Shown in pieces: positions 1 through 64,000 of a DNA stretch of 64,000 bases (positions are counted from its first letter, which is position 1; each line of letters starts with the position of its first letter). The stretch is taken from assembly GCA_029781035.1 (NCBI GenBank), contig JAKOXK010000096.1, forward strand, positions 1 to 64,000, written 5' to 3'. Under the pieces are notes generated by a model. That model was given only the letters and a program-made list of their open reading frames with translations. It was not told where the DNA came from and searched no databases. Both the position numbers and the translations under genes were made by a program. This stretch comes from Armatimonadota bacterium (GTDB taxonomy: Bacteria; Armatimonadota; Fimbriimonadia; Fimbriimonadales; Fimbriimonadaceae).

Positions 1-51
1 CGTTCCTAGTCTCCTCAAGAACTCGGGCCATACTGATTCATAGAACCCGAT

Positions 52-1710
52 ATGGAGCCCCAGGACAGGAGTCTCGATCTCTTGGCTCGGATCATGGCAC
101 AGGCACCTGCCGACGACGCCAAGCTGCACACTTATCTAGCCGCCCTCAAAAACGAGCTTGAAGCCCAGGCTCTGACGAGCGAGGAGCGCCAGCGAGCGAT
201 CGCCGCTTATGAAGAGGCCTACGAGAAGCTGACGTCACCAGCCAACCGGCTGGGCGTCTTCCTGCGGCACCTCGAAGACGGACACGCGCTCGTGGCCCTG
301 GGCGACTCGGAATACGTTTCGCAGATCGACCCAAAGTTGACCATCGAATTGCAGACCGGCGTGCGCGTCCGTTTGAACGAAGCCTACGCCATCGTCGGAA
401 CGTTGCCCCAAGGTGCGATCGGATCCGTCGTGAAGGTGAGCGAGGCTCTGGATGACGGCCGTCTCCGCATTGGTTCGGACGCCCAAAACCAGCAAGGTCG
501 CCTCGTGGAACGGTCGGCAGAGATCTCGGAGCAGATCGTTAAGGCCGGCGACGAAGTGCGACTGGATCCTTCAGGAAGGATCGCGATCGAGCACTTTGGA
601 CGCCAGGAAGCCCGCGACTATTTCGTGGAAGACGTGCCAGAGACGCCTTGGGAAAAGGTGGGCGGCCAGGAAGAGGCGCTCCAGGTGATCCGCGAGACCA
701 TCGAGCACCCTCTGCTCTATCCAGACCTCTATGCCCGTTATGACAAGAGGCCCGTCAAAGGAGTCCTCCTGTACGGCCCCCCAGGCTGTGGCAAGACGCT
801 GATCGGCAAGGCCGTCGCGTGGAACCTGGCCCGTGAGTACTCGGAGCGGACGGGACATGAAGTCAAGGAGTGCTTCCTCCACATCAGCGGCCCCAAGATC
901 CTGAACATGTGGCTTGGCGAGACCGAGCGCATGGTGCGAGACATTTTCGCCACAGCCCGAGACCGCGCGAAGGAGGACCGCCTTGTCGTGATCTTCATCG
1001 ACGAGGCCGAGTCCATCTTGCGGACCCGATCCAGCGGACGATGGCTGAACATCAGCAACACGGTCGTCCCGCAGTTCTGTGCTGAGATGGACGGCATGGT
1101 CGAACTGGAGAACGTCGTCCTCATCCTCACCTCGAACCGTCCCGATTACATCGATCCGGCGATTTTGCGGCCCGAACGCATCGATCGCAAAGTCAAGATC
1201 AAGCGGCCTGACAAGGAGGCTTCTCGGGAGATTCTCTCGATCTACTTGCACGAGAGGCTCCCGCTCGAGCCTGCACTTGTGAAAGAGCATGTCGAACCTG
1301 AATGTGCACGTGTCGCTCTTGTTGAATCCACGCTGGCGCACCTTTGGCGAACGAACAAGGAGACCGAGTTCATGAAGGTTCAGATGCGCAACGGCACTTC
1401 GGAGACCCTTTACTGGAGAGACCTGGTCAGTGGGGCGCTGCTCAAGTCGATCGTGGACAGGGCCAAGGACGCTGCCATCCGACGAGCGATCGCGGACAGC
1501 CTATCGCAACACGAGGACAAATCGGGCCTCTCAGAACAAGACCTTCACGACGCGATCGTCGCTGAATATCGTGAAAACGAGATCTTCCCGAAAAGTGATG
1601 CGGTCGAAGACTGGCTCAAACTGCTTGACTTTGAACCCGAGGCGGTTGTGAACGTCAAGCCGATCCGACCCGACAAGGGCGAAGCTCTTGTTCGGAAGAC
1701 GATCGTTTGA
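52..1710 (+). CDS. arc: Proteasome-associated AAA+ ATPase (ARC/Mpa family)
   Basis: Ring-forming ATPase that unfolds tagged proteins and feeds them to the 20S proteasome in the cytoplasm. The 552-residue protein has the family's order of parts: an N-terminal helical, coiled-coil-like segment (about 22-60), an OB-type region (about 65-200) and a AAA module. Visible motifs are Walker A GPPGCGKT (242-249), Walker B IFIDEAE with D317/E318, a sensor-1 like TSNRPD (about 360-365), and arginines in RPERIDRK. The coiled coil is what binds Pup in actinobacterial Mpa. The protein ends in KTIV, so the C-terminal QYL docking motif of Mpa is absent. Its partners dop, UBact and prcB are 13 kb downstream on the other strand. 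The stop codon overlaps the ATG of the next gene (TGATG), which suggests translational coupling. Family assignment is firm; function with UBact is inferred. Confidence 0.93.
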   Translation: MEPQDRSLDLLARIMAQAPADDAKLHTYLAALKNELEAQALTSEERQRAIAAYEEAYEKLTSPANRLGVFLRHLEDGHALVALGDSEYVSQIDPKLTIELQTGVRVRLNEAYAIVGTLPQGAIGSVVKVSEALDDGRLRIGSDAQNQQGRLVERSAEISEQIVKAGDEVRLDPSGRIAIEHFGRQEARDYFVEDVPETPWEKVGGQEEALQVIRETIEHPLLYPDLYARYDKRPVKGVLLYGPPGCGKTLIGKAVAWNLAREYSERTGHEVKECFLHISGPKILNMWLGETERMVRDIFATARDRAKEDRLVVIFIDEAESILRTRSSGRWLNISNTVVPQFCAEMDGMVELENVVLILTSNRPDYIDPAILRPERIDRKVKIKRPDKEASREILSIYLHERLPLEPALVKEHVEPECARVALVESTLAHLWRTNKETEFMKVQMRNGTSETLYWRDLVSGALLKSIVDRAKDAAIRRAIADSLSQHEDKSGLSEQDLHDAIVAEYRENEIFPKSDAVEDWLKLLDFEPEAVVNVKPIRPDKGEALVRKTIV

Positions 1711-2120
1711 TGGACCAGTTTACGAGTCGCTTTTTGTTGGCGAGCACAGCCGCCCTGGTCGTCATGGGCGGCGGAGCCGTAATCTGAGGATGCTTCACCC
1801 ATGATCGAGTGATCCAGGTCACTGCGCGACAGACCAACCACCTTTACGAGACACTTGTTGAGGACGGCGTCTACTCCCGATCCCTCGCGGGATACGTGTC
1901 GCCTTCGAGCCTAGAGACCCTTCGGCGAGCCGAACTTGAATACGGTCAAGTACGAAGTTACTCTGTTGTCGCTACCTATGCCCAGATCCTCGGAACTCCC
2001 AGTAGCTCTCTCGTAAGAGTGGCCCGACGGAAGGGCAGGTTCCGCGAGACCGTCGAGGTCGACGCGATCCGGCCCGGTTCGAGGGTTGTCGACGTGACCG
2101 TTGTCCGTGACGGCGACTGA
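1710..2120 (+). pseudogene. Lipoprotein gene interrupted by an in-frame TGA at the lipobox
   Basis: An ATG overlapping the ATPase stop (TGATG) opens a 25-residue hydrophobic signal-like peptide (MDQFTSRFLL...GGGAVI). It meets TGA at 1785-1787, and the same frame then continues as GCFTHDRVIQVTARQ... for about 110 residues to 2120. Read through, the junction is V-I-x-G-C, where x is the TGA codon. If x were Ser (TCA) or another small residue this would be a good lipobox with the lipid-anchored Cys at +1. So one base appears to split a lipoprotein of about 136 residues. A shorter product from GTG at 1809 would have no export signal. I do not recognise the mature domain. Possible explanations are a nonsense mutation, a sequencing error, or read-through. 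Confidence 0.6.
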
Positions 2121-2133
2121 CACCTCGAGCCGA

Positions 2134-4104
2134 TCAAAACCGGATTGTCATGGGCACGACCACTTTGAGGATCAACTGCCTTTGGAAGTTCAAAGCGTTC
2201 GGATCACCCAGAATGAGGAATACTTCGCTTCCCCGTCGACCCGACAGTCGATAGCTGAGGTACCAATCCCACTCGTCACCACGGTTCACGAGCCGTCCGC
2301 CAACAGCTTCATAGTGACCCACGTCATAGCTGGCACTGACAATGGTCTGCCTTTGGAACCCTCGATAGTCGACAAACTGAGCGCCAGCTGAGACTTGCAT
2401 CCGGATCATCGGACGGTAGCTCGTCTGCAGTCCGACAAGTCGATAGGGATCACCGTCGAACGATCCGTCCGCCAACGACAGGCTCAGGAACCGATAGGGA
2501 TTGCCCGAGGGCCACGTCGTCTCAAAGCTGTAGAGGTGATCCCGAGAATTCTCAAACTGTGACCAATCGAGTTCGAGCGAAGCAGACAGTTGGTTCCTGA
2601 GCGTCGCCTCACCAAAGACGCTCAGGTCGTTGCGGTACGAAGATGCATCAAAGTGACTGTAGACTAGCCCCTGTGTCCCCACAGAGGCGTTCAGGAATCG
2701 GCCCTGGCGGTAAAGGTTCGTCTTTTGAAAGTTCCAATTGAGCCCGCGTAGGTCTTGCTCGGGCGAGAAGCCGATGCGCGGATTGAATCCTGGCGTGACT
2801 TGGACGTACTCCGCATTGGCCGTCCATCCATTGTTCTGCTTGAAGAAGCCAAAGTTGACCCGACTGCCCGTCTTAGTGATTTCATCGTCAGTGACTTGTC
2901 CCTTGAAGTAGAAATCTGTCGGCCCATACTGCAGGCCAGCTGTCCCTTGAAAAGCGTTGTTCCTGAGCCCCGTCTGTTGGTTGCTCACGAGCGTCGCGCT
3001 CCACGTCTTGAGCGGAGCGAACTGATGCGTCACGCTACCGACGAACGTCGCCTGGTTCCCGTAGTCGACCGTGCTCAGAACGCCTAGGCGAGTGTTGGCG
3101 TCCGGCTCTCCATAGAAGTTGACGCCGGCATCAAACCGCGAGATTCTCTGGCTGGCAAAAAGACGTTGGTCGATTCCGGTGTTGACATAGTTCGCCCCTT
3201 CTTGAAAGAACGGCCTCGCATCGCTGGCCAGCCGCTCGAAGTAGCTGTGATCCAGGGAGAGAATACTGTTCTCGATGTTACGAAAGTCGGGGTTGATTGT
3301 TCCCACCAGATGAAGGTTCTCTGCCACATCGGTCTTGACATCCATGCCGAAATCGGTGATGCGGTCGTTGCTGTTGTCAATGCCAGCGTAGCCAAAAGGG
3401 AGAAGCTTGAGCGATCGTTGCGCCTTGATCAAGGGTATCGAGACGTTCAACCAATAAGGTGTCTTGTTCGGATCGTCCCCCGAATGACGCCATTCATAGT
3501 CTTTTTGAGTGTCGCTTCGGTACCAGACGATGTTGAAGCGCAGGTTGTGCTTTCCTGCCGACGGCAACGCCATGATGCCCCAGGGGATCTTCGCCTCACA
3601 CGACCAACCGTCGGGCAGGATTTGGCTCTTGGCCTCAAACTCTCCCGCCCATTCGGTCTTGGCCGCCCTTCCCCCTGCCAGCCTGATCCGGGTCGCTCCT
3701 CTCGGATTCACCAGGAACTCGTTCGAACTCTGTAATGTCCCGAACGGATCGATGTCGAGCCCGAAGGTGTCGTTTCCATTCAGGTTGACGTTCTGTCTGT
3801 ACTCGTCCGCCGTCAGGTGGTTCGGATCTCCATAGGCCCTGGCAGCAAAGTACAGAAATTGAGAGTCAGCGGTCAGCCAATACTCGGCGCGTTGATCGGA
3901 CAGTTCATTGCTTTCCTGGGTCCAGAAGCCGGCCCTGCGCGCTTCTGCCGGCCACTCGCCAGGCTCGATACGCCCATCGATCCGAGGCAAATTCCTGGGT
4001 GTGACGCCAGTCAGGTCTGCCTGCTCACTCTCGGTTGGCTGCCCTTGCGCCCAGGTGGACAAGGACCAGAGACTGATGCTCAACAAGAGGGCGATTCGAA
4101 GCAC
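2134..4104 (-). CDS. CBM9-like/DUF5916 outer-membrane beta-barrel protein
   Basis: Predicted exported protein of 656 residues with a signal peptide (MLRIALLLSISLWSLSTWAQ) and a GTG start. After it comes a family 9 carbohydrate-binding-like domain (about 35-210), recognisable by IDGRIEPGEW, the LYFAARAYG strand, and FGLDIDPF followed by a FLVNPRGA segment. The remainder (about 215-656) is a run of alternating amphipathic strands typical of the DUF5916 barrel, ending in a terminal Phe (PMTIRF) as outer-membrane proteins do. Members are usually found in outer membranes, often beside metal-dependent or sugar enzymes; their substrate is not known. The gene converges with the broken lipoprotein gene, with 13 bases between the stops. 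No transporter partner is adjacent. Confidence 0.82.
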   Translation of the reverse strand: MLRIALLLSISLWSLSTWAQGQPTESEQADLTGVTPRNLPRIDGRIEPGEWPAEARRAGFWTQESNELSDQRAEYWLTADSQFLYFAARAYGDPNHLTADEYRQNVNLNGNDTFGLDIDPFGTLQSSNEFLVNPRGATRIRLAGGRAAKTEWAGEFEAKSQILPDGWSCEAKIPWGIMALPSAGKHNLRFNIVWYRSDTQKDYEWRHSGDDPNKTPYWLNVSIPLIKAQRSLKLLPFGYAGIDNSNDRITDFGMDVKTDVAENLHLVGTINPDFRNIENSILSLDHSYFERLASDARPFFQEGANYVNTGIDQRLFASQRISRFDAGVNFYGEPDANTRLGVLSTVDYGNQATFVGSVTHQFAPLKTWSATLVSNQQTGLRNNAFQGTAGLQYGPTDFYFKGQVTDDEITKTGSRVNFGFFKQNNGWTANAEYVQVTPGFNPRIGFSPEQDLRGLNWNFQKTNLYRQGRFLNASVGTQGLVYSHFDASSYRNDLSVFGEATLRNQLSASLELDWSQFENSRDHLYSFETTWPSGNPYRFLSLSLADGSFDGDPYRLVGLQTSYRPMIRMQVSAGAQFVDYRGFQRQTIVSASYDVGHYEAVGGRLVNRGDEWDWYLSYRLSGRRGSEVFLILGDPNALNFQRQLILKVVVPMTIRF

Positions 4105-4341
4105 TCTCTGATGTACCTGGTTCCCAGGCTTCGATTCAGCTTCGGTGAAAAGCGTGGATCCGTTGTCCCCGTAAACAAGGTCGAAGGACTCAACGATCAG
4201 CGCTCAGCAGGAGGCCGGCCAGGGGATGGTCATCTGGAACCTTTGGGCAAACGGAATGGTTGACTCAATCGACAGCCTTGAGGGTTCTCCGACCGCGATT
4301 CGGCAATTGATCGTGTCCTGATGCATCCCGAGGTTGCCGAA

Positions 4342-4347
4342 TATAAT
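4342..4347 (+). promoter_or_regulatory. Possible -10 element (TATAAT)
   Basis: A perfect TATAAT lies 13 bases before the ATG at 4361. No good -35 hexamer is present at the usual spacing. If used, the transcript would have a very short leader. The rest of the interval 4105-4341 contains nothing I can assign beyond the upstream region of the minus-strand gene starting at 4104. Confidence 0.3.
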
Positions 4348-4360
4348 CCTAGCGGCATCC

Positions 4361-4672
4361 ATGCTGAATCTTATCCCGGCGATTTTGCTCCTGTTGGCGA
4401 GCGGCTCCTTTGGCCCTTCGTCCGGCAGGGTCGTCGCCAAGGCCGATTTGGTAGCTCCCAACGCTTTCGTGCGCCAACTGGCACAGGAACTGGAAAGAGC
4501 CGGTCTGTGTGCGGCCCGGGTCGCGTTGGTGATGGCCCAGTACGAAGATCGACAGGATGTCAAGCCAGCCCCGGTCGCGAGCCGGCAGGCCGTTCCAAAG
4601 TTGGCCGAGGTGTTTCTCGAACCACAGGGGTTCGGCGACACTGACCAACCGCGAGACGGCCCACGTGCGTGA
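4361..4672 (+). CDS. Small secreted protein upstream of secA
   Basis: 103-residue hypothetical protein with a clear export signal (MLNLIPAILLLLASGSFG) and a mature part rich in Ala, Val, Glu and Asp. The C-terminus is QPRDGPRA. Third codon positions are strongly G/C, as in neighbouring real genes, which favours this frame over two overlapping minus-strand frames. The frame can also be opened at TTG 4334, but ATG 4361 puts the signal peptide at the N-terminus. I recognise no domain. A small exported protein directly before secA recalls the secretion-monitor arrangement (SecM-secA), but there is no SecM arrest sequence, so that role is only a hypothesis. Confidence 0.5.
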   Translation: MLNLIPAILLLLASGSFGPSSGRVVAKADLVAPNAFVRQLAQELERAGLCAARVALVMAQYEDRQDVKPAPVASRQAVPKLAEVFLEPQGFGDTDQPRDGPRA

Positions 4673-4792
4673 ACTTGGACGGTCCATGACCGATCCTCAG
4701 TCCTGTTGACCCTCCTGAACCGAGTCTATGGCTGCACCCGAGGCACGCCATGAAACGAGGTTCAACGTCATTGGTCCACGCATCAATATCCC

Positions 4793-7700
4793 ATGCTTCA
4801 ATACTTACGAAAGATGTTTGACACGTCCGAGAAGGACGTTCACGCTATCCAGCCACTTGTCCAACAGATCAATGAGTTGGAACCCGACATTCAGGCCCTG
4901 ACAGACGATCAACTCCGGGCCAAGACCGATGAATTCCGCTCACGGTTGGAGGCAGGTCAGACCGTGGAACAGCTGATGGCCGAGGCGTTCGCCGTCGTTC
5001 GTGAGATGAGCCGTCGAACGCTGAACATGCGCCTCTTCGACGTCCAGTTGATCGGAGGCGTGGTCTTACACCAAGGACGGATCGCCGAAATGAAGACGGG
5101 CGAGGGCAAGACCCTTGTCGCCGTAGCACCCATGTATCTGAACGCGCTGTCGGGCAAGGGGGCACACCTGGTCACGGTCAACGACTACCTCGCCCGTCGT
5201 GACGCCGTGTGGATGGGCCCCATCTACCACTCGCTAGGTCTGACGGTCGGCATCATTCAGGGCCAGGGCGAAGACAATGATGAGTTGGGGGGAAGCTTCC
5301 GATACGACCCCGAATACCAGCACGATGATCCGCGCTACCTCCACTGCCGACCCTGCACTCGGCGTGAAGCGTATCTCTGCGACATCACGTACGGCACCAA
5401 CCACGAGTTCGGGTTTGACTATCTTCGGGACAACATGGCCTTCCAAGTCGAGGATCTCTCGATGCGCGAACTCAACTACGCGATCATCGACGAAGTTGAC
5501 TCGATCCTGGTGGACGAGGCTCGGACGCCACACATCATCAGTGGTCCAAGCATGGAGGACACCAGCGTCTACAAGATCGTTGACGCGATCGTGAAGAAGA
5601 TGCAGCCCGAGATCCACTTCACGTCCGACAAGAAGAACCACTCGGCCAGCCTGACCGAGGACGGTATGGACTTCGTCGAAGCGGAGATGGAGATCGACAA
5701 CATTGCCACAGATCCACGCTTGATGCACCACGTGAACGCTGCGGTCAAGGCGTACGCGCTGTTTGAAAAGGACGTTGAATACGTCGTCCGTGGACAAGAA
5801 GTGGTCATTGTCGACGAAAACACGGGACGCCTGATGTTCGGACGCCGATTCAGTGACGGACTGCACCAGGCACTCGAGGCCAAAGAAGGTGTCCCGGTTC
5901 AGCGCGAAAGCCAGACGATCGCTGTCATCACCTTCCAAAACCTGTTCCGCATGTACAACAAGCTGGCAGGCATGACCGGTACGGCAAAGACCGAAGAGGA
6001 CGAGTTCCGCAAGATCTACGGGCTTGACGTCGTCGCGATCCCCACGAACCGGCCGATGGTGAGGCAAGACCAGGAAGACGTCGTCTACAAGACGATGGAT
6101 GCCAAGTTCCGAGGCATAGCCCGGGAGATCTTGCGGCTATACACGAAGCAGCAACCTGTTTTGGTAGGCACTCGTTCGATTGAAATGTCCGAGCAGGTCT
6201 CTGCCAGGTTGACGGCCGACATGCTCCAAAGGCTGATCCTGACCGACATGTTGTTCGACAAGATACAGTCCAAGCAGGCGGGCAAGGATGCCAAGAAGGA
6301 GTCCGAACCCATCTATGAGAAGTCATTGGACGAGGTGCCGATGCAACTCATCCAGAACGTGATGGCGTTGGCGGACCTTCCCCAGAGCGCGACCAACCCT
6401 GCCGTCGCCGAGTGGTTCCTCAGCTTCCACAACATCCCGTCAGAGAACAAGGAGTTCCTGGACGAGGCTCTCAAGCACGGCATCCCACACAACGTCTTGA
6501 ACGCCAAGTATCACGAAAAGGAAGCAGCGATCATCAGCGAGGCTGGACGCAAGGGCGCCATCACGATTGCGACGAACATGGCCGGCCGTGGTGTCGACAT
6601 CCTCCTGGGCGGCCGCGTGGCTGACGAAACGGTCAAGCTGGCCCGTCAGCAAGAAGAGGTCGACCACGGTATCGCCACGGAGTTCGCAGACACGTTTCAG
6701 AGCTTCCGGCGTGGCGGAAAGGAGCGAGCAGCTCCACCGTTGCCCATCGACGATGCCGAAAGGCGTGGGCTGGCCGAGGAAGTGCGGGCCTTGGGCGGGC
6801 TCTACATCTTGGGCACTGAGCGCCATGAGAGTCGCCGTATCGACAACCAGCTTCGAGGCCGCTCCGGTCGTCAGGGAGACCCTGGCGAGTCACGGTTCTT
6901 CGTCAGCCTTGAGGACCAGCTCTGGCGCATCTTCAACGCGAAGATGATGGAGAACCCAGTTCTCAAAGCCTGGCCACCCATGGAGGAGGTACGGGCCAAG
7001 TTCATCACGAGCATGATCCTGAAGACTCAGGAACGGATCGAGAACCACTTCTTCGAAGCCCGAAAGCACGTCCTCGAATACGACGACGTGTTGAACGCTC
7101 AGCGCGAGACGGTCTACGGCACGCGGCGCGAGATTCTGTTGGGGAAGGACTGCGACCCTGACATCCGCGCTTCCATCCTTGAAGTCATCACGGACTTGTG
7201 CCACTCCGGCAACACCTTCGACCCGGAATCCGGCCAATACCACTTCGACCATAGCAAGGTCTATGAGAACCTGAACGACATGTTCCCTCTCATCGACCAC
7301 ATGACCCTGAGAGAGTTCGAACAACTGGAACCTGGCGACGCACTCACTGAGGAAATGGTGGGGTTGGCACTCGAGATCTTCGACGAGAAGACCGCCAGCG
7401 TCGGAAAGGACGTCATGGGCGAGATCGAGCGGCACGTCATGTTGCGGGCCGTCAATGACCGGTGGATGGAGCACTTGCAGATGATCGACTACATCCGAGA
7501 AGGCATTGGACTTCGTGGGTATGGACAGACCGATCCTCTCGTCGCCTACAAGCGGGAGACGTTCGACCTCTTCCAACACACGCAGAAAGCGATCCGCCAA
7601 GCGTCCGTCGAGATGGTCTTCCGGGCCCAGGTGACGTACCAGAACGAGCCCGTGCAGACCGAACAGGAGGCAGTGCCTCAGATGATGCGGATCGAGGATG

Positions 7701-7906
7701 AAGGCGATCTGGCGCAAGCCGGACAGGGCGCTTCCGCGACACCGGTCTCGACAAACCCAGCCGCGGCGTCCACAGCCGCACAGACCGCTGACCTGAGTTC
7801 AGTAGATTGGAGCCGGGTGGGTCGAAACGATGCTTGTCCCTGCGGAAGTGGCAAGAAGTTCAAAGCTTGCCATTACACCGAAATGCGGTCAAAAGGCGTG
7901 ATCTGA
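4793..7906 (+). CDS. secA: Preprotein translocase ATPase SecA
   Basis: Motor of the Sec export pathway that pushes unfolded preproteins through SecYEG. The N-terminus (MLQYLRKMFDTSEKD) and QLIGGVVLHQGRIAEM match the family. Walker A is MKTGEGKT (100-107); TYGTNHEFGFDYLRDN, the DEVDSILVDEA box and TNMAGRGVDI are also present. The C-terminus carries a zinc-binding SEC-C tail with CPCGSG...CH (C1015, C1017, C1026, H1027). At 1037 residues it is longer than the usual about 900. It has an insertion after the GQG segment (about 158-190) holding C185, C188 and C196, and a helical insertion of about 85 residues (about 474-560) before HGIPHNVLNAK. There is no convincing Shine-Dalgarno sequence before ATG 4793. 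Confidence 0.97.
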   Translation: MLQYLRKMFDTSEKDVHAIQPLVQQINELEPDIQALTDDQLRAKTDEFRSRLEAGQTVEQLMAEAFAVVREMSRRTLNMRLFDVQLIGGVVLHQGRIAEMKTGEGKTLVAVAPMYLNALSGKGAHLVTVNDYLARRDAVWMGPIYHSLGLTVGIIQGQGEDNDELGGSFRYDPEYQHDDPRYLHCRPCTRREAYLCDITYGTNHEFGFDYLRDNMAFQVEDLSMRELNYAIIDEVDSILVDEARTPHIISGPSMEDTSVYKIVDAIVKKMQPEIHFTSDKKNHSASLTEDGMDFVEAEMEIDNIATDPRLMHHVNAAVKAYALFEKDVEYVVRGQEVVIVDENTGRLMFGRRFSDGLHQALEAKEGVPVQRESQTIAVITFQNLFRMYNKLAGMTGTAKTEEDEFRKIYGLDVVAIPTNRPMVRQDQEDVVYKTMDAKFRGIAREILRLYTKQQPVLVGTRSIEMSEQVSARLTADMLQRLILTDMLFDKIQSKQAGKDAKKESEPIYEKSLDEVPMQLIQNVMALADLPQSATNPAVAEWFLSFHNIPSENKEFLDEALKHGIPHNVLNAKYHEKEAAIISEAGRKGAITIATNMAGRGVDILLGGRVADETVKLARQQEEVDHGIATEFADTFQSFRRGGKERAAPPLPIDDAERRGLAEEVRALGGLYILGTERHESRRIDNQLRGRSGRQGDPGESRFFVSLEDQLWRIFNAKMMENPVLKAWPPMEEVRAKFITSMILKTQERIENHFFEARKHVLEYDDVLNAQRETVYGTRREILLGKDCDPDIRASILEVITDLCHSGNTFDPESGQYHFDHSKVYENLNDMFPLIDHMTLREFEQLEPGDALTEEMVGLALEIFDEKTASVGKDVMGEIERHVMLRAVNDRWMEHLQMIDYIREGIGLRGYGQTDPLVAYKRETFDLFQHTQKAIRQASVEMVFRAQVTYQNEPVQTEQEAVPQMMRIEDEGDLAQAGQGASATPVSTNPAAASTAAQTADLSSVDWSRVGRNDACPCGSGKKFKACHYTEMRSKGVI

Positions 7907-7913
7907 CGCAACC

Positions 7914-7947
7914 TTGGCCCTGAGATCCCCTGGGCGCTCAGGGCCAA
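7914..7947. terminator. Bidirectional hairpin terminator after secA
   Basis: Inverted repeat TTGGCCCTGAG (7914-7924) and CTCAGGGCCAA (7937-7947), an 11-bp perfect stem with a 12-base loop, sits between the convergent ends of secA and the LolA-like gene. The T/A edges of the stem serve as short U-runs on either strand. Confidence 0.7.
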
Positions 7948-7954
7948 AACCCGG

Positions 7955-8623
7955 TTACTCTTGCCGTGATCCTGGACCCTCTCCCAGATCCGAAGGCACC
8001 GGCTTGTCGAAGGCTTGGTCTTTGACTTCCGAATATCCCGTATAGTCTTTCATCCTGAAGTCGAACCCATAGTAGGTCTTGCCGTCTGTCGACACGTAGA
8101 ACCAGATGCTCGACGTCTCGTCGCCACTCGAAACCTTCGCCAGAATGGGCATGACCCGGTGGCCTCTCCACTCCCGCTCAGGTTCGACCGAGTACTTCAT
8201 GTCGAGCCCTGGTGGGGGGCTGGTGAAGAGGGACTTGTTCGGCGTATCCATGATCCACGTCAAGATCATTCCCCCAGAGACTTCCCATCCAGGCATCAAG
8301 TTCTTCTGACCCAGCGCCTCGATTCGGTTGGAGCCACCTGGCCCCGCGACCAGCACACGCTTGCCGTCGCAATAGTAGTCGGGTGCGGCCATTCCGGGTG
8401 TTGTCAGAGTCTTGGGGTCGGCTTTCTTTGAAACCCTGAGTTCGAACCGCCCTCCTCTTGCCCAGACCAGTTGCTGCTCATAGTCTCCGGGGAAGAGGCC
8501 GCTACTATCGTGGTGCACGAGGGTGCAGGAAAAGGACTTGTGACCTCGATATCCGTCCAACACATGGCTCAAGGTAGCAAAGCCATCATCGAGCAGGCCG
8601 ATCGCGGCTGCAGCCGACAGCAT
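7955..8623 (-). CDS. LolA-like outer-membrane lipoprotein-sorting fold protein
   Basis: 222-residue protein with a weak N-terminal export signal (MLSAAAAIGLL) followed by repeated beta-strands. The pattern (YRGHKSFSCTLVH..., LVWARGGRFELRVSK, YYCDGKRVLVAG, FYVSTDGKTYYGFDFR) is that of the LolA/LolB-like half-barrel that binds lipid acyl chains in the periplasm. There is no lipobox cysteine. The gene is divergent from the HD hydrolase at 8701 and convergent with secA. Fold-level assignment only; the true ligand is unknown, and it could equally be a DUF1571/DUF2092-like relative. Confidence 0.55.
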   Translation of the reverse strand: MLSAAAAIGLLDDGFATLSHVLDGYRGHKSFSCTLVHHDSSGLFPGDYEQQLVWARGGRFELRVSKKADPKTLTTPGMAAPDYYCDGKRVLVAGPGGSNRIEALGQKNLMPGWEVSGGMILTWIMDTPNKSLFTSPPPGLDMKYSVEPEREWRGHRVMPILAKVSSGDETSSIWFYVSTDGKTYYGFDFRMKDYTGYSEVKDQAFDKPVPSDLGEGPGSRQE

Positions 8624-8700
8624 GGTAATAGAATGGACGAGAGATTCCGGTCAAAGGTGCGAGAGGGTGTCCATAGACCAGCCCTAGCCATAATGGGAAG

Positions 8701-9270
8701 ATGGATCGAGCCGAAGCCTACCGCCTCGTCTGTGAGCACACGCCCAGCGATTCCCTCAGAAGGCACATGCTGGCCGTCGAAGCCTGCCTGCGATGGTACG
8801 CCCAGGAACTCGGTGAAGACGTTGAGACGTGGGGACTGACGGGCCTCCTCCATGACTTCGACTACGAACAGCACCCTGACGAGCACCCTCTTTGGGGGAT
8901 GGCCCTTCTCGAAAGCCGAGGAGTCGATCCGACGATCGTCAAAGCTATTGCAAGCCACTACGCCGAGAAGACTGGCGTGACTCCCGAAACTGCTCTTGAA
9001 CGGCACCTGTTTGCTTGTGACGAGCTCACGGGCTTCATTGCGGCCGTCGCCTACGTCCGTCCCAGCAAGAGTATTCGCGACGTCGAGGTCAAAAGCGTGA
9101 CCAAGAAACTGAAAGAGGCGTCGTTCGCTGCCGCCGTCAGCCGTGACGACGTTCGCAAGGGCGCGGAAATGATCGGGGTGGACCTCAACGAACACATCGC
9201 CAACATGCTTGCGGCTATGAAAGACAGAGCGGCCGACTTGGGCCTTGAAGGCGTGCCTACGCCCGCATGA
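8701..9270 (+). CDS. HD-domain phosphohydrolase
   Basis: 189-residue cytoplasmic HD-superfamily protein. The metal-binding set is visible: H22 (LRRHMLAVEA), the paired H51-D52 (LLHDFDYEQHP), H86 (ASHYAEK) and D107 (CDELTGFI). The whole protein is essentially the HD domain plus a helical tail. Relatives hydrolyse nucleotides or other phosphate esters, but the substrate cannot be deduced here. Its last 14 bases overlap the end of the convergent hicB-like gene. Confidence 0.85.
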   Translation: MDRAEAYRLVCEHTPSDSLRRHMLAVEACLRWYAQELGEDVETWGLTGLLHDFDYEQHPDEHPLWGMALLESRGVDPTIVKAIASHYAEKTGVTPETALERHLFACDELTGFIAAVAYVRPSKSIRDVEVKSVTKKLKEASFAAAVSRDDVRKGAEMIGVDLNEHIANMLAAMKDRAADLGLEGVPTPA

Positions 9271-9490
9271 CGTGCCAGCAGTCTTGCTGCACGGGATCAC
9301 TGAGTTCGGCCGGGGCCTTGATCGGCATACCATCGGCAGTCAAGTTCCTGATCGTCCACTCGATCTGTTTCTGAGCTTGGGCCTCGACTTCCTCAAGGCT
9401 CTCGCCGACCAACAGGCAGCCCGGTAAGCCCACGATCCGCGCGAAGTAGACGCCGTCCTCAGCGTCATAGATGACTGTGTACTCGTTCAC
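9257..9490 (-). CDS. HicB-like antitoxin-family protein (solitary)
   Basis: 77-residue protein with the partial RNase H-like HicB fold: MNEYTVIYDAEDGVYFARI, VGLPGCLLVGESLEE, then a helix ending in EAQAQKQIEWTIRNL. The GTG start has a strong GGAGG eight bases upstream. HicB normally neutralises the RNase HicA encoded next to it, but no HicA-like ORF is present on either side. It lies 118 bases downstream of rpoN on the same strand. It also lacks a DNA-binding C-terminal domain, so a stand-alone role is likely. Confidence 0.8.
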   Translation of the reverse strand: MNEYTVIYDAEDGVYFARIVGLPGCLLVGESLEEVEAQAQKQIEWTIRNLTADGMPIKAPAELSDPVQQDCWHVMRA

Positions 9491-9608
9491 GAGCGTCCTC
9501 CGCTACCGAGTCACCCATGCCTGCAGCTCTGTGTGCCCGGCAGTTCTTCCAGTCAGTCTACAGCAGAATGAATGCGATGAGGACAGGAAAGTGCAGTACT
9601 GCGCATCG

Positions 9609-10985
9609 TCACGCTGATTTGCGCCGCCGACTGGAGAGGAGCCTCGTCCGGTCACGGTACTTGTTGACAGTCCTTCTCGCAACTTTGATCCCATGGTCTT
9701 GAAGAATCCGCGAAATGCTCTCGTCGCTGAGTGGGCTGTTCGGGTTCTCGGAGGCCAGTATCTCCTCGATCAGCTTCTGGACTCGAAGCGCCGGCTTGAA
9801 GAAGACGTCGAAAGGTACCACTTCACCGGTCGCTATTTGAACAAATTTCCCGTTCGTTGCGCGGCTGACCGTGCTTTCGTGGGCCCCGAGATCCTGGGCG
9901 ACCTGAGACCGGGTGAGCGCTTTGAGAAACCGGTATTCGCCCGTCGTGACGAAGCCGCTTTGGTGCTCGATCAGGTACCGACCGATCTCCAACATCAGCC
10001 TGCGGCGCTGCGACACAGCATCCAAAAACGTCTTGGCTCGATCAACGAACTCCGTGACGTGCCTACGCTCGTCTTTGTTTGACTTCTTGCAGTCTTTGTA
10101 CCGACGCTCGTATTCCTTCTCGATGCGAAAACTGAGTGGAGAGGGACCGCCGACCTCGATGATCCAGCCTTGTTCGTGCCGTTCGAGCACGAGGTCAGGG
10201 GTCGCTGGGGCCGACTTCTCTGCCGTGTGACGCGTGGAGACTCCGAAGCCCTCGCCTGGGAACGGATTCAGAGCCACGATGACCTCAAACGCTTCTTCGA
10301 CGAACTCGAAGGGAACGCGATAGCGGCGCCGAATGCTCTTGACGTCGCGCTGAACGAGGCACTCCCAGTCGTTCTTCAGGATGGCCCTTGCCATGCGTTC
10401 CTCGTCCGTTGAGGCGTCCCTGAGTTGGAGCAGGAGACATTCGCGCAGGTCTGACGCACCGACGCCGGCCGGATCGCACAGACGGAGTTGCTCGATGGTC
10501 TGTTCTGCTTCCTCAAGGCTGCAATGGCAGTCAAGCGCCGCCTCTTCTGGGGTACAGCAGAGGTATCCCCGCTCATTGACGCTCCCGACGATGTACTCGA
10601 CAAGCTTGTGGGGGATATCGGGCAGCCTTTGCACCATCTGTGCCCGCAGGTGGTCCCAAAGGGTGTCGGCGGAGGGCGCCAATTCCGTCCAGTCGACCTC
10701 GGCTCCGTCTCGAGGCAGAGACCGCCAGAGTTCATGGCACTCTCCGTTTGGCTGGAGTTCTCGCGGCGCCACCGCTCTGAGGATCTCCTCAGAAGAAGGC
10801 CCGGCCTCGCCCTCGTCAATGCGTTCCAAAGCCGGGTTCTCCGAGAGCTCAGTCTCGACGGCCTGCTCCAGTTCTGCCTGATTGAGTTCTAGTATTTGGC
10901 TCGTCAGGATCACTCTCGGATCGACCCGCAGTGTGGTTGAAGTCCGGAGCGTCTGTCGATAGCCTAGACTGCCATCCGCTGCCAA
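9609..10985 (-). CDS. rpoN: RNA polymerase sigma-54 factor RpoN
   Basis: Alternative sigma factor that recognises -24/-12 promoters and needs AAA+ activators to melt DNA. Of 458 residues, the N-terminal activator-response region (about 20-60: TLRVDPRVILTSQILELNQAELEQAV) is followed by an acidic linker, the core-binding region, the HTH region (FVTTGEYRFLKALTRSQVAQDLGAHESTVSRATNGKFV) and the RpoN box ARRTVNKYR (436-444). The start is TTG, preceded by GGAGG (about 8 bases). No bacterial enhancer-binding protein is encoded in this window. Confidence 0.97.
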   Translation of the reverse strand: MAADGSLGYRQTLRTSTTLRVDPRVILTSQILELNQAELEQAVETELSENPALERIDEGEAGPSSEEILRAVAPRELQPNGECHELWRSLPRDGAEVDWTELAPSADTLWDHLRAQMVQRLPDIPHKLVEYIVGSVNERGYLCCTPEEAALDCHCSLEEAEQTIEQLRLCDPAGVGASDLRECLLLQLRDASTDEERMARAILKNDWECLVQRDVKSIRRRYRVPFEFVEEAFEVIVALNPFPGEGFGVSTRHTAEKSAPATPDLVLERHEQGWIIEVGGPSPLSFRIEKEYERRYKDCKKSNKDERRHVTEFVDRAKTFLDAVSQRRRLMLEIGRYLIEHQSGFVTTGEYRFLKALTRSQVAQDLGAHESTVSRATNGKFVQIATGEVVPFDVFFKPALRVQKLIEEILASENPNSPLSDESISRILQDHGIKVARRTVNKYRDRTRLLSSRRRKSA

Positions 10986-11108
10986 CGTGTTTCCTCCATG
11001 AAAACGGCTTCCTGTAATGGATGATTGGGGTAGCGGAGGCGTCTGCCCAGACGGGCGAAATACGGGTTTGTCACAGTCACCTGCGGCAGGGGAAACTAAA
11101 CTGCAGGC

Positions 11109-11681
11109 ATGTTCACGGGCATTGTCGAGAAAACGGGACGAGTCCTGGAGGTGAGCCCCTTGAAACTTGTTGTGGAAGCGTCAGCCGACGCGAATGATCC
11201 TTGGTTCATCGGTGAGTCCGTCGCTGTAAACGGCTGCTGCTTGACCATCGTGGGGTCGGATCCCGGCTTGACCTTCGACCTCAGCATCGAGACATGGAAC
11301 CGCACCGCCTTCAACCGTCTCAGGCCTGGCACGATGGTGAACCTGGAACGAGCCATGAAGGCTGACGGTCGGTTTGGCGGGCATGTCGTCCAGGGCCATG
11401 TAGACGGCGTTGGCACCCTCGTATCGGTCTCGCCTCAAGAAGGATGTTGGTTGTTCCGTTTCCGTGTCCCCGATCCGCGATACATCATCAACAAAGGATC
11501 AGTCTGCATCGAGGGCGTCAGCTTGACGGCGGTCGAACCACAAGGAAACGAATTCGACGTCTGGGTTATTCCGCACACGTTCGACAACACCGACCTCGGC
11601 GTCCTACACGCGGGGGAATCGGTCAACGTTGAATACGATGTCATCGCTCGTTATGTCGAGCGTCTGATGTCTCCAGCCTAG
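11109..11681 (+). CDS. ribE: Riboflavin synthase, alpha subunit
   Basis: Dismutates two 6,7-dimethyl-8-ribityllumazine molecules to riboflavin. The 190-residue protein has the two repeated lumazine-binding barrels. The first opens with the family signature MFTGIVEKTG and carries SVAVNGCCLTIV. The second starts around 95 with GGHVVQGHVDGVG and has SVCIEGVSLTAV. Other rib genes are not adjacent. I saw no FMN riboswitch in the 123-base gap separating it from the divergent rpoN. It converges with glyS, with three bases between the stops. Confidence 0.96.
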   Translation: MFTGIVEKTGRVLEVSPLKLVVEASADANDPWFIGESVAVNGCCLTIVGSDPGLTFDLSIETWNRTAFNRLRPGTMVNLERAMKADGRFGGHVVQGHVDGVGTLVSVSPQEGCWLFRFRVPDPRYIINKGSVCIEGVSLTAVEPQGNEFDVWVIPHTFDNTDLGVLHAGESVNVEYDVIARYVERLMSPA

Positions 11682-11684
11682 AAG

Positions 11685-13748
11685 TCAGCCGTCGATCACG
11701 ATTTTGCTGAAGTCTCCTGCCAGACGAAAGATTCCGTCCACCCGGGACAGCATGTGAAGCCGCGCATTACGGACTTTCTCGTCGTCCACCATGACCATCG
11801 TCGAGTCGAAGAACTCGTCGATCGACACGCAGAGCGGCTTCAGGGACGCGATAAGTTCTGCCACTTGGCCCGCTTGGGCCGCCTGTGACGCGATCGGTCC
11901 TTGACGTTGCACGATCGTCCAAAGAGCGACGCCCTCTGAGGATTGAAGCGTCTCGGGCGAGACGTCGACCTGGTCGAACTCGATCCCCTTCTTGAGGGCG
12001 GCAGCAACAATGTTAGCGGGCCTTGTGGCCGTCTGGACGAACCCGCTGTCGGCAGCTGCCAGGGCCATAGCTTCTGACCGGAACCTCACCCCTTGCGGGT
12101 CTGTCAGGTCGTCACCACCCAAGCAGGCAGCGTCGATGATGTCGAATCTGGCCTCGACCAAGGACTCGTACCGGGATCGAAAGACTTCTCGAAGAGTCGC
12201 AACGGCTTTCTCCGCGTTCAGATCGACCCCTTGTCCCTTGTACAAATCCAGGGCCCGGTGAAACACGGACGAGTACGGGCCCAAGCGATTCGGCCATAGC
12301 CAAGAGGCCTCGATCAATAGGGTCACGGCCCGGCGGAGCCCGAACGGATCGCTCGAACCGCTCGGAGCAAACCCGATACCCATGAAACCAGCCAATTTGT
12401 CGAGTTGGTCCGCCATGACCAGCCGAACGGCCGTCCTGGCTCCAACACATTCGACTTTCTGGTTCCTGCCCAGGTCGTAGTGCGTGGCGATCGACCAACA
12501 AACGGGGTCAGCAAACCCATCGCGTCGCGCGTATTCGCCCCCGATCACGCCCTGCAACTCATCGAGTTCGGACACGAGGCCAGAGGAAAGATCGGCTTTC
12601 GCATAGAGCCCGGCTTGCTCGGCGTACTCGGACTCTTGCTCGTTTGCGCCCGACCAGACGGCAACCTCACAGGCCAGGGCAGCCAAGCGGTCGGCACGGT
12701 CTCGGACACTACCCAGCTTCTCTTGGAACTGCATCCCCGACGTTCGGGCGAGGAATTCCGAGAGCGAGTGCTTCCGATCCTCCTCGAAGAAGAACCGAGC
12801 GTCATTGAGCCGGGCATTGAGCACCCAGGAGTTACCCTCGCGCACAGCATCGACCTGGCCCCCGTTCCGAATGGAGACGAACTGGCTCGCTACTCGCCCT
12901 GAGGGGTCTCGGACGGGAAAGAAACGCTCGTGCTTGGCCATTACCGTGACAAGCACAGGGTCGGGCAACTCCAAAAAGCCGTCGTTGTACGATCCGACGA
13001 GTCCCTCGGGCCACTCTGTCAGATTCGCGTTCTCTTCGATGAGCTCGCGGGGGTGATCCGCGCTTCCTGTCAGCGAGGCGAGCGCCCGCTCGATCGAATC
13101 GACCCGCGATGCGAACGAGAGAGATACGTAGTGGTCACGCAGTCCCTTGTTCAGTGCCTCAAAGGTCTTGGCCTCAAACTCTGTTGGAGCGAGAAAACGG
13201 TGCCCCCGGCTCGTCGTTCCGGCTGTCACGCCGCCGATCGTCACCGGCACCAACGTGCCTCCGAAGACTGCGAGGATCCATCGAATCGGCCGAGCAAAGC
13301 GGAACGTGCCCGAACCCCAGCGCATGGTCTTGGGAAAGTGAACGTCAGATACGGCCGCGGGCAGAATATCGACAAGGAGATCCAGCGTCTTCTTTCCGGG
13401 AACGACGGAATGGGACCAGACGTAGTCGTCCTCCACAGTCACACGAGAAGGATCGATGCCTTGCGATCGGCAAAACCCTTCTAGAGCTTTTGAAGGTTGG
13501 CCCTCCGGGCCATAGGCTGCCGAAACCGAAGGGCCCCTTTGAACCTTTTCCTGATCGGGTTGGGTGTCTTCCAGTTCTTGAACCGAGACGACAAGCCTCC
13601 GGGGCGTGAACTCCGCCCTGCTCTGTCCAAATCCGACTCCAGCGTCCCGAAGCCGCTGCAATACACCCTCAAGCAATTGTTCGGCAGCGGCCTGGACTGA
13701 CCCGGCTGGTAGTTCTTCACATCCCAGTTCGAACAAAAGCTCCGGCAT
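11685..13748 (-). CDS. glyS: Glycyl-tRNA synthetase beta subunit
   Basis: Beta chain of the heterotetrameric bacterial glycyl-tRNA synthetase, which binds tRNA-Gly while the alpha chain activates glycine. The 687-residue length and the N-terminal MPELLFELGCEELPAG, followed by FPKTMRWG, FARPIRWILAVFGG and TSRGHRF, are hallmark segments. The C-terminal half includes the HD-like and anticodon-binding regions. The alpha-subunit gene glyQ, usually directly upstream, is not here; the neighbour is a divergent beta-barrel gene. The subunit must therefore be encoded elsewhere. Confidence 0.96.
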   Translation of the reverse strand: MPELLFELGCEELPAGSVQAAAEQLLEGVLQRLRDAGVGFGQSRAEFTPRRLVVSVQELEDTQPDQEKVQRGPSVSAAYGPEGQPSKALEGFCRSQGIDPSRVTVEDDYVWSHSVVPGKKTLDLLVDILPAAVSDVHFPKTMRWGSGTFRFARPIRWILAVFGGTLVPVTIGGVTAGTTSRGHRFLAPTEFEAKTFEALNKGLRDHYVSLSFASRVDSIERALASLTGSADHPRELIEENANLTEWPEGLVGSYNDGFLELPDPVLVTVMAKHERFFPVRDPSGRVASQFVSIRNGGQVDAVREGNSWVLNARLNDARFFFEEDRKHSLSEFLARTSGMQFQEKLGSVRDRADRLAALACEVAVWSGANEQESEYAEQAGLYAKADLSSGLVSELDELQGVIGGEYARRDGFADPVCWSIATHYDLGRNQKVECVGARTAVRLVMADQLDKLAGFMGIGFAPSGSSDPFGLRRAVTLLIEASWLWPNRLGPYSSVFHRALDLYKGQGVDLNAEKAVATLREVFRSRYESLVEARFDIIDAACLGGDDLTDPQGVRFRSEAMALAAADSGFVQTATRPANIVAAALKKGIEFDQVDVSPETLQSSEGVALWTIVQRQGPIASQAAQAGQVAELIASLKPLCVSIDEFFDSTMVMVDDEKVRNARLHMLSRVDGIFRLAGDFSKIVIDG

Positions 13749-13785
13749 GAAGACACAGTTTACCGTTCGGCTTTTGGGTAGGCGT

Positions 13786-13814
13786 TTGAATCAGGCCTCC
13801 CGTCCAAGTAGAAT
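13786..13814 (+). promoter_or_regulatory. Sigma-70-type promoter for the 13863 gene
   Basis: TTGAAT at 13786-13791 and TAGAAT at 13809-13814 are separated by exactly 17 bases, each matching the consensus in 4-5 of 6 positions. A strong GGAGGAG ribosome-binding site lies a few bases before ATG 13863. Confidence 0.6.
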
Positions 13815-13862
13815 AAGCGTGCTCAATCGGATTGGGCCCGTGAGCCTTCACGGAGGAGAAAC

Positions 13863-14366
13863 ATGAGGACACTGATCGCTCTGGCCGTTCTCGGTTCGGC
13901 CACGTTCGCTTCGGCCCAAATCGCCACGCCAACGAACCTGGCTTTGCGGCTCGGCTACGCCTATCCCCTCGACAACGCGACGCGAGATGTTGTGAAGAAC
14001 TTCATCGGGGTCGGCTTCGACTACTTCTTTGACAAGAGCCTCCTGCAAGGCGGCGAAACCTACTTGTCGGTTGACTGGCTTGGTAAGAGCGGGAACGGCG
14101 ACAAAGGAAACGCCTTTCCGATCTTCATCAACCAGAGGTGGTACAACCCCGGTTCGAACGAGGATCAAAACCGGTCCTACTTCTTCCTGGGCGCAGGTAT
14201 TGCCGTCGTAGACGTCACGTCTACGAAGACTGTTCTCGCGGGCCGCGCAGGCTTTGGCACTGAGTTCAGTGAGCACCTTTTTGGCGAGCTGAACCTCATC
14301 CTGAGCGACAACGCCAACGGCGCTCGCGCAACTTCCGCCGGCGTCTATATTGGTTATCGGTTCTAA
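13863..14366 (+). CDS. Small exported beta-barrel protein
   Basis: 167-residue hypothetical protein with a classical signal peptide (MRTLIALAVLGSATFASAQ, cleavage after SAQ or ASA). Amphipathic strands follow (LALRLGYAYPLD, IGVGFDYFFDKSLL, TYLSVDWLG, SYFFLGAGIAVVDV, GRAGFGTEF, LFGELNLIL), and it ends in GVYIGYRF with a terminal Phe, as in outer-membrane barrels. It could have about eight strands. It has its own promoter and a terminator, so is monocistronic. No specific family recognised. Confidence 0.75.
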   Translation: MRTLIALAVLGSATFASAQIATPTNLALRLGYAYPLDNATRDVVKNFIGVGFDYFFDKSLLQGGETYLSVDWLGKSGNGDKGNAFPIFINQRWYNPGSNEDQNRSYFFLGAGIAVVDVTSTKTVLAGRAGFGTEFSEHLFGELNLILSDNANGARATSAGVYIGYRF

Positions 14367-14386
14367 GGCCGGTCCAACGACTCGAA

Positions 14387-14417
14387 CAGGGTGGTAAGCC
14401 GATGGCTGACCACCCTG
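14387..14417. terminator. Bidirectional hairpin terminator
   Basis: CAGGGTGGT (14387-14395) pairs with ACCACCCTG (14409-14417) around a 13-base loop, between the convergent ends of the barrel gene and prcB. A short T-rich run follows on the plus strand. Confidence 0.65.
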
Positions 14418-14422
14418 ATTGT

Positions 14423-15157
14423 TTATGCAAGGACTTTCTGGACGGTGTCCTTCAGCTTCTTTTCGCTCAGCTCTTCAACCCCGCCCTTGGTCAGAACAAA
14501 GACTGAAGGCAAGATCTTCCTGAATCCACCGGTAGCTGAATCCATGTCGGCCGCGATGTCCAGCATCATCAATCCGTCCTGAAGCACTTCATCCAGGGAG
14601 CGCGTCGCCCAGGGCCCCTTCGAACGGATGAGATACTCGAACACGCCACGAATGCGCTCAGAGCCCGATCCGGCACATGCGTAGTCCGCACTTTGGAAAC
14701 GGGCACCGGCAGCGTCGAAGAAGTAAACGCCGAACCGGTCTGTTTTGTGGTCGTATGCGGCGGCAATCGGTAGGAACAAGCCCACGCCGTCGGCGACAGC
14801 GGGCAAGTTTCCTTGCAGTGCCTTTGAGATCTCCATGAGTTTGCCCTCGGAGGAGATCTCGACAAGGTTGAGCCTCTCGTAGTACTTGAACGCGTGCCGA
14901 AGGTAACGACTGATCTCCAGTGACCGGGCATAGGCGCCGCTGACGGCCACGACCGTCGCATCATCAAGCGGCAGGATCTTCTCGGCATGCTCGTACATGA
15001 TGAGGTTGCCCATGGTCGCGCGCCGGTCGGCGAGCAGTATCACGCCTTTGTCAAACCGAAGGGCAAGGACGGTCGTGCCATGGGTCTCCGACGGGGCGAC
15101 CGACGGTGCTTGGAAGCCAACGACCTCGGCGAACGTCTTGGCGCTGGGCGGTTTCAT
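14423..15157 (-). CDS. prcB: 20S proteasome beta subunit
   Basis: Catalytic N-terminal-threonine hydrolase subunit of the bacterial 20S proteasome. A propeptide of 27 residues ends in HG just before T28 (TTVLALRF), which becomes Thr1 after self-cleavage. Relative to that, D44 (LADRRAT) is the conserved Asp17 and K60 (EHAEKILPL) the conserved Lys33, so the active site is intact. The rest shows the alpha-beta-beta-alpha fold motifs, such as ACAGSGSERIRGVFEY. The ATG overlaps the UBact stop (ATGA), so the two are translationally coupled. No alpha subunit gene is in the window. Confidence 0.94.
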   Translation of the reverse strand: MKPPSAKTFAEVVGFQAPSVAPSETHGTTVLALRFDKGVILLADRRATMGNLIMYEHAEKILPLDDATVVAVSGAYARSLEISRYLRHAFKYYERLNLVEISSEGKLMEISKALQGNLPAVADGVGLFLPIAAAYDHKTDRFGVYFFDAAGARFQSADYACAGSGSERIRGVFEYLIRSKGPWATRSLDEVLQDGLMMLDIAADMDSATGGFRKILPSVFVLTKGGVEELSEKKLKDTVQKVLA

Positions 15158-15339
15158 TCTCCCGACCGCTGGCGGTACTTTTTCGCCTGATCCGGATCCA
15201 CCTTCTTCATCCGCCGCAACAACTCATTGGGAGCTTTGGGACGGCCAATATCGGGCTTTGATGGCCCGTCGTCGTCTGCGTGCTTTCGCTCGGGTTCTGA
15301 CCCTTCGCGACGGAGCACTCGGTCTGCGTTCATGATCAT
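15154..15339 (-). CDS. ubact: UBact, ubiquitin-like protein modifier (Pup analogue)
   Basis: 61-residue disordered, charged protein that is expected to be ligated through its C-terminal Glu to lysines of target proteins. The C-terminal stretch PNELLRRMKKVDPDQAKK followed by YRQRSGE is the UBact signature described in Nitrospirae, Armatimonadetes and related phyla. It ends in Glu, not Gln, so no deamidation would be needed before ligation. The start ATG at 15339 overlaps the dop stop (ATGA), and its own stop overlaps the prcB ATG. A longer frame to 15384 would run deep into dop and is less likely; ATG 15333 is also possible. Confidence 0.9.
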   Translation of the reverse strand: MIMNADRVLRREGSEPERKHADDDGPSKPDIGRPKAPNELLRRMKKVDPDQAKKYRQRSGE

Positions 15340-16823
15340 GATAGTTCCTCGATTTGGCGCAGGAAATCGTCGAGCGTGCGACAATCCTCCAACACTCTAG
15401 GATATACAACGTCCGGTGGCAGGACCAAGGTTTTTCGGTCCCCCTCGCGGTCGAACGTCAGGCAACCCCAACTGACTCCGACCAGCTGGCCAGCAAACTG
15501 CCTGACAGCGACCGACCTCGCGAAAGCCCGGGTCGATTCTCCCGGTGTCGATGCGCGAGAGGTCACGTCCTGCTCTGGCAGCCGCTCTTCGACCATCTCC
15601 AGCTCGCACAGAGCATCGAAGAGACTCTCTTCGGGGTCGAGGTCGTGATAGGCCAAGTCGTACGATTTGAGCGAGGGATCCCCCCAGTCAGCTGAACCGT
15701 CCGCGACAAACTGATCCAGCATGCGCAGCTTCGCCGCCCAATCGACTCTTGTGGCTAATGTTTCACCTCCTCGGTCAAGATCCTCAAAGAGATCGACCGA
15801 CTCGCGACCCCGATCGAGAGCTTCGCAGACTTCTTTGTCCGAGGAATCGAGATACCTGTCCGCCGCCTCAACGTACGACTCAACGATCTGCCGCGAGGTT
15901 GTCCAGTTGCCGTCTTCGAGTTCGATTCGCCCTGATCCGGTCAGGTCTCGGCTGACTGACGAGAAGGATCGGACCGCACTGGCGAGGCTCCACGCCGGCG
16001 CCCTCTCCTCTTCAGCGAGCCAAAGTGCGAGTTTGATCAAGGCGAACTTCCGCTCGTTGCACGAGCTAATCCGGTTCGAATCGCCGCAGATCACATGGAG
16101 CCTCATCCACTCGTTCGGATCGGCATGCGGTTCGTCGCGCGTGTTGAAGACGGGGCGACGGTACAGGGTGTCGACACTCGACGTCTCGGTGAAGAAGTCG
16201 GCCCTCTGGGAGATTTGAAAGTCACAATGGGTTCCGGCCTCGGCTCCGACCTTGCCGGCGCCACAGACGACCTGGCGAGCGACCAAGAGCGGCACGACCG
16301 CCCGGAAGACCCGTTCGTAGCCCAGCCGTCTCGGTACCAAATAGCTTTCGTGAGTACCGAAGCTTGCTCCGTGACCATCCGAGTTGTTCTTATAGACACA
16401 AACTCGCTTACCCGTCGCTGCCTGCAAAGCTCGTGCCGCGCGCAGCACGACCCGTTCTCCAACGGCGTCGTTCAGGGCCAGTTCCCGCAACGAGAGGCAC
16501 TCGGGGGTCGAGTATTCGGGGTGACCGTGGTCGTTGTAGAAGCGCGCCCCATTGGCCAGGACTCGATCTGAACGCACTTCATTGTCCGGGCCCCTCTTGC
16601 TGCCGACGTCGAACCGAGCGTCTTCGGGGTCGATTGTGAGCCGATCGACTTGAAAGCCCCGGAGATCGGCCCTTGGTGACTCAAACCGATAGTCCCAACC
16701 GACGAAGCGCCCGTCCGGGGTACCCCGGACGAGCGCCATCGAGTCGTCCACTTGATCCTCGGCCCCACGCCCTTCGACGAGCAGGCCATATTCGGTTTCC
16801 AGGCCGATCAGAACCGGCCACAT
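15336..16823 (-). CDS. dop: Dop/PafA-family depupylase/deamidase (Dop type)
   Basis: Member of the carboxylate-amine ligase-like family that attaches or removes Pup-type tags. The 495-residue protein opens with IGLETEYG (E9 and E11 are metal/nucleotide ligands). It continues with WDYRFESPRADLRGF, GARFYNDHGHPEYSTPE, YKNNSDGHGASFGTHESYL, QISQRADFF and NTRDEPHAD, in the order and wording of actinobacterial Dop more than PafA. Its role here is probably removing UBact from substrates, since UBact already ends in Glu. It starts three bases after the upstream lipoprotein gene and overlaps UBact by 4 bases. A PafA-like ligase activity cannot be excluded without alignment. Confidence 0.9.
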   Translation of the reverse strand: MWPVLIGLETEYGLLVEGRGAEDQVDDSMALVRGTPDGRFVGWDYRFESPRADLRGFQVDRLTIDPEDARFDVGSKRGPDNEVRSDRVLANGARFYNDHGHPEYSTPECLSLRELALNDAVGERVVLRAARALQAATGKRVCVYKNNSDGHGASFGTHESYLVPRRLGYERVFRAVVPLLVARQVVCGAGKVGAEAGTHCDFQISQRADFFTETSSVDTLYRRPVFNTRDEPHADPNEWMRLHVICGDSNRISSCNERKFALIKLALWLAEEERAPAWSLASAVRSFSSVSRDLTGSGRIELEDGNWTTSRQIVESYVEAADRYLDSSDKEVCEALDRGRESVDLFEDLDRGGETLATRVDWAAKLRMLDQFVADGSADWGDPSLKSYDLAYHDLDPEESLFDALCELEMVEERLPEQDVTSRASTPGESTRAFARSVAVRQFAGQLVGVSWGCLTFDREGDRKTLVLPPDVVYPRVLEDCRTLDDFLRQIEELS

Positions 16824-16826
16824 GCC

Positions 16827-18113
16827 TCAGCGCAGGACCACAAACCCGCCGTCTTTCGGGAACGGGAAGTCGGCCGGCGCATTGGTTATCGAGAAGGTTC
16901 CCTGCTTGACGACGCCGCCCACCTTGGTGAAGCTGACGGTTCCGTCGGCGAGGGGCTGCGCATTGGCGTCGGGCAGCGTGTCCAAGCTATACAGTCGGAT
17001 GACGCCCTTCGTCGCGGATGTGTAGTCGATCGCGCCGTGCCACATGGCCGTGATCGTTCCACTCGCGTTTCGATTGAACAACACGACTTCGTTGGTCGTT
17101 GAAGACCGCGTGGTCGGCAGAGCCACCATGGCGAACGTGCCCACGTTGGAAAGAAGGCTGGTATAGGGCCGCCAGATTCCGGCAAGGGCGACGATCTGGC
17201 GATCACCGAACGGATCCTGGGGATCGGGCTCTTGAACCGTGTACTGGCCCGGTGCCGTCTGGCCGCCGAGGTTCTGAGGCGGGATGATCATGCCCTGGTC
17301 GATCGTGACCGGCTTAAGGATGTTGAACGAGTCTTGTGTGTTGAAGCCAGCCGAAATTCCCGTGGTGTCACCCGTGAAGTGCACCATCGTCGCCCGCTGG
17401 CCGTTCTGCATCAAGGGCCTTTGATTGGCGGGCAGCGCCGAGACGTCGAACGAAACGAAATCACTCAGGAAAGCGTTCAGCTTGCCGTTGTACGGCGCGT
17501 AGTTCTCGGTTTCGAACTCGCTCTTGCTGAAGACGACGCTCGATGTACCTGAGTCATAGCTGAGGATCGCGTCGTTCAGCAGGACCTGCACCGTCGTTTG
17601 GCGTCCAGGATAGAGGGCGATGTTGAGGTTGAAGACTCCGAGCTGAAGCGGGCTGTTCGTCGTATAAAGGTGCGATGTGCCACCTTGGTCGTCGGTCACG
17701 ACGTCGATGCCGTCCAACAACAAGGGGAACTGGCTGTAGGTCTTGGCCGGACCCCCGACGGTCAAAGGCACATCGAACAGGAACTGGTTCATGGTGTACC
17801 CGTCGAGCCGCACATTGACCGGCGTGAACGTGCCCTGAAGGTCGAACGGCTGGAAGTCCGTTGGGCTGTTATAGATCCGGGTGTGCCCCAAGATCGCGAT
17901 TTGCGACCCAATCCCACGGCGGGCTTGCCCGGAGAGGTAGATCACTTGCGCCTGGGCTTTGGAGCCGAGGTTGGGCACGGGCAGGCTCTGACCACCGTTC
18001 CCACCACCGTTGCCACTACCACTGCCGTTACCGTTGAGACCGTCGAGACCGCTCCCGCCGCCGCAACCGGCGAGCACAGCACATGACACGAACGCGATCA
18101 ACCATTTCTTCAA
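16827..18113 (-). CDS. Lipoprotein of unknown function upstream of dop
   Basis: 428-residue predicted lipoprotein: TTG start (MKKWLIAFVSCAVLAGC), good lipobox L-A-G-C, then a Gly/Ser/Asn-rich linker (about 18-40) and a large beta-rich domain with no cysteine-rich or catalytic motif I recognise. The open frame extends to 18200, but TTG 18113 has an AGAGG ribosome-binding site and places the signal peptide at the N-terminus. The domain includes VRLDGYTMNQFLFDVP, NIALYPGRQTTVQVLLNDA and GVIRLYSLDTLPDANAQPLA segments. Only three bases separate it from dop on the same strand, so the two are probably co-transcribed. Confidence 0.8.
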   Translation of the reverse strand: MKKWLIAFVSCAVLAGCGGGSGLDGLNGNGSGSGNGGGNGGQSLPVPNLGSKAQAQVIYLSGQARRGIGSQIAILGHTRIYNSPTDFQPFDLQGTFTPVNVRLDGYTMNQFLFDVPLTVGGPAKTYSQFPLLLDGIDVVTDDQGGTSHLYTTNSPLQLGVFNLNIALYPGRQTTVQVLLNDAILSYDSGTSSVVFSKSEFETENYAPYNGKLNAFLSDFVSFDVSALPANQRPLMQNGQRATMVHFTGDTTGISAGFNTQDSFNILKPVTIDQGMIIPPQNLGGQTAPGQYTVQEPDPQDPFGDRQIVALAGIWRPYTSLLSNVGTFAMVALPTTRSSTTNEVVLFNRNASGTITAMWHGAIDYTSATKGVIRLYSLDTLPDANAQPLADGTVSFTKVGGVVKQGTFSITNAPADFPFPKDGGFVVLR

Positions 18114-18261
18114 GGTTATATACCTCTGCCACCGGCCATCCATGGACCTGCCGTCAACCTGATTAGGATAGCAGTCCAGCTTGACATTAGTCAAGCGCAC
18201 CCGACGACAGAAGGGCTGGCCTCTGCTTCTCAGACGCTGAAGAGTGAGCCTAAGTTCGGAT

Positions 18262-19128
18262 TCAGATGCTGATCCGGGCTAGTCTTGGGACGGTCGAGGA
18301 CACGATCTCGACGGCCGCGGCCAAGTCGTCTTCGCCGAATCCCAGTGATTCGACCGACTTCCAGTCCAAGTTAGGGGCCAGGTTTCCGACTCCCATCGAG
18401 CATCCCAGTTGTCGTGCGATCGACGTTGCGAGAGATGCGCACTTGGCCAGTGGAGTGGAGGAAGAAGTGACTGGCTCCTCGGAGACGGCAGCCAGAATGT
18501 CTGGTCCGAAGCCAAACGAGGCAAAGACCAACTTGGCGGCTTGGAAATGGTCCCAACCCATGAAGTCGCGTTCTGCCTCAGAGAGTTGAGCTGGACTGCC
18601 CGCAATCATCTTCACCAGATTCGCATAGTCCTCCGGGAACGTGCTCGCAACGAAGATCACTCCGGTGTCCCGGAGCAAACCAGCTATCTGTGCCCTACAG
18701 ACAGGAAGGTCGAGCGCCCTGCCAAGCACCCCTGCACCAGCCGCTGATGCCGAGGCGTAGATCCAGTAGTCCCTTGAGGAAAGATGCGAGCGCGACCATC
18801 CTTCAGCGGCCATCGCGTGAACTGAGACGGCCTCGGACGCGTGGCGGACGGCTTCAAGCCCAAAGTTCTGGATAGCGTGACTCAGATCGCTGAACACCAG
18901 CCCGGGCTCTGCGTAGAACCCCTGGGACAGCAGATGGCAGAGAGCCGTCTCCATCCTCTTGTCCGTTGCGACGATGCGCTCGAACATGTTTCGACTGTCT
19001 TGCGACAAGTTCGACAGGGCTGCCAATCGACCAAGGAGGGCAGACAGCTTCCCGTTCGAACGGACAGAAGCCAGAACCGCTTGAATCGACCTTCCCTGGC
19101 CCGTACCAGAGAGTCTCGTCTCCGCCAT
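18262..19128 (-). CDS. HDOD-domain protein
   Basis: 288-residue cytoplasmic protein with an HDOD (HD-related output) domain, a catalytically inactive HD-like helical module found in bacterial signalling proteins. Supporting segments: LSALLGRLAALSNLSQDSRN, IQNFGLEAVRHASEAVSV, DYWIYASASAAGAGVLG, AQIAGLLRDTGVIFVAS, and GWDHFQAAKLVFASFGF. ATG 19128 follows AGAAGGATT, a good ribosome-binding site, whereas the open frame up to 19293 has none. It is divergent from yceD. The partner or output signal is unknown. Confidence 0.8.
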   Translation of the reverse strand: MAETRLSGTGQGRSIQAVLASVRSNGKLSALLGRLAALSNLSQDSRNMFERIVATDKRMETALCHLLSQGFYAEPGLVFSDLSHAIQNFGLEAVRHASEAVSVHAMAAEGWSRSHLSSRDYWIYASASAAGAGVLGRALDLPVCRAQIAGLLRDTGVIFVASTFPEDYANLVKMIAGSPAQLSEAERDFMGWDHFQAAKLVFASFGFGPDILAAVSEEPVTSSSTPLAKCASLATSIARQLGCSMGVGNLAPNLDWKSVESLGFGEDDLAAAVEIVSSTVPRLARISI

Positions 19129-19203
19129 AATCCTTCTGCCTGATTGTCGGCAGATTCTAGTGGAGGGGTCAGCCCCATTCCGAGAGTCAGGTATTTCAGC
19201 GCC

Positions 19204-19731
19204 ATGAAACGTGAAGGCCTTCTCGATCTTAACGAGGCCGTACAGCACCCCGGTAAAAAGCTGGCCTTCGACGTGAAGACGGAGCTCCAGCAAGAAGAGG
19301 ACATCGACTTGTTGAAGCCCGTGACGGGCGAGGTGAGGGCGGTCAGCACAGGCAACTTGTTGTTGCTCGAAGCTGATCTTTCGACCCGGGCCGTGTTCGA
19401 GTGCGCCCGGTGCGGGGCGGCCGTCGAGATCGACGTCGAATTCTCAATGGAGGATCAGTTTGCCGTCGAGGGCGTGCCTTCCTCGTACTCTCACGAGGGG
19501 TACGCTTACGTGGTAGCGGACGAACCCGAACCCATGTTTCAGGACAATGCGCTGATCGTTGACAGGTACGTCCGTCAAGGGCTCATCCTCAACCTGCCCA
19601 GCCAGCCTCTGTGTTCAGGATCGTGGGACGGGCCTTGCCAGAACGAAGTGTCCACCTCCGAGCAGGAGGCGCCGAGCGGCCATCCGGCCTTCCAATCCTT
19701 GGGCGGCCTTAAGTCCGAGGATGAGGAATGA
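19204..19731 (+). CDS. yceD: YceD/DUF177 family protein
   Basis: 175-residue protein of the family needed for normal 23S rRNA accumulation in E. coli and plant plastids. The central FECARCG and the C-terminal PLCSGSWDGPC provide four cysteines typical of the family. The N-terminal LLDLNEAVQHPGKKLAFD also fits. ATG 19204 is preferred to the upstream frame opening. In most genomes yceD is followed by rpmF (L32) and then plsX, but here the stop overlaps the plsX ATG directly. Confidence 0.88.
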   Translation: MKREGLLDLNEAVQHPGKKLAFDVKTELQQEEDIDLLKPVTGEVRAVSTGNLLLLEADLSTRAVFECARCGAAVEIDVEFSMEDQFAVEGVPSSYSHEGYAYVVADEPEPMFQDNALIVDRYVRQGLILNLPSQPLCSGSWDGPCQNEVSTSEQEAPSGHPAFQSLGGLKSEDEE

Positions 19732-20723
19732 GGATTGCCGTAGACGCCATGGGCGGAGACCACGCCCCAAGAGAGATCGTGGCGGGCGCGCTTCAAGCTG
19801 CGCCCCTGATCGACGGCTCGATTGTGCTCGTTGGTGATCCAAATCGCATCAATTTCAGCCTCGACGGACCACTCCCTAGTAACGTCGACATCCATCCGGC
19901 GACCGAGGTTATCGAGATGCACGACAAGCCGATCGAGGCGATCCGCAAGAAGAAGGACTCTTCGCTCGTGGTCGCAGCGAACCTCGTCAAGCAAGGCGAG
20001 GCTCAGGCCATGGTCTCCGCCGGGAACACGGGAGCTGCCACGGCAGCATCTCTCCTGGCTTGGAGGCAGATTGAAGGAGTGCACCGGCCGGCCATCGCCA
20101 GTTTGTTCCCGAGCAAACAGGGGCAGTTCCTCCTCTTGGACGCCGGCGCATCGCCGGACGTCGATCCCGAACACTTGCTTGAATTCGCACTCATGGGTCG
20201 TGCCTATGCCGAGCGGGTCATGGGCAGGCCGTCGCCGACCGTACATCTCTTGAACATCGGTGAGGAGCCCGGCAAAGGCAACGCGTTTGCCAAGGAGGCC
20301 TACGACCTCATGGCCCGCCACGACTGGTTCGCCGGCAACATCGAGGGAAAGGACATGTTCCACGAAAAGTGCGATGTGGTCGTGTGCGACGCCTTTGTTG
20401 GGAACATCGTGCTGAAGACCGCCGAAGGCGTGGCAGAATTCATCGTGGACGAGATTCGGTCCGCAGTCCCAACCGGCTTGGCTCGTCTGATCTACCTGCC
20501 GCTCAAGCGGGTCATGGCTCCTTTGAGAAAGAAAATGGACTACGACGAATATGGAGGCTCTCCTCTGCTGGGCCTGAACGGCATCTGCATGATTGGACAC
20601 GGAAGAAGCAACGCCAAAGCGATCCGCAATGCGGTCTTGTCCGGCGCCAAAGCGGTCGAAGCCGACCTCGTGGGCACCATCAAGCGCTACTTCGAGGCGG
20701 AAGCTTCGGGAGACGGCTCGTGA
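19728..20723 (+). CDS. plsX: Phosphate acyltransferase PlsX
   Basis: Converts acyl-ACP to acyl-phosphate, the acyl donor for PlsY in phospholipid synthesis. The 331-residue protein shows the family's MRIAVDAMGGDHAPREIV start, the SAGNTGA motif, LLDAGASPDVDPEHLLEFA, NIGEEPGKGN, and VVCDAFVGNIVLKTAEG. It overlaps yceD by four bases (ATGA) and fabH by four (GTGA), forming a tight three-gene operon for membrane lipid supply. Confidence 0.97.
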   Translation: MRIAVDAMGGDHAPREIVAGALQAAPLIDGSIVLVGDPNRINFSLDGPLPSNVDIHPATEVIEMHDKPIEAIRKKKDSSLVVAANLVKQGEAQAMVSAGNTGAATAASLLAWRQIEGVHRPAIASLFPSKQGQFLLLDAGASPDVDPEHLLEFALMGRAYAERVMGRPSPTVHLLNIGEEPGKGNAFAKEAYDLMARHDWFAGNIEGKDMFHEKCDVVVCDAFVGNIVLKTAEGVAEFIVDEIRSAVPTGLARLIYLPLKRVMAPLRKKMDYDEYGGSPLLGLNGICMIGHGRSNAKAIRNAVLSGAKAVEADLVGTIKRYFEAEASGDGS

Positions 20724-21703
20724 TCCGCGCCGTCGTCGAAGGCATCGGTCACGGGCTCCCCGAGAGGGTGTTGACGAACGCCGATCTGGAGAAGATGGTC
20801 GAGACCAGCGACGAATGGATCACCCAGCGCACCGGCATCAGTGAGCGACGAATCTGTGGTCCCGACGAAACCGCCCTGACCCTATCGGTGATGGCTTCGC
20901 GCGAAGCGATGGCGTCAGCGGGCGTTCAGCCTCAGGAGCTTGATTTCATCGTCTGTGGGACCGTAACGGGCGACTTCCAGTTCCCGTCGACATCGTGTCT
21001 CGTTCACGAAACCCTCGGTGCCGGCTCCGCTGGCGCCATGGATGTCGGAGCCGCCTGTGCCGGGTTCATCCATGCATTGGACGTGGCGGCGGCCATGATC
21101 GAAACCGGTCGGACAAAGACAGTTCTCGTCATTGGAGTAGACGTATTGTCCAAGTTTGTGGACTATACCGACCGTTCGACCTGCGTCCTGTTTGGAGACG
21201 GAGCCGGGGCTGTCGTTTTGAGGGCTCGAACCGACACTGAGCGTGGACTCCTTAAGACGGTCATGCTTGCTGATGGATCGGGAAGCCGGTACATCCAGTG
21301 CGACCTGGGCGGCTCCCGCTATCCAGTCGGGGCCTCATGGTCCGAGGGAAAGACCGCGAAAGTGTTCATGAATGGTTCCGAAGTGTACAGGTTTGCCGTC
21401 ACAGCCATGGGCGATGCGTGCTGCCGTGTCCTCGATCTGGCTGGCCTGACGCCCGACGACATCAGCCTTTTCGTCCCACACCAAGCCAACTTGCGGATCA
21501 TTCAGTCGGCCCAGAAGAGACTCGGCCTGCCGGACGACAAAGTGTTGATCAACGTCCAGAAGTACGGCAACACGAGTGGGGGCTCCATACCGCTGGGTCT
21601 GTACGAGGCTCAGAAGGAGGGACGACTCAAGGAGAACGATGTCGTCATGACGGTCGGGTTCGGTGCGGGCCTTGTTTGGGGTGCGAACCTGATCCGTTGG
21701 TGA
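20720..21703 (+). CDS. fabH: 3-oxoacyl-ACP synthase III (FabH)
   Basis: Starts fatty-acid synthesis by condensing acetyl-CoA with malonyl-ACP. Starting from GTG 20720, the 327-residue protein carries the catalytic triad C113 (DVGAACAGF), H254 (VPHQANLRI) and N284 (KYGNTSGGSIP). It has typical segments TSDEWITQRTGISERR and FGDGAGAVVL. The frame is open much further upstream (from 20369), but that part lies inside plsX and is not coding. The start overlaps the plsX stop. Confidence 0.97.
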   Translation: MIRAVVEGIGHGLPERVLTNADLEKMVETSDEWITQRTGISERRICGPDETALTLSVMASREAMASAGVQPQELDFIVCGTVTGDFQFPSTSCLVHETLGAGSAGAMDVGAACAGFIHALDVAAAMIETGRTKTVLVIGVDVLSKFVDYTDRSTCVLFGDGAGAVVLRARTDTERGLLKTVMLADGSGSRYIQCDLGGSRYPVGASWSEGKTAKVFMNGSEVYRFAVTAMGDACCRVLDLAGLTPDDISLFVPHQANLRIIQSAQKRLGLPDDKVLINVQKYGNTSGGSIPLGLYEAQKEGRLKENDVVMTVGFGAGLVWGANLIRW

Positions 21704-21707
21704 CGCT

Positions 21708-21914
21708 TCAGGCGACGAGAGCCGGATCGGCCAGTTTGACGGTGAGCTCTCGGACCAGGAGCCCGGCGTTGACGTCGGTGATGTAGATCTTGCTGAGATC
21801 GGTTCGATCCAGCATTCGGTGCAGATAGGCGGCCAGTTCCTCCACCTCTCCGCGGGTCAGCTCAATGCTGACGTCGCTCAGGCACTTGCCGCTTTCGTAA
21901 TCCAGAATCTTCAA
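21708..21914 (-). CDS. Small conserved-looking hypothetical protein
   Basis: 68 residues from a TTG start with a strong GGAGGAGG ribosome-binding site. The sequence MKILDYESGKCLSDVSIELT, then RGEVEELAAYLHRMLDRTDLS and YITDVNAGLLVRELTVKLA, looks like a small alpha/beta domain with good codon use. I do not recognise a family. It converges with fabH (four bases between stops). Separate from mdh: a 157-base gap with a hairpin lies upstream. Confidence 0.65.
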   Translation of the reverse strand: MKILDYESGKCLSDVSIELTRGEVEELAAYLHRMLDRTDLSKIYITDVNAGLLVRELTVKLADPALVA

Positions 21915-22019
21915 CGTCCTCCTCCAGTGGGGTCAACATCCGCAGATACCGCACCCCGTTGCAGAAGGTTTCGCGATCATGGGGAGGGCCCATTCAATGG
22001 TTGGCTGAAAGGGCCCGAC

Positions 22020-22053
22020 GGCCCATCGGAGGTAGGACCTTGTCCGATGGGCC
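22020..22053 (-). terminator. Hairpin after mdh (probable terminator)
   Basis: GGCCCATCGGA (22020-22030) and TCCGATGGGCC (22043-22053) form a perfect 11-bp stem with a 12-base loop just beyond the stop of the minus-strand mdh. The following U-run is short, so it could also be a processing or protective structure. Confidence 0.55.
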
Positions 22054-22071
22054 GAACACGTTTGTGGCGGG

Positions 22072-22995
22072 CTATTGGATCTGAGCCCAGGTGTCTTTGA
22101 GATTTTGGGCGCTCTTCCTCAGGCCCTCAGCCTCGGCCTCCGAGACTTGGGGCTCCCAAATCTCGACTGCGCCCTTACGACCGACGACCGTAGGCATCGA
22201 GTACGAGACGCCGTCAACTCCCAGTGCGCCCTTCTGGAGGGCCGAGACCGGCAGGACTCGTCCGCTGTCCAGCGCCATGGCATTGACGACTTCGGCGATC
22301 GACATGCCGACAGCCCGTCCAGCGCCACCCTTCTGGCGGATCACCTCGGCGCCGCTGGTCTTCGTCGCAGCAAAGATGGCGTCGCCCTTTCCCTGGGTCC
22401 AACCCGGAATCGAAGCGATGTTGGCCCCACCCACGGTCGCAGAGGACCAGATCGGCACCATCGAGTCTCCGTGCTCGCCGAGAATCAATGCGTTGATGTC
22501 CAGTGCATTGACATGGAAGCTGTCGGCCAACAAGGACCGGAAGCGAGAGGTGTCCAGAACCGTCCCCAATCCGATGACCTGGTGTTCGGGCAGGATTCCG
22601 GCATTGATGGCCAGTAAGGTCAAGATGTCGACGGGGTTGCTGACGACCAGAATGGTCGAGTCTTGGGAGAACTTGACCTGCTTGAGGCTATTCAGGATCT
22701 CCTTGAACAGCCCGACGTTCCTGTTGATCAAGTCCAAGCGGCTTTCGTCTGGCTTGCGTCGGAGTCCCGCCGTGATCACGACGCAGTCGCTGCCGTCGAG
22801 GGCACTGTAGTCGCCGCTGCTGAAGAACTGACCGCCGACCAGCGCGGATCCATGCCTCAAATCCAGCGCCTCGCCTGCTGCCATGTCCGGGTTGGCGTCG
22901 AGGAGGACGATGTCTCGGACAATTCCAGTGACCTGCAGGGCGAACGCAGCGTCCGAACCGACGCGACCGCCGCCACCAATAATGCTGACCTTCAT
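22072..22995 (-). CDS. mdh: Malate/lactate dehydrogenase (LDH-like MDH)
   Basis: NAD-dependent 2-hydroxyacid dehydrogenase of the lactate/malate family, 307 residues. The Rossmann loop is IGGGGRVG (6-13), D33 binds NAD, the catalytic pair is D148/H175 (LDTSRFR, ILGEHGDSMVP) and R151 binds the substrate carboxylate. The specificity position in AGLRRKPDESR is Arg (R80, equivalent to residue 102), which favours oxaloacetate/malate over pyruvate/lactate. The ESR that follows is more LDH-like. Malate dehydrogenase is the likelier activity. Upstream on the same strand is the pseudopilin gene's end, 104 bases away. Confidence 0.88.
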   Translation of the reverse strand: MKVSIIGGGGRVGSDAAFALQVTGIVRDIVLLDANPDMAAGEALDLRHGSALVGGQFFSSGDYSALDGSDCVVITAGLRRKPDESRLDLINRNVGLFKEILNSLKQVKFSQDSTILVVSNPVDILTLLAINAGILPEHQVIGLGTVLDTSRFRSLLADSFHVNALDINALILGEHGDSMVPIWSSATVGGANIASIPGWTQGKGDAIFAATKTSGAEVIRQKGGAGRAVGMSIAEVVNAMALDSGRVLPVSALQKGALGVDGVSYSMPTVVGRKGAVEIWEPQVSEAEAEGLRKSAQNLKDTWAQIQ

Positions 22996-23099
22996 TTCAT
23001 TGGACTCCCAACGGCCCTGACAAACGGGATGGGCACACCTCCGCTTGTTCGGGTCTGGATGAAAGGATTATGCCGGGCAAGGCCCAGGAAGCGTGGGGC

Positions 23100-23966
23100 T
23101 CAGTGTAGATCCCAGATGTACCGAGTCAGATCGGTGATTCCACCCGCCCAACGGGGCTGAACATCGCAGCCTGCCGAAACCTGCAACGGGGTCAACATCT
23201 TGACGCTTCCGTCGGCCATCACCGTCGTCATGTGTCCTTGATGCCAGGGCCATAGTCCGCCCAAGTGCAAGGCGTCTTGGCGCCGGATGTCCCACGCCTT
23301 TTCGGCTTTGAAGATGCGCGAGTCGCTGTATCCGGCAAGGCCAAAGCTGTCAGAACGGTCTGCGTTGACGTACCGGCAGGGCGGAATGACCAGGTAGCTC
23401 CCTCCACCAGAGGGAACGCCCTTGGGAGAGACTTCCCAGACACTGTCGCCGAAGATGAGTGTCTCAGAGGGGTCTTGGATCTCCGATTCAGAGCGCGGAC
23501 GGGTGGTCCACTGGCCGTTCGTCTCGCGGACGAGCGGGGACAGATAGATGAAGTTGAAACCGGTATTGGCCCGCGTCGAAAGGGTGTAGTAGCGGGCCGA
23601 GGAGTCGCCGAAGACCAGGTCTTGGTCGAAGAGTAGATCCTGGGAAGGTCGTTTCGTGTAGTCGGCTGGACAACGTGTCGAGTCGAACGACCGCAAATAG
23701 GGCTGGACCAACTGAACCCACGTGCGGTCTGTCTCCGCCGTCTCGGCCCGGCCGACCGTGTACTTCGGGACCACAAACCTGTCTTCATAATCCACCTGGT
23801 AGAGGCTCAATCCAAGGTAGACCTGGCGATAGTTCATCGCGCAAGCCGTCTTCTTGGCCTCTTCCTTTGCTTGAATAAAGACAGGCCCAAGCATGGAGGC
23901 CAAGACCAGGACAATGGTCAGAGCCACCAGCATTTCGATCAGCGTGTATCCACGCAAAAGTCGCAC
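23100..23966 (-). CDS. Type II secretion/type IV pilin-like protein (DUF1559-like)
   Basis: 288-residue pseudopilin-type protein. The GTG-started N-terminus MRLLRGYTLIEMLVALTIVLVLAS is a prepilin leader with the cleavage Gly before a Tyr (G-YTLIE, with the conserved Glu at +5), followed by the single hydrophobic helix. A soluble domain ends in WHQGHMTTVMADGSVKMLTP, the H-x9-DG motif of planctomycete- and Armatimonadota-type pilin-like proteins. It would be processed by a PilD-like peptidase and sit in the inner membrane or a pilus. No secretion machinery is adjacent. Confidence 0.85.
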   Translation of the reverse strand: MRLLRGYTLIEMLVALTIVLVLASMLGPVFIQAKEEAKKTACAMNYRQVYLGLSLYQVDYEDRFVVPKYTVGRAETAETDRTWVQLVQPYLRSFDSTRCPADYTKRPSQDLLFDQDLVFGDSSARYYTLSTRANTGFNFIYLSPLVRETNGQWTTRPRSESEIQDPSETLIFGDSVWEVSPKGVPSGGGSYLVIPPCRYVNADRSDSFGLAGYSDSRIFKAEKAWDIRRQDALHLGGLWPWHQGHMTTVMADGSVKMLTPLQVSAGCDVQPRWAGGITDLTRYIWDLH

Positions 23967-24055
23967 GGTCGTTCCTCGGGCGATAAAGTGAGTATATCAC
24001 CCTCGATCAGGCGAGAGCCAATAACTATCTTCGGAATCAGACAAATATCTCCGGT

Positions 24056-25258
24056 TCAAAAGGCCACGCTCCAATTCAATCCCAAGGTAGGTTTGCGGGG
24101 AAGAACCAGTATTCCTACGGAAAGGCCATGGCCAGCTCGGTGGCCAATCAAGCCCTCGACACCCTGTGGAGTCAGCATCACGGCGGCGAACGTGTCCCCC
24201 TTCTTGTCTCCGTGCCACACGTCTGTGGACAAGGCCACCTGGAGCCCTCGCTCGTCGGAGTAGACGAGACCAAAACGAAACGTCAGGGCGTGGATCGTGG
24301 CCGGAGGCTCGAAAGCTTGACCGCGAAAGGTCGATTCGAAGAAGCGGGCGACAAGCCGCACGATCCTGCCTCTGATGAACGCACCGCCAAAATGGCCAGT
24401 ATCCATCCATACGGCGGGGTCACCACCGAGATCGTCGATCAGCTTTTGCGCAAAGACGGGGGGCACGACCGTGTCGTACTTGGCTGCGATCACCAGCGTG
24501 CGCCGACCCGTTTGTGACTTAAGGTATTTCCCCGGTTCGATCGCTGCCAGTTCCTTTCGCAGCCGCTCCTCGGTGTAACCCCGTCGACGAAGCGCTTCCC
24601 GTTGAGCCACCACTTTTGAGCTGTTCCATAGGATCCCCGCGATGTCGGCTCCCGCGAGGGCGAACGTGCCGCAAGTGAAGCGTGGATCGATGGCAAAGGC
24701 CAACGACGCGACAATGCCGCCTAGACTCGTGCCCGCAACGCCAACATGGTCTGGGCGGAACTCGCTTTTCGTCTGGATCCAGTCCACCGTGCGGCGCACG
24801 TCCAGGATGCTCTGCGTCATGGAGGCTACAAGCTTTTGCGGGTCGGCCTGGACGGCCAGTTCGCCGGACCGAAATCCGTGGGGTGTCCGAGACAAGTGGT
24901 ACGGCAAGACCATGATCACGGCCGCAACGCCGAGAGTGTTCAGTTCGCGGGCCATGTCGTCTTCCAAAGAGAGGTCCGTCGCGCCCCAGTAGTGCAAGAC
25001 AACGACGGTCGGGAATGGTCCGGGGATGTCGTTGGGGACGTAGACCCTAAGACGAACCGTGTTGTTTTCGGGGTAACTGGTGGTGAACGCCGACGGGAAC
25101 GACTCGTCGTAAATGCGCGAGAACTCGTCGTTGTCCACCTCACGCCAAGGTGCGAACGCGATAGCCGGAGGAGGGGTCGTCAGAGCTTGGGACTCGGCCT
25201 CCGTACTGGACTGGGCCAGAATCGAAGAGGTGGCCCAAAGGGCCATCAGGAACACCAT
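24056..25258 (-). CDS. Exported alpha/beta hydrolase
   Basis: 400-residue alpha/beta-hydrolase. Signal peptide MVFLMALWATSSILAQ; nucleophile elbow GTSLGG (in VGVAGTSLGGIVASL), LHYWGATDLS oxyanion-like segment, IAAKYDTVVPP acid strand, and a candidate catalytic His in DTGHFGGAF. A C-terminal region (from about 300) seems to be a separate beta-rich domain (FRFGLVYSDERGLQVAL, LNWSVAF) with a terminal Phe. The open frame reaches 25390, but ATG 25258 or 25246 fits the signal peptide. Its ATG shares a CATG palindrome with the divergent gene. Substrate unknown; resembles acetyl-xylan esterase/dienelactone hydrolase-type proteins. Confidence 0.8.
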   Translation of the reverse strand: MVFLMALWATSSILAQSSTEAESQALTTPPPAIAFAPWREVDNDEFSRIYDESFPSAFTTSYPENNTVRLRVYVPNDIPGPFPTVVVLHYWGATDLSLEDDMARELNTLGVAAVIMVLPYHLSRTPHGFRSGELAVQADPQKLVASMTQSILDVRRTVDWIQTKSEFRPDHVGVAGTSLGGIVASLAFAIDPRFTCGTFALAGADIAGILWNSSKVVAQREALRRRGYTEERLRKELAAIEPGKYLKSQTGRRTLVIAAKYDTVVPPVFAQKLIDDLGGDPAVWMDTGHFGGAFIRGRIVRLVARFFESTFRGQAFEPPATIHALTFRFGLVYSDERGLQVALSTDVWHGDKKGDTFAAVMLTPQGVEGLIGHRAGHGLSVGILVLPRKPTLGLNWSVAF

Positions 25259-27248
25259 GCACGCTCTCGCTTGCGCCCTGACACTGACCAGCGCGGCACT
25301 GTGCCCCCCGGACACCTTGGACAAGGAGTTCGATACGGCACTTGGAGTCGCTGGGCTGACCACGTCCACGGCCCGGTTTGACGACGGCATCTTGCGATTC
25401 TATCGCCAAGGAGAGTCTCCTACCACCTTGTTCGAGTCCTGTTATCGCGATCCCTGGAGAACTCCTTTCGTGATGGACATGAGTCGACGGCAGCTCCAAG
25501 CAGCGTCTGGCCACCCGTCTTCCTCGATCGAGACGTTGTCCAGGCTCTTGGGCCAGGGATCTAGGCGCTCCTTGCTGGGCGATCCGGCCGCCCCCTATGT
25601 CGAGAAGGCTAAGAAAGCCGATGCCCTCGGAACCGCTCTCAACGACCTCCGAAAGGCTGGCGTCCTCAAAGGAACGGTCCCGTCCTACGGCGGAGTGCCC
25701 GACGACGTCCAGCGAGCGGCGGCTGCCATTCTCTTCTGCGCTTTGGGCACCGTTGACTTTCGCCGGGCGGCCTTCGCGTCGATCCCGGATCTGACAGGCG
25801 CGTTCAGCAAGGTGGTGGCGGCGTTCGGCGAGCCGGACGGGCCCCTTTCGGAGAAGACGCAGCGGGAACTGGGAGCTGAGAGCGACATGACCTACATGTA
25901 CGCTGCTGCTCAAGACATGGCCTCAACCCTGAGCTTTGCCAGGACACAGGCCGAGTTGACCCCTCCGGACAGGAAATACGACTTCCGGGTCGACACCGAC
26001 TGGGGGAAGATCGTGCTAACCGGTGGCTCAGACTCGGTGCATGAAGGTGTTTCGACCCTGCTCGTCATCGATACCGGTGGCAACGACACCTACTTCAACG
26101 CCCCCTCCAATTCGAGCATTGCCAACTGGTGCAGCGTGACCCTGGACACGGCCGGAAACGACGCCTACCTCTCCGATCCTGCCATGGCCAAGACGAAGGT
26201 GTCCGACTGGACCCTGAGGGGCAAGCAGTCTGACAAGTCCGGGCCCGGTCGGGCGCTCTTCGGACTCGTCTTCCTGCTAGACACCAAGGGTGACGATCTG
26301 TACCGTTCAGCAAGGCCCGGACTCGGTTCAGCGACCTTTGGTGTCGCCTACCTCGGGGACGCTGGTGGCAACGACGTTTACGATGCTTACGCCGATGCGG
26401 AGGGTTTCGGCCACGCCGGGGTCGGCATACTGGATGACAGCGAAGGAGATGATAAGTACTCAGGATTCACCCAGGTTCAAGGTGTCGGGCTTCCGCGCGG
26501 CGTGGGTGCCCTGATCGACGCCAACGGAAACGACGACTACCTGTCCAACGATTCCGTCCTTGACTTTCCGTCCGCTCAGTCGGCCGACCACAACAACAGC
26601 ATGTCCCAGGGCGCCGGTTACGGCTTTCGTGCGGACTACTTGACGGGCAACAGTCAGGCCGGCGGTATCGGACTGCTCTACGACATGGCGGGCGACGACC
26701 ACTATCTTTGTGGCGTGTTCGGCCAAGGCGTCGGGTATTGGGAGGGCACGGGTGTCCTCTGGGACGGATCGGGCCGCGACACATATCAAGGGCAGTGGTA
26801 TGTCCAAGGCGCTTCGGCCCATTTCGGCATCGGATACCTAGAAGACCTGGAAGGTAACGACACCTACACCGCCATGATGAACATGGCGCAAGGCGCAGGG
26901 CACGACTTCAGCATCGGGTATTTGATCGACCGGGATGGCAACGACGTGTACAAAGCACCCAATCTGAGCCTTGGTGGGGGCAACGCCAACGGGATCGGGG
27001 TGCTGGTCGACTGCGCAGGCGACGACACGTACACGTCTTCAGGACTCACCTTGGGTTCGGCGGCCGAGACGCAAAAGGGCTCAATGCGGGAACTGGCCCT
27101 TTGCCTCGGTGTGTTCATGGACCTGGGCGGGAACGACACGTACCCGGATTCGACAAGTTGGGCGAAAAACGGCACGCGGACTGCAAACTGGAACATGAAA
27201 CTCGACGACCCTTCAGAAAGCCAAGTCGGAGTCTTTCTTGACCGGTAG
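25257..27248 (+). CDS. Secreted protein with tandem G-N-D-x-Y repeats
   Basis: 663-residue exported protein (MHALACALTLTSAALC signal). Residues about 1-260 are a helical domain. From about 260 on there are repeated units of roughly 25-50 residues built around a hydrophobic strand and an acidic tip: DTGGNDTY, DTAGNDAY, DTKGDDLY, DAGGNDVY, DSEGDDKY, DANGNDDY, DMAGDDHY, DGSGRDTY, DLEGNDTY, DRDGNDVY, DCAGDDTY, DLGGNDTY. The acidic D/N-rich tips preceding a Tyr suggest calcium binding in a beta-solenoid, but this is inferred. The CAGGAACACC sequence before ATG 25257 is a good ribosome-binding site. It opens the long envelope operon. Confidence 0.8.
   Translation: MHALACALTLTSAALCPPDTLDKEFDTALGVAGLTTSTARFDDGILRFYRQGESPTTLFESCYRDPWRTPFVMDMSRRQLQAASGHPSSSIETLSRLLGQGSRRSLLGDPAAPYVEKAKKADALGTALNDLRKAGVLKGTVPSYGGVPDDVQRAAAAILFCALGTVDFRRAAFASIPDLTGAFSKVVAAFGEPDGPLSEKTQRELGAESDMTYMYAAAQDMASTLSFARTQAELTPPDRKYDFRVDTDWGKIVLTGGSDSVHEGVSTLLVIDTGGNDTYFNAPSNSSIANWCSVTLDTAGNDAYLSDPAMAKTKVSDWTLRGKQSDKSGPGRALFGLVFLLDTKGDDLYRSARPGLGSATFGVAYLGDAGGNDVYDAYADAEGFGHAGVGILDDSEGDDKYSGFTQVQGVGLPRGVGALIDANGNDDYLSNDSVLDFPSAQSADHNNSMSQGAGYGFRADYLTGNSQAGGIGLLYDMAGDDHYLCGVFGQGVGYWEGTGVLWDGSGRDTYQGQWYVQGASAHFGIGYLEDLEGNDTYTAMMNMAQGAGHDFSIGYLIDRDGNDVYKAPNLSLGGGNANGIGVLVDCAGDDTYTSSGLTLGSAAETQKGSMRELALCLGVFMDLGGNDTYPDSTSWAKNGTRTANWNMKLDDPSESQVGVFLDR
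26040..27141 (+). repeat. Tandem protein-level repeats, consensus G-x-G-x-L-x-D-x-x-G-x-D-x-Y
   Basis: About twelve units recognised at protein level inside the 25257 gene. The nucleotide sequences have diverged, with shared cores such as ggcaacgac and tac, so the repeats are old and not slippage products. Boundaries are approximate. Confidence 0.7.
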
Positions 27249-27260
27249 AATTGCGCGCGG

Positions 27261-27950
27261 ATGATCCCAATCCGAGACAGCAGTTACTCCAAGGAGACCG
27301 CGTACGTCACTTGGACGATCATCGGGCTCAATGTGCTTGTCTACTTGTGGGACAGGGGCGGTAGCCTGACCGGCCCAAGCATGGCCTTCGCCGATCTGGC
27401 CATGCACCCAAGTGAGGTCACACGCTGCCTTCAAGGACGGGGCGATCCCTTCGAGATTGGGAAGATATTTACCGCGATGTTCCTCCACGGGAACTTGGTC
27501 CACCTGCTCGGAAACCTGATCTTCCTCGGTGCCTTCGGGCCGAACGTCGAGGCTGCGATCGGGAGTGCCCGCTACGCTTTGTACTACCTTTTCTGGGGAG
27601 TGTGCGCTTTCGCAGCCCAAATCCTGGTCGAGCCGGGCGCAGAGATCGCTGTCTTAGGCGCGTCCGGGGCGATCGGTGGGGTACTCGGGGCCTACTTCTT
27701 GCTGTTTCCGGGCAACAAGGTCAGGGTCTTGATTCCACCCTTCGTGTGGTGGACCTTTGACGTTTCAGCCTTCGTCCTCCTTGGTATTTGGTTCCTTATG
27801 CAGATCGTGTTCCCTCAAGACGGTGTCGCGACGTGGGCACACGCTGGTGGCTTTGTCGCAGGAATGGCCACTGTCCTCGTTCTCGGTGGCCGCCAGAAAG
27901 TGTTGTCACAAGTCCAGTTCCTCCACGACGAGGAGTTTGATGACGAATAA
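27261..27950 (+). CDS. Rhomboid-family intramembrane serine protease
   Basis: 229-residue membrane protease that cleaves transmembrane substrates. The catalytic dyad is S135 (GASGAIGG) and H194 (WAHAGGFVAG). The HGN of FLHGNLVHLLGN (H76-N78) forms the oxyanion-stabilising loop. About six membrane helices are predicted. Thirteen bases after the repeat protein, and its end overlaps the start of the next gene by 11 bases, placing it within the envelope operon. A substrate among the neighbouring surface proteins is possible but not shown. Confidence 0.92.
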   Translation: MIPIRDSSYSKETAYVTWTIIGLNVLVYLWDRGGSLTGPSMAFADLAMHPSEVTRCLQGRGDPFEIGKIFTAMFLHGNLVHLLGNLIFLGAFGPNVEAAIGSARYALYYLFWGVCAFAAQILVEPGAEIAVLGASGAIGGVLGAYFLLFPGNKVRVLIPPFVWWTFDVSAFVLLGIWFLMQIVFPQDGVATWAHAGGFVAGMATVLVLGGRQKVLSQVQFLHDEEFDDE

Positions 27951-29772
27951 GGTGCCGGCATGGGTGTGGGCCTCACTAGTCGGCACCTTCCTCGTCTCGT
28001 CGTTCAGCTTGATCTATCGGTACCGTGCGGAGGCGTCGAACCGCGGGGTCGGGATCATGATCGAAGACCAGGTGGCCCATGACTTGGGTGCAGCCTCGGG
28101 CAAGCCCCAGCCCGAAATCCTCAGAGAACTGAAGGCACACGGGGTGACGGGGGTCGCCGTCAGCGAAGACACGTTGGGCGACCTTATGGATCGGGGCCAA
28201 ATCAAGGCGACTGTCTACGACAAGGGCCTCGTGGGGCTCTCTGGACCGTCAACCGTGCTGAACCGGATCGCTACAGCCGTCTCGCATCGAGACGGTATGG
28301 GTCTCCAGCCTCCGCAGATGGTGCTCGGAGATCTGACTTTCAAGGGAGACCCCACGACGTTGAGGACACTCCCTGTGGGCCTCGATCCCGATGAGTGTGG
28401 GCGAGTCCTTGACGCAGGACTGGTACTCATTGCCCGGCACTCCAACATTGTGGGTGCCGGCCCGACCTACGTCAGGGAAACGCTGCAGGAAGACCGAGAC
28501 AAGGGTGCATCTGCCTTTCTCCCTTCCGGCGAGCAGGTCCTCGGTCAACGAGAGTCGATCGACGACACCAGACTGGCCTTGACGGACCTGGGGATGGACT
28601 ATCTCACTGCGGAGTTCGCCAAACTGGGCGGCGACAGTCGTGTGTCCGCTGCCATGCCCGAACACACGATCCGACTTCACTCGATGCAGCAGGCCGAGAT
28701 CGACCGGGCATCTGAGGGAGCCATCCTTGAACGATATACGAAGGCTTACCGGGAAAGAAACGTCCGGTGGCTCCTTGTTCGGCCCCTGTCCCTTGGCGGG
28801 CAGGACGTCCTCGCTTCGTTCGATTCGTTCCTATTCAAGCTCAGGCAAGCTGTCGTCCGGGAAAAGGGATCCATCAAACCGCCCAAACCTTACAAAGATC
28901 CCGGGGCGCCGCGACTCCTGTTCCCCCTAATCGGACTCCTGTCCGCCCCCTGGATCTATTGGACCGGGACGCTCTTCGTCTCGCACCGCGGCTGGCGTCT
29001 GTCCGGACTCGCGCTCTGCGTCTTGCTGGGAGCTGCGGCCTGGTTGGAGCCGGCAAGACCTTACACGGCCCTTTTCATCGGAGTCGTCTCGCCGGTGACG
29101 GCGTTCATGGCCTGGTTCGCACGTCGTGATGCCAGCCATCCGGTCTGGCTGGACTTCTTGTGGATCACGGCCCTGAGCTTTGTCGGCGGACTCGCCGTAG
29201 CCGGCCTTTTGAATTCACTTCCCTACATGATCGAGGTCAAGCAGGCCGTCGGCATCAAGGCGATCTTGCTCGTGCCGCTTCTTCTCGTTGGCTGGAAGCT
29301 CCTGACGGATGTCGCTAAGCCGTCGGACTTGGCACAACAGCCGATGAGGTGGGGTCCTGCCCTTGGTGCCCTCGCAGTTCTAGCCGCAGTGGCGTTCCTC
29401 TGGATCCGTTCTGGGAACGACGCACCAACTGCAGTCAGTGAGACAGAGCTCAAATTCCGTGCCCTTCTCGACCGGCTCCTTTACACCCGCCCACGGACCA
29501 AGGAGATACTCGTCGGGCATCCGGCACTCCTGGTCGGTCTCTTGCTCGCCAGACAGGCAAGGAGCGATGATCGCTTGAAGGGTTTCGCCGCTCTGGCTCT
29601 GGCACTGGGGGTCATCGGACAGAGCGACATTGTGGACACCATGTGCCACATCCACACACCCCTTGACGTCGGGGTCGCTCGGATCGTCATCGGCCTCGTC
29701 ATCGGCGGTATCATGGGTCTTCTCTTGTGGTGGCCGGTTCGGACGTTCATTCTCAGGAATAGGACCAGTTAG
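27940..29772 (+). CDS. DUF5693-type membrane protein
   Basis: 610-residue protein from ATG 27940 (MTNKVPAWVWASLVGTFLVSS); the upstream open frame lies inside the rhomboid gene. One N-terminal membrane segment is followed by a soluble extracytoplasmic domain (about 30-325: GVGIMIEDQVAHDLG, VTGVAVSEDTLGDLMD, GAILERYTKAYRERNVRWLLVRP) and then about eight to nine C-terminal membrane helices (about 335-605). This layout is that of the DUF5693 family, which I recall next to csaB in several Gram-positive genomes. A role in polymer export or modification is inferred from context. csaB follows four bases later. Confidence 0.7.
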   Translation: MTNKVPAWVWASLVGTFLVSSFSLIYRYRAEASNRGVGIMIEDQVAHDLGAASGKPQPEILRELKAHGVTGVAVSEDTLGDLMDRGQIKATVYDKGLVGLSGPSTVLNRIATAVSHRDGMGLQPPQMVLGDLTFKGDPTTLRTLPVGLDPDECGRVLDAGLVLIARHSNIVGAGPTYVRETLQEDRDKGASAFLPSGEQVLGQRESIDDTRLALTDLGMDYLTAEFAKLGGDSRVSAAMPEHTIRLHSMQQAEIDRASEGAILERYTKAYRERNVRWLLVRPLSLGGQDVLASFDSFLFKLRQAVVREKGSIKPPKPYKDPGAPRLLFPLIGLLSAPWIYWTGTLFVSHRGWRLSGLALCVLLGAAAWLEPARPYTALFIGVVSPVTAFMAWFARRDASHPVWLDFLWITALSFVGGLAVAGLLNSLPYMIEVKQAVGIKAILLVPLLLVGWKLLTDVAKPSDLAQQPMRWGPALGALAVLAAVAFLWIRSGNDAPTAVSETELKFRALLDRLLYTRPRTKEILVGHPALLVGLLLARQARSDDRLKGFAALALALGVIGQSDIVDTMCHIHTPLDVGVARIVIGLVIGGIMGLLLWWPVRTFILRNRTS

Positions 29773-29775
29773 TCG

Positions 29776-30846
29776 ATGCGACTGTTGTTGGCAGGTTACT
29801 TTGGGTGCGGAAACCTGGGAGACGACGCAATCCTGCTCGGCTTCGTCCGAGGCATCGAGGGTCGCGGACACACGGTTCAAGTCCTGACGGGCAGCGTCGA
29901 AGGGCTCATGCGATCGTACGGGCTGACGGGGATCTACCGCAAGGATCCCGCGGCCATCAGCCGGTCGATCCAGGAATGCGACGCCTTGGTCTTTCCTGGC
30001 GGCAGCATCTTCCAGGACGTGACGAGCACGCGCAGCGTGGCCTACTACGCAAAGATCGTGGCGGACGCGAAAAAAGCCGGCAAGAAGGTCTTGCTCTTGG
30101 GGCAGGGAGTTGGACCATTGACTACGTTCTTGGGCAAGCGCTGGTCGGCAAATGCCTTCGGTTCGGCCGACGCGGTCACAGTCCGGGATCCCGCTTCCGT
30201 CAGTGCTCTCCAGTCGATCGGTGTGAAGAAGCCGACGAGCGTCGCGGCGGACATGGCCTGGCTGCTCCCTTCGCCGTCTCTCCCCGAGGATTCCAAGGTC
30301 TTCGGTGCGGCTGGAGCGCGTTCGGTGGGCATCTCGGCTCGCCCGTATGGCAAAGACAAGAACAAGCTGGTCATCGAGGTCTTCAGTGAACTGGCTAGAA
30401 CGCTCACTCGAGGAGGGTTCATCCCGACCTTTGTCGAAATGGACCATGCCGAGGACGGCCCGTTGATCCAGAAAATCGCCAACGCTGTCGGTGGAAAGGT
30501 GCCAGACATGAGGAATATCTCCTCCCCGGTGCAGATTCAGCAACGGATGGCGCGGATGGAAGGCGTGATCGCGATGCGGCTGCACGCGGGAATCCTCGCT
30601 GCCACGGTCGGTGTTCCCGCATTCATGATCTCCTATGACCCTAAAGTGACGGCGTTTGCGAACGCGATCGGCCAGCCGAGCCCTCCTTCTATGCAGGGCC
30701 TCACCGCCCAACGCATCTACGATGGCTTCGTCGCCACGATCAAAGACAGGGAACGAGCGTCGCAGGCTCTTGTCAAGCGGCGCGACGAACTCGCCAAGCA
30801 GGCTCAGGTCAACATTGATGTGCTTGAAAGCACGCTGGCTGGCTAG
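29776..30846 (+). CDS. csaB: Polysaccharide pyruvyl transferase CsaB
   Basis: Transfers a pyruvyl group from phosphoenolpyruvate to a cell-wall polysaccharide. In other organisms this creates the ligand for S-layer homology (SLH) domains. The 356-residue protein begins with MRLLLAGYFGCGNLGDDAIL, the family's nucleotide-binding-like signature, and continues with FPGGSIFQDVTS, GQGVGPL and AMRLHAGILAATVGVPA. No SLH-domain protein is encoded in this window, though large surface proteins follow. The end overlaps the next gene by 29 bases. Confidence 0.9.
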   Translation: MRLLLAGYFGCGNLGDDAILLGFVRGIEGRGHTVQVLTGSVEGLMRSYGLTGIYRKDPAAISRSIQECDALVFPGGSIFQDVTSTRSVAYYAKIVADAKKAGKKVLLLGQGVGPLTTFLGKRWSANAFGSADAVTVRDPASVSALQSIGVKKPTSVAADMAWLLPSPSLPEDSKVFGAAGARSVGISARPYGKDKNKLVIEVFSELARTLTRGGFIPTFVEMDHAEDGPLIQKIANAVGGKVPDMRNISSPVQIQQRMARMEGVIAMRLHAGILAATVGVPAFMISYDPKVTAFANAIGQPSPPSMQGLTAQRIYDGFVATIKDRERASQALVKRRDELAKQAQVNIDVLESTLAG

Positions 30847-33373
30847 CTTCTGCCTGCTGGCCATCGGCGTGGCTGCCAGAGGGCAGGTCGTCACCGGGTT
30901 TGGCAAGTGGTTCCAAGACCAGGTCGCCAGCCGGGTCACCGTTACCGGCTACCGGCAACTGAGCTACCATATCCGCTCGGTCACGGGCGATCTCGAGTCG
31001 TATGACAACACCGAATACGGCGGACAGGGGTTGTCCAAGTACACGGACTTCGGGCAAGTCCAAGTGTCTGGAAACAACGTCATGGGTGTCCTCAATTTCG
31101 ATGTGAATATCCAGGACAGTCGATTTCAGGATCCCCAAGCGAACCGTGTGAGCCTGAACTACCAGAAGGGACTCTGGGGCGTGGACCTCGGCGACATCCA
31201 CGGCAGCCTTTCGACGAACAACCGGTTCGCGCGGTTCGACAAGTCGCTGACTGGAAGTCAGGTTGCCTACAAGACCAAGCACCTGGAGGCTCGAGCCATA
31301 TACAGCGAAGTCCGTGGCCAGGCACGCACCGTCAGTCTCCAAGGCAACAACACGTCCGGCCCCTACTATCTGCAGAGCAGCCAGATCGTGAGGGGTTCTG
31401 AGCAGATCCTCGTGGATGGCGTGCTCCAGAAGTTCGGAGACGACTACACGATGGACTACGACATCGGTTCCGTGTCGTTCGTCAACCACTTGACCTTTGA
31501 AGGCAAGATCATCCCTCCGACCAGTACGATCGTTGCCACCTATGAAGTGTTCGGTTTCAACGGTACGTCGGGACGACTCGAAGCGGCCAGCGTCAGTTAC
31601 GACATGGGCAAGGCCGGAAAGATCGGCCTGACCGAAATGCGCCAGATTCAGGGCACCGACGCCCGTGGATCGACCTACCAACAGCAGTTTCTCGGGCCGA
31701 TCGCTGCAGGTACCTCCCTGATCCTGAAGTACGAGCCGCTTGACCTCACCCTCGTCAAGGTCTACATCGGGTCACAGCTCCAGACCTACCATGTCGACTA
31801 CGAGTTCAACGCTGAGAACAGCAGTGTCATGATCCTCTTGCGGCCCGTGCCGCCCGACACGATCCTGACGATCGTCTATGTCCCCAAGCCAGTCAGCACC
31901 GTCGATGGCGACCGGGACGTGTTGGGTCTCGACTATCGACTTCCCCTTGGTCGGAATGGAACCGTCACCTACAGCCAGGCGTTCGGCCGACTGTCGAACA
32001 CGCTGACACCGAAAAGTGGGACAGCGCGGGGCGTCGATCTTCGCTACGCCTACAAGAACGCTCAATTGTCGGCATCAGTTCGCGACATTCCCGACGACTT
32101 CGTCAGTATCGAGACGGCTGGGTTTGAGAGGAATGAACGAGCCCAAGAGTATGTGATCACGTTCAATCCGGAAAAGCATTTTGAGTATGGCTTTTCCCAT
32201 AGAAACTTGGATGTTTCAACTCTCGATGCGAACAACCAGTCGTCATCGACTCGGTTCACGACGTTTGGGGCTTACGCCCAGTTGAGACCAAGGTCCGGTG
32301 GTAGTCCTTGGCAACTGTCTCAGGATCGGACGGAAACCGACTCGGTCTCGGGCCATAGCCGCACCGACACCACCACCTTTGGCAGCTCTGGCAAGTTCGG
32401 TCGGGCTCAGTGGAAGTTGGACCTTTCGAACGAATACGCCGTCGGTCCAACGACCATCAACGGCACGACAGCCGAGCGTAAGATCAATCTTGAGACCCTG
32501 GGCTATCGGATCACCTACGGTGCCAGCGACGCCTGGCAGATGAACATGAACACCAGCCTGAGCCGGATTGTGACGGGAGGCGACAGCAGCATTGGACGTG
32601 ATCTGTCGTTCGGGATTCAGTACCGTCCCAGTGACAAGTTCGAGACCCGGCTCGACATGGCCGACAGCGACGCCGGGCGACTGGCCACCCTTGGTTTCCT
32701 AGGAGGCTACGGATCTGGGTACAACGGGAACGGATTCAGTTCGGGTGCTGACGAGTCGGTGTTCACAGGGGCTACGGACGCTCGAACGGTCGCTCTTTCC
32801 TCAAGCTTCACACCGCGAGAAGGACTGAGCTTCACCGGCAACACGAACTACTACAAGTCGTCTGGTGGAGTGAGCACGAACACGGAGACGGTCGGGTATG
32901 GCCTGGGCGTCAACTGGGACATCAGCAAATACGTCAACTTGTACTCGACGTACGACACCAGCACGACGACGTTCCTAGACTCCACCCTTCGGTCATCTGC
33001 CACGAACGTGAGCTTCTACTTGGACGGTCGCCCCAAAGGCCCGTGGCGGTTCAACGGTGGCCTCAGCTTTCTGATATCGGGTGGAAACAGCCAGTACAAC
33101 CAAAACATGACGCGGTACGAAGCAAGCCTCACCTATAAGCTGGCACAGCGTCACAGCCTGATCTTCAGCATGGACAACGGCCGTTTGAGCGGCTACTTGC
33201 CCCAGGAGACCCGGAACACGTCGCTGACCTACCAGTATCAAATCTGGAGGAGCCTGGCCCTGAACATCGGATATCGGACGATCGACGTGGTCAATCGTGA
33301 TCCAAGCCTGACATCGGGGCAATACAGCTCACGAGGCTTGGACATTGAGCTGCAATTCAACTTTGGACGTTAG
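30818..33373 (+). CDS. Large outer-membrane beta-barrel protein
   Basis: 851-residue exported protein from ATG 30818 (MCLKARWLASFCLLAIGVAARG). The first third contains two segments of the kind GSEQILVDGVLQKFGDDYTM...GSVSF and VKVYIGSQLQTYHVDYEF, similar in wording to the repeated modules of the Bacteroidota SprA outer-membrane protein. From about 340 to the end it is a string of amphipathic strands (for example SLILKYEPLDL, FETRLDMADSD, LALNIGYRTIDV). It ends in IELQFNFGR. It may be a barrel of 20 or more strands in the outer membrane. Start is preferred over longer frames because the upstream part overlaps csaB out of frame. Function unknown. Confidence 0.78.
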   Translation: MCLKARWLASFCLLAIGVAARGQVVTGFGKWFQDQVASRVTVTGYRQLSYHIRSVTGDLESYDNTEYGGQGLSKYTDFGQVQVSGNNVMGVLNFDVNIQDSRFQDPQANRVSLNYQKGLWGVDLGDIHGSLSTNNRFARFDKSLTGSQVAYKTKHLEARAIYSEVRGQARTVSLQGNNTSGPYYLQSSQIVRGSEQILVDGVLQKFGDDYTMDYDIGSVSFVNHLTFEGKIIPPTSTIVATYEVFGFNGTSGRLEAASVSYDMGKAGKIGLTEMRQIQGTDARGSTYQQQFLGPIAAGTSLILKYEPLDLTLVKVYIGSQLQTYHVDYEFNAENSSVMILLRPVPPDTILTIVYVPKPVSTVDGDRDVLGLDYRLPLGRNGTVTYSQAFGRLSNTLTPKSGTARGVDLRYAYKNAQLSASVRDIPDDFVSIETAGFERNERAQEYVITFNPEKHFEYGFSHRNLDVSTLDANNQSSSTRFTTFGAYAQLRPRSGGSPWQLSQDRTETDSVSGHSRTDTTTFGSSGKFGRAQWKLDLSNEYAVGPTTINGTTAERKINLETLGYRITYGASDAWQMNMNTSLSRIVTGGDSSIGRDLSFGIQYRPSDKFETRLDMADSDAGRLATLGFLGGYGSGYNGNGFSSGADESVFTGATDARTVALSSSFTPREGLSFTGNTNYYKSSGGVSTNTETVGYGLGVNWDISKYVNLYSTYDTSTTTFLDSTLRSSATNVSFYLDGRPKGPWRFNGGLSFLISGGNSQYNQNMTRYEASLTYKLAQRHSLIFSMDNGRLSGYLPQETRNTSLTYQYQIWRSLALNIGYRTIDVVNRDPSLTSGQYSSRGLDIELQFNFGR

Positions 33374-33415
33374 TCCAGCGTAAGAATGCCGTGATCATGG
33401 CGTAGGAGTAGATGG

Positions 33416-34720
33416 ATGAATCGTTGGAACTTCCTTGGAATCGCAGTCCTGTGCCTCTTAGCCGGGTGCGGCGGAGAGACGCTGGTCAAGTCGTCGACGA
33501 TCACAGGTACGGTTCTGGACATTGACAACCAACCCGTCAGGGATGCGACCGTGACAAGCCGCTTCGGGAGCACGAGAACCTCGCCGACCGGGGCCTATTC
33601 GTTGCCCAAGCAGGCGGATGGCGCCATAGAGATCGTTGCTGAAACATCGAGGAACGGGGTCACCTACCGAGGGCGCACTACCGCATACACCTACGTGAAC
33701 GAGGCGACCCAGAGCGTCAACATCGTGGTCGGGCCCGCCAATGAACTGGGAGCGATCACCGGTTATGTGCAAGATAGAAACGGTTATCCTCTACAAGACG
33801 CGGCCGTCTATGCTTACAACGGAGCTGGCGCCAGTGTCCGGACCTTCACCGACGAAAATGGCGACTATGCTCTGAACGACCTTGTTGGCGGCGTGTCGTA
33901 CACGGTTCTGGCTGGTGGGCAAGGCTACCGGTCTGACTCCAGCAGCGTCAATCTTGGCGTCTCCGACCATCAGAGCCTGAACTTCATCCTTGATCAGCCT
34001 GGGCTGCCCAACCTACAGCCGCCCCAGAACGTCGCAGGAACGACGTGGGTCTCTCCTGCCGACTCGACCCGGGGAAACGATGAGGCCCGGGCCTACGATG
34101 CGATCAAGAAAATGATCGATCCCCGCTATAAAGGCCGAGAACGGGCATTCGGAAGCGGGTCTCGGGCAGCGAACGGAATTCTGGTCGAAGCCGACCTTTA
34201 CTGGGACGAGCAACGCTTCCCTGATCTCCTCGGCTACGGGGTGTACCGGGCGAACTCGGCAAACGGGGTGCTCGACGGTTTTGATTTCCTTCCGGAACCG
34301 TTGGCCGCCTACTACGTCGACTTGTCCCTCACCCAGAACTCAGTCTTCTCGTACGCCTTCACGACGATTTCCGCGCAGTACCCTGACAACCCGAGTCAGA
34401 CGGAATCAAGCCCGAGCACAAGGGTCGTAGCGCGCACTTTGTCGAAGCTCGACATATCGAGCCCGACCTTCAGCCCACTGACGTTTCGATGGAACGCGGG
34501 CTCGGGCGCCGACTGGTACGCCGTTTTTCTCTTCGACGAGTTTCCTGGAATCGGCGTGAACTCAATCTGGAACAACTATTCGAACCGAGTCACGGGTACA
34601 TCCGTCGTGTATAACGGAAACCCTCTCCAGACGAATCACACGTACTATTACATCGTACTGGGGCTCGCCAATAACGACGACAGTCGCACCATCAGTCAGA
34701 TCGGTTCGTTCAAACTCTAA
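33416..34720 (+). CDS. Lipoprotein with carboxypeptidase regulatory-like domains
   Basis: 434-residue lipoprotein (MNRWNFLGIAVLCLLAGC, lipobox L-A-G-C). Two successive beta-sandwich domains of the carboxypeptidase regulatory type are present: TGTVLDIDNQPVRDATVTS with TSPTGAYSLP, and ITGYVQDRNGYPLQDAAVYAY with FTDENGDYALNDL. A second half resembles a fibronectin III-like module (WNAGSGADWYAVFLFDE). Such proteins are often surface or periplasmic scaffolds. The start of the next gene follows its stop with no spacer. Confidence 0.82.
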   Translation: MNRWNFLGIAVLCLLAGCGGETLVKSSTITGTVLDIDNQPVRDATVTSRFGSTRTSPTGAYSLPKQADGAIEIVAETSRNGVTYRGRTTAYTYVNEATQSVNIVVGPANELGAITGYVQDRNGYPLQDAAVYAYNGAGASVRTFTDENGDYALNDLVGGVSYTVLAGGQGYRSDSSSVNLGVSDHQSLNFILDQPGLPNLQPPQNVAGTTWVSPADSTRGNDEARAYDAIKKMIDPRYKGRERAFGSGSRAANGILVEADLYWDEQRFPDLLGYGVYRANSANGVLDGFDFLPEPLAAYYVDLSLTQNSVFSYAFTTISAQYPDNPSQTESSPSTRVVARTLSKLDISSPTFSPLTFRWNAGSGADWYAVFLFDEFPGIGVNSIWNNYSNRVTGTSVVYNGNPLQTNHTYYYIVLGLANNDDSRTISQIGSFKL

Positions 34721-37420
34721 ATGCACGTGCACGCCCTCTCCTGCCTTCGAACTTTCGGGCCGCTCGCAGCGGCTCTTCTCCTTACATGCCCCTCTCCTGC
34801 GATCGACTTGCGAGTCAACGTGGGGAGCACCAGGAACCCTGTTGCAGTCGGGAACGCGACCGATAGGGCGGTCCGGGCTTTCGCCAAGCAGACCGCCGAG
34901 ATGTCCTCGGGCTATGTGTCGGCACTTCGCCAAGCTGGCATCTTGCGGACTCCCTTAACGATCCCAGTGCGGGTGGTGATCACGCCAGACAACGGCCAGC
35001 ACAAGTCCTTCTCACGGGACGGCGGCGATATCGTGCCCGTCTTCGACACGAGCGGCACAAGGGTCTTCCCTGCCAACTACCAGGCCTACCTGGAACGAGT
35101 GTTCAACGCCGCGAAGCCGGTCATGACAACCGTCTTTGGACCACCCGCCAGTGGAGGAACGGTCCATGTCCGCAACTACGACGCCGACATACAAGACCGC
35201 TATGCGGTGGGGGGTGGCTACTATATTCCAAACGGCGTTGACGGACCAGAAATCCGGTTTCCGGTGTATTCGAACAGCGTGGCGGCAGGAGTCAACTATG
35301 TCCATACCCTCTTGTTGGCCTACATGGGGAACAAGCAATACCCTTGGGACGCCTACAACGAGGGCCTTGTCCGAGCTGCCACGATGATTGTCTGTCGGAC
35401 GCCTGGTGCCCTCCCGGACAGTCCCACGACCGACCAGATCGAGAGTGCCTTGACAGGTCTGTATGACGTCGGTGAGTTCTACGACTGGTTCAACACACCC
35501 GGCCTGGGCGGGCCCCAGTTCATCGCCCCCAACCTCCTGAACACCCAACTCCCTGTAGGCGGCAGTACGGGAGGCATCTTCTTACTCCGTTACGAGATGG
35601 CTGGAACAGCCTGGGCTAAGGTCGCTGTCCGCTATCCCGGATTCATCGCGAACCTGAACAGGAAGTACTACGCGGATCCAAGCGCCTATCAAACCACAGC
35701 GAAGCTCGAGGCCCTCGCTCAGTTGGCCATGAACAACGTGTCAGGCGTCCCGTACACCAAGATCGAGGGACTCCTCTTTAGTGACTGGGCTCTTCGGCAG
35801 TCCATCTTGGATACGAGACTGACTCCAGGGTTGAAGCTGATCCCCACACCGATACCGGTCTCGGCCCAAGCGGGAAGTTCTGATTTCGGCGTCTTCGACA
35901 TCGTGCTCAACGCGTTCCAGACGAAATCGAACGGCGACGAGATCCTCCTGTCGGGTTCGTGCTTTCCGATCTACTGGCGTCCTGACTTCACAAGGTTCTT
36001 CGCCAGCGTCCAAGACGACGAGATCAAAGTCGCGGGCGCCTATGGTTCGGTTGTACCGAACTTCACGGGTGACACCTTCAACGGCCAACCGTACCGCGTC
36101 GTTGTGGATCTGCCGATGCAGGGAAAAAACGCCCGGGTCATTCTTCCCGCTGGTGCCGTCTCAACGGGTTCTGATCCGACATTCAGCACGTTTTACGGCA
36201 CCCTCGCCGGGTTTCCAGCGCCGGGGACGCAGCCCTACAGCATCAATCTGAGCTGGGTAGGAGGCAGCCAGAACGCGATTCCCGTCAGTCAATCGGCGTT
36301 TGGGGCTGTGATCACGGATCCAAGTTACTTGGCAGCCGGCCCCGTGTCCGTTTCCCTTGTTCAGAACGGGGCCGAGGTGTACCATCGCGAGGTTGTCAAG
36401 TCAGAAGGCGGTCTTGGGCTCTCGATTGTGCCTGACGAGTCGGACACGACCTTCAAACTCCTCCGGTCGCCCAAACTGGACATGGTCAGCCTTCCGCTCG
36501 AACCGTACCGACCCAACCCGGCCGACCTCTTGGGGTTGAGTGACGGTGACACGCTGTTTGGCCGGTGGAACTCAAACCTGGGGCGCTACGACCTGTATCC
36601 GGCCGAGGGTGAGTTCCGCGGAGGGATTGGGTACTGGGTGCGACCGCCGACCCAGGCGTCCCGAACGATTGCTGGTCGCTCGATTCCTGGGCTGCCGTTC
36701 GCTCTGTCGTTGAACCCAGGTTGGAACCAGATCGGCGTCCCACTTAACGCCACCTTCTCCCCGTCAGACCTCCTGGTCACCTTTACCAGCGAGGCTGTCA
36801 CGACCTTCGACGACGCCGTCGCGTCCGGCGATCTCGGGACAACCGTTTTTGAGTTCATCCCGGATCCGTTGAACCCCGACCAGGGCAGCATGGCTCCGAC
36901 GACGACCTTGACGCCGGGGAAGGCGTACTATCTGCGGGTCAACCGACCAGATGGAGGCGTGGTGATCTTCAGCCCGGCAGGCGGCACACGAGGCATGGCG
37001 ATGGGAGTTCAAGGCGGTCACTACACCCTTGATTGGGAGTACAAGGTCAACCTTACCGGGACTCAGACGCAAACCACATCGGTGAAGATCGGAGAGGCCG
37101 TGGGAGCCCACCATGGATATGACCGAGGCCTTGACTCCGACCTGCCTCCGAGGATGCCCGGAGTCGCCATGGAAGTCCGCAACGCGAGACCCATGTTCCG
37201 CGACATCCGACAACACGGAGTGCGCGAGGTCTTCTCCCTCGACATGCACGGACTGGTGCCGGGTCGGCGCTATGTCATGGAGTTCCGCCCGCTGACCGGA
37301 AACAAGCAACTCTTGGTGACGTACCAGGGACGACAAACGACCGTGTTCGGATCCCAGAACTACTCGTTCACGGCTGCGCATTCGGACCAGACCATCCTAG
37401 TGGACACGGGGAAATGGTGA
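34721..37420 (+). CDS. Exported protein with a degenerate metallopeptidase-like domain
   Basis: 899 residues with a signal peptide (MHVHALSCLRTFGPLAAALLL). The N-terminal domain (about 50-380) has the layout of a gluzincin-type peptidase, but the zinc motif reads HTLLLAY at H195, not HExxHAY. The downstream Glu in AYNEGLVRA (E214) is kept. A peptidase-like binding domain without catalysis is therefore likely. The remainder is beta-sandwich domains, including a MVSLPLEPYRPNP...LNPGWNQIGVPL stretch common in secreted proteins. There is no obvious ribosome-binding site, so coupling to the upstream gene is likely. Confidence 0.7.
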   Translation: MHVHALSCLRTFGPLAAALLLTCPSPAIDLRVNVGSTRNPVAVGNATDRAVRAFAKQTAEMSSGYVSALRQAGILRTPLTIPVRVVITPDNGQHKSFSRDGGDIVPVFDTSGTRVFPANYQAYLERVFNAAKPVMTTVFGPPASGGTVHVRNYDADIQDRYAVGGGYYIPNGVDGPEIRFPVYSNSVAAGVNYVHTLLLAYMGNKQYPWDAYNEGLVRAATMIVCRTPGALPDSPTTDQIESALTGLYDVGEFYDWFNTPGLGGPQFIAPNLLNTQLPVGGSTGGIFLLRYEMAGTAWAKVAVRYPGFIANLNRKYYADPSAYQTTAKLEALAQLAMNNVSGVPYTKIEGLLFSDWALRQSILDTRLTPGLKLIPTPIPVSAQAGSSDFGVFDIVLNAFQTKSNGDEILLSGSCFPIYWRPDFTRFFASVQDDEIKVAGAYGSVVPNFTGDTFNGQPYRVVVDLPMQGKNARVILPAGAVSTGSDPTFSTFYGTLAGFPAPGTQPYSINLSWVGGSQNAIPVSQSAFGAVITDPSYLAAGPVSVSLVQNGAEVYHREVVKSEGGLGLSIVPDESDTTFKLLRSPKLDMVSLPLEPYRPNPADLLGLSDGDTLFGRWNSNLGRYDLYPAEGEFRGGIGYWVRPPTQASRTIAGRSIPGLPFALSLNPGWNQIGVPLNATFSPSDLLVTFTSEAVTTFDDAVASGDLGTTVFEFIPDPLNPDQGSMAPTTTLTPGKAYYLRVNRPDGGVVIFSPAGGTRGMAMGVQGGHYTLDWEYKVNLTGTQTQTTSVKIGEAVGAHHGYDRGLDSDLPPRMPGVAMEVRNARPMFRDIRQHGVREVFSLDMHGLVPGRRYVMEFRPLTGNKQLLVTYQGRQTTVFGSQNYSFTAAHSDQTILVDTGKW

Positions 37421-38289
37421 TGAGACAGTTTCTGCTGCTCTTCCTCCTCCTCCTAATCTGTGGGTGTGGAGGCGGCGGTTCCGGCGGAGGAGGAGGTTCG
37501 ACGCTCGTGACCCTCTCTGGTCGGGTGCTTTGGATCGAGACCGGATCGGGAACTAATCCCGTATCCACGGTCCAAGCAGGGACGGCATCCACGACAACCG
37601 ATCCCTTGGACGGCTTCTTTCAGTTCGACGTCAGTCCGGGCACCGCGAGCGTGACCGTGACCTACGTTCCCGGGACAGGTGGACCGATTGTCCGCACATT
37701 CAGCTTCGGCGCCGTCACGGACACAACCGATGTCGGAGACCTTTACATTGGCCCAGAAAGCGTGACTCTACACGGTACGGTGGTGGATGCCAGCACAAAC
37801 CTCCCAGTCGCGGGTGCCACGGTCACGATCGCCGGACGGTCGGCGACGACCCTGGGCAATGGCACGTTTTCCGTGGCCAACGTCGCCTACTCATCCTCCA
37901 ACCCGGCAGTCTTTCTCGGACTCGAGGGGACTGTGACGGCACAAGACTACTTTGCGCGGAACTTCAGTCCGCCCACCCTCGCTACAGGTGGAGTTGTCGA
38001 AGTGGGGACCGTCGCACTGACGCCGACTGGCTCGAACAACCCGCCTCCGCCTCCGTATGACGTCGTAGGAACAGTACTTCCGACAGACCAGGGCGCCCTC
38101 GCCACCATAACGGTCAAGAAGGGCAACGCCATTATTCGTCAAACGACGGCCGACTCTTTGGCCAAGTTCTCCCTTTGGCTACCGGTGGGTACCTTCACAG
38201 TCGAAGCCACGAACGGGACGAACTCCGGGTCTACGACGGTAACCGTGACGGACACAAGCGTCATTAAGAGTATCAATGTCAACTTCTAG
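37420..38289 (+). CDS. Lipoprotein with regulatory-like beta-sandwich domains
   Basis: 289 residues from ATG 37420 (MRQFLLLFLLLLICGC), whose ATG overlaps the preceding stop (TGATG). An ATG six bases earlier is in the same frame. After the lipobox cysteine comes a Gly/Ser-rich linker and then beta-sandwich repeats: LTLSGRV-type openings, LHGTVVDASTNLPVAGATV with GNGTFSVANV (carboxypeptidase regulatory-like), and a final YDVVGTVLP...GTFTVEATNG module. Probably a periplasmic or outer-membrane scaffold of the same system as the 33416 lipoprotein. Confidence 0.78.
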   Translation: MRQFLLLFLLLLICGCGGGGSGGGGGSTLVTLSGRVLWIETGSGTNPVSTVQAGTASTTTDPLDGFFQFDVSPGTASVTVTYVPGTGGPIVRTFSFGAVTDTTDVGDLYIGPESVTLHGTVVDASTNLPVAGATVTIAGRSATTLGNGTFSVANVAYSSSNPAVFLGLEGTVTAQDYFARNFSPPTLATGGVVEVGTVALTPTGSNNPPPPPYDVVGTVLPTDQGALATITVKKGNAIIRQTTADSLAKFSLWLPVGTFTVEATNGTNSGSTTVTVTDTSVIKSINVNF

Positions 38290-39721
38290 GGGTGCCCTGC
38301 TCAAAGCCACGCTCTTGGTCGTGGTAGGCGGTGGTCTGTGTGTCGTCGGTGGGTTCGCACTTCGGCGGATCATCATGATCGACCCATTGCGCGTTTACAA
38401 AGAGAGCCCTCCCAGCGGTTCCATCCCGGGTGTCGAAATGACCAATTTCGACTGGAAGTTCTTCAATGGAGCCAAACTCGTCGCCGAAGCCCACGTCCAA
38501 AGGGCCGATGTTGGTCGAGACCGTGAACAAGTAAAGCTTGAAACGGTCAGGAACGGCAAACTCTTCGACAACGGTAACCTGATGTTCGGCTTTGAGACCG
38601 ACCAGGCGGTGTACTGGACGGACACGGGGGCCATCAAGGGTGATGGCAGGTCTCGAGTCTTCAACAGGAACCTGGATGTAGCCAGTCAGGAGTTTCAATA
38701 CGACCCCAGGCTCAAGGCATTGGTCATCACATCCCCGATCATGGGGAAGCTTAGTGGAGGTTCCGTCAAGGCGACGGGACTCACTTACCACTTTGAAGAC
38801 AAGAGCCTGGACGTCAACGGAATCAAGTGGTCGGGAATGTTGGCGCAAGACGACACGCGGCGTCCATGGAGCTTCACGGCGCCCGATGGGAGCGGTATCC
38901 GCCAATCCCACACCAAGGGCCCCATTACGACGTACACCGAAGTCAAAGCTACGGACGGCGAAATCATTGTGATCGCCGACAGCGGCGAATACAACAAGGA
39001 TACGGACGTCTTGACCGCCAAGGGCCACGTCCAGTACTTCGGCTCAGACGCGAACATGACGTGCGACCAAGTGGTGGTCGACCGAAAGAACAAGAAGGCA
39101 GTGATGACGGGGAGCGTGGACATGTTGGTGAAAGCCGAGACCTCCGACAAGCCCGAACAAGTCAAGATCCCGCCGGTCACACCTGTAGTACCAGACCAGA
39201 TCGCCAAAGACCGACCTCAGGCGCCACCGACGGACACCGAGCAGAAAGACGCGCAAGAGAAACAACTCCGAAACGGAGAGAACGTCCGGGACTACCCGGT
39301 CACGATCAAAGCAGGGCGGATCGAATACTGGTACCAGAAGGGCAAGAGGCATGCCGTTATAACGGGCAGCCCGCAGGCTCGTCAGGAGTTTCCAGACGGT
39401 TCCTGGCGTATGGTCTGGTCTGACGAAGCCGCTTACGACCGCGAACATGAAAACCTCGATCTGAAGTCGACGAACGGCACTCAGACAGTCCGCATGCTGA
39501 ACTCACTGGGAGACGACATGGTCGCCATTTCCGTTTCCGTCTCCACCAAGAAAGGCGAAGACCGTATGGACGCGTTGGGAGTCTCTATCCGGAGCATGCC
39601 CATCAAGGACAAGGATCTTCCAGAAGATGCGACACAAGGCAAGAAGGGCGGCGACAAGCCGCCACCCGACCTCAAGGGACCAATAGGCGGAGCCCGAAGG
39701 TCGGGATCGAAACGCAGCTAG
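38276..39721 (+). CDS. LptC/OstA-like LPS-transport-type protein
   Basis: 481 residues anchored by an N-terminal membrane helix (LLKATLLVVVGGGLCVVGGFAL). A LptC-like region (about 40-250) with DFDW/EMTNFDWKFFNGAKLVAEAHV and strands such as ETDQAVYWTDTGAIKGDG is followed by OstA/LptA-type repeats (ADSGEYNKDTDVLTAKGHVQYFG; MTGSVDMLV; YDREHENLDLKSTNGTQTV). A variable, charged linker (about 300-350) splits the repeats. The length exceeds canonical LptC (about 190) and LptA (about 180), so it may be a fused bridge across the periplasm. The last gene of the plus-strand operon; it overlaps rtcA by four bases. Confidence 0.75.
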   Translation: MSTSRGALLKATLLVVVGGGLCVVGGFALRRIIMIDPLRVYKESPPSGSIPGVEMTNFDWKFFNGAKLVAEAHVQRADVGRDREQVKLETVRNGKLFDNGNLMFGFETDQAVYWTDTGAIKGDGRSRVFNRNLDVASQEFQYDPRLKALVITSPIMGKLSGGSVKATGLTYHFEDKSLDVNGIKWSGMLAQDDTRRPWSFTAPDGSGIRQSHTKGPITTYTEVKATDGEIIVIADSGEYNKDTDVLTAKGHVQYFGSDANMTCDQVVVDRKNKKAVMTGSVDMLVKAETSDKPEQVKIPPVTPVVPDQIAKDRPQAPPTDTEQKDAQEKQLRNGENVRDYPVTIKAGRIEYWYQKGKRHAVITGSPQARQEFPDGSWRMVWSDEAAYDREHENLDLKSTNGTQTVRMLNSLGDDMVAISVSVSTKKGEDRMDALGVSIRSMPIKDKDLPEDATQGKKGGDKPPPDLKGPIGGARRSGSKRS

Positions 39722-40779
39722 CGCTCGACAGTCACTGTCCCTGAATAACCCTCTTCACCTTTGATGGTGATGTGTACGGGCAGGAACTGCTTGATCACCC
39801 AAGACATCGTCACAAGCCTGCGCGTGACTCGCGGAGTGGTGTACACAGTCCGACCCTCCGCAAGTACGGCCAAGGGAAGCATTTGGTCAGCCAAGTGTGC
39901 GTCGACAGTGGCAGGCGAGTCATACCACTCTTGGAAGGAGCGCCATGCGTTGTCTACCACGAGTTCGACGCGGAGTCCACGCTGCCCAAGTGCTGTCCCA
40001 GACCCCCAACCTCGTTCGAATTCAGCCCACAACGTGACCGAGACACCGGGGACGCGGGCCCGGACAGGTACCTGTTCGACGTCGACGGCCTGCCCCTTTT
40101 CGGAAAACAGTTGGCGGATCCGCCTGGCCCCTCTCTCGGCGATGTCCTCCGAAACGTCCGCATAGGAAACGACCGCCCGACAACCCACGAGGCTGCCCCG
40201 TTCGGGCCAGTCCACAGGTTCGAGGACACTGGGCTCGACCTCCGCCGAAAGCTCTCCTCGTGAGCCAAACCCAAACCCGGCCCAAGCCAGATCCACAAAT
40301 GCGTACAGGCCCTGCTCCCGGTGGACGGGCAACGACACCCTTTCGAACGCGTCGTATCCCAAGGTGTTTTGTCCGTGGGTTTCCCCCAGGACACTGATCC
40401 GGCTGTAAGCGCCGGCTCGGGCCAAGACGGGCAACAAAGACTCGACGATGACGGGCGCACTGCCTGGAACCGTCCCCTTTTCGTGGGCCGCCACGTCGAA
40501 GCGCTGTTCAAGGGCTCGGGCTGGCCTTGTCGGCGCGAAAGTGAACTCGCTCGATTCGAGTTCGTCTCCGTCCACCTCGGCTTGACAACTGGCCGCCAAC
40601 GCCGCGAGCACAGTCAGGTCTTCCGAGTTCAGACCTGCCTTGCGCATGGCACCTCGAACGTTGTGGACACGTACGGCGTGCTGGGTCAGAGCCGACATGG
40701 TCAGCGCCGTCCTCAAGAGTGCGCCACCACCTTCGCCGTGAGAGCCGTTGATCACCAACGGTTCGAACTGGATTCGCAC
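39718..40779 (-). CDS. rtcA: RNA 3'-terminal phosphate cyclase-like protein
   Basis: 353-residue enzyme of the RtcA family, which forms 2',3'-cyclic phosphate ends on RNA. The N-terminal motif is NGSHGEGGGALLRTALTMSAL, and the C-terminal VDAHLADQMLPLAVLAEG contains the His that becomes adenylylated. Start is GTG. The family's usual RxxPGLxxQH segment reads MRKAGLNSEDLTVL, which is atypical. No RtcB ligase is adjacent. Family membership is clear; activity less so. Confidence 0.85.
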   Translation of the reverse strand: MRIQFEPLVINGSHGEGGGALLRTALTMSALTQHAVRVHNVRGAMRKAGLNSEDLTVLAALAASCQAEVDGDELESSEFTFAPTRPARALEQRFDVAAHEKGTVPGSAPVIVESLLPVLARAGAYSRISVLGETHGQNTLGYDAFERVSLPVHREQGLYAFVDLAWAGFGFGSRGELSAEVEPSVLEPVDWPERGSLVGCRAVVSYADVSEDIAERGARRIRQLFSEKGQAVDVEQVPVRARVPGVSVTLWAEFERGWGSGTALGQRGLRVELVVDNAWRSFQEWYDSPATVDAHLADQMLPLAVLAEGRTVYTTPRVTRRLVTMSWVIKQFLPVHITIKGEEGYSGTVTVER

Positions 40780-40854
40780 TTTCTGCCCTCCTTCTCGGTA
40801 TCGGGCATGGGCGAGTTCATAGCATCTCTTGCTTTGGGGACGCCGAGTCTCGCC

Positions 40855-41958
40855 CTATACCTTGGCTTTGAAGAACATGTATTCGATCAACCGGATAATG
40901 TACGCCAGAACGACGAGCAACAGGGCCACCAAGATGACTTCGTTGAAGGCCACATCGCCGCCTCCAAGCCCCGTCCGAGCCAAGTCTCCACTCGACTGCG
41001 ATGTCTGCTGGTCTTGTCTCAATGTCGCCCGACCAACGAGCTTGTCAATATCAGCGATGGCACCTTGAACGCCTTCCGCTAAGGGCTGGTGGAACAGGAC
41101 ATAGATCCCGGCCATTCCTCCGATCGCGACAGGCATGGCTACCTTGTACTTGTGCTTCTGGTGCTCGTTGAAGATGACGCACTGTCGACATCGCTCTGCC
41201 TTTTGCTCGGCCGTCAGTTTGGTGTCTTTCGGGATGAGCTTCGCAGCGGCGTTCGAGTCTGACGGGATGATCCGTCCCTCCATGGCATGGCGGATCACAG
41301 ACTCGTCGCACATGCATCCGACCCGCTCCTTCCAACAAGTCCTATGGGCATGGTAGATCGGGCAGCGCTCGCGGACGAACTTCCTACAATAAGGCAACTG
41401 CCAGCATTTGCCCAGGATCACGTTGCGGATGTCTTTCTCTTCTTTGACACCCTTGCCGTATTTGAGTTGATCGGCCCGGGAGCCTTCTCGGACGCTGACC
41501 TTGACACGGTTGATGACGTCGAGAATCACGTCGATCAGTCCGATAACGCCAAGTGGGATCGAAGCCTTCTGCAGGGCGTCAAGAGCGTTTTGTCCAGCCG
41601 CGTTCATCGGTGGAGAGCCCATGATCGAAGGCAGGTACATGGGTGAGAAGAAGAACGCCGCCCACGCGATGATCAAGAGTGGCCCAAGAACCTCTTCTCC
41701 CCACTGCAGATAGGTGACGGCGAGCGCTACGGCCGTCAGACCAAGGAGGGCCAAGTGGCCGAAATTGGTGATGTTCTGCTTCGCCTGTGCCTCAAGGGCA
41801 GGCGAGCCAGACCCAGCATTGTAGTTGTAAATGACGAACGCGATGCCAGCTAGTGCGGCCAAGCCGCCCACTACCAGTAGAAACCGACAAACGGCGTCCA
41901 AAAAGGCCGCCAGCTTGTCGGAGATTGAATCCGTGCTTACTCGGTCTCGCTGGGCCAT
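40855..41958 (-). CDS. Membrane protein with a cysteine-rich CWxxxxC...CPxY domain
   Basis: 367 residues with four N-terminal membrane helices (about 22-45, 65-83, 90-112, 132-150) and two C-terminal ones (about 273-291, 341-359). Between them is a soluble domain with eight cysteines at 185, 191, 199, 208, 215, 217, 257 and 260. The first part, CWQLPYCRKFVRERCPIY and then TCW, matches the CW-x4-C-x7-CP-x-Y...CW pattern found in various bacterial signalling proteins. CMC and CRQC add more ligands, so a zinc or iron-sulfur site is plausible. Function unknown; it sits between rtcA and efp. Confidence 0.75.
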   Translation of the reverse strand: MAQRDRVSTDSISDKLAAFLDAVCRFLLVVGGLAALAGIAFVIYNYNAGSGSPALEAQAKQNITNFGHLALLGLTAVALAVTYLQWGEEVLGPLLIIAWAAFFFSPMYLPSIMGSPPMNAAGQNALDALQKASIPLGVIGLIDVILDVINRVKVSVREGSRADQLKYGKGVKEEKDIRNVILGKCWQLPYCRKFVRERCPIYHAHRTCWKERVGCMCDESVIRHAMEGRIIPSDSNAAAKLIPKDTKLTAEQKAERCRQCVIFNEHQKHKYKVAMPVAIGGMAGIYVLFHQPLAEGVQGAIADIDKLVGRATLRQDQQTSQSSGDLARTGLGGGDVAFNEVILVALLLVVLAYIIRLIEYMFFKAKV

Positions 41959-42057
41959 CGGTACATTGTATCTTGCTGGGAAGCCCTCTGGCCTCTTCCC
42001 CGCTTGAGATTGCTCTTGTGCTAGGACGGCTCGGGCGGGATCTCGCGTTCGGCCTTG

Positions 42058-42630
42058 TTAGCCTTTGCTCACCCTTTCCAGGTACGTGCCGTTGCGCGTG
42101 TCGACTTTGATCACGTCGCCTTCCTCAATATGCATCGGCACCTGGACGCTGGCGCCGGTCTCTACCGTCGCACCCTTGAGGACGCCGCCGCTTGCCGTGT
42201 TCCCCCTCACACCTGGTTCGGCTTCGATGACCTTGAGTTCGACGAAGTTGGGCACCTCGTAGCCGAGAACCTCACCGTCGGCAGTCAGGGCCTGGATCTC
42301 GGCCTCTTCCTTGAGGAACCGGGCCGCATCGCCGATTTGATCCTCCGCAACGCTCACCTGCTCGTAGGAGTCCAAATCCATGAGTGTCAGCTCGGATCCG
42401 GTGCGGAACAGATACTGGTAGGCCACTTTCTCCAGGAAGCAAGGCTCGAACTTCTCGCCGGACCGAAAAGTCTTCTCGAAGACGTTCCCACTCTTGACCT
42501 TCTTGAGCCGCGTGCGGACAAACGCTCCGCCTTTGCCGGGTTTCACGTGTTGAAACTCGAGGATCTGATAAACCTCGCCATCCATATAGAAGGCCATGCC
42601 GTTTGTGAAGTCGCTGGTGTCGATCGCCAA
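42058..42630 (-). CDS. efp: Elongation factor P
   Basis: 190-residue ribosome factor that relieves stalling at polyproline stretches. It has the three-barrel layout with HVKPGKGGAF at the tip; K33 is the position modified in other species. The tip is Lys-type. The start is TTG, preceded by AGGAG (about 10 bases). No modifying enzyme (EpmA/B, YmfI or EarP) is nearby. Confidence 0.97.
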   Translation of the reverse strand: MAIDTSDFTNGMAFYMDGEVYQILEFQHVKPGKGGAFVRTRLKKVKSGNVFEKTFRSGEKFEPCFLEKVAYQYLFRTGSELTLMDLDSYEQVSVAEDQIGDAARFLKEEAEIQALTADGEVLGYEVPNFVELKVIEAEPGVRGNTASGGVLKGATVETGASVQVPMHIEEGDVIKVDTRNGTYLERVSKG

Positions 42631-42692
42631 GGCTGTTGTCTCCTGCCGCGCAGATTGTGGCAGATTGGAACTCTCCGAACTAAGCCCGAGCC

Positions 42693-42719
42693 GACTGAGC
42701 TCGGACCTCGAGCTCAGTC
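42693..42719 (-). terminator. Hairpin after the M23 peptidase gene
   Basis: GACTGAGCTCG (42693-42703) and CGAGCTCAGTC (42709-42719) form a perfect 11-bp stem with a five-base loop, five bases past the M23 gene stop. The U-run afterwards is weak. It probably ends the ftsE-ftsX-M23 operon. Confidence 0.65.
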
Positions 42720-42723
42720 GACA

Positions 42724-43890
42724 CTAGCGGCCGATGTACCTGAGGGGGTTGACGGGCTTACCGTTGACACGAACCTCGAAGTGGCAGTGAGGTCCGGTCG
42801 AGTAGCCCGTCGATCCCACGGCCGCAATTGTCTCGCCTGTCGTCACATGCTGCCCCGCGTGGGCAATGAGCCGGGAGCAGTGACCGTACAGGGTCGAGAT
42901 ACCCCCTCCGTGATCGATGATGATGGTGTTCCCATAACCATTGCGCCAGCCGGCAAAGATGACGACTCCTGGGCCGCCAGCACGAATCGGCGAGCCGGTT
43001 GGAGCTGCGATGTCCTGTCCAGTGTGCATCTTGTAGACCCCGCTTATCGGATGGGTCCGCATTCCGAACGGACTGGAGAACCGGCCTCTCACCGGGATCA
43101 TAAACCTGCCTTTGTACGGGGCGATTTTGCCGGCGTTCGCCATCTGGTACGCCCGGATCTGAGCTTCGATCTTGAGGCTTTCCGCCTCCATCTCGGCGAG
43201 CTGCTCTTCCAGGTAGTCGCGCTGTTGCCTCAATTGGTCGAGCGCGGACTTCTTGTGCCCCATCGCTGACTTGAGGTCTTGTTCCTGCATCTGCTGCTGC
43301 GCACGAAGCTGGGCGACTTGATCTACATACTGGTCTTGCTTCTTCTTCTTGACAGCAATTTGGTCGCGGAGTGACTTGACGCTGTCAAACAGCTCATGGT
43401 CACGCTTGGCGATACGCTCAAGAAGCGATTTGCGGGCGGCAAAATCCGCGAATCCGTCTGCGCCGACCAGGACAGTCAGCACGGTCTCGTCTCCGGACAT
43501 GTACATGCTCCGGATGCGCCGGGACACGATCCCTTTCTTCTCAAGCAGGGCTTTGTGCGCCTTGCCCAGTTCGCCAGCCAAGCGAGACTGCTCGACCTTC
43601 GACGAGGCAAGCTTGGACCGGGTGTCCGCCAGCTTGTCTTGGACGCCCGTGATCCTGTTGTCCAACTGCTCTACCTCGGCCGCAGTGATGTACACCTCCT
43701 TCTTCTTGGCGTGCAGCTTCTGCTGAACCTGGCTCTTCTGCTTTTTGACGTTGCTAAGCTTCTGGCTCAGCACCTTAGTCTTGGAAGTCTTCTGCTGAGC
43801 AGGAATGGCCGTGTTCAGGGTCACCGCCAAGCAAAGCGTCAAAATCTTGACAACGTCCAAGAGCCGGACCGCACCCGTGTCACTTCTCAT
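42724..43890 (-). CDS. EnvC-like M23 murein peptidase with coiled coil
   Basis: 388 residues: a signal segment (VVKILTLCLAVTLNTAIPAQ), a long charged coiled coil (about 35-250), and a C-terminal LytM/M23 domain. The zinc ligands are visible as MHTGQDIAAP (H and D) and GPHCHFEV (H-x-H). FtsEX usually activates such coiled-coil amidase activators or endopeptidases (EnvC, PcsB) from the cytoplasm through the membrane. Its start overlaps the ftsX stop (ATGA), so the pairing is direct. With a complete zinc site it may be an active peptidase, as PcsB/RipC-type partners are. Confidence 0.93.
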   Translation of the reverse strand: MRSDTGAVRLLDVVKILTLCLAVTLNTAIPAQQKTSKTKVLSQKLSNVKKQKSQVQQKLHAKKKEVYITAAEVEQLDNRITGVQDKLADTRSKLASSKVEQSRLAGELGKAHKALLEKKGIVSRRIRSMYMSGDETVLTVLVGADGFADFAARKSLLERIAKRDHELFDSVKSLRDQIAVKKKKQDQYVDQVAQLRAQQQMQEQDLKSAMGHKKSALDQLRQQRDYLEEQLAEMEAESLKIEAQIRAYQMANAGKIAPYKGRFMIPVRGRFSSPFGMRTHPISGVYKMHTGQDIAAPTGSPIRAGGPGVVIFAGWRNGYGNTIIIDHGGGISTLYGHCSRLIAHAGQHVTTGETIAAVGSTGYSTGPHCHFEVRVNGKPVNPLRYIGR

Positions 43891-44783
43891 GCGGCACGCC
43901 TCCGGAACCTCACCGGCTCGCGCATGGCGATCGTCGAACAGAACAGGCCGTAGGCTGCGCCGGCCGCGCCGAGCACGAACAACGCCTGCTGGACAGGGAA
44001 CGGCTCAAGATGCCCGAACGCGGACAGGTTCTTGACGACCGTGGATCCGACGAACACATAGACGGACCACAGTACGAGCGCGGCCAACACACCACCGACT
44101 GCGCCCTGAACGATGCCCTCCAGCAACATCGGTGCCCAGATCATGGGTTTGGTCGCGCCGACCAATTGCATGATGCGGATCTCACGACGTCGCGCCACGA
44201 TCGTCATCCGGATGGCGTTGTAGATGAGAACCCCGCTGGTCAGCAACATGAGACCGCCTAGTGTCAGGCCCAGCCACTTGATCGTCCTCATGCTGTCGAC
44301 AAGGAAGTTCTGTTCGACAGCCGGGTACTGGACCCCACCCGGTTCAACGGACGGGAGCGACCGAATCTGGGATGCGACGGGTTCGAACTGCTTCACATCC
44401 GTGACCCGAACGACGTAAGCGTTCGGAAGCGGGTTATCGATGTCCAGCCCCTTAATGTCGATGTTCGGGTTCTGCTTCATGAACTCCTTGAGCCCCTCGT
44501 CCTTAGGCACGAACCGCACAGTACTGACCCCCTGGATACGCCTCAGGTCGCTACCAAGGGATTTGGCACCCGCCTCCCCGACACTGTCCTTGACGAAGAC
44601 CTTCATCTCGACACGGTCTCCCAAGCCTGCGACAAAGCTCGATAGGCCGAAGTAGACAAAGGCGAGCCCACCCAGAAGAAAGAGCGCCATTGCCGATGTC
44701 GTGACGGCAGCGAAAGACATCCACGTGTTCCGCCGCAGAGAGACCAGGGCCTCGCCGATCAGGAATTCGATCCTGTCAAGCAT
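43887..44783 (-). CDS. ftsX: Cell-division membrane protein FtsX
   Basis: 298-residue permease-like subunit of FtsEX with the classical topology: a first membrane helix (about 22-45), a large extracytoplasmic loop, and three helices at about 170-193, 219-245 and 265-290. Typical segments are LGDRVEMKVFVKDSV, IRSLPSVEPGGVQY and RREIRIMQLVGAT. It overlaps ftsE by eight bases. It transmits ATP hydrolysis by FtsE to the peptidase in the same operon. Confidence 0.95.
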   Translation of the reverse strand: MLDRIEFLIGEALVSLRRNTWMSFAAVTTSAMALFLLGGLAFVYFGLSSFVAGLGDRVEMKVFVKDSVGEAGAKSLGSDLRRIQGVSTVRFVPKDEGLKEFMKQNPNIDIKGLDIDNPLPNAYVVRVTDVKQFEPVASQIRSLPSVEPGGVQYPAVEQNFLVDSMRTIKWLGLTLGGLMLLTSGVLIYNAIRMTIVARRREIRIMQLVGATKPMIWAPMLLEGIVQGAVGGVLAALVLWSVYVFVGSTVVKNLSAFGHLEPFPVQQALFVLGAAGAAYGLFCSTIAMREPVRFRRRAA

Positions 44784-45546
44784 CGACCGTCTCCATTACG
44801 ACGATCTGAGCTGACGGCTCGATCCCTCGGCTATCGTTCGACGGCTCGTCCCGGCAATCGTCGCTGCATATGCGACCTTGATCAAGGCGGACAACGCGTT
44901 GGCTAAAGCGTTCGACGATCGGCATGTCGTGGCTGGCGACCAAGATCGTGGTTCCCCTCACGTTGAGTTGAACCAGCAACTCCATGATCTCGACACTCTG
45001 ATCCGGATCGAGGTTTCCGGTCGGCTCGTCGGCCAGAAGGAGGGGTGGATTGTTAATGAGGGCCCGGCCGATCGCGACCCGCTGCTGCTCGCCACCACTG
45101 AGTTCTCGGGGAAACGCGTCTGCACGCTTGAGGACGTTCACCCGCTCCAGGATCTCGGGCACCAGCCTCCGTACTTCTCGCCGGGTGTGCCCACAGGCCC
45201 TCATGGCGTACGAAAGGTTCTCCCAGACTCGCTTGTTCGGCAGAAGTCCGAAATCCTGCGGAACGATTCCCATTTGTCGCCGCAACAGGGGAACATCCCG
45301 AGACGGGATTCGGCCCAGATCCCGGCCGGCGAGCTTCACGGTGCCAGCGGTGTGCCAAACCTCACGGGTCAAGCACTTGAGCAGCGTGCTCTTGCCCGAG
45401 CCGGTCGGCCCACACAGGAACAGGAACTCACCCTTGTCAACCTTCAGGGAAACTCCGCGCAGACCTGAGACCAGGTCGTTATAGGCAACCTCTACATCGT
45501 GGAACTCGATGTACGGGGTATCGCCCTCGGTGGCCGGGGGCCGCAT
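44776..45546 (-). CDS. ftsE: Cell-division ATP-binding protein FtsE
   Basis: ABC ATPase of 256 residues from ATG 45546 ([15 protein letters not shown]); a longer frame to 45666 is out of family. Walker A GPTGSGKS (46-53), signature LSGGEQQR (149-156), Walker [13 protein letters not shown] (169-180) and the switch His in ASHD are present. The C-terminal tail of about 30 residues is longer than in E. coli. First gene of the FtsEX-peptidase operon. Confidence 0.95.
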
Positions 45547-45658
45547 GGCTGAATATGGTACCTGGAGGTACTGGCGCAGAGTTCCTCTGCCCAGGATGAG
45601 TGACCGCAAGACCCGTTTCGGCCGCCTGTCACGCCACGAGCTAGGTATCACCGTGGCC

Positions 45659-46087
45659 ATGAGCACGATGACCGAAGAGCGCTTGCGCGTCCGCTATGGC
45701 GACACCGACATGATGGGCCATGCGTACTACGCGAACTACCTGTATTGGTTCGAGCAGGCCCGGGGAGCATGGTGCCGTGATCGTGGCTTCACATACAAGG
45801 GATTGGAGGAGATGGGCTACAAACTACCGGTCGTGGAGGTTTGGGCCCGTTACAAAGGCGAAGTCAAGTATGACGACTGGATCGTCGTCCGGGTTTGGCT
45901 GGCCGAACGGAAGCGTGCCGCGATTCAGTTCCGGTACGAAGTCGTGAACGAGTCGCTGGGCAAGGTCGTGACCGAGGGGTACACGTGGCACGTGTTCGTC
46001 GGTGAGGAGATGAAGCCCGTAACGATCTCCGATGCGGTCAAGTCGATGTTAGACCGCGAACCCTCAGACTGGGAACGGCTTCCCTAG
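45659..46087 (+). CDS. Acyl-CoA thioesterase, 4HBT (YbgC) family
   Basis: 142-residue hotdog-fold thioesterase from ATG 45659 (MSTMTEERLRVRYGDTDMMGHAYYANYL). The catalytic D17 is in GDTDMMGH, the family's typical signature. The open frame starts at 45509, but ATG 45659 is a better fit (GTG 45653 and ATG 45668 are also possible). Divergent from ftsE and converging with the DapA-like gene with four overlapping bases. The acyl substrate is unknown. Confidence 0.88.
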   Translation: MSTMTEERLRVRYGDTDMMGHAYYANYLYWFEQARGAWCRDRGFTYKGLEEMGYKLPVVEVWARYKGEVKYDDWIVVRVWLAERKRAAIQFRYEVVNESLGKVVTEGYTWHVFVGEEMKPVTISDAVKSMLDREPSDWERLP

Positions 46088-47004
46088 ACCGCAAGTGAAG
46101 ACCGATCCAATCCCAGACTGCCTGGCCGGATTCCCAACTTCTCCTTCAACATGGCCAGTAAGCCCGAGGGATCGACGGCAGTCAAGGGGAGGCGAGGCTC
46201 CCCGTTGTCGATGACACCCAGGGCATGCAGCGCCGCTTTGTTGGAAACCGGCTGCGGCGACTTCCTGATGGCTTCGATGACGGGCACAAGTATCTGGAAA
46301 CGCGTCGTCGCGTCCTTATCGCTTTCAGCCCATTCATGGACGATTTGGGCGAGCCACCGGGGAACCAAGTTGGCGGCTCCGCTGATGGAACCCGACCATC
46401 CGGATTGGAGCGCCTCGAGGAGCAGAGTCTCGTCTCCGACATAGAGACGATGGTCCTCACCGAGGACGGCCCGATAGTCAGCCAGGTTGCTTCGATCGCC
46501 ACTGCTGTCTTTGACGCCAGCCAATCGCGAGTGGCTCGCCAACTTGCCGATGAACTCAGCAGACAGAGTAAGCCCAGTCATACGGGGGAAGTTGTAAGCG
46601 ATGACGGGCAGTGGACTCGAGTTCAGGACAGCGTTGAACCAGCCTAAGAGCCCATCCTCTGAAACGGTTCGAAAATAGCCGGGTGGCATCACGAGAACGG
46701 CGTCAGCTCCTTCCTTGTGCGCCTGCGTACAGAGCCACCGTGCCTCGTCCAAACTTGGCGTTGCGATCCCAAGAATAATCTGAAGACCGCCCCGGCAGGC
46801 CATAGCTGACCGCACCAGGTCACGCTTCTCGTAAGCAGAGAGCGAGGGCCCCTCGCCGTTTGTCCCGGCCAAGACGACTCCTCGACAGCCGGCTGACTCG
46901 AAATAGGCCATCAGCTTGGCGAGAGAGGCAGCATCGGGTTTCCCGCTCCGGTCAAATGGCGTGACGGAGGCTGGGTAGACGCCCTTGGACAGTGGCACGC
47001 TCAC
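46084..47004 (-). CDS. DapA/NanA-family aldolase
   Basis: 306-residue class I aldolase of the dihydrodipicolinate synthase family. The Schiff-base Lys is K165 (LAGVKDSSGD) and the Tyr is Y137 (IAYNFP). The diagnostic loop reads AGTNGEGPSLS (T48, N49), where true DapA has GTTGE-S. So the family is clear, but lysine-pathway DapA is uncertain; 2-keto-acid or sugar-acid aldolases are alternatives. The start is GTG, directly downstream of a palindromic -10-like element. Confidence 0.85.
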   Translation of the reverse strand: MSVPLSKGVYPASVTPFDRSGKPDAASLAKLMAYFESAGCRGVVLAGTNGEGPSLSAYEKRDLVRSAMACRGGLQIILGIATPSLDEARWLCTQAHKEGADAVLVMPPGYFRTVSEDGLLGWFNAVLNSSPLPVIAYNFPRMTGLTLSAEFIGKLASHSRLAGVKDSSGDRSNLADYRAVLGEDHRLYVGDETLLLEALQSGWSGSISGAANLVPRWLAQIVHEWAESDKDATTRFQILVPVIEAIRKSPQPVSNKAALHALGVIDNGEPRLPLTAVDPSGLLAMLKEKLGIRPGSLGLDRSSLAV

Positions 47005-47010
47005 GATGGA

Positions 47011-47022
47011 GCATTATAATGC
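47011..47022. promoter_or_regulatory. Palindromic bidirectional -10 element
   Basis: GCATTATAATGC is a perfect 12-base palindrome containing TATAAT on both strands (47015-47020 on plus, 47013-47018 on minus). It lies between the divergent DapA-like and CorC-like genes and could serve as the -10 of both. Neither strand shows a good -35 at 17 bases. Confidence 0.4.
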
Positions 47023-47027
47023 GGTGA

Positions 47028-47109
47028 GTCCTCAGCACCGCGGAACGCGGCCGTCACCGAGCGAGCCACTTTCCTGCTGGGCTGAATCGTTCGCGGTGGT
47101 TCTGAGGAC
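47028..47109 (+). ncRNA. Structured leader RNA (candidate riboswitch) before the CorC-like gene
   Basis: GTCCTCAG (47028-47035) pairs with CTGAGGAC (47102-47109), and CACCGCG (47036-47042) with CGCGGTG (47092-47098). That gives a 15-bp stem with a three-base bulge (47099-47101), enclosing a 49-base loop with further pairing potential (AGCC 47064-67 / GGCT 47080-83). The 3' strand can alternatively form GTTCT-GAGGAC-AGAAC (47099-47114), mutually exclusive with the outer stem. That hairpin ends near ACAGG, nine bases before ATG 47125. No known riboswitch class is recognised. Confidence 0.5.
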
Positions 47110-47124
47110 AGAACAGGTCGCAGC

Positions 47125-48438
47125 ATGGATCCAGACAGTTTAAGGACGCTCCTTCTGAGTCTGATCTTGCTCGCCTGCAGCGCGTTTTTTGTCGCAGCTG
47201 AGTACGGGCTCGTCGGAGCGCGTCGAGCCCGCGTCGAAACCCTGGCCAGGAAGGGTAACCGGAACGCTCAGTTGCTCATGCGAGCCTTTGGCGACATATC
47301 GACCTATGTGGCCTGCATTCAGAATGGAATCACCCTCTGCGGCATTGCGCTGGGCTCCGTCACTGAACCCACGATCACCGGGCACATAGAAGGGACTCTC
47401 GGCTTTCTGCCGCCCTCGGTCGTCCGTTTCATCTCCATCATCATTGTCACTTTGCCCCTCGTCGCACTCGGTGAGCTCGCTCCCAAGTACGTGACCCTGA
47501 AACACCCCGAGCGTGTAGCGCTGGCCGCGATCCAGCCTCTGCGCTGGATGACGCTCGTCCTGTACCCGCTTGTCTGGCTGACCCGCAAAGCAGGCGAGTT
47601 GGCGGTCAGGCCGTTCGGGATCCAACCCGGAACTGACTCGGGAATGGAGACGTCGCGGGAAGAACTCGCGATCATGATTCAGGCGAGTCAGGAAGAGGGC
47701 CATTTTGAAGAATCGCAAGCGACGATGATTAGTAAAGCCCTCAAGCTCGACAAGTTGGATGCATCAGATGTCATGATCCACCGCCTTGACATCAAGTGGG
47801 TAGAGAAGGACACCGACCGAGAGGGTTTGGACAAAGCACTCAAAACCATCCCCCATTCGCGTATTCCCGTCTGCTCCGGGGACATCGACGATCTCGTCGG
47901 TGTCGTTTATTGGCAGGACATCCTCCGGTCGTGGGACAAGCCTGGCTTCCAATTGGAAACCGTCATCCGACCTGCAGTGTCTGTCCCCGAAAACCTGACG
48001 CTGGACCGAGTCATCCAACGGATGCGGGAAGCAAAGACGCAGATCCTGATCGTGCGCGACGAGTATGGAGGCACCGCTGGACTCCTGACCCTCGAGGACG
48101 TGGTAGAAGAGGTCTTCGGCGAACTGGAAGATTCACTCGAGAGCGAGCGTCCGCCGATCGAACGGGCGAGTCCCCTCCGGGTCACGGCACGGGCTGACGT
48201 CCGCTATGACGAGCTGATTGAGTTCCTTGAGATCGAACCTCAGGAAGAGGGTTACACGACTGAAACCCTCGCCGAGATTCTGATCAATTCACTGGGCCGG
48301 GTTCCCAAGATGGGAGACGCCATCGAGATCCCGATCGGCACACTTAGGGTCGAGAACATGGCTCGTCGTCGTATCACCCGGATCGTCGTCCTGCTGAAAC
48401 CGAAGGCCTCCGAGCCCTTGCAGGATCGGAGTGGCTGA
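47125..48438 (+). CDS. CorC/CNNM-family transporter (DUF21, CBS pair, CorC_HlyC)
   Basis: 437-residue membrane protein of the hemolysin-C/CNNM family. Three to four membrane helices of the DUF21 domain occupy about 5-150 (LSLILLACSAFFVAAEYGLVGARRARVE; TEPTITGHIEG; LAPKYVTLKHPERV). CBS domains follow (about 190-335; DASDVMIHRLDIKWVEKDTD, RIPVCSGDIDDLVGVVYWQD, AKTQILIVRDEYGGTAGLLTLEDVVEEVFGEL). A C-terminal CorC_HlyC domain ends the protein. Relatives move magnesium or sodium. The structured leader upstream suggests ion-dependent control. Confidence 0.92.
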   Translation: MDPDSLRTLLLSLILLACSAFFVAAEYGLVGARRARVETLARKGNRNAQLLMRAFGDISTYVACIQNGITLCGIALGSVTEPTITGHIEGTLGFLPPSVVRFISIIIVTLPLVALGELAPKYVTLKHPERVALAAIQPLRWMTLVLYPLVWLTRKAGELAVRPFGIQPGTDSGMETSREELAIMIQASQEEGHFEESQATMISKALKLDKLDASDVMIHRLDIKWVEKDTDREGLDKALKTIPHSRIPVCSGDIDDLVGVVYWQDILRSWDKPGFQLETVIRPAVSVPENLTLDRVIQRMREAKTQILIVRDEYGGTAGLLTLEDVVEEVFGELEDSLESERPPIERASPLRVTARADVRYDELIEFLEIEPQEEGYTTETLAEILINSLGRVPKMGDAIEIPIGTLRVENMARRRITRIVVLLKPKASEPLQDRSG

Positions 48439-48498
48439 GGCCGGCCGGAACCATCGCGAGTCCGAGAACCTCTCCTAAGGCTAAACTGCGTTGACTCG

Positions 48499-48975
48499 AT
48501 GCGAACGGCGATCTATCCGGGCTCGTTTGACCCGCCGACTTACGGGCACCTTGACATCATTGAACGGGCGGCCGGTCAGTTTGAACGGTTGGTCGTCGCG
48601 ATCGGCGTCAACACGTCTAAGAACCCCTTTCTGCCAGTGGAAGACCGGTGCAGTCTTCTGACCGAGTGCACGGGCCATCTCGCCAATGTCGAGGTCATGA
48701 CCTTTCACGGACTGCTGGTCGACTTTGCCCGGAGCCTCGACTGCCGTGTCCTCGTTCGTGGCCTGCGGGCGGTCAGCGATTTTGAGTACGAGTTCCGTGT
48801 GACGATGGCGAACCGCCGGATGGCTCCCGACATTGAAACGCTGTTCCTGATCACGAGGGACGAGTACTCCTTCTTGGCGAGTTCGGTCGTGCGTGAGGTT
48901 TCCCGGCTTGGGGGCGACCCATCACCGTTTGTTCCGCCATCGGTTGCCCAGAAGATAGCTGAGCGACTCAAATAA
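48499..48975 (+). CDS. coaD: Phosphopantetheine adenylyltransferase
   Basis: Penultimate step of coenzyme A synthesis. 158 residues with the nucleotidyltransferase motif GSFDPPTYGHLDII (T-x-GH), VRGLRAVSDFEYEFRV, and the C-terminal FLASSVVREVSRLGGD corresponding to ISSTxVRE. Length and motif order are standard. It stands 60 bases after the CorC-like gene. Confidence 0.97.
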   Translation: MRTAIYPGSFDPPTYGHLDIIERAAGQFERLVVAIGVNTSKNPFLPVEDRCSLLTECTGHLANVEVMTFHGLLVDFARSLDCRVLVRGLRAVSDFEYEFRVTMANRRMAPDIETLFLITRDEYSFLASSVVREVSRLGGDPSPFVPPSVAQKIAERLK

Positions 48976-48979
48976 GAGG

Positions 48980-49504
48980 TCAGGCTTGGCTGTCGAGGGA
49001 CGAACCGACGATCGGAGTATGGTCCGCCATCGCTCGGAGCCGCAAAGCGTCGAGGACTTCAACAGCGCGACTGACTTGCTCCTCTGTCGCGACAGGCGTT
49101 GACTGGAAAGCTTCCACCACCTCGATGGCAAGACCGGAAGTCCGTAGTCTCAGGGCAAGAGCCTGTTGCCCTGAGCCGGTCTTGTAAGCTTCCAAGGCCC
49201 TCGAGGTTGGCCCAGACGCAACGGGTCGGTTCGAACTCATTTCCTCGACCATCTTGGCCGCCGTCTTCATCAGACGGTCGTTCGCGATGGCAGGCTGGGA
49301 GCCCGACGAATTCCTCTTAAGTCCACTCACCACGTTGTCGATCAAGTCCGCTAGCCGATAGAGGGGTTCGACTTGGCTCACTGGAGTGGCTTGTGCCATG
49401 GGCGAACTGGAAGAAGCGCCCCCCTGGGACTGTGCTCCAGTGGCTGGCACGCCGAGGGGGGTCGCAGGGCTTGTTTGCGGTTTGATAGCGTCGATACGGG
49501 CCAA
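48980..49504 (-). CDS. Hypothetical 174-residue protein
   Basis: TTG-started protein with a low-complexity Ser/Pro/Gln/Ala-rich N-terminal third (TSPATPLGVPATGAQSQG) and a helical remainder (VSQVEPLYRLADLIDNVVSG, RLMKTAAKMVEEMSS, AIEVVEAFQSTPVATEEQVSRAVEVLDALR). No signal peptide, membrane helix or known motif. It converges with coaD (four bases between stops). No family recognised. Confidence 0.6.
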   Translation of the reverse strand: MARIDAIKPQTSPATPLGVPATGAQSQGGASSSSPMAQATPVSQVEPLYRLADLIDNVVSGLKRNSSGSQPAIANDRLMKTAAKMVEEMSSNRPVASGPTSRALEAYKTGSGQQALALRLRTSGLAIEVVEAFQSTPVATEEQVSRAVEVLDALRLRAMADHTPIVGSSLDSQA

Positions 49505-49604
49505 TTGAGGCTAACCCTACTTTAGTAACGGCAAATGACTGAACTTCCGCACTCGCAAAAGCAAGGGATGAATACGCAAACCTGAACAATTCGGGGATAT
49601 GCTG

Positions 49605-50717
49605 TTACTTGAGGCTAGGGTCGTTGCTCGGGTAACTCCCCAAAATGGTCGTTTCGAGGGCGAATCCTCGGATCGCATCGATGGCTTGGCCGACGTTCGC
49701 GTCGGTCCGGTGGCCGGCACAGTCCACGTAGAAGAGATACTCGAACGAAGCTCGCTGCGCAGGCCTCGACTCGATCATGAGGAGGTTGACTTGGTTCTCG
49801 TAGAAGGCGCCAAGCACCCGGTATAGCTCGCCGGGCCTGTTCCTCAGATTGAACATGAGGGTCGTTTTGTCGGATCCGGTCCTCGCTGGTTCGTTGAACC
49901 CGAGGACGACAAAGCGGGTGCGATTCCCAGGGTCGTCTTCCAGGTGGTCGGCCAGAGGGGTCATTCCCATGAGTTCGACTGTCATTGTGTTGACGATCGC
50001 AGCCCCCTTCTTGTCAGCCAAAGCCATCTCCGCAGCCCTGACGGTGGGGGCCACGCTGACCACCTCTGCTGTTGGCAAGTTGGCCCGCAGCCAGTCCTTG
50101 CACTGTGCTGCCGGCTGAGGGCCAGCGTACACCCTGTCGATCTGGTCGAGTCCTGCTCCGCCCGAGGCGAGACAGTGGTGGACGGTCAGGAACGTCTCGT
50201 CGCAGATCTTGATGTTCGTCTGGGGAAACATGTCCAGCGTTTCAGGAACCACGCCTGCCGAGGAATTCTCGATCGGAACAATGCCGTAGTCGGACCTGCC
50301 CTGATCCACAGCCCTGAAAACTTCGTGGATGGACTCCGCAGGACTGAGCTGCGTCGACCGGCCGAACGTCTGGACTGCCGCGATATGGGAGAAAGTCCCA
50401 GGGGGGCCCCAGTAGGACACGGTCATCGGTTTCTCGGCCGCCCGGGCGGCACTGATGACTTCTCGGAAGATCGCCTTGACATGCTCTGGCCTAAGAGGGC
50501 CGGAATCGAGACCTGCCAACCTTTGGAATATTTGGTGTTCCCTCTCGGGAGTGAAGAAAGGTTTGTTCTGGTCGCCCTTCAGCGATCCGATGTCGCGCGC
50601 GAGTTGAGCCCGCTTGACAAGGAGGCGGACGAGTTCGGTGTCCAGTTCATCGATCAGCTGGCGCACCTGCTCGACCGAACGATCTTTCCGAGGGCCTTCC
50701 ACAGAAAGATTATGCAA
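49605..50717 (-). CDS. pheA: Chorismate mutase-prephenate dehydratase (P-protein)
   Basis: 370-residue bifunctional enzyme of phenylalanine synthesis. An AroQ-type chorismate mutase (about 15-95; VRQLIDELDTELVRLLVKRAQLA) precedes the prephenate dehydratase (about 98-280; YWGPPGTFSHIAAVQTFG, YGIVPIENSSAGVV, NRTRFVVLG) and an ACT domain (about 285-365) with LYRVLGAFYENQVNLLMIESRP for phenylalanine feedback. The start codon is uncertain (TTG 50717 has no clear ribosome-binding site). Divergent from cdaA by 30 bases. Confidence 0.95.
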   Translation of the reverse strand: MHNLSVEGPRKDRSVEQVRQLIDELDTELVRLLVKRAQLARDIGSLKGDQNKPFFTPEREHQIFQRLAGLDSGPLRPEHVKAIFREVISAARAAEKPMTVSYWGPPGTFSHIAAVQTFGRSTQLSPAESIHEVFRAVDQGRSDYGIVPIENSSAGVVPETLDMFPQTNIKICDETFLTVHHCLASGGAGLDQIDRVYAGPQPAAQCKDWLRANLPTAEVVSVAPTVRAAEMALADKKGAAIVNTMTVELMGMTPLADHLEDDPGNRTRFVVLGFNEPARTGSDKTTLMFNLRNRPGELYRVLGAFYENQVNLLMIESRPAQRASFEYLFYVDCAGHRTDANVGQAIDAIRGFALETTILGSYPSNDPSLK

Positions 50718-50747
50718 GCTTGAGACGGGTTAGAATAGAGCGAGCAG

Positions 50748-51590
50748 TTGAACGATTCTGCCCAGCGATTGAGTGACCTGTTGGTGCCTGGCCGACAGGC
50801 TTTAGTGACGGTCATCGACATCCTGTTGGTGACCTACCTCATATTCAGACTGTTGAAGCTGATCCGCGGTACCCGCGCTTGGCGGGTTGTTGGTGGCGTC
50901 ACGGTCCTGATCGCTGCGTTCATCTTGAGCGATTTCTTTGGACTTCGGACTCTTCACTGGATCCTGCAGGAAGCGACGACTCTAGCCCCCGTCGCATTGG
51001 CCATTTTGTTCCTGCCGGAACTCAGGCAAGCGATGGAGGGGTTTGCCCGTCTCGGGTTGTGGCCAGACCGGTTCATGACGGAGAAGGACGCATTAGGCGG
51101 AGACGCCCTGGAGGAGATCGTGGCGGCGTCGGCCGAGATGGCCGAGCTCAGGACGGGTGCCCTGATCGTGATCGAGCGCGTCAGTCAGCTCGACGACATT
51201 GTTGAAAATGGGATTCCTGTGCACGCACAAGTGACGGCGGCCCTGCTGTGCGCAATCTTTAACGATGGGAGCCCCTTGCACGATGGGGCGGTCATTATCC
51301 GGCGCGGCCAGATCCTCGCTGCGGCCTGTCGGCTGCCTTTGAGTGACAATCGAGAGATCGATTCGCACTTCCACATGCGGCACCGAGCCGGCATCGGCGT
51401 GTCCGAGCAGTCGGACTGTGTCGCCTTGGTCGTCAGCGAGGAGCGGGGGCAGCTTTCAGCCGCCATCGAAGGAAAGGTGACGAAGCTGTCGGGAGTCAAG
51501 GAGCTGCGAGAGTTCCTCTCCAGGGAACTCCGTGGGGGGCTCAGCCAGAAGAGTAGAAGACGGCGTAAAACAGTGGAGCCTCTGCCATGA
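50748..51590 (+). CDS. cdaA: Membrane diadenylate cyclase CdaA
   Basis: Makes the second messenger c-di-AMP from two ATP. Three N-terminal membrane helices (about 18-40, 45-63, 75-92) precede the DisA_N catalytic domain with LHDGAVII (DGA at 179-181) and RHRAGIGVSE (RHR at 211-213). The 280-residue length and arrangement are standard. Start is TTG 50748. ybbR follows with a four-base overlap, the usual cdaA-cdaR pairing. Confidence 0.96.
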   Translation: MNDSAQRLSDLLVPGRQALVTVIDILLVTYLIFRLLKLIRGTRAWRVVGGVTVLIAAFILSDFFGLRTLHWILQEATTLAPVALAILFLPELRQAMEGFARLGLWPDRFMTEKDALGGDALEEIVAASAEMAELRTGALIVIERVSQLDDIVENGIPVHAQVTAALLCAIFNDGSPLHDGAVIIRRGQILAAACRLPLSDNREIDSHFHMRHRAGIGVSEQSDCVALVVSEERGQLSAAIEGKVTKLSGVKELREFLSRELRGGLSQKSRRRRKTVEPLP

Positions 51591-52525
51591 CACGTGAAAA
51601 CCTGTTGATGCTTGGCGCCTCGTTCCTGATCTCTGTGGGCTTGTGGCTCACCGTAACGCCGTCCGTTTCCGAGAACAAGGAGCGTGAGATCGATGTTCGA
51701 CTGGAGATCAAGGGCCTTCCCGACACGTTGACCGTCGTCGGTGAGCCGTTGAGCGTGGGTGTTGTGGCCACGGGATCACTCGAACACCTCGACCAGCTGG
51801 ACAAATCGTCGGTCGTCGCAAACGTGGACCTGTCGAACGCCAAAACGGGAACTCGGAGATACCTCGTGAACGTGCCGGACTCGCCCCGGTCGCGGCTGAC
51901 ATTCCGACCGCGGTACAAGTACGTCCTGTTGGACGTCGAGAAGCTCGCGACGTTACAACAACCGGTCAAGGTCGAGCCGACTGGGGTCATCCCGCACGAT
52001 TTCGTCTTCGACGGAGCCTCTACCCAACCTGAAAAGGTCACGATCACGGGCCCGGCGACGATATTGCCAAGTGTCCACTTGGCGCGCGTCGTGTTGGACC
52101 TGGGCCAAGTGCGACCGGGAACGTCGTTCCTGTTGCCGATCGAAGTGCTGGACGAGTCCAACCGGCCCGTCCAATACATCCACCTTCAACCGTCCGAAGT
52201 GACCGTGACGGCGGCAGTGTCCGCAGCACCAGCATCGAGAAGGTATCCGGTCAATCCGAACTGGACGGGTTCGCCTGCGTTTGGCTATAAGGTCACGTCG
52301 TTCTTGCTCAATCCGCCCCAGATCAGTGTACGGGGCGACAGTGCCACCTTGTCCCGGTTGACAGCCCTTGACACGGAGCCCATTTCCCTCGAAGGCCTCA
52401 AGAGCGACACCGAATTCGACGTCAAAGTCAATCTGCCCCTTGGTGTCCAGTCCACCGACACAGCTCAGGTGCACGTCGTCGTCAAGGTCTCGCCGCAGAG
52501 CACAGGGGAGCGCAGGGGACGTTGA
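51587..52525 (+). CDS. cdaR: YbbR-domain protein (CdaR-like)
   Basis: 312 residues with one N-terminal membrane helix (LLMLGASFLISVGLWLTV) and about three extracytoplasmic YbbR-like beta domains (IDVRLEIKGLPDTLTVVGEP; PEKVTITGPATILPSVH; LLNPPQISVRGDSATLSR). In Firmicutes CdaR regulates CdaA. The gene overlaps both cdaA and the next gene by four bases. The usual following gene, glmM, is replaced here by an acetyltransferase. Confidence 0.9.
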   Translation: MTRENLLMLGASFLISVGLWLTVTPSVSENKEREIDVRLEIKGLPDTLTVVGEPLSVGVVATGSLEHLDQLDKSSVVANVDLSNAKTGTRRYLVNVPDSPRSRLTFRPRYKYVLLDVEKLATLQQPVKVEPTGVIPHDFVFDGASTQPEKVTITGPATILPSVHLARVVLDLGQVRPGTSFLLPIEVLDESNRPVQYIHLQPSEVTVTAAVSAAPASRRYPVNPNWTGSPAFGYKVTSFLLNPPQISVRGDSATLSRLTALDTEPISLEGLKSDTEFDVKVNLPLGVQSTDTAQVHVVVKVSPQSTGERRGR

Positions 52526-53295
52526 TCGAGGTCCGACGTATTCGCGACTGTGAGTCGGGGACGTTTCTCGAGCTCCTGTGCGGGGTTTTCCACCTGGACC
52601 AGGCAAGAGCCAAGCCTGTGTTCTACGACCCGGTGCTTTACGATCTGAACCGGAAGTGGGCACTGTTCAACGGCGGCGAGATGTGCTCGATCCTGACTAC
52701 CACGGGCCTTCGCTTCGGCTGGGGCGCCTGTATCGGAATCGCGGGGGTCGCGACTCGGCCGTCCTTTGAGAGGCGCGGTTATGCGCAACGGCTCTTAGAA
52801 ACAGTCCTCGAGGCGGCGGAAGCTGACGGCGAGGGCCCCGCCATGCTGTTCGCGCACAAGCAGACGCTGTACAAGCGCGTCGGTTTCAGTCTCGTCGACG
52901 AGGTTGTTCGCGGTGCGATCATCACGACCCGCGAACACGGAGAGCAACGGACACTGCTCGACAGCGAGATCCAGCACCACTATCGGCGATGGTCTTCACA
53001 GACGCCGGACCGGCTCGTAAGAACCCCAGACCGGTGGCGCTATTGGGGCCTCGCGTGCAGGGTGTGCGAGCCTTTCCTGGACGGGTATGTCTGCATGGAG
53101 CCGGGACTCATTCGAGAAGCGGTCGTGTTCTCGCAGGCCGACAAGTGGCCGGTTCCTCTTGGAACCGAATGGTATGGTCTCCGTAGTGTATCCGAAGCTT
53201 GTCTCGTTCCCGTGAAGCGGCCTAAGGTCGAACTGCTGTTCATGACGAGGGGAATACCAGGCGTGCCCCAGATGTTCATGACCGATCAGTTCTGA
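52522..53295 (+). CDS. GNAT-family N-acetyltransferase
   Basis: 257 residues. The acetyl-CoA binding motif is visible as IAGVATRPSFERRGYAQRLLETVL (Q/R-x-x-G-x-A form), followed by LFAHKQTLYKRVGFSLV. The second half (about 135-257) is a separate C-terminal region, so it resembles two-domain Eis-type GNATs. TTG 52522 overlaps the ybbR stop (TTGA). Substrate unknown; its operon position after cdaR may be incidental. Confidence 0.85.
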   Translation: MIEVRRIRDCESGTFLELLCGVFHLDQARAKPVFYDPVLYDLNRKWALFNGGEMCSILTTTGLRFGWGACIGIAGVATRPSFERRGYAQRLLETVLEAAEADGEGPAMLFAHKQTLYKRVGFSLVDEVVRGAIITTREHGEQRTLLDSEIQHHYRRWSSQTPDRLVRTPDRWRYWGLACRVCEPFLDGYVCMEPGLIREAVVFSQADKWPVPLGTEWYGLRSVSEACLVPVKRPKVELLFMTRGIPGVPQMFMTDQF

Positions 53296-53300
53296 GTCAT

Positions 53301-53347
53301 CCTGGTGCTTTTGAACCAGGGGGGTATCCTCTTTGTCCCGAGGAACC
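53301..53347 (+). promoter_or_regulatory. Double-hairpin leader of metK
   Basis: Two adjacent hairpins: CCTGGT (53301-53306) with ACCAGG (53315-53320), and GGT-A-TCCTC (53323-53331) with GAGGAACC (53340-53347), the latter with one bulged A. The second stem contains GAGGA (53340-53344), the only ribosome-binding site candidate for ATG 53356, so it could hide it. The leader is too short for the larger SAM riboswitches and does not match a class I can recall with certainty. Confidence 0.45.
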
Positions 53348-53355
53348 ACACGGCC

Positions 53356-54519
53356 ATGATCAGAATCCACACTTCCGAGAGCGTCAGCGAGGGCCATCCC
53401 GACAAGGTTTCGGACCAGATCTCCGACGCTTTGCTCGACGCGTTTCTTGACGAGGACAAGCGGCTGAGCGTGCCAGCGGACAAGCACTGTCGGGTGGCGA
53501 TCGAGACGATGCTTGCCCACGGAGTGGCCGTCGTTTCGGGAGAAGTCACAAGCGAAGGCTACGTCAATGTTCAGGAAGTGGTTCGGAACACGATCACGTC
53601 GATCGGCTATACGGACACGGAAGTCGGGTTCGATGGCGAGAACTGTGGCGTCCTCGTGGCCATCCAGCCCCAGTCGCACGACATCAAGATCGGGGTAGAC
53701 ACGGGGGGTGCGGGCGACCAAGGGATGATGTACGGCTATGCGAGCGACGAGACTCCGGAGTTAATGCCTCTGCCCATCAGCATCTCCCACGCCTTGATGC
53801 GACGGTCGAAAGCCGTCCGTCTCGGCACCAACAATCCGGGGTTCCGCCCCGACGCCAAAGCTCAAGTCTCGGTCGCCTATGAGGACGGCGTACCCAAGTA
53901 CATCGATACGATCGTGGTCAGTCAGCAACACGACGAACGAATTGAGAAGGACATGGCCGGTCTGATCGAGGAGCATCTGGTCAAACCTGTCCTCGCCGGT
54001 TACCAGCAATTCATCAGCCGACCGATCACATACCACTTCAACCCCACCGGTCGCTTTGTCAAGGGCGGCCCTGCTGGAGACACGGGACTGACGGGTCGCA
54101 AGATCATCGTGGACACTTACGGCGGCATGTGCCCGCACGGTGGCGGAGCGTTCAGCGGCAAGGATCCGACTAAGGTCGACCGCTCGGCAGCTTACATGGC
54201 TCGGCACGTGGCTAAGAACGTGGTCGCGGCCCAACTCGCGAGCCGCTGCCAAGTGGCACTAGCGTATGCGATCGGGGTCGCCAAACCTGTCGCGGTCAAT
54301 GTCGAGACCTTCGGTACCGAGCGGATCGCCGAAGAAGAGATCGCCAGGAGGATCATGGACGTTTTCGACATGTCGCCTCGAGGGATCATCGCGCACCTTG
54401 GACTTCGGGACATGAGGTACCGCGAAACGGCTCGGAACGGGCACTTCGGCAATTCGGCTTTTCCGTGGGAGCAGACGAACCATGTGGCGAGTCTGCAGCA
54501 GGAGATGGCGCGCGTCTGA
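53356..54519 (+). CDS. metK: S-adenosylmethionine synthetase
   Basis: Makes S-adenosylmethionine from ATP and methionine. 387 residues from ATG 53356, with TSESVSEGHPDKVSDQISDALLD, GAGDQGMMYGYA, the GGAFSGKDPTKVDRSAAY box and the FNPTGRFVKGGPAGDTGLTGRKI region all intact. The open frame begins at 53305, but the family start is at MIRIHTSES. A hairpin terminator follows. Confidence 0.98.
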   Translation: MIRIHTSESVSEGHPDKVSDQISDALLDAFLDEDKRLSVPADKHCRVAIETMLAHGVAVVSGEVTSEGYVNVQEVVRNTITSIGYTDTEVGFDGENCGVLVAIQPQSHDIKIGVDTGGAGDQGMMYGYASDETPELMPLPISISHALMRRSKAVRLGTNNPGFRPDAKAQVSVAYEDGVPKYIDTIVVSQQHDERIEKDMAGLIEEHLVKPVLAGYQQFISRPITYHFNPTGRFVKGGPAGDTGLTGRKIIVDTYGGMCPHGGGAFSGKDPTKVDRSAAYMARHVAKNVVAAQLASRCQVALAYAIGVAKPVAVNVETFGTERIAEEEIARRIMDVFDMSPRGIIAHLGLRDMRYRETARNGHFGNSAFPWEQTNHVASLQQEMARV

Positions 54520-54536
54520 CGGCCGCACACGGCCTG

Positions 54537-54568
54537 AGCACGAGCCACACTGAAGTTGGGATCGTGCT
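54537..54568. terminator. Bidirectional hairpin between metK and the cysteine hydrolase
   Basis: AGCACGA (54537-54543) pairs with TCGTGCT (54562-54568) around an 18-base loop, ending at the last base of the converging gene. An additional GGCCG/CGGCC hairpin lies just upstream. Confidence 0.45.
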
Positions 54569-55116
54569 TAGGTGCCTTTGACGAGGCTCAGCACTTCACG
54601 AAAGCGTGGGTGCGTGCTCGACGACATCCACTCATAGACCACAGACTCCGTGTGTGCAATCGCCGCTCCCTCGTCGGCCATCCGGCGGAGTCCTCCCTCG
54701 TGAGCCAACTCCGTACGGGCGCTGACCGCGTCGGCGCACACGATGACGTCGAAGTCCTCGTCCAGGAGGTCGTGCGCTGTCTGATTGACGCAGATGTGAG
54801 TCTCGATCCCGACCAACACGGCTTGAGCCCGCTGGAGCATGTTGTAGGCCTGAACGAACTGCTTTTCGCGCCAGCAGGAGAACGACGATTTCGTAATCGG
54901 CTTGGTTTCCGACATGAGAGTGACGAGGTTCGGTTCGGTCGCACCGAGTTTGCCTGGCTCTTGCTCGGTCCACAGAATCGGCACATCCAGCACTTGGGCA
55001 CACCTCACGATGAAACCGATCCTCTCGAACACCTGAGACTTGTTGACGACCAAGTTGAAGACACTTGGCTGAACGTCAACAACCACGAGCACCGAGTCTT
55101 CAAGCCTGGCGAGCAT
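54568..55116 (-). CDS. Isochorismatase-family cysteine hydrolase
   Basis: 182-residue hydrolase with the catalytic triad D14 (LVVVDVQPSVF), K76 (ITKSSFSCW) and C109 (GIETHICVNQTAHDLL). This is the arrangement of nicotinamidase/isochorismatase-like enzymes. The substrate is undetermined. Intervening bases to the next minus-strand gene (55157) number 40. Confidence 0.9.
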   Translation of the reverse strand: MLARLEDSVLVVVDVQPSVFNLVVNKSQVFERIGFIVRCAQVLDVPILWTEQEPGKLGATEPNLVTLMSETKPITKSSFSCWREKQFVQAYNMLQRAQAVLVGIETHICVNQTAHDLLDEDFDVIVCADAVSARTELAHEGGLRRMADEGAAIAHTESVVYEWMSSSTHPRFREVLSLVKGT

Positions 55117-55156
55117 GGTTCATTTTGGCCGCATCTCCTGCTAGTGCCAGGGCAAT

Positions 55157-56419
55157 TCAGGTTAGGGCGGGCTGCACCGTCCCCGTGCACGCACCAAAGC
55201 CAATGCGAAATCCATCGGACTGGGCATAGGCTTTCATCGTGACCATGTCGCCGTCTTCAAGAAACCGACGCGTCTCTCCCGTCTCGTCCAATGTGATCGG
55301 CTGCTGGCCCCGCCACGTGAGTTCCAACATGGATCCGTAGGTTCCCTCTTCGGGGCCGCTGATCGTGCCTGTGGCGTAGAGGTCACCGAACTCGACGGGC
55401 GTTCCATTCGACGTTTGGTGAGCCAGTTGTTGGGCGAGCGACCAATAGAGGTACTTCATGTTCGAGCGGGACAGTAACTGGGGCTTACTCATCTTGACGC
55501 TCTGGATCCAGACTTCGAGTTCAATGTCGAAGTGAGGGCTACCGTGGTTTCTGAGATAGGGCAAAGGGGGTGGCTCCTGGTCCATGCCTTTGATCCGGAA
55601 CGGCTCGAGGGCGTCTAAAGTCACGATCCAGGGGGAAACGGTCGTTCCAAAGGACTTGGCCAGGAATGGTCCAAGCGGCTGGTATTCCCATCGCTGGACG
55701 TCGCGCGCTGACCAATCGTTGACGATGACGAGTCCGAGCATGTGGTCTTCCGCGGCCGTCGTCGTGATCCTCTTGCCTGGATCCTGTCCATGGGACACAT
55801 AAAAGCCCATTTCCAGCTCAAAGTCCATCTCGAGAGTTGGGCCCCACGTCGGAGGCTCATCCCCGGCCGACTTGACCTGCCCCTTGGGCCGGACGACCCC
55901 TTCGCCGCTCGGATAGACCGAGGAGGCCCTTCCGTTGTAGCCGATCGGGATCCACCGGTAGTTGGGCAAAAGGGGCGGATGGTCGGGACGGAACATCTTG
56001 CCCACGTTGCTGGCGTGGTGAATGCCGGAATAGAAGTCCACGAACGCCGGCGGCGGAATGGGAACTTGGAGGTTCGCCTTGTCGAGGGGGATGAAGGCGC
56101 GTTCACGGGCCTTCTTGTTGTCACGGAGGGCTCTGTTGGAATCGACAAGAAGGTCGAAGACGGCCTGCCGCAAGCGCGAAAGGCGTTCACCGGTCAGTTC
56201 AATGAAGCTGTCGAGAATCGGGTATTCCTCCTCGTCGATCAGACCGGCGGCCTGGAGTGCCTGGAGATCCAGGGCTTGATCTCCGATCGCGACAACGACC
56301 GCTTCGTTCCTCCCCTTCGGTGCGGCAAGACCAAAGGGCAAGTTCTGGATGGGAAAGTCCGACATGGGGTCGACCGAGATCCAGGACTTGGCGTCCGCGG
56401 GAACCACGAAGCGGTTCAC
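55157..56419 (-). CDS. fahA: Fumarylacetoacetase
   Basis: Hydrolyses fumarylacetoacetate to fumarate and acetoacetate in tyrosine breakdown. 420 residues, with the family's DFYSGIHHASNVGKMFRP, GYNGRASSV, PTWGPTLEMDFELEMGFYV, LVIVNDWSARDVQRWEYQPLGPFLAKSFGTTVSPW, and DLYATGTISGP. GTG start overlaps the stop of the unknown partner gene (GTGA). No other tyrosine-catabolic gene (hppD, hmgA) is in the window. Confidence 0.96.
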   Translation of the reverse strand: MNRFVVPADAKSWISVDPMSDFPIQNLPFGLAAPKGRNEAVVVAIGDQALDLQALQAAGLIDEEEYPILDSFIELTGERLSRLRQAVFDLLVDSNRALRDNKKARERAFIPLDKANLQVPIPPPAFVDFYSGIHHASNVGKMFRPDHPPLLPNYRWIPIGYNGRASSVYPSGEGVVRPKGQVKSAGDEPPTWGPTLEMDFELEMGFYVSHGQDPGKRITTTAAEDHMLGLVIVNDWSARDVQRWEYQPLGPFLAKSFGTTVSPWIVTLDALEPFRIKGMDQEPPPLPYLRNHGSPHFDIELEVWIQSVKMSKPQLLSRSNMKYLYWSLAQQLAHQTSNGTPVEFGDLYATGTISGPEEGTYGSMLELTWRGQQPITLDETGETRRFLEDGDMVTMKAYAQSDGFRIGFGACTGTVQPALT

Positions 56420-57333
56420 GCCTTCACCTCCTCAAGGAGCCCGAGACACCGGAGTCCCTCGATGGGCTCAATAACTGAACAAGAGCCGAATCCGCCAAAG
56501 AAGTCCCAGAACTCCTCGATTCCGTCGGATTCGATCCATTGGTCGGCCATCCGGATATCGTCCGCACCGACGTGGAGTTGGTCGGGATCGGTCACGTCCA
56601 AGATTTCCGCGATCTCCCGTCGACTTGCGTCGCTGGCGATGGCCGCGGCTCCTGCCAGCAAAGCGTTCAGGAAGCCGTGCCTTTCACAACCCAGCTCTTT
56701 GTCAAAGTAACGCAACGGCTGATGGAGACCGGCCGTGTACTTGAACGGACACTCCAACGCGGCGCACTCGCTGATGAACGAAGCTAGCTCTTCGACTGAC
56801 GGGAAGGCGTCACATGTCAGACCACCAGTCCTGGCCTTGAAACCCACGCCTTCGAACAAGCTGCTGGCCTCGTGCATCGCCTCAACCATCTCGTCGCCCC
56901 ATCCGACTTCGAGATACACCTCGACGCCACTGTCCTCGACAAGGTCCGGGAGCCTCTTGCACGCTGAAACGGCCGACTTGAGGCCGCTGCCTTGCGGGAT
57001 CCAAACTTCGTATCCCTCCACAGAAACAGCTCCCGACGCCTGGGCCCGTCGGATCGCGTCAGCGTCATGGCGGACCGACTCGGCGTGGCCCGTTTCGGCT
57101 TTCGTCCCAACGACCGCCACGCGAACACCGCTTTTGCCAGAGCGGTGGAGTCGGGCAGTCAGGTCTTCGAGTTGGAGTGCAGGACAGACGAACCGATCGA
57201 CGATCCAACTGTCCTGGCCTGTCGAGAGATCCAGATATTCGTTGAGAGCGGGTTCCATCGCCAGCTTGGCTGGCGGGAACAGGCCCGCATAGTCGATCGA
57301 GTGTTCGAGCAGTGCCCGGAGTGGCGCTCTCAT
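56416..57333 (-). CDS. Conserved-looking unknown enzyme coupled to fahA
   Basis: 305 residues from ATG 57333 (MRAPLRALLEHSIDYAGLFPPA). The open frame extends to 57720 but the extension is out of character and overlaps the divergent response regulator. Segments such as VGFKARTGGLTCDAFPSVEELASFI, YTAGLHQPLRYFD and ASDASRREIAEILDVTD suggest an enzyme with a TIM-barrel-like periodicity; I do not recognise the family. Its stop overlaps the fahA start (GTGA). It is the upstream member of a two-gene operon. Confidence 0.72.
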   Translation of the reverse strand: MRAPLRALLEHSIDYAGLFPPAKLAMEPALNEYLDLSTGQDSWIVDRFVCPALQLEDLTARLHRSGKSGVRVAVVGTKAETGHAESVRHDADAIRRAQASGAVSVEGYEVWIPQGSGLKSAVSACKRLPDLVEDSGVEVYLEVGWGDEMVEAMHEASSLFEGVGFKARTGGLTCDAFPSVEELASFISECAALECPFKYTAGLHQPLRYFDKELGCERHGFLNALLAGAAAIASDASRREIAEILDVTDPDQLHVGADDIRMADQWIESDGIEEFWDFFGGFGSCSVIEPIEGLRCLGLLEEVKA

Positions 57334-57448
57334 GACTGCCAGGTTACCTTTGGCTGGCTTGGGCGGTAAGCAGTCGCGTCGGCCCAGAAGGTCGCACGGT
57401 ATCCTGGCTGAGGTCAGGGCAACGCAGCCAAGACAGGAAGAAGCCCTC

Positions 57449-58015
57449 ATGCGCGTATTGATCGCTGACGACGACCCCATTATCAGGCTCGACCTGAAGC
57501 AAATGCTCGAGAATCTTGGATACGAGATCGTGGCTGAGGCAGAGGACGGGCAAAGTGCCGTCGACCTCGCACAGACCCACTCCCCCGACGTGTGCGTCCT
57601 CGACGTCAAGATGCCCGTCATGGACGGGATCGATGTCGCGAACCGGCTGGCCAACGAAGGCATCGCCCCAGCGATCCTCCTCACGGCATATTCCGACACG
57701 GACCTCATTGCACGCGCCAAGGAGGCAGGTGTCTTCGGCTACTTGACCAAACCGTTCAAGCCGAGCGACTTGGCCCCTGCGATCGAAGTGGCTCGGAGCC
57801 GTTTTGAGCAGAACCAACAGTTGATGCGCGAAGTGACGACGCTCCAGGAACGGCTCGAAGCGAGAAAGGCAGTCGAGAAGGCCAAGGGCGTCCTCATGGA
57901 GCGTGAAGGCGTGTCCGAGGCTGAGGCCTATCGTCGGATCCAACAGCAATCGATGAACCAGCGGCTCTCCATGAGGGAAGTCGCCGAGGCGATCCTGATC
58001 GCGCACGGAGTCTGA
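57449..58015 (+). CDS. Response regulator with ANTAR output domain
   Basis: 188 residues. The receiver domain (about 1-120) has D7/D8, phospho-acceptor D52 (VLDVKMP) and K101 (LTKPFKP). A coiled coil (about 120-140) leads to the ANTAR domain (about 140-186; RKAVEKAKGVLMEREGVSEAEAYRRIQQQSM and LSMREVAEAIL), which binds paired-hairpin RNA to prevent transcription termination. Its kinase and RNA targets are not in the window. Start ATG 57449. Confidence 0.95.
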   Translation: MRVLIADDDPIIRLDLKQMLENLGYEIVAEAEDGQSAVDLAQTHSPDVCVLDVKMPVMDGIDVANRLANEGIAPAILLTAYSDTDLIARAKEAGVFGYLTKPFKPSDLAPAIEVARSRFEQNQQLMREVTTLQERLEARKAVEKAKGVLMEREGVSEAEAYRRIQQQSMNQRLSMREVAEAILIAHGV

Positions 58016-58067
58016 GGGGCCACCTGGGCCAGTCCGCGCCGACTGGGACGGCAGGTAACCTCGCGAC

Positions 58068-58565
58068 ATGTCCGAGCGCCTGTGGGCACCCTGGCGGTTT
58101 GACTACGTTCAGAACGCAGACAGCAAGAGCGTGGACGGCTGTCTGTTTTGTGTTATCGAGTCCGAAGACTCCGACCGTGACAACCTGATCCTTCACCGGG
58201 GTGCGCGGGCGTTCGTGATGCTCAACGCTTACCCCTACACCAGTGGCCACTTGATGGTGGTCCCGAAGCGGCACGTCGCGGACATCGCCGATCTTGACGA
58301 CCAAGAGCTGCTGGAGGTCAACCAACTGGTGAAGATGGCTTGCCACTGGGTCAGGCTCGTCTACAGCCCAGAAGGATTCAACATCGGTGTGAACATGGGA
58401 AAGGCGGCCGGTGCAGGCATTCCCGGTCATATCCATTGGCACATAGTTCCCCGGTGGGCCGGGGACACGAACTTCATGACGTCCGTGGGAGAGGTGCGCG
58501 TCATCCCGCAGGATCTCCGCGTCAGCTACGAATCGCTCAGACGGGTCGTCGAGGAAGGAGTGTGA
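58068..58565 (+). CDS. HIT-family nucleotide hydrolase/phosphorylase (Ap4A type)
   Basis: 165 residues of the histidine-triad family with the active-site HIHWHIVPRW (H121, H123, H125). MSERLWAPWRFDYV at the N-terminus and the C25-x2-C28 pair resemble the bacterial/mycobacterial Ap4A phosphorylase branch. Its stop overlaps the GTG of the uracil-DNA glycosylase gene, suggesting a shared housekeeping operon. Confidence 0.92.
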   Translation: MSERLWAPWRFDYVQNADSKSVDGCLFCVIESEDSDRDNLILHRGARAFVMLNAYPYTSGHLMVVPKRHVADIADLDDQELLEVNQLVKMACHWVRLVYSPEGFNIGVNMGKAAGAGIPGHIHWHIVPRWAGDTNFMTSVGEVRVIPQDLRVSYESLRRVVEEGV

Positions 58566-59254
58566 GCGCTCCGTTCGATTTCAGCCATCCTGAGCTTGAC
58601 GCCCTGCGTCTCGATGCCCGAGAGTGCCAGTCATGCCCCCTCCATGCCCGAAGGACTCATGTCGTCTTTGGAGAAGGCAACCCGCACTCACCTCTGGTGC
58701 TTGTAGGGGAAGGACCAGGCGAGGAAGAAGACCGGACTGGCCGCCCCTTTGTCGGCAGGGCTGGCAAGCTCCTTGATCAAGCCCTGTTGGACAATAGTCT
58801 GACTCGCGAAGACGTCTACATCTGCAACACGGTCAAGTGCCGGGCTGCCGACTGGGCCACAGGCAAACCCGTGAACCGCGCTCCGACAGACCTTGAGACG
58901 GCAGCTTGCCGGAAGTGGCTGTTGCCGCAACTTGGCGCAATCGCTCCCCAAGTGATCTTGTGCGTCGGGGCTCCATCGGCGAAGAACCTGATCAAGAAGG
59001 ACTTCAAGATCACTGCAGAACGCGGCAAGTACTTCCCTTGTGCGTTCGCCCGTACCGCCATTGCGACGCTTCACCCCGCCTATGTCTTGCGCCAGATGAA
59101 CATCTCAGGGGACGGCGGGTACTCCCTCTTGGTCGGAGACATCGCCAAAGCCTGGGAGGCAGCAAACAAACTCAGACTAAGGAAAGCTGAGACAAAGCCA
59201 GGAGAGGACGCCATGTCGGTGGCCGAGACCGTCCAGTTGGGGCTCGAACTGTGA
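58562..59254 (+). CDS. Type-4 uracil-DNA glycosylase
   Basis: Removes uracil from DNA. 230 residues from GTG 58562 (MSAPFDFSHPELDAL). Iron-sulfur ligands are C22 and C25 (ECQSCPL), C93 (VKCRAA) and C116 (AACRKW). The active-site loop is VGEGPGEEEDRTGRPFVGRAGKLLD, and the second motif is ATLHPAYVLRQ. The open frame from 58340 is inside the HIT gene. Overlaps the next gene by four bases. Confidence 0.95.
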   Translation: MSAPFDFSHPELDALRLDARECQSCPLHARRTHVVFGEGNPHSPLVLVGEGPGEEEDRTGRPFVGRAGKLLDQALLDNSLTREDVYICNTVKCRAADWATGKPVNRAPTDLETAACRKWLLPQLGAIAPQVILCVGAPSAKNLIKKDFKITAERGKYFPCAFARTAIATLHPAYVLRQMNISGDGGYSLLVGDIAKAWEAANKLRLRKAETKPGEDAMSVAETVQLGLEL

Positions 59255-60804
59255 CACGGGACGATCTTCTTTCTCTCTTGCTGGAATGCCCTTTGGTCGC
59301 TTCCGTACAAGCCTCGCCAGGATCGCCACTCGACGACCCTGGGATCCTGCTCAAGCTCGCGCAGGCCTCCCTCATGCATGGCGTAAAGGTCCTTCGGCTC
59401 GAGGGGGTCGAGAACATCAAGCGGATCAAGGGGGAAACTGGCGCGCCGGTAATCGGGCTCATCAAGCGTCGTTACCCGGACACCGAACTTTACATCACGC
59501 CGACCCTGCGCGAGGTCGAGGAGTTGCTCGAGACCGGGTGCGAGATCATTGCCCTGGACTCACGGTGTCTTGCGGCCGTGGATCCGAACGGCACTGATCC
59601 GGTGCGATCGCAGGAGTACGGAGCGATGGTTGCTCGATGCCATGAGGGGAATAGGCTCGTCCTGGCGGACTGCTCCTCTCGACGCGGCGATCTGGAGGTC
59701 GCACAAGGGCTCGGCTGCGACTTTGGTTCAACAACGTTCGGCGATATTTGCCCAGGAGTCGAGACCCTCAGACAGCCCCACTTCGGCGACCTGTGGGACT
59801 TCTTGAAGGTGGCCAAAGTGCCGCTACTTGCTGAGGGTCAGTACCAAACCGAGGCGCAGATCAGGCGGGCACTGCAAATGGGGGTCAAGGGTGTCGTCGT
59901 CGGTGGGGCCCTGAACGACCCGGTGAAAACGACAAAGAGGTTTGTCCAGGCGGCCACCATGCCGCACGAAAACGTCGGAGGCGTCGATGTAGGCGGCACT
60001 TGGCTCAGGTTCGGTCTCTTCTCACACGACTGGAGGCTTATCGCCAAGCGGAAGACGCGTCTGCCATCGACACACGACGCTCGGATGCGCTGGATTCAAA
60101 GACAGGCCGAAAGCTTCGGCGTATCTCTTGTCGGTATCTCGACAGGGGGAACCGTCGATCCGTTCAGCGGACTTGTCATTGAGTCCAAGGACACGATCCC
60201 CGATAACGAAAGAGCACAATTCACGTTGCCTGGCATCACGGTACGGGCTCTGAACGACGGCCTAGCGTCCACGTGGGGCCATTTGGTCTACGCGGTCAGA
60301 AGCCACAAGTTCGCCTCGAACCCTGGTGCGCGCACCGTCACATTAGCGATCGGAACCGGGCTTGGTTGTGGAGTGTCAAGTGGCTTTGGTCTTCTTGACG
60401 GCACCTTCTACACGCGTGTGAATGACATTGAGTACCGGGACGGACGTACCTATGAAGACGTTCTGGGAGGTCGCTTCCTGACCGCGAACCCGACCCAAGT
60501 GCAGCAAGACGAAGCGTTTGGTGCCCTCCTCAGAGCCATCGACATGGTCATCAAAATGCTTGCGCCCAAGTGCATCTTCCTTTGTGGTGGAGTCGCGTTA
60601 TCGCCCTGGATGAGAAAGCGGTTGGCAGAGCACAAGCGAGGTAAGTCGTTCCCGTTCGCCCTTTCGAACGGCCAGGATCCGGATGGTCGTCAATGGGCTG
60701 CGGGCGTTGTCGACGTCGAGCTTTCGCCTTTCGGTGCAGACGCTGGCCTCTACGGTGCGGCTGCATTGGCGTTGTGGCCGCCGATAGGAGTCTTCCCGGA
60801 ATGA
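59251..60804 (+). CDS. NanE-NanK fusion: ManNAc-6-P 2-epimerase and ROK sugar kinase
   Basis: 517 residues. The N-terminal half (about 1-232) is a NanE-type TIM barrel that interconverts N-acetylmannosamine-6-P and N-acetylglucosamine-6-P, with IGLIKRRYPD (K72) and LLAEGQY (E195). The C-terminal half (from about 242) is a ROK-family kinase with GGVDVGGTWLRFGLF (ATP loop), AIGTGLGCGVSSGF and FLCGGVALSP. Separate genes are usual; fused forms exist. GTG start overlaps the glycosylase stop (GTGA). It could recycle amino sugars; no transporter or NanA is adjacent, although a DapA/NanA-family gene lies at 46084. Confidence 0.88.
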   Translation: MTRDDLLSLLLECPLVASVQASPGSPLDDPGILLKLAQASLMHGVKVLRLEGVENIKRIKGETGAPVIGLIKRRYPDTELYITPTLREVEELLETGCEIIALDSRCLAAVDPNGTDPVRSQEYGAMVARCHEGNRLVLADCSSRRGDLEVAQGLGCDFGSTTFGDICPGVETLRQPHFGDLWDFLKVAKVPLLAEGQYQTEAQIRRALQMGVKGVVVGGALNDPVKTTKRFVQAATMPHENVGGVDVGGTWLRFGLFSHDWRLIAKRKTRLPSTHDARMRWIQRQAESFGVSLVGISTGGTVDPFSGLVIESKDTIPDNERAQFTLPGITVRALNDGLASTWGHLVYAVRSHKFASNPGARTVTLAIGTGLGCGVSSGFGLLDGTFYTRVNDIEYRDGRTYEDVLGGRFLTANPTQVQQDEAFGALLRAIDMVIKMLAPKCIFLCGGVALSPWMRKRLAEHKRGKSFPFALSNGQDPDGRQWAAGVVDVELSPFGADAGLYGAAALALWPPIGVFPE

Positions 60805-60847
60805 ATCCGCTGATGAGCGGGTGTCAAGTCGGACGAGGAGGAAGCGC

Positions 60848-61912
60848 ATGAAGATCGCCGTCGTCGGGGCCGGCATCATGGGACTCTGTGCCGCCAAATC
60901 GCTGGCTGAACACGGGCATGACGTCACTGTGTTCGAGCAACACAGGCCAGGCCACCCGTTTGGCTCAAGCCACGGCCGCTCACGAATCGTAAGACAGGCA
61001 TATCCAGACCAGTTTTACACGGAGATTCTCCTGGAGGCCCATGAGCTTTGGTACAAGTTAGAGGCGGAGACAGGCAAGAAACTGATCCATGAAGTCGGGC
61101 TCTTGACGGTCGGCCCAAGAGATGAGCCCGAGATGTGGCACGAACTTGAGGCTCTCGAGAACCTCAAGATCCCCATGCGCGTGCTTACATCGAAAGAGAT
61201 CAGAAACGTGCATTCTCATATGGTCCTGGGCGACGGCGAGATCGCCATCATGACTCTGAGCGCCGGGTGGGCAGACGTCCCAACCATATTGGCCGCCTTG
61301 ACTGACGCTGCTGGCAGGCTTGGCGTGCGGTTCGTCTCTGACCGTGTGACGGTCTTGGAGCCTTCGGGAGACGTCCGCTGTGCGCGGAATGGTCCGACCG
61401 GACCTTTCGATCGGGTTGTCGTTGCGGCGGGACCTTGGGTGACGAAGTTCTTCGACTTGCCGCTCACTGTGACGCTTCAAACCTATGCCTACTTTGAGGG
61501 GCATATGACGGGACCAGTCTGGATCGAGATGTTCGGCGACCACTTCTACGGGTTTCCGAGCGAACCCGATGCCACGAGTTTTAAAGTCGGGCGTCACACG
61601 CCTGGACCGAAGATCGATCCTGACGACCTTGACCGGCCACTGGACGATCAGACGTTGTTCAAGATCAAGGAGAGTGTCGCACGCCGGTTCGACCGAGAGA
61701 CGGGACAGATTGGGCTAACGGAGTCTTCGTCATGCCTCTACACCGTGGCGGCGGCTGACGACTTTCGATTCATGTGGGCCGGCGATCGCATTCTCGTCAT
61801 GAGCGCTTGTAGCGGCCATGGCTTCAAGTTCGGGCCCTGGCTTGGCAGCTTTGTGACGACAATTGTTGAGAAGCCAGAGACACTATCCTCGTGGCCCAGG
61901 TTTCATTTCTGA
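60848..61912 (+). CDS. FAD-dependent oxidoreductase, sarcosine oxidase-like
   Basis: 354 residues with the FAD dinucleotide loop VVGAGIMG (5-12), SSHGRSRIVRQAYPD (about 40-54) and the C-terminal ILVMSACSGHGFKF, the set found in monomeric sarcosine oxidase. The conserved Cys that binds FAD covalently in that family is C296 (SSCLYTV). ATG 60848 is preceded by GGAGGAAG. The N-methyl substrate is uncertain (sarcosine, N-methyltryptophan or similar). Confidence 0.9.
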   Translation: MKIAVVGAGIMGLCAAKSLAEHGHDVTVFEQHRPGHPFGSSHGRSRIVRQAYPDQFYTEILLEAHELWYKLEAETGKKLIHEVGLLTVGPRDEPEMWHELEALENLKIPMRVLTSKEIRNVHSHMVLGDGEIAIMTLSAGWADVPTILAALTDAAGRLGVRFVSDRVTVLEPSGDVRCARNGPTGPFDRVVVAAGPWVTKFFDLPLTVTLQTYAYFEGHMTGPVWIEMFGDHFYGFPSEPDATSFKVGRHTPGPKIDPDDLDRPLDDQTLFKIKESVARRFDRETGQIGLTESSSCLYTVAAADDFRFMWAGDRILVMSACSGHGFKFGPWLGSFVTTIVEKPETLSSWPRFHF

Positions 61913-62137
61913 AAGATGACTATGGCCTGTTCCAGATGCTGCAGACGACTTGTAGACAGCCTTTCTCAATGCGGCTTTTGCCAACTGGACGTGCTCGTCA
62001 ATGAACTCCAAACGATCCCAGAGCGTCCTCAGGTCTGCCGCCTCATCCACGTCCTCCAAAGCAATGTCCGCTTGGTCTCGGATGTTCTTGAGCGCAACCG
62101 TTATCGAATTCAAATCAACGGCGTCATTTTCGGTCAT
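61883..62137 (-). CDS. Small acidic helical protein
   Basis: 84 residues (MTENDAVDLNSITVALKNIR...), strongly acidic and predicted helical (LEDVDEAADLRTLWDRLEFIDEHVQLAKAALRKAVY). It overlaps the end of the flavoprotein gene by 30 bases and lies in the gap before plsC. Codon use and amphipathic pattern support a real gene; ribosome-binding site is weak and the start could be GTG 62140. No family recognised. Confidence 0.55.
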   Translation of the reverse strand: MTENDAVDLNSITVALKNIRDQADIALEDVDEAADLRTLWDRLEFIDEHVQLAKAALRKAVYKSSAASGTGHSHLSEMKPGPRG

Positions 62138-62219
62138 CACTTATTCTCTCTTACGGCACCCACTTAATGATCGGCACAATCCTCACGAATATTCGCAGTA
62201 TTCGAGAGCGCTAGTAACG

Positions 62220-62948
62220 ATGAGCAAGAACATGGAGAAATCAAACAAGTCTCTGTTTTCCAGGATATGGTATAGGTTTGTTGCCCGATTCGTCCGCCAT
62301 TGCTTCTTCGGGCCCCTTGGAGGCATCAAAATATACAATGAGGGCAACGTTCCGGAGTGCGGGCCCGTGATCATTGCTCCTGTGCACGTAAGCAACATGG
62401 ATCCACCCCTCCTCGGTTCAACGTGTCCACGGCAATTGCGTTTCATGGCCAAGGAAGAGCTGTTTCACGTGCCGATCTTGGCTCCCATCATCCGGAGCCT
62501 TGGTGCCTTTCCCGTGAAGCGAGGCGAGTTCGACACGGCCGCTATTCGCCATACGATAGACCGACTGACGTGCGGTGATGCCGTGCTGTTGTTCCCAGAG
62601 GGACAACGCGGCGACTCCAAGGTCATGGGCCCTATTCAGCCCGGGATCGCAGTCCTCGCCAAGCGCTCCCATGCGGTCGTTGTGCCGGTTGGCATCTCTG
62701 GAACGAACCGTATGTTGCCGCGGGGATCCAAGAGGCTCCATCGAGCCAAGTTGCACCTTGTCTATGGCGAACCGTTCACCTATGAGGAAGTGAGCGAGGG
62801 CTTGACCGAAAAGGAGGGACGGCTCCAGTTTGCCAAGACTCTCGGCGACCGGATAGCAGCGGCCTGCGCGATCGCGGGGATGCCTCTCAGAACCTATGGC
62901 TCAGAGTCAGACCCAGTGAAGTCCGACCCGTCTCAAACACCGTCTTGA
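62220..62948 (+). CDS. plsC: 1-acyl-sn-glycerol-3-phosphate acyltransferase
   Basis: Adds the second acyl chain to make phosphatidic acid. 242 residues from ATG 62220. The catalytic HVSNMD (H56, D61) and the acyl-binding FPEGQRGD (125-132) are present, with a membrane-proximal N-terminal helix. An ATG 12 bases later is also possible; the longer frame to 62001 is rejected. The 3' end overlaps the converging gene by 62 bases. Confidence 0.93.
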   Translation: MSKNMEKSNKSLFSRIWYRFVARFVRHCFFGPLGGIKIYNEGNVPECGPVIIAPVHVSNMDPPLLGSTCPRQLRFMAKEELFHVPILAPIIRSLGAFPVKRGEFDTAAIRHTIDRLTCGDAVLLFPEGQRGDSKVMGPIQPGIAVLAKRSHAVVVPVGISGTNRMLPRGSKRLHRAKLHLVYGEPFTYEEVSEGLTEKEGRLQFAKTLGDRIAAACAIAGMPLRTYGSESDPVKSDPSQTPS

Positions 62949-63495
62949 GAGCGAGCCCTCGCACGGGCCTGACCTCAACTCCCGCGGCCAGCCGTTCGCT
63001 GTCGTGCTCTGCGATAAGCGAAAGTACCTCGCTCAAAGGAAAACGGACGGCGAAGAAGCCAAGACCAGTGCGTTTCGTCCAGAAACCCAGTGTGAGTTCA
63101 GTCGGAATGTCCTGGTTCAGTTCACCAAGATTTCCGTAATGAAACGTCGTGGCCAAATAGAGGGCACGACCCCCTGAAGTGACGTTGAGACCATCAGTCA
63201 CGCCAAAGCTAATGCCAGGAGAAATGTCAATGATTGGCGGCGTTAGATTATACGAAACGTTGAAACTACCTTTGCCGGTGTCCGAGTCTTCTCGAACCAT
63301 GGACAGTTCAGCCTCAAAAGCCGTGTTTAATCCCGTCCCGAGCCAAACCCAGGACGCTTTCTCACCCGGAACCCCCAGGTACTCGAAACGGACTTCTCCA
63401 TCCCGCAGTTTGTGGCCCTTGGGAACCTGGATCTCTCGGTCGGCAAGGCAGCTGGAGGCGACAGAAAGAAGCGCCAGAGAGGTCAGGGCACGCAC
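62887..63495 (-). CDS. Exported beta-barrel-like hypothetical protein
   Basis: 202 residues with a signal peptide (GTG start, MRALTSLALLSVASSCLAD). Amphipathic strands follow (VRFEYLGVPGEKASWVWLG, FNVSYNLTPPIIDIS, ALYLATTFHYGNLGEL, LGFFAVRFPLSE, GLALKTVFETGR), ending in LTLSHRF with a terminal Phe. Probably an eight- to ten-stranded outer-membrane barrel; no family recognised. Next gene upstream on the strand ends nine bases away. Confidence 0.68.
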   Translation of the reverse strand: MRALTSLALLSVASSCLADREIQVPKGHKLRDGEVRFEYLGVPGEKASWVWLGTGLNTAFEAELSMVREDSDTGKGSFNVSYNLTPPIIDISPGISFGVTDGLNVTSGGRALYLATTFHYGNLGELNQDIPTELTLGFWTKRTGLGFFAVRFPLSEVLSLIAEHDSERLAAGVEVRPVRGLALKTVFETGRTSLGLTLSHRF

Positions 63496-63504
63496 TGACG
63501 AACC

Positions 63505-64000
63505 TTACCCGCGCGAAGCGATGCGCTCAAGGGTAGCTCTCATGACGGGGCCCGTCTGAGCACTCACGGTGTAAACAAGAGCCTCTCGAAAGACACGCTG
63601 AGCGTCGTGGTCGAGGCTGTTCGCAGCCCCGCTACTGGCTGCCACGCCCGCATGGGCACAGCGTACAGCGAGGTCGATCGCCCAGGCCCGGACACGAAGC
63701 TTTTCGTCGGTCGTGACATCCTCTGTCGAAGCGTCTTGAGCATCGACCATGGCCTGCCTGCACCATTGCAGTTCCTCGACCAACCGGTCGTAGGCCGACT
63801 TGATGAAGTCGGTGCCTTTGCGTTCGTAGGCTCTGAGCACGACGTCTAGACCCGCCCTGGCGCAGCCGACGGCGAAGAAACCTTGGATGGTGATGTTGAT
63901 CAGGTCGTTGCTGTGGATCCAACCCGGCGGTTTGTGGAAAGCAACACGATCCATAGGCAAGTGCAACCCCTTGAGTTCGGCTGCGACCGTCTGAGGGCTC
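63505..64000 (-). CDS. Acyl-CoA dehydrogenase-like protein, C-terminal part (cut by window end)
   Basis: 165 C-terminal residues of a protein whose N-terminus lies beyond 64000: the frame is open to the window edge. The helical pattern and AGVAASSGAANSLDHDAQRVFREALVYTVSAQTGPVM near the end are like the C-terminal helix bundle of acyl-CoA dehydrogenases and flavin monooxygenases of that fold. The catalytic region is outside the window, so the substrate is unknown. An internal TTG at 63966 is not a likely start. Confidence 0.6.
   Translation of the reverse strand, partial: SPQTVAAELKGLHLPMDRVAFHKPPGWIHSNDLINITIQGFFAVGCARAGLDVVLRAYERKGTDFIKSAYDRLVEELQWCRQAMVDAQDASTEDVTTDEKLRVRAWAIDLAVRCAHAGVAASSGAANSLDHDAQRVFREALVYTVSAQTGPVMRATLERIASRG

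Follow-up and report, generated by a model that had tools for sequence, protein, structure and literature searches.

Gram-negative bacteria reportedly possess a conjugation-proteasome system built around the tag UBact, which Lehmann and colleagues are said to have described in 2017. To our knowledge, hardly any bench work exists on UBact systems. The homologous actinobacterial system uses the tag Pup, and corynebacteria are an example of bacteria whose Pup ends in Glu. In mycobacteria the genes lie in the order dop-pup-prcB-prcA, with pafA downstream, and all Pups end in Gln (PMC3511204).

Here we analyse a system of this kind in a Fimbriimonadaceae bacterium of the phylum Armatimonadota. The window, the whole stretch of 64,000 nucleotides that was analysed, holds dop, UBact, prcB and a proteasomal ATPase gene. 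All six components (Dop, UBact, PrcB, PrcA, PafA and the ATPase) are present in the one assembly, and we conclude with high confidence that the UBact-proteasome system of this bacterium is complete, its genes being scattered over at least three loci with no parts lost.

The system shares with its Gram-negative namesake a UBact tag (PF20513, NF033388), homologues of Dop and PafA, two 20S subunits and an ATPase. It differs in gene layout: at least three loci replace the single cluster, and this holds for the whole family. Dop, PafA, PrcA, PrcB and the ATPase are homologous to the parts of the actinobacterial Pup-proteasome system (the ATPase to Mpa), and Glu and Gln tag ends exist in both. The tag, however, is UBact (…RSG, then Glu or Gln) and not Pup (…GG, then Glu or Gln); PafA has an extra Ala and NPKW; the ATPase lacks GQYL; and prcA and pafA are unlinked. 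Corynebacterial pupylation without a proteasome offers a further comparison, since there too the ATPase lacks a C-terminal proteasome motif (PMC3511204), but here the genome has both prcA and prcB, and each keeps its key residues. The system is a further member of the known UBact-proteasome type, with two peculiarities: free switching between Gln and Glu at the end of the tag, and the tail of its ATPase.

The dop-UBact-prcB locus

Three genes on the minus strand make up the locus: dop (15336..16823), a predicted UBact deconjugase and deamidase of 495 amino acids; UBact (15154..15339), 61 amino acids; and prcB (14423..15157), a proteasome beta subunit of 244 amino acids. All three match Pfam families far above the cut-offs (PF03136, 436.6 bits, E 1.5e-130 for dop; PF20513, 77.4 bits against a cut-off of 27.8, E 6.8e-22 for UBact; PF00227, E 1.2e-22 for prcB). 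Coordinates and translations bear out the original prediction that two ATGA overlaps link the genes: the dop TGA (15338-15336) overlaps the UBact ATG (15339-15337), and the UBact TGA (15156-15154) overlaps the prcB ATG (15157-15155). Of 68 Fimbriimonadaceae members, 58 have the UBact-prcB overlap, versus 1 of 27 genomes outside the family, and 43 have the dop-UBact overlap, so this coupling is no quirk of one genome. Wider spacing also occurs: dop and UBact stand about 1.9 kb apart in G014 and G041 (loci L157 and L156), and UBact and prcB about 0.6 kb apart in G048 (L163).

The tag, MIMNADRV...KKYRQRSGE, also matches NF033388 (75.4 bits, cut-off 35). Only UBact models recognise it; none of the Pup family models of Pfam or NCBIfam match, and its end, Ser-Gly-Glu, lacks the Gly-Gly that precedes the last residue of Pup. 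In a scan of genome contigs aimed at UBact in other phyla, the best 80 records were all of the Armatimonadota type. PrcB has a 27-residue propeptide and a catalytic Thr28 that aligns with Thr1 of mature bacterial beta subunits, and it keeps D17, K33 and the DxDSATGG motif.

Is the protein at 15336-16823 a Dop or a PafA? By its sequence it is Dop, as originally assigned. It scores 363 bits with the Dop model TIGR03688 (below that model's actinobacterial cut-off of 492) versus 272 bits with the PafA model, and 272 bits to Dop versus 190 to PafA among solved sequences. The Dop-loop is kept, including its Trp, as are E9, E11, Y96, D98, H99, E103, H158 and H243. Residue mapping finds every Mg-binding and catalytic residue listed for the Dop of A. 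cellulolyticus (PMC8599861). Among 94 homologues Y96, D98, H99 and E103 are invariant, and in 17 of them Asp replaces the first Mg ligand, E9 (window 16797-16799; E8 in A. cellulolyticus); across these 94 the variation shows no link with the Glu or Gln end of the tag. Model scores, solved-sequence scores, residue marks and the tree, in which the protein does not cluster with PafA, together rule out a PafA assignment.

PafA, PrcA and the break-up of the cluster

The original prediction had the ligase and the alpha subunit missing locally. Indeed, the window holds neither a second PF03136 gene nor a second PF00227 proteasome subunit gene. Both parts, however, turned up in a search of the same assembly (3.42 Mb in 98 contigs, 96% complete), unlinked to the locus: the second of exactly two PF03136 genes is on contig C86 (C86:11097-12455) and the second of two PF00227 genes on contig C64 (C64:124648-125088). 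The ATPase gene (52..1710, plus strand) lies 12.7 kb from prcB, on the other strand as predicted.

The C64 gene encodes a divergent alpha subunit, PrcA. Its 87.6 bits with TIGR03691 (E 8.1e-25) fall short of the curated cut-off of 139, but it keeps the docking-pocket lysine in an alignment to 1q5q and is orthologous to PrcAs encoded directly after prcB in other genomes.

The C86 protein is the predicted UBact ligase, PafA. Profile models do not decide the matter, the PafA model (TIGR03686, equivalog cut-off 551) giving 270.3 bits and the Dop model 270.4; residue marks and orthology do. It lacks the Dop-loop, has VGS after the catalytic Asp and the Ala-Thr mark, and carries Asp456 where Dop has Ser (Ser450/452); these discriminating residues are those of Hecht et al. 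(PMC7947786). Its orthologues, at 520-595 bits, include PafAs encoded within the UBact operons of families other than its own, with which it forms one clade at 100% support, on a long branch to known PafA. Its equal scores raised a further candidate, a single-copy Dop/PafA-like protein of the Planctomycetes kind, which we rejected in view of the orthology to PafAs from contiguous UBact operons. The Armatimonadota PafAs have in common one additional Ala behind the catalytic Asp, and most have NPKW for NTRDEP, so that they form a distinct ligase branch. In several of them (L115, L089, L101 and others) IINPKW goes with an insert of about 30 residues before the QLSQRAD motif; at the same site actinobacterial PafA and all Dops have NTRDEP without the insert.

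The neighbour of pafA on contig C86 is the divergently oriented gene of the heat-shock repressor, hrcA (L002:317-2916), and an inverted repeat, GAGTGC-CAAA-GCACTC, lies upstream of hrcA at about 1374-1391 of L002. Control of pafA by HrcA was considered and rejected: no CIRCE element was found, and eight relatives do not share the pairing.

Two readings would still leave the bacterium without a working set of parts. One holds that the C86 protein is a stand-alone PF03136 paralogue and that the genome has no true ligase. The undecided model scores, the long branch, the replacement of NTRDEP and the added Ala all lend it something; we nevertheless consider it highly improbable, given the PafA residue marks, the absence of a Dop-loop, orthologues that immediately follow prcA where other families have an unbroken UBact operon, and the finding that nearly all genomes with UBact have exactly one Dop-type and one C86-type PF03136 gene. 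The other would make the contigs with PrcA and PafA contamination of the assembly, the species itself lacking both. An assembly in this many pieces and a PrcA so divergent would allow it, yet the nearest relatives of both proteins belong to the same genus (PrcA is 69% identical to its closest relative there, in G003; PafA scores 838 bits in G001), the listed contamination is 0.64%, and the two genes are unlinked to the locus in single-contig genomes as well. We give this second reading next to no credence.

The set of parts is conserved throughout the phylum. We compared 121 genomes of Fimbriimonadaceae and other Armatimonadota, which include UBact in 102, PF03136 in 112, PrcA in 98 and the ATPase in 106. 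At all 68 Fimbriimonadaceae loci examined dop, UBact and prcB stand in that order, and at none of the 68 does prcA or pafA stand beside them. In single-contig genomes (G010, G013, G020, G061) prcA and pafA lie hundreds of kb from the locus; the nearest prcA seen is about 18 kb away (G012). Genomes outside the family have the genes in the order (ATPase-)dop-UBact-prcB-prcA(-pafA), and seven more distant genomes (G102, G103, G107, G111, G115, G117, G120) have a cluster of ATPase, dop, UBact, prcB, prcA and pafA. Intermediate layouts occur in other families: G078 has dop-UBact-prcB-prcA with pafA apart, and G080 has prcB-prcA apart from dop-UBact. Judged by these contiguous and intermediate layouts, the break-up of the operon has reached a late stage in the window. 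The local absence of pafA and prcA is thus no special property but part of a family-wide rearrangement; most probably prcA, pafA and the ATPase gene were scattered when an ancestral cluster, ATPase-dop-UBact-prcB-prcA-pafA, broke up in this lineage.

Glu or Gln at the end of the tag

All 101 UBact homologues, counted one per genome, end in YRQRSG followed by Glu (41) or Gln (60). In the window's genus one tag ends in Glu and those of three congeners in Gln; mycobacterial Pups, in contrast, are uniformly Gln-ended. The tags of G045 and G064 are identical but for the last residue, while the last 189 bases of their genes differ at 14. Genome G112 has two tandem UBact genes before prcB (L102:8103-8457), one normal (…YRQRSGQ) and the other divergent (…ARRYEQRSGQ), its N-terminus being rich in Pro.

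The Glu/Gln state needs 22 changes on a tree built from Dop and PrcB of 94 genomes; this tree is drawn from genes of the system itself, with many poorly supported forks, although the close sister pairs are independent of it. Within Fimbriimonadaceae there are 16 changes, equal to the expectation for shuffled labels (mean 15.3), so the state keeps no phylogenetic memory in the family. None of 48 two-state columns in Dop and PrcB is as labile. In 22 independent Glu/Gln pairs no Dop or PrcB site tracks the last residue beyond chance (729 tests, lowest P 0.03).

It had been proposed that the Glu end makes the tag ready for ligation without deamidation and leaves Dop with removal as its role. Chemically the first part stands, and a review infers likewise for Pup that ends in Glu, where Dop's main role would be depupylation (PMC12288473). 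Yet the residue flips between congeners, and also between sisters that are almost identical, while Dop and PrcB show no change to match, so Glu marks no different Dop and no different system. That Dop would keep only its removal role is a textbook expectation rather than a sign of special design, and the final Glu of the window's tag is real but ordinary.

In a stronger form of the proposal, the Glu-ended tag would define a reduced variant whose Dop no longer deamidates and serves for removal only. The chemistry just described, and the role inferred for Dop beside Glu-ended Pup, speak in its favour. But the end flips without memory in a family where congeners end in Gln, the flips are tracked by no site in Dop or PrcB, the catalytic residues do not differ, and a lineage whose tag flipped only recently has had scant time for the loss of deamidation, which works by the same chemistry as removal. 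We regard such a loss as unlikely. Instead, the encoded Glu/Gln state is probably close to neutral, since Dop presumably handles both ends, and a Glu end would merely skip one step.

The ATPase tail and the proposed working of the system

The 552-residue ATPase encoded at 52-1710 is of the Mpa/ARC type. It is the genome's only PF16450 match (45.1 bits), aligns with solved Mpa (5kwa) at 319 bits over 446 residues, and has the OB and AAA domains of Mpa. Its tail (window 1660-1710) ends in RKTIV and has no GQYL or HbYX docking motif. The mycobacterial GQYL end is needed to open the proteasome (PMC12288473), and actinobacterial ATPases from genomes without proteasome genes lack the docking motif (PMC3511204). 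With the motif known to open the proteasome absent, coupling of this ATPase to the 20S particle stays putative. In about 35 relatives from many families (L188-L216, L096-L104) the last two residues of the ATPase are almost always aliphatic (VI, IV, II or VV) and stand behind a variable linker, and none has an aromatic penultimate residue, although proteasome genes are present. The likeliest role of the aliphatic end would be that of a variant docking tail.

We infer each catalytic step of the system from these genes and their conserved residues. The ring-shaped ATPase would recognise the UBact tag, unfold the target and feed it into a 20S chamber built of PrcA (from C64) and PrcB. Dop would split the bond between UBact and lysine, rescuing the target and recycling the tag. 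The tag is made with Glu here and would need no prior deamidation by Dop; in close relatives with a Gln-ended tag the same kind of Dop would have to deamidate first.

We tentatively go one step further, with a combined proposal that we hold to be somewhat less than evenly likely: that the Glu/Gln end is a nearly free switch, so that deamidation by Dop is not regulatory in this phylum, and that the ATPase uses its Val/Ile tail and free carboxylate to dock on the 20S particle and open it, without the Tyr of HbYX/GQYL. The literature we searched holds no description of either free Glu/Gln switching or an aliphatic docking tail. The 22 independent Gln/Glu pairs, with the same tag and the same enzymes, offer a natural experiment on the purpose of the deamidation step, and the aliphatic ATPase tail calls into question the generality of a Tyr-containing docking motif in bacterial proteasomes.
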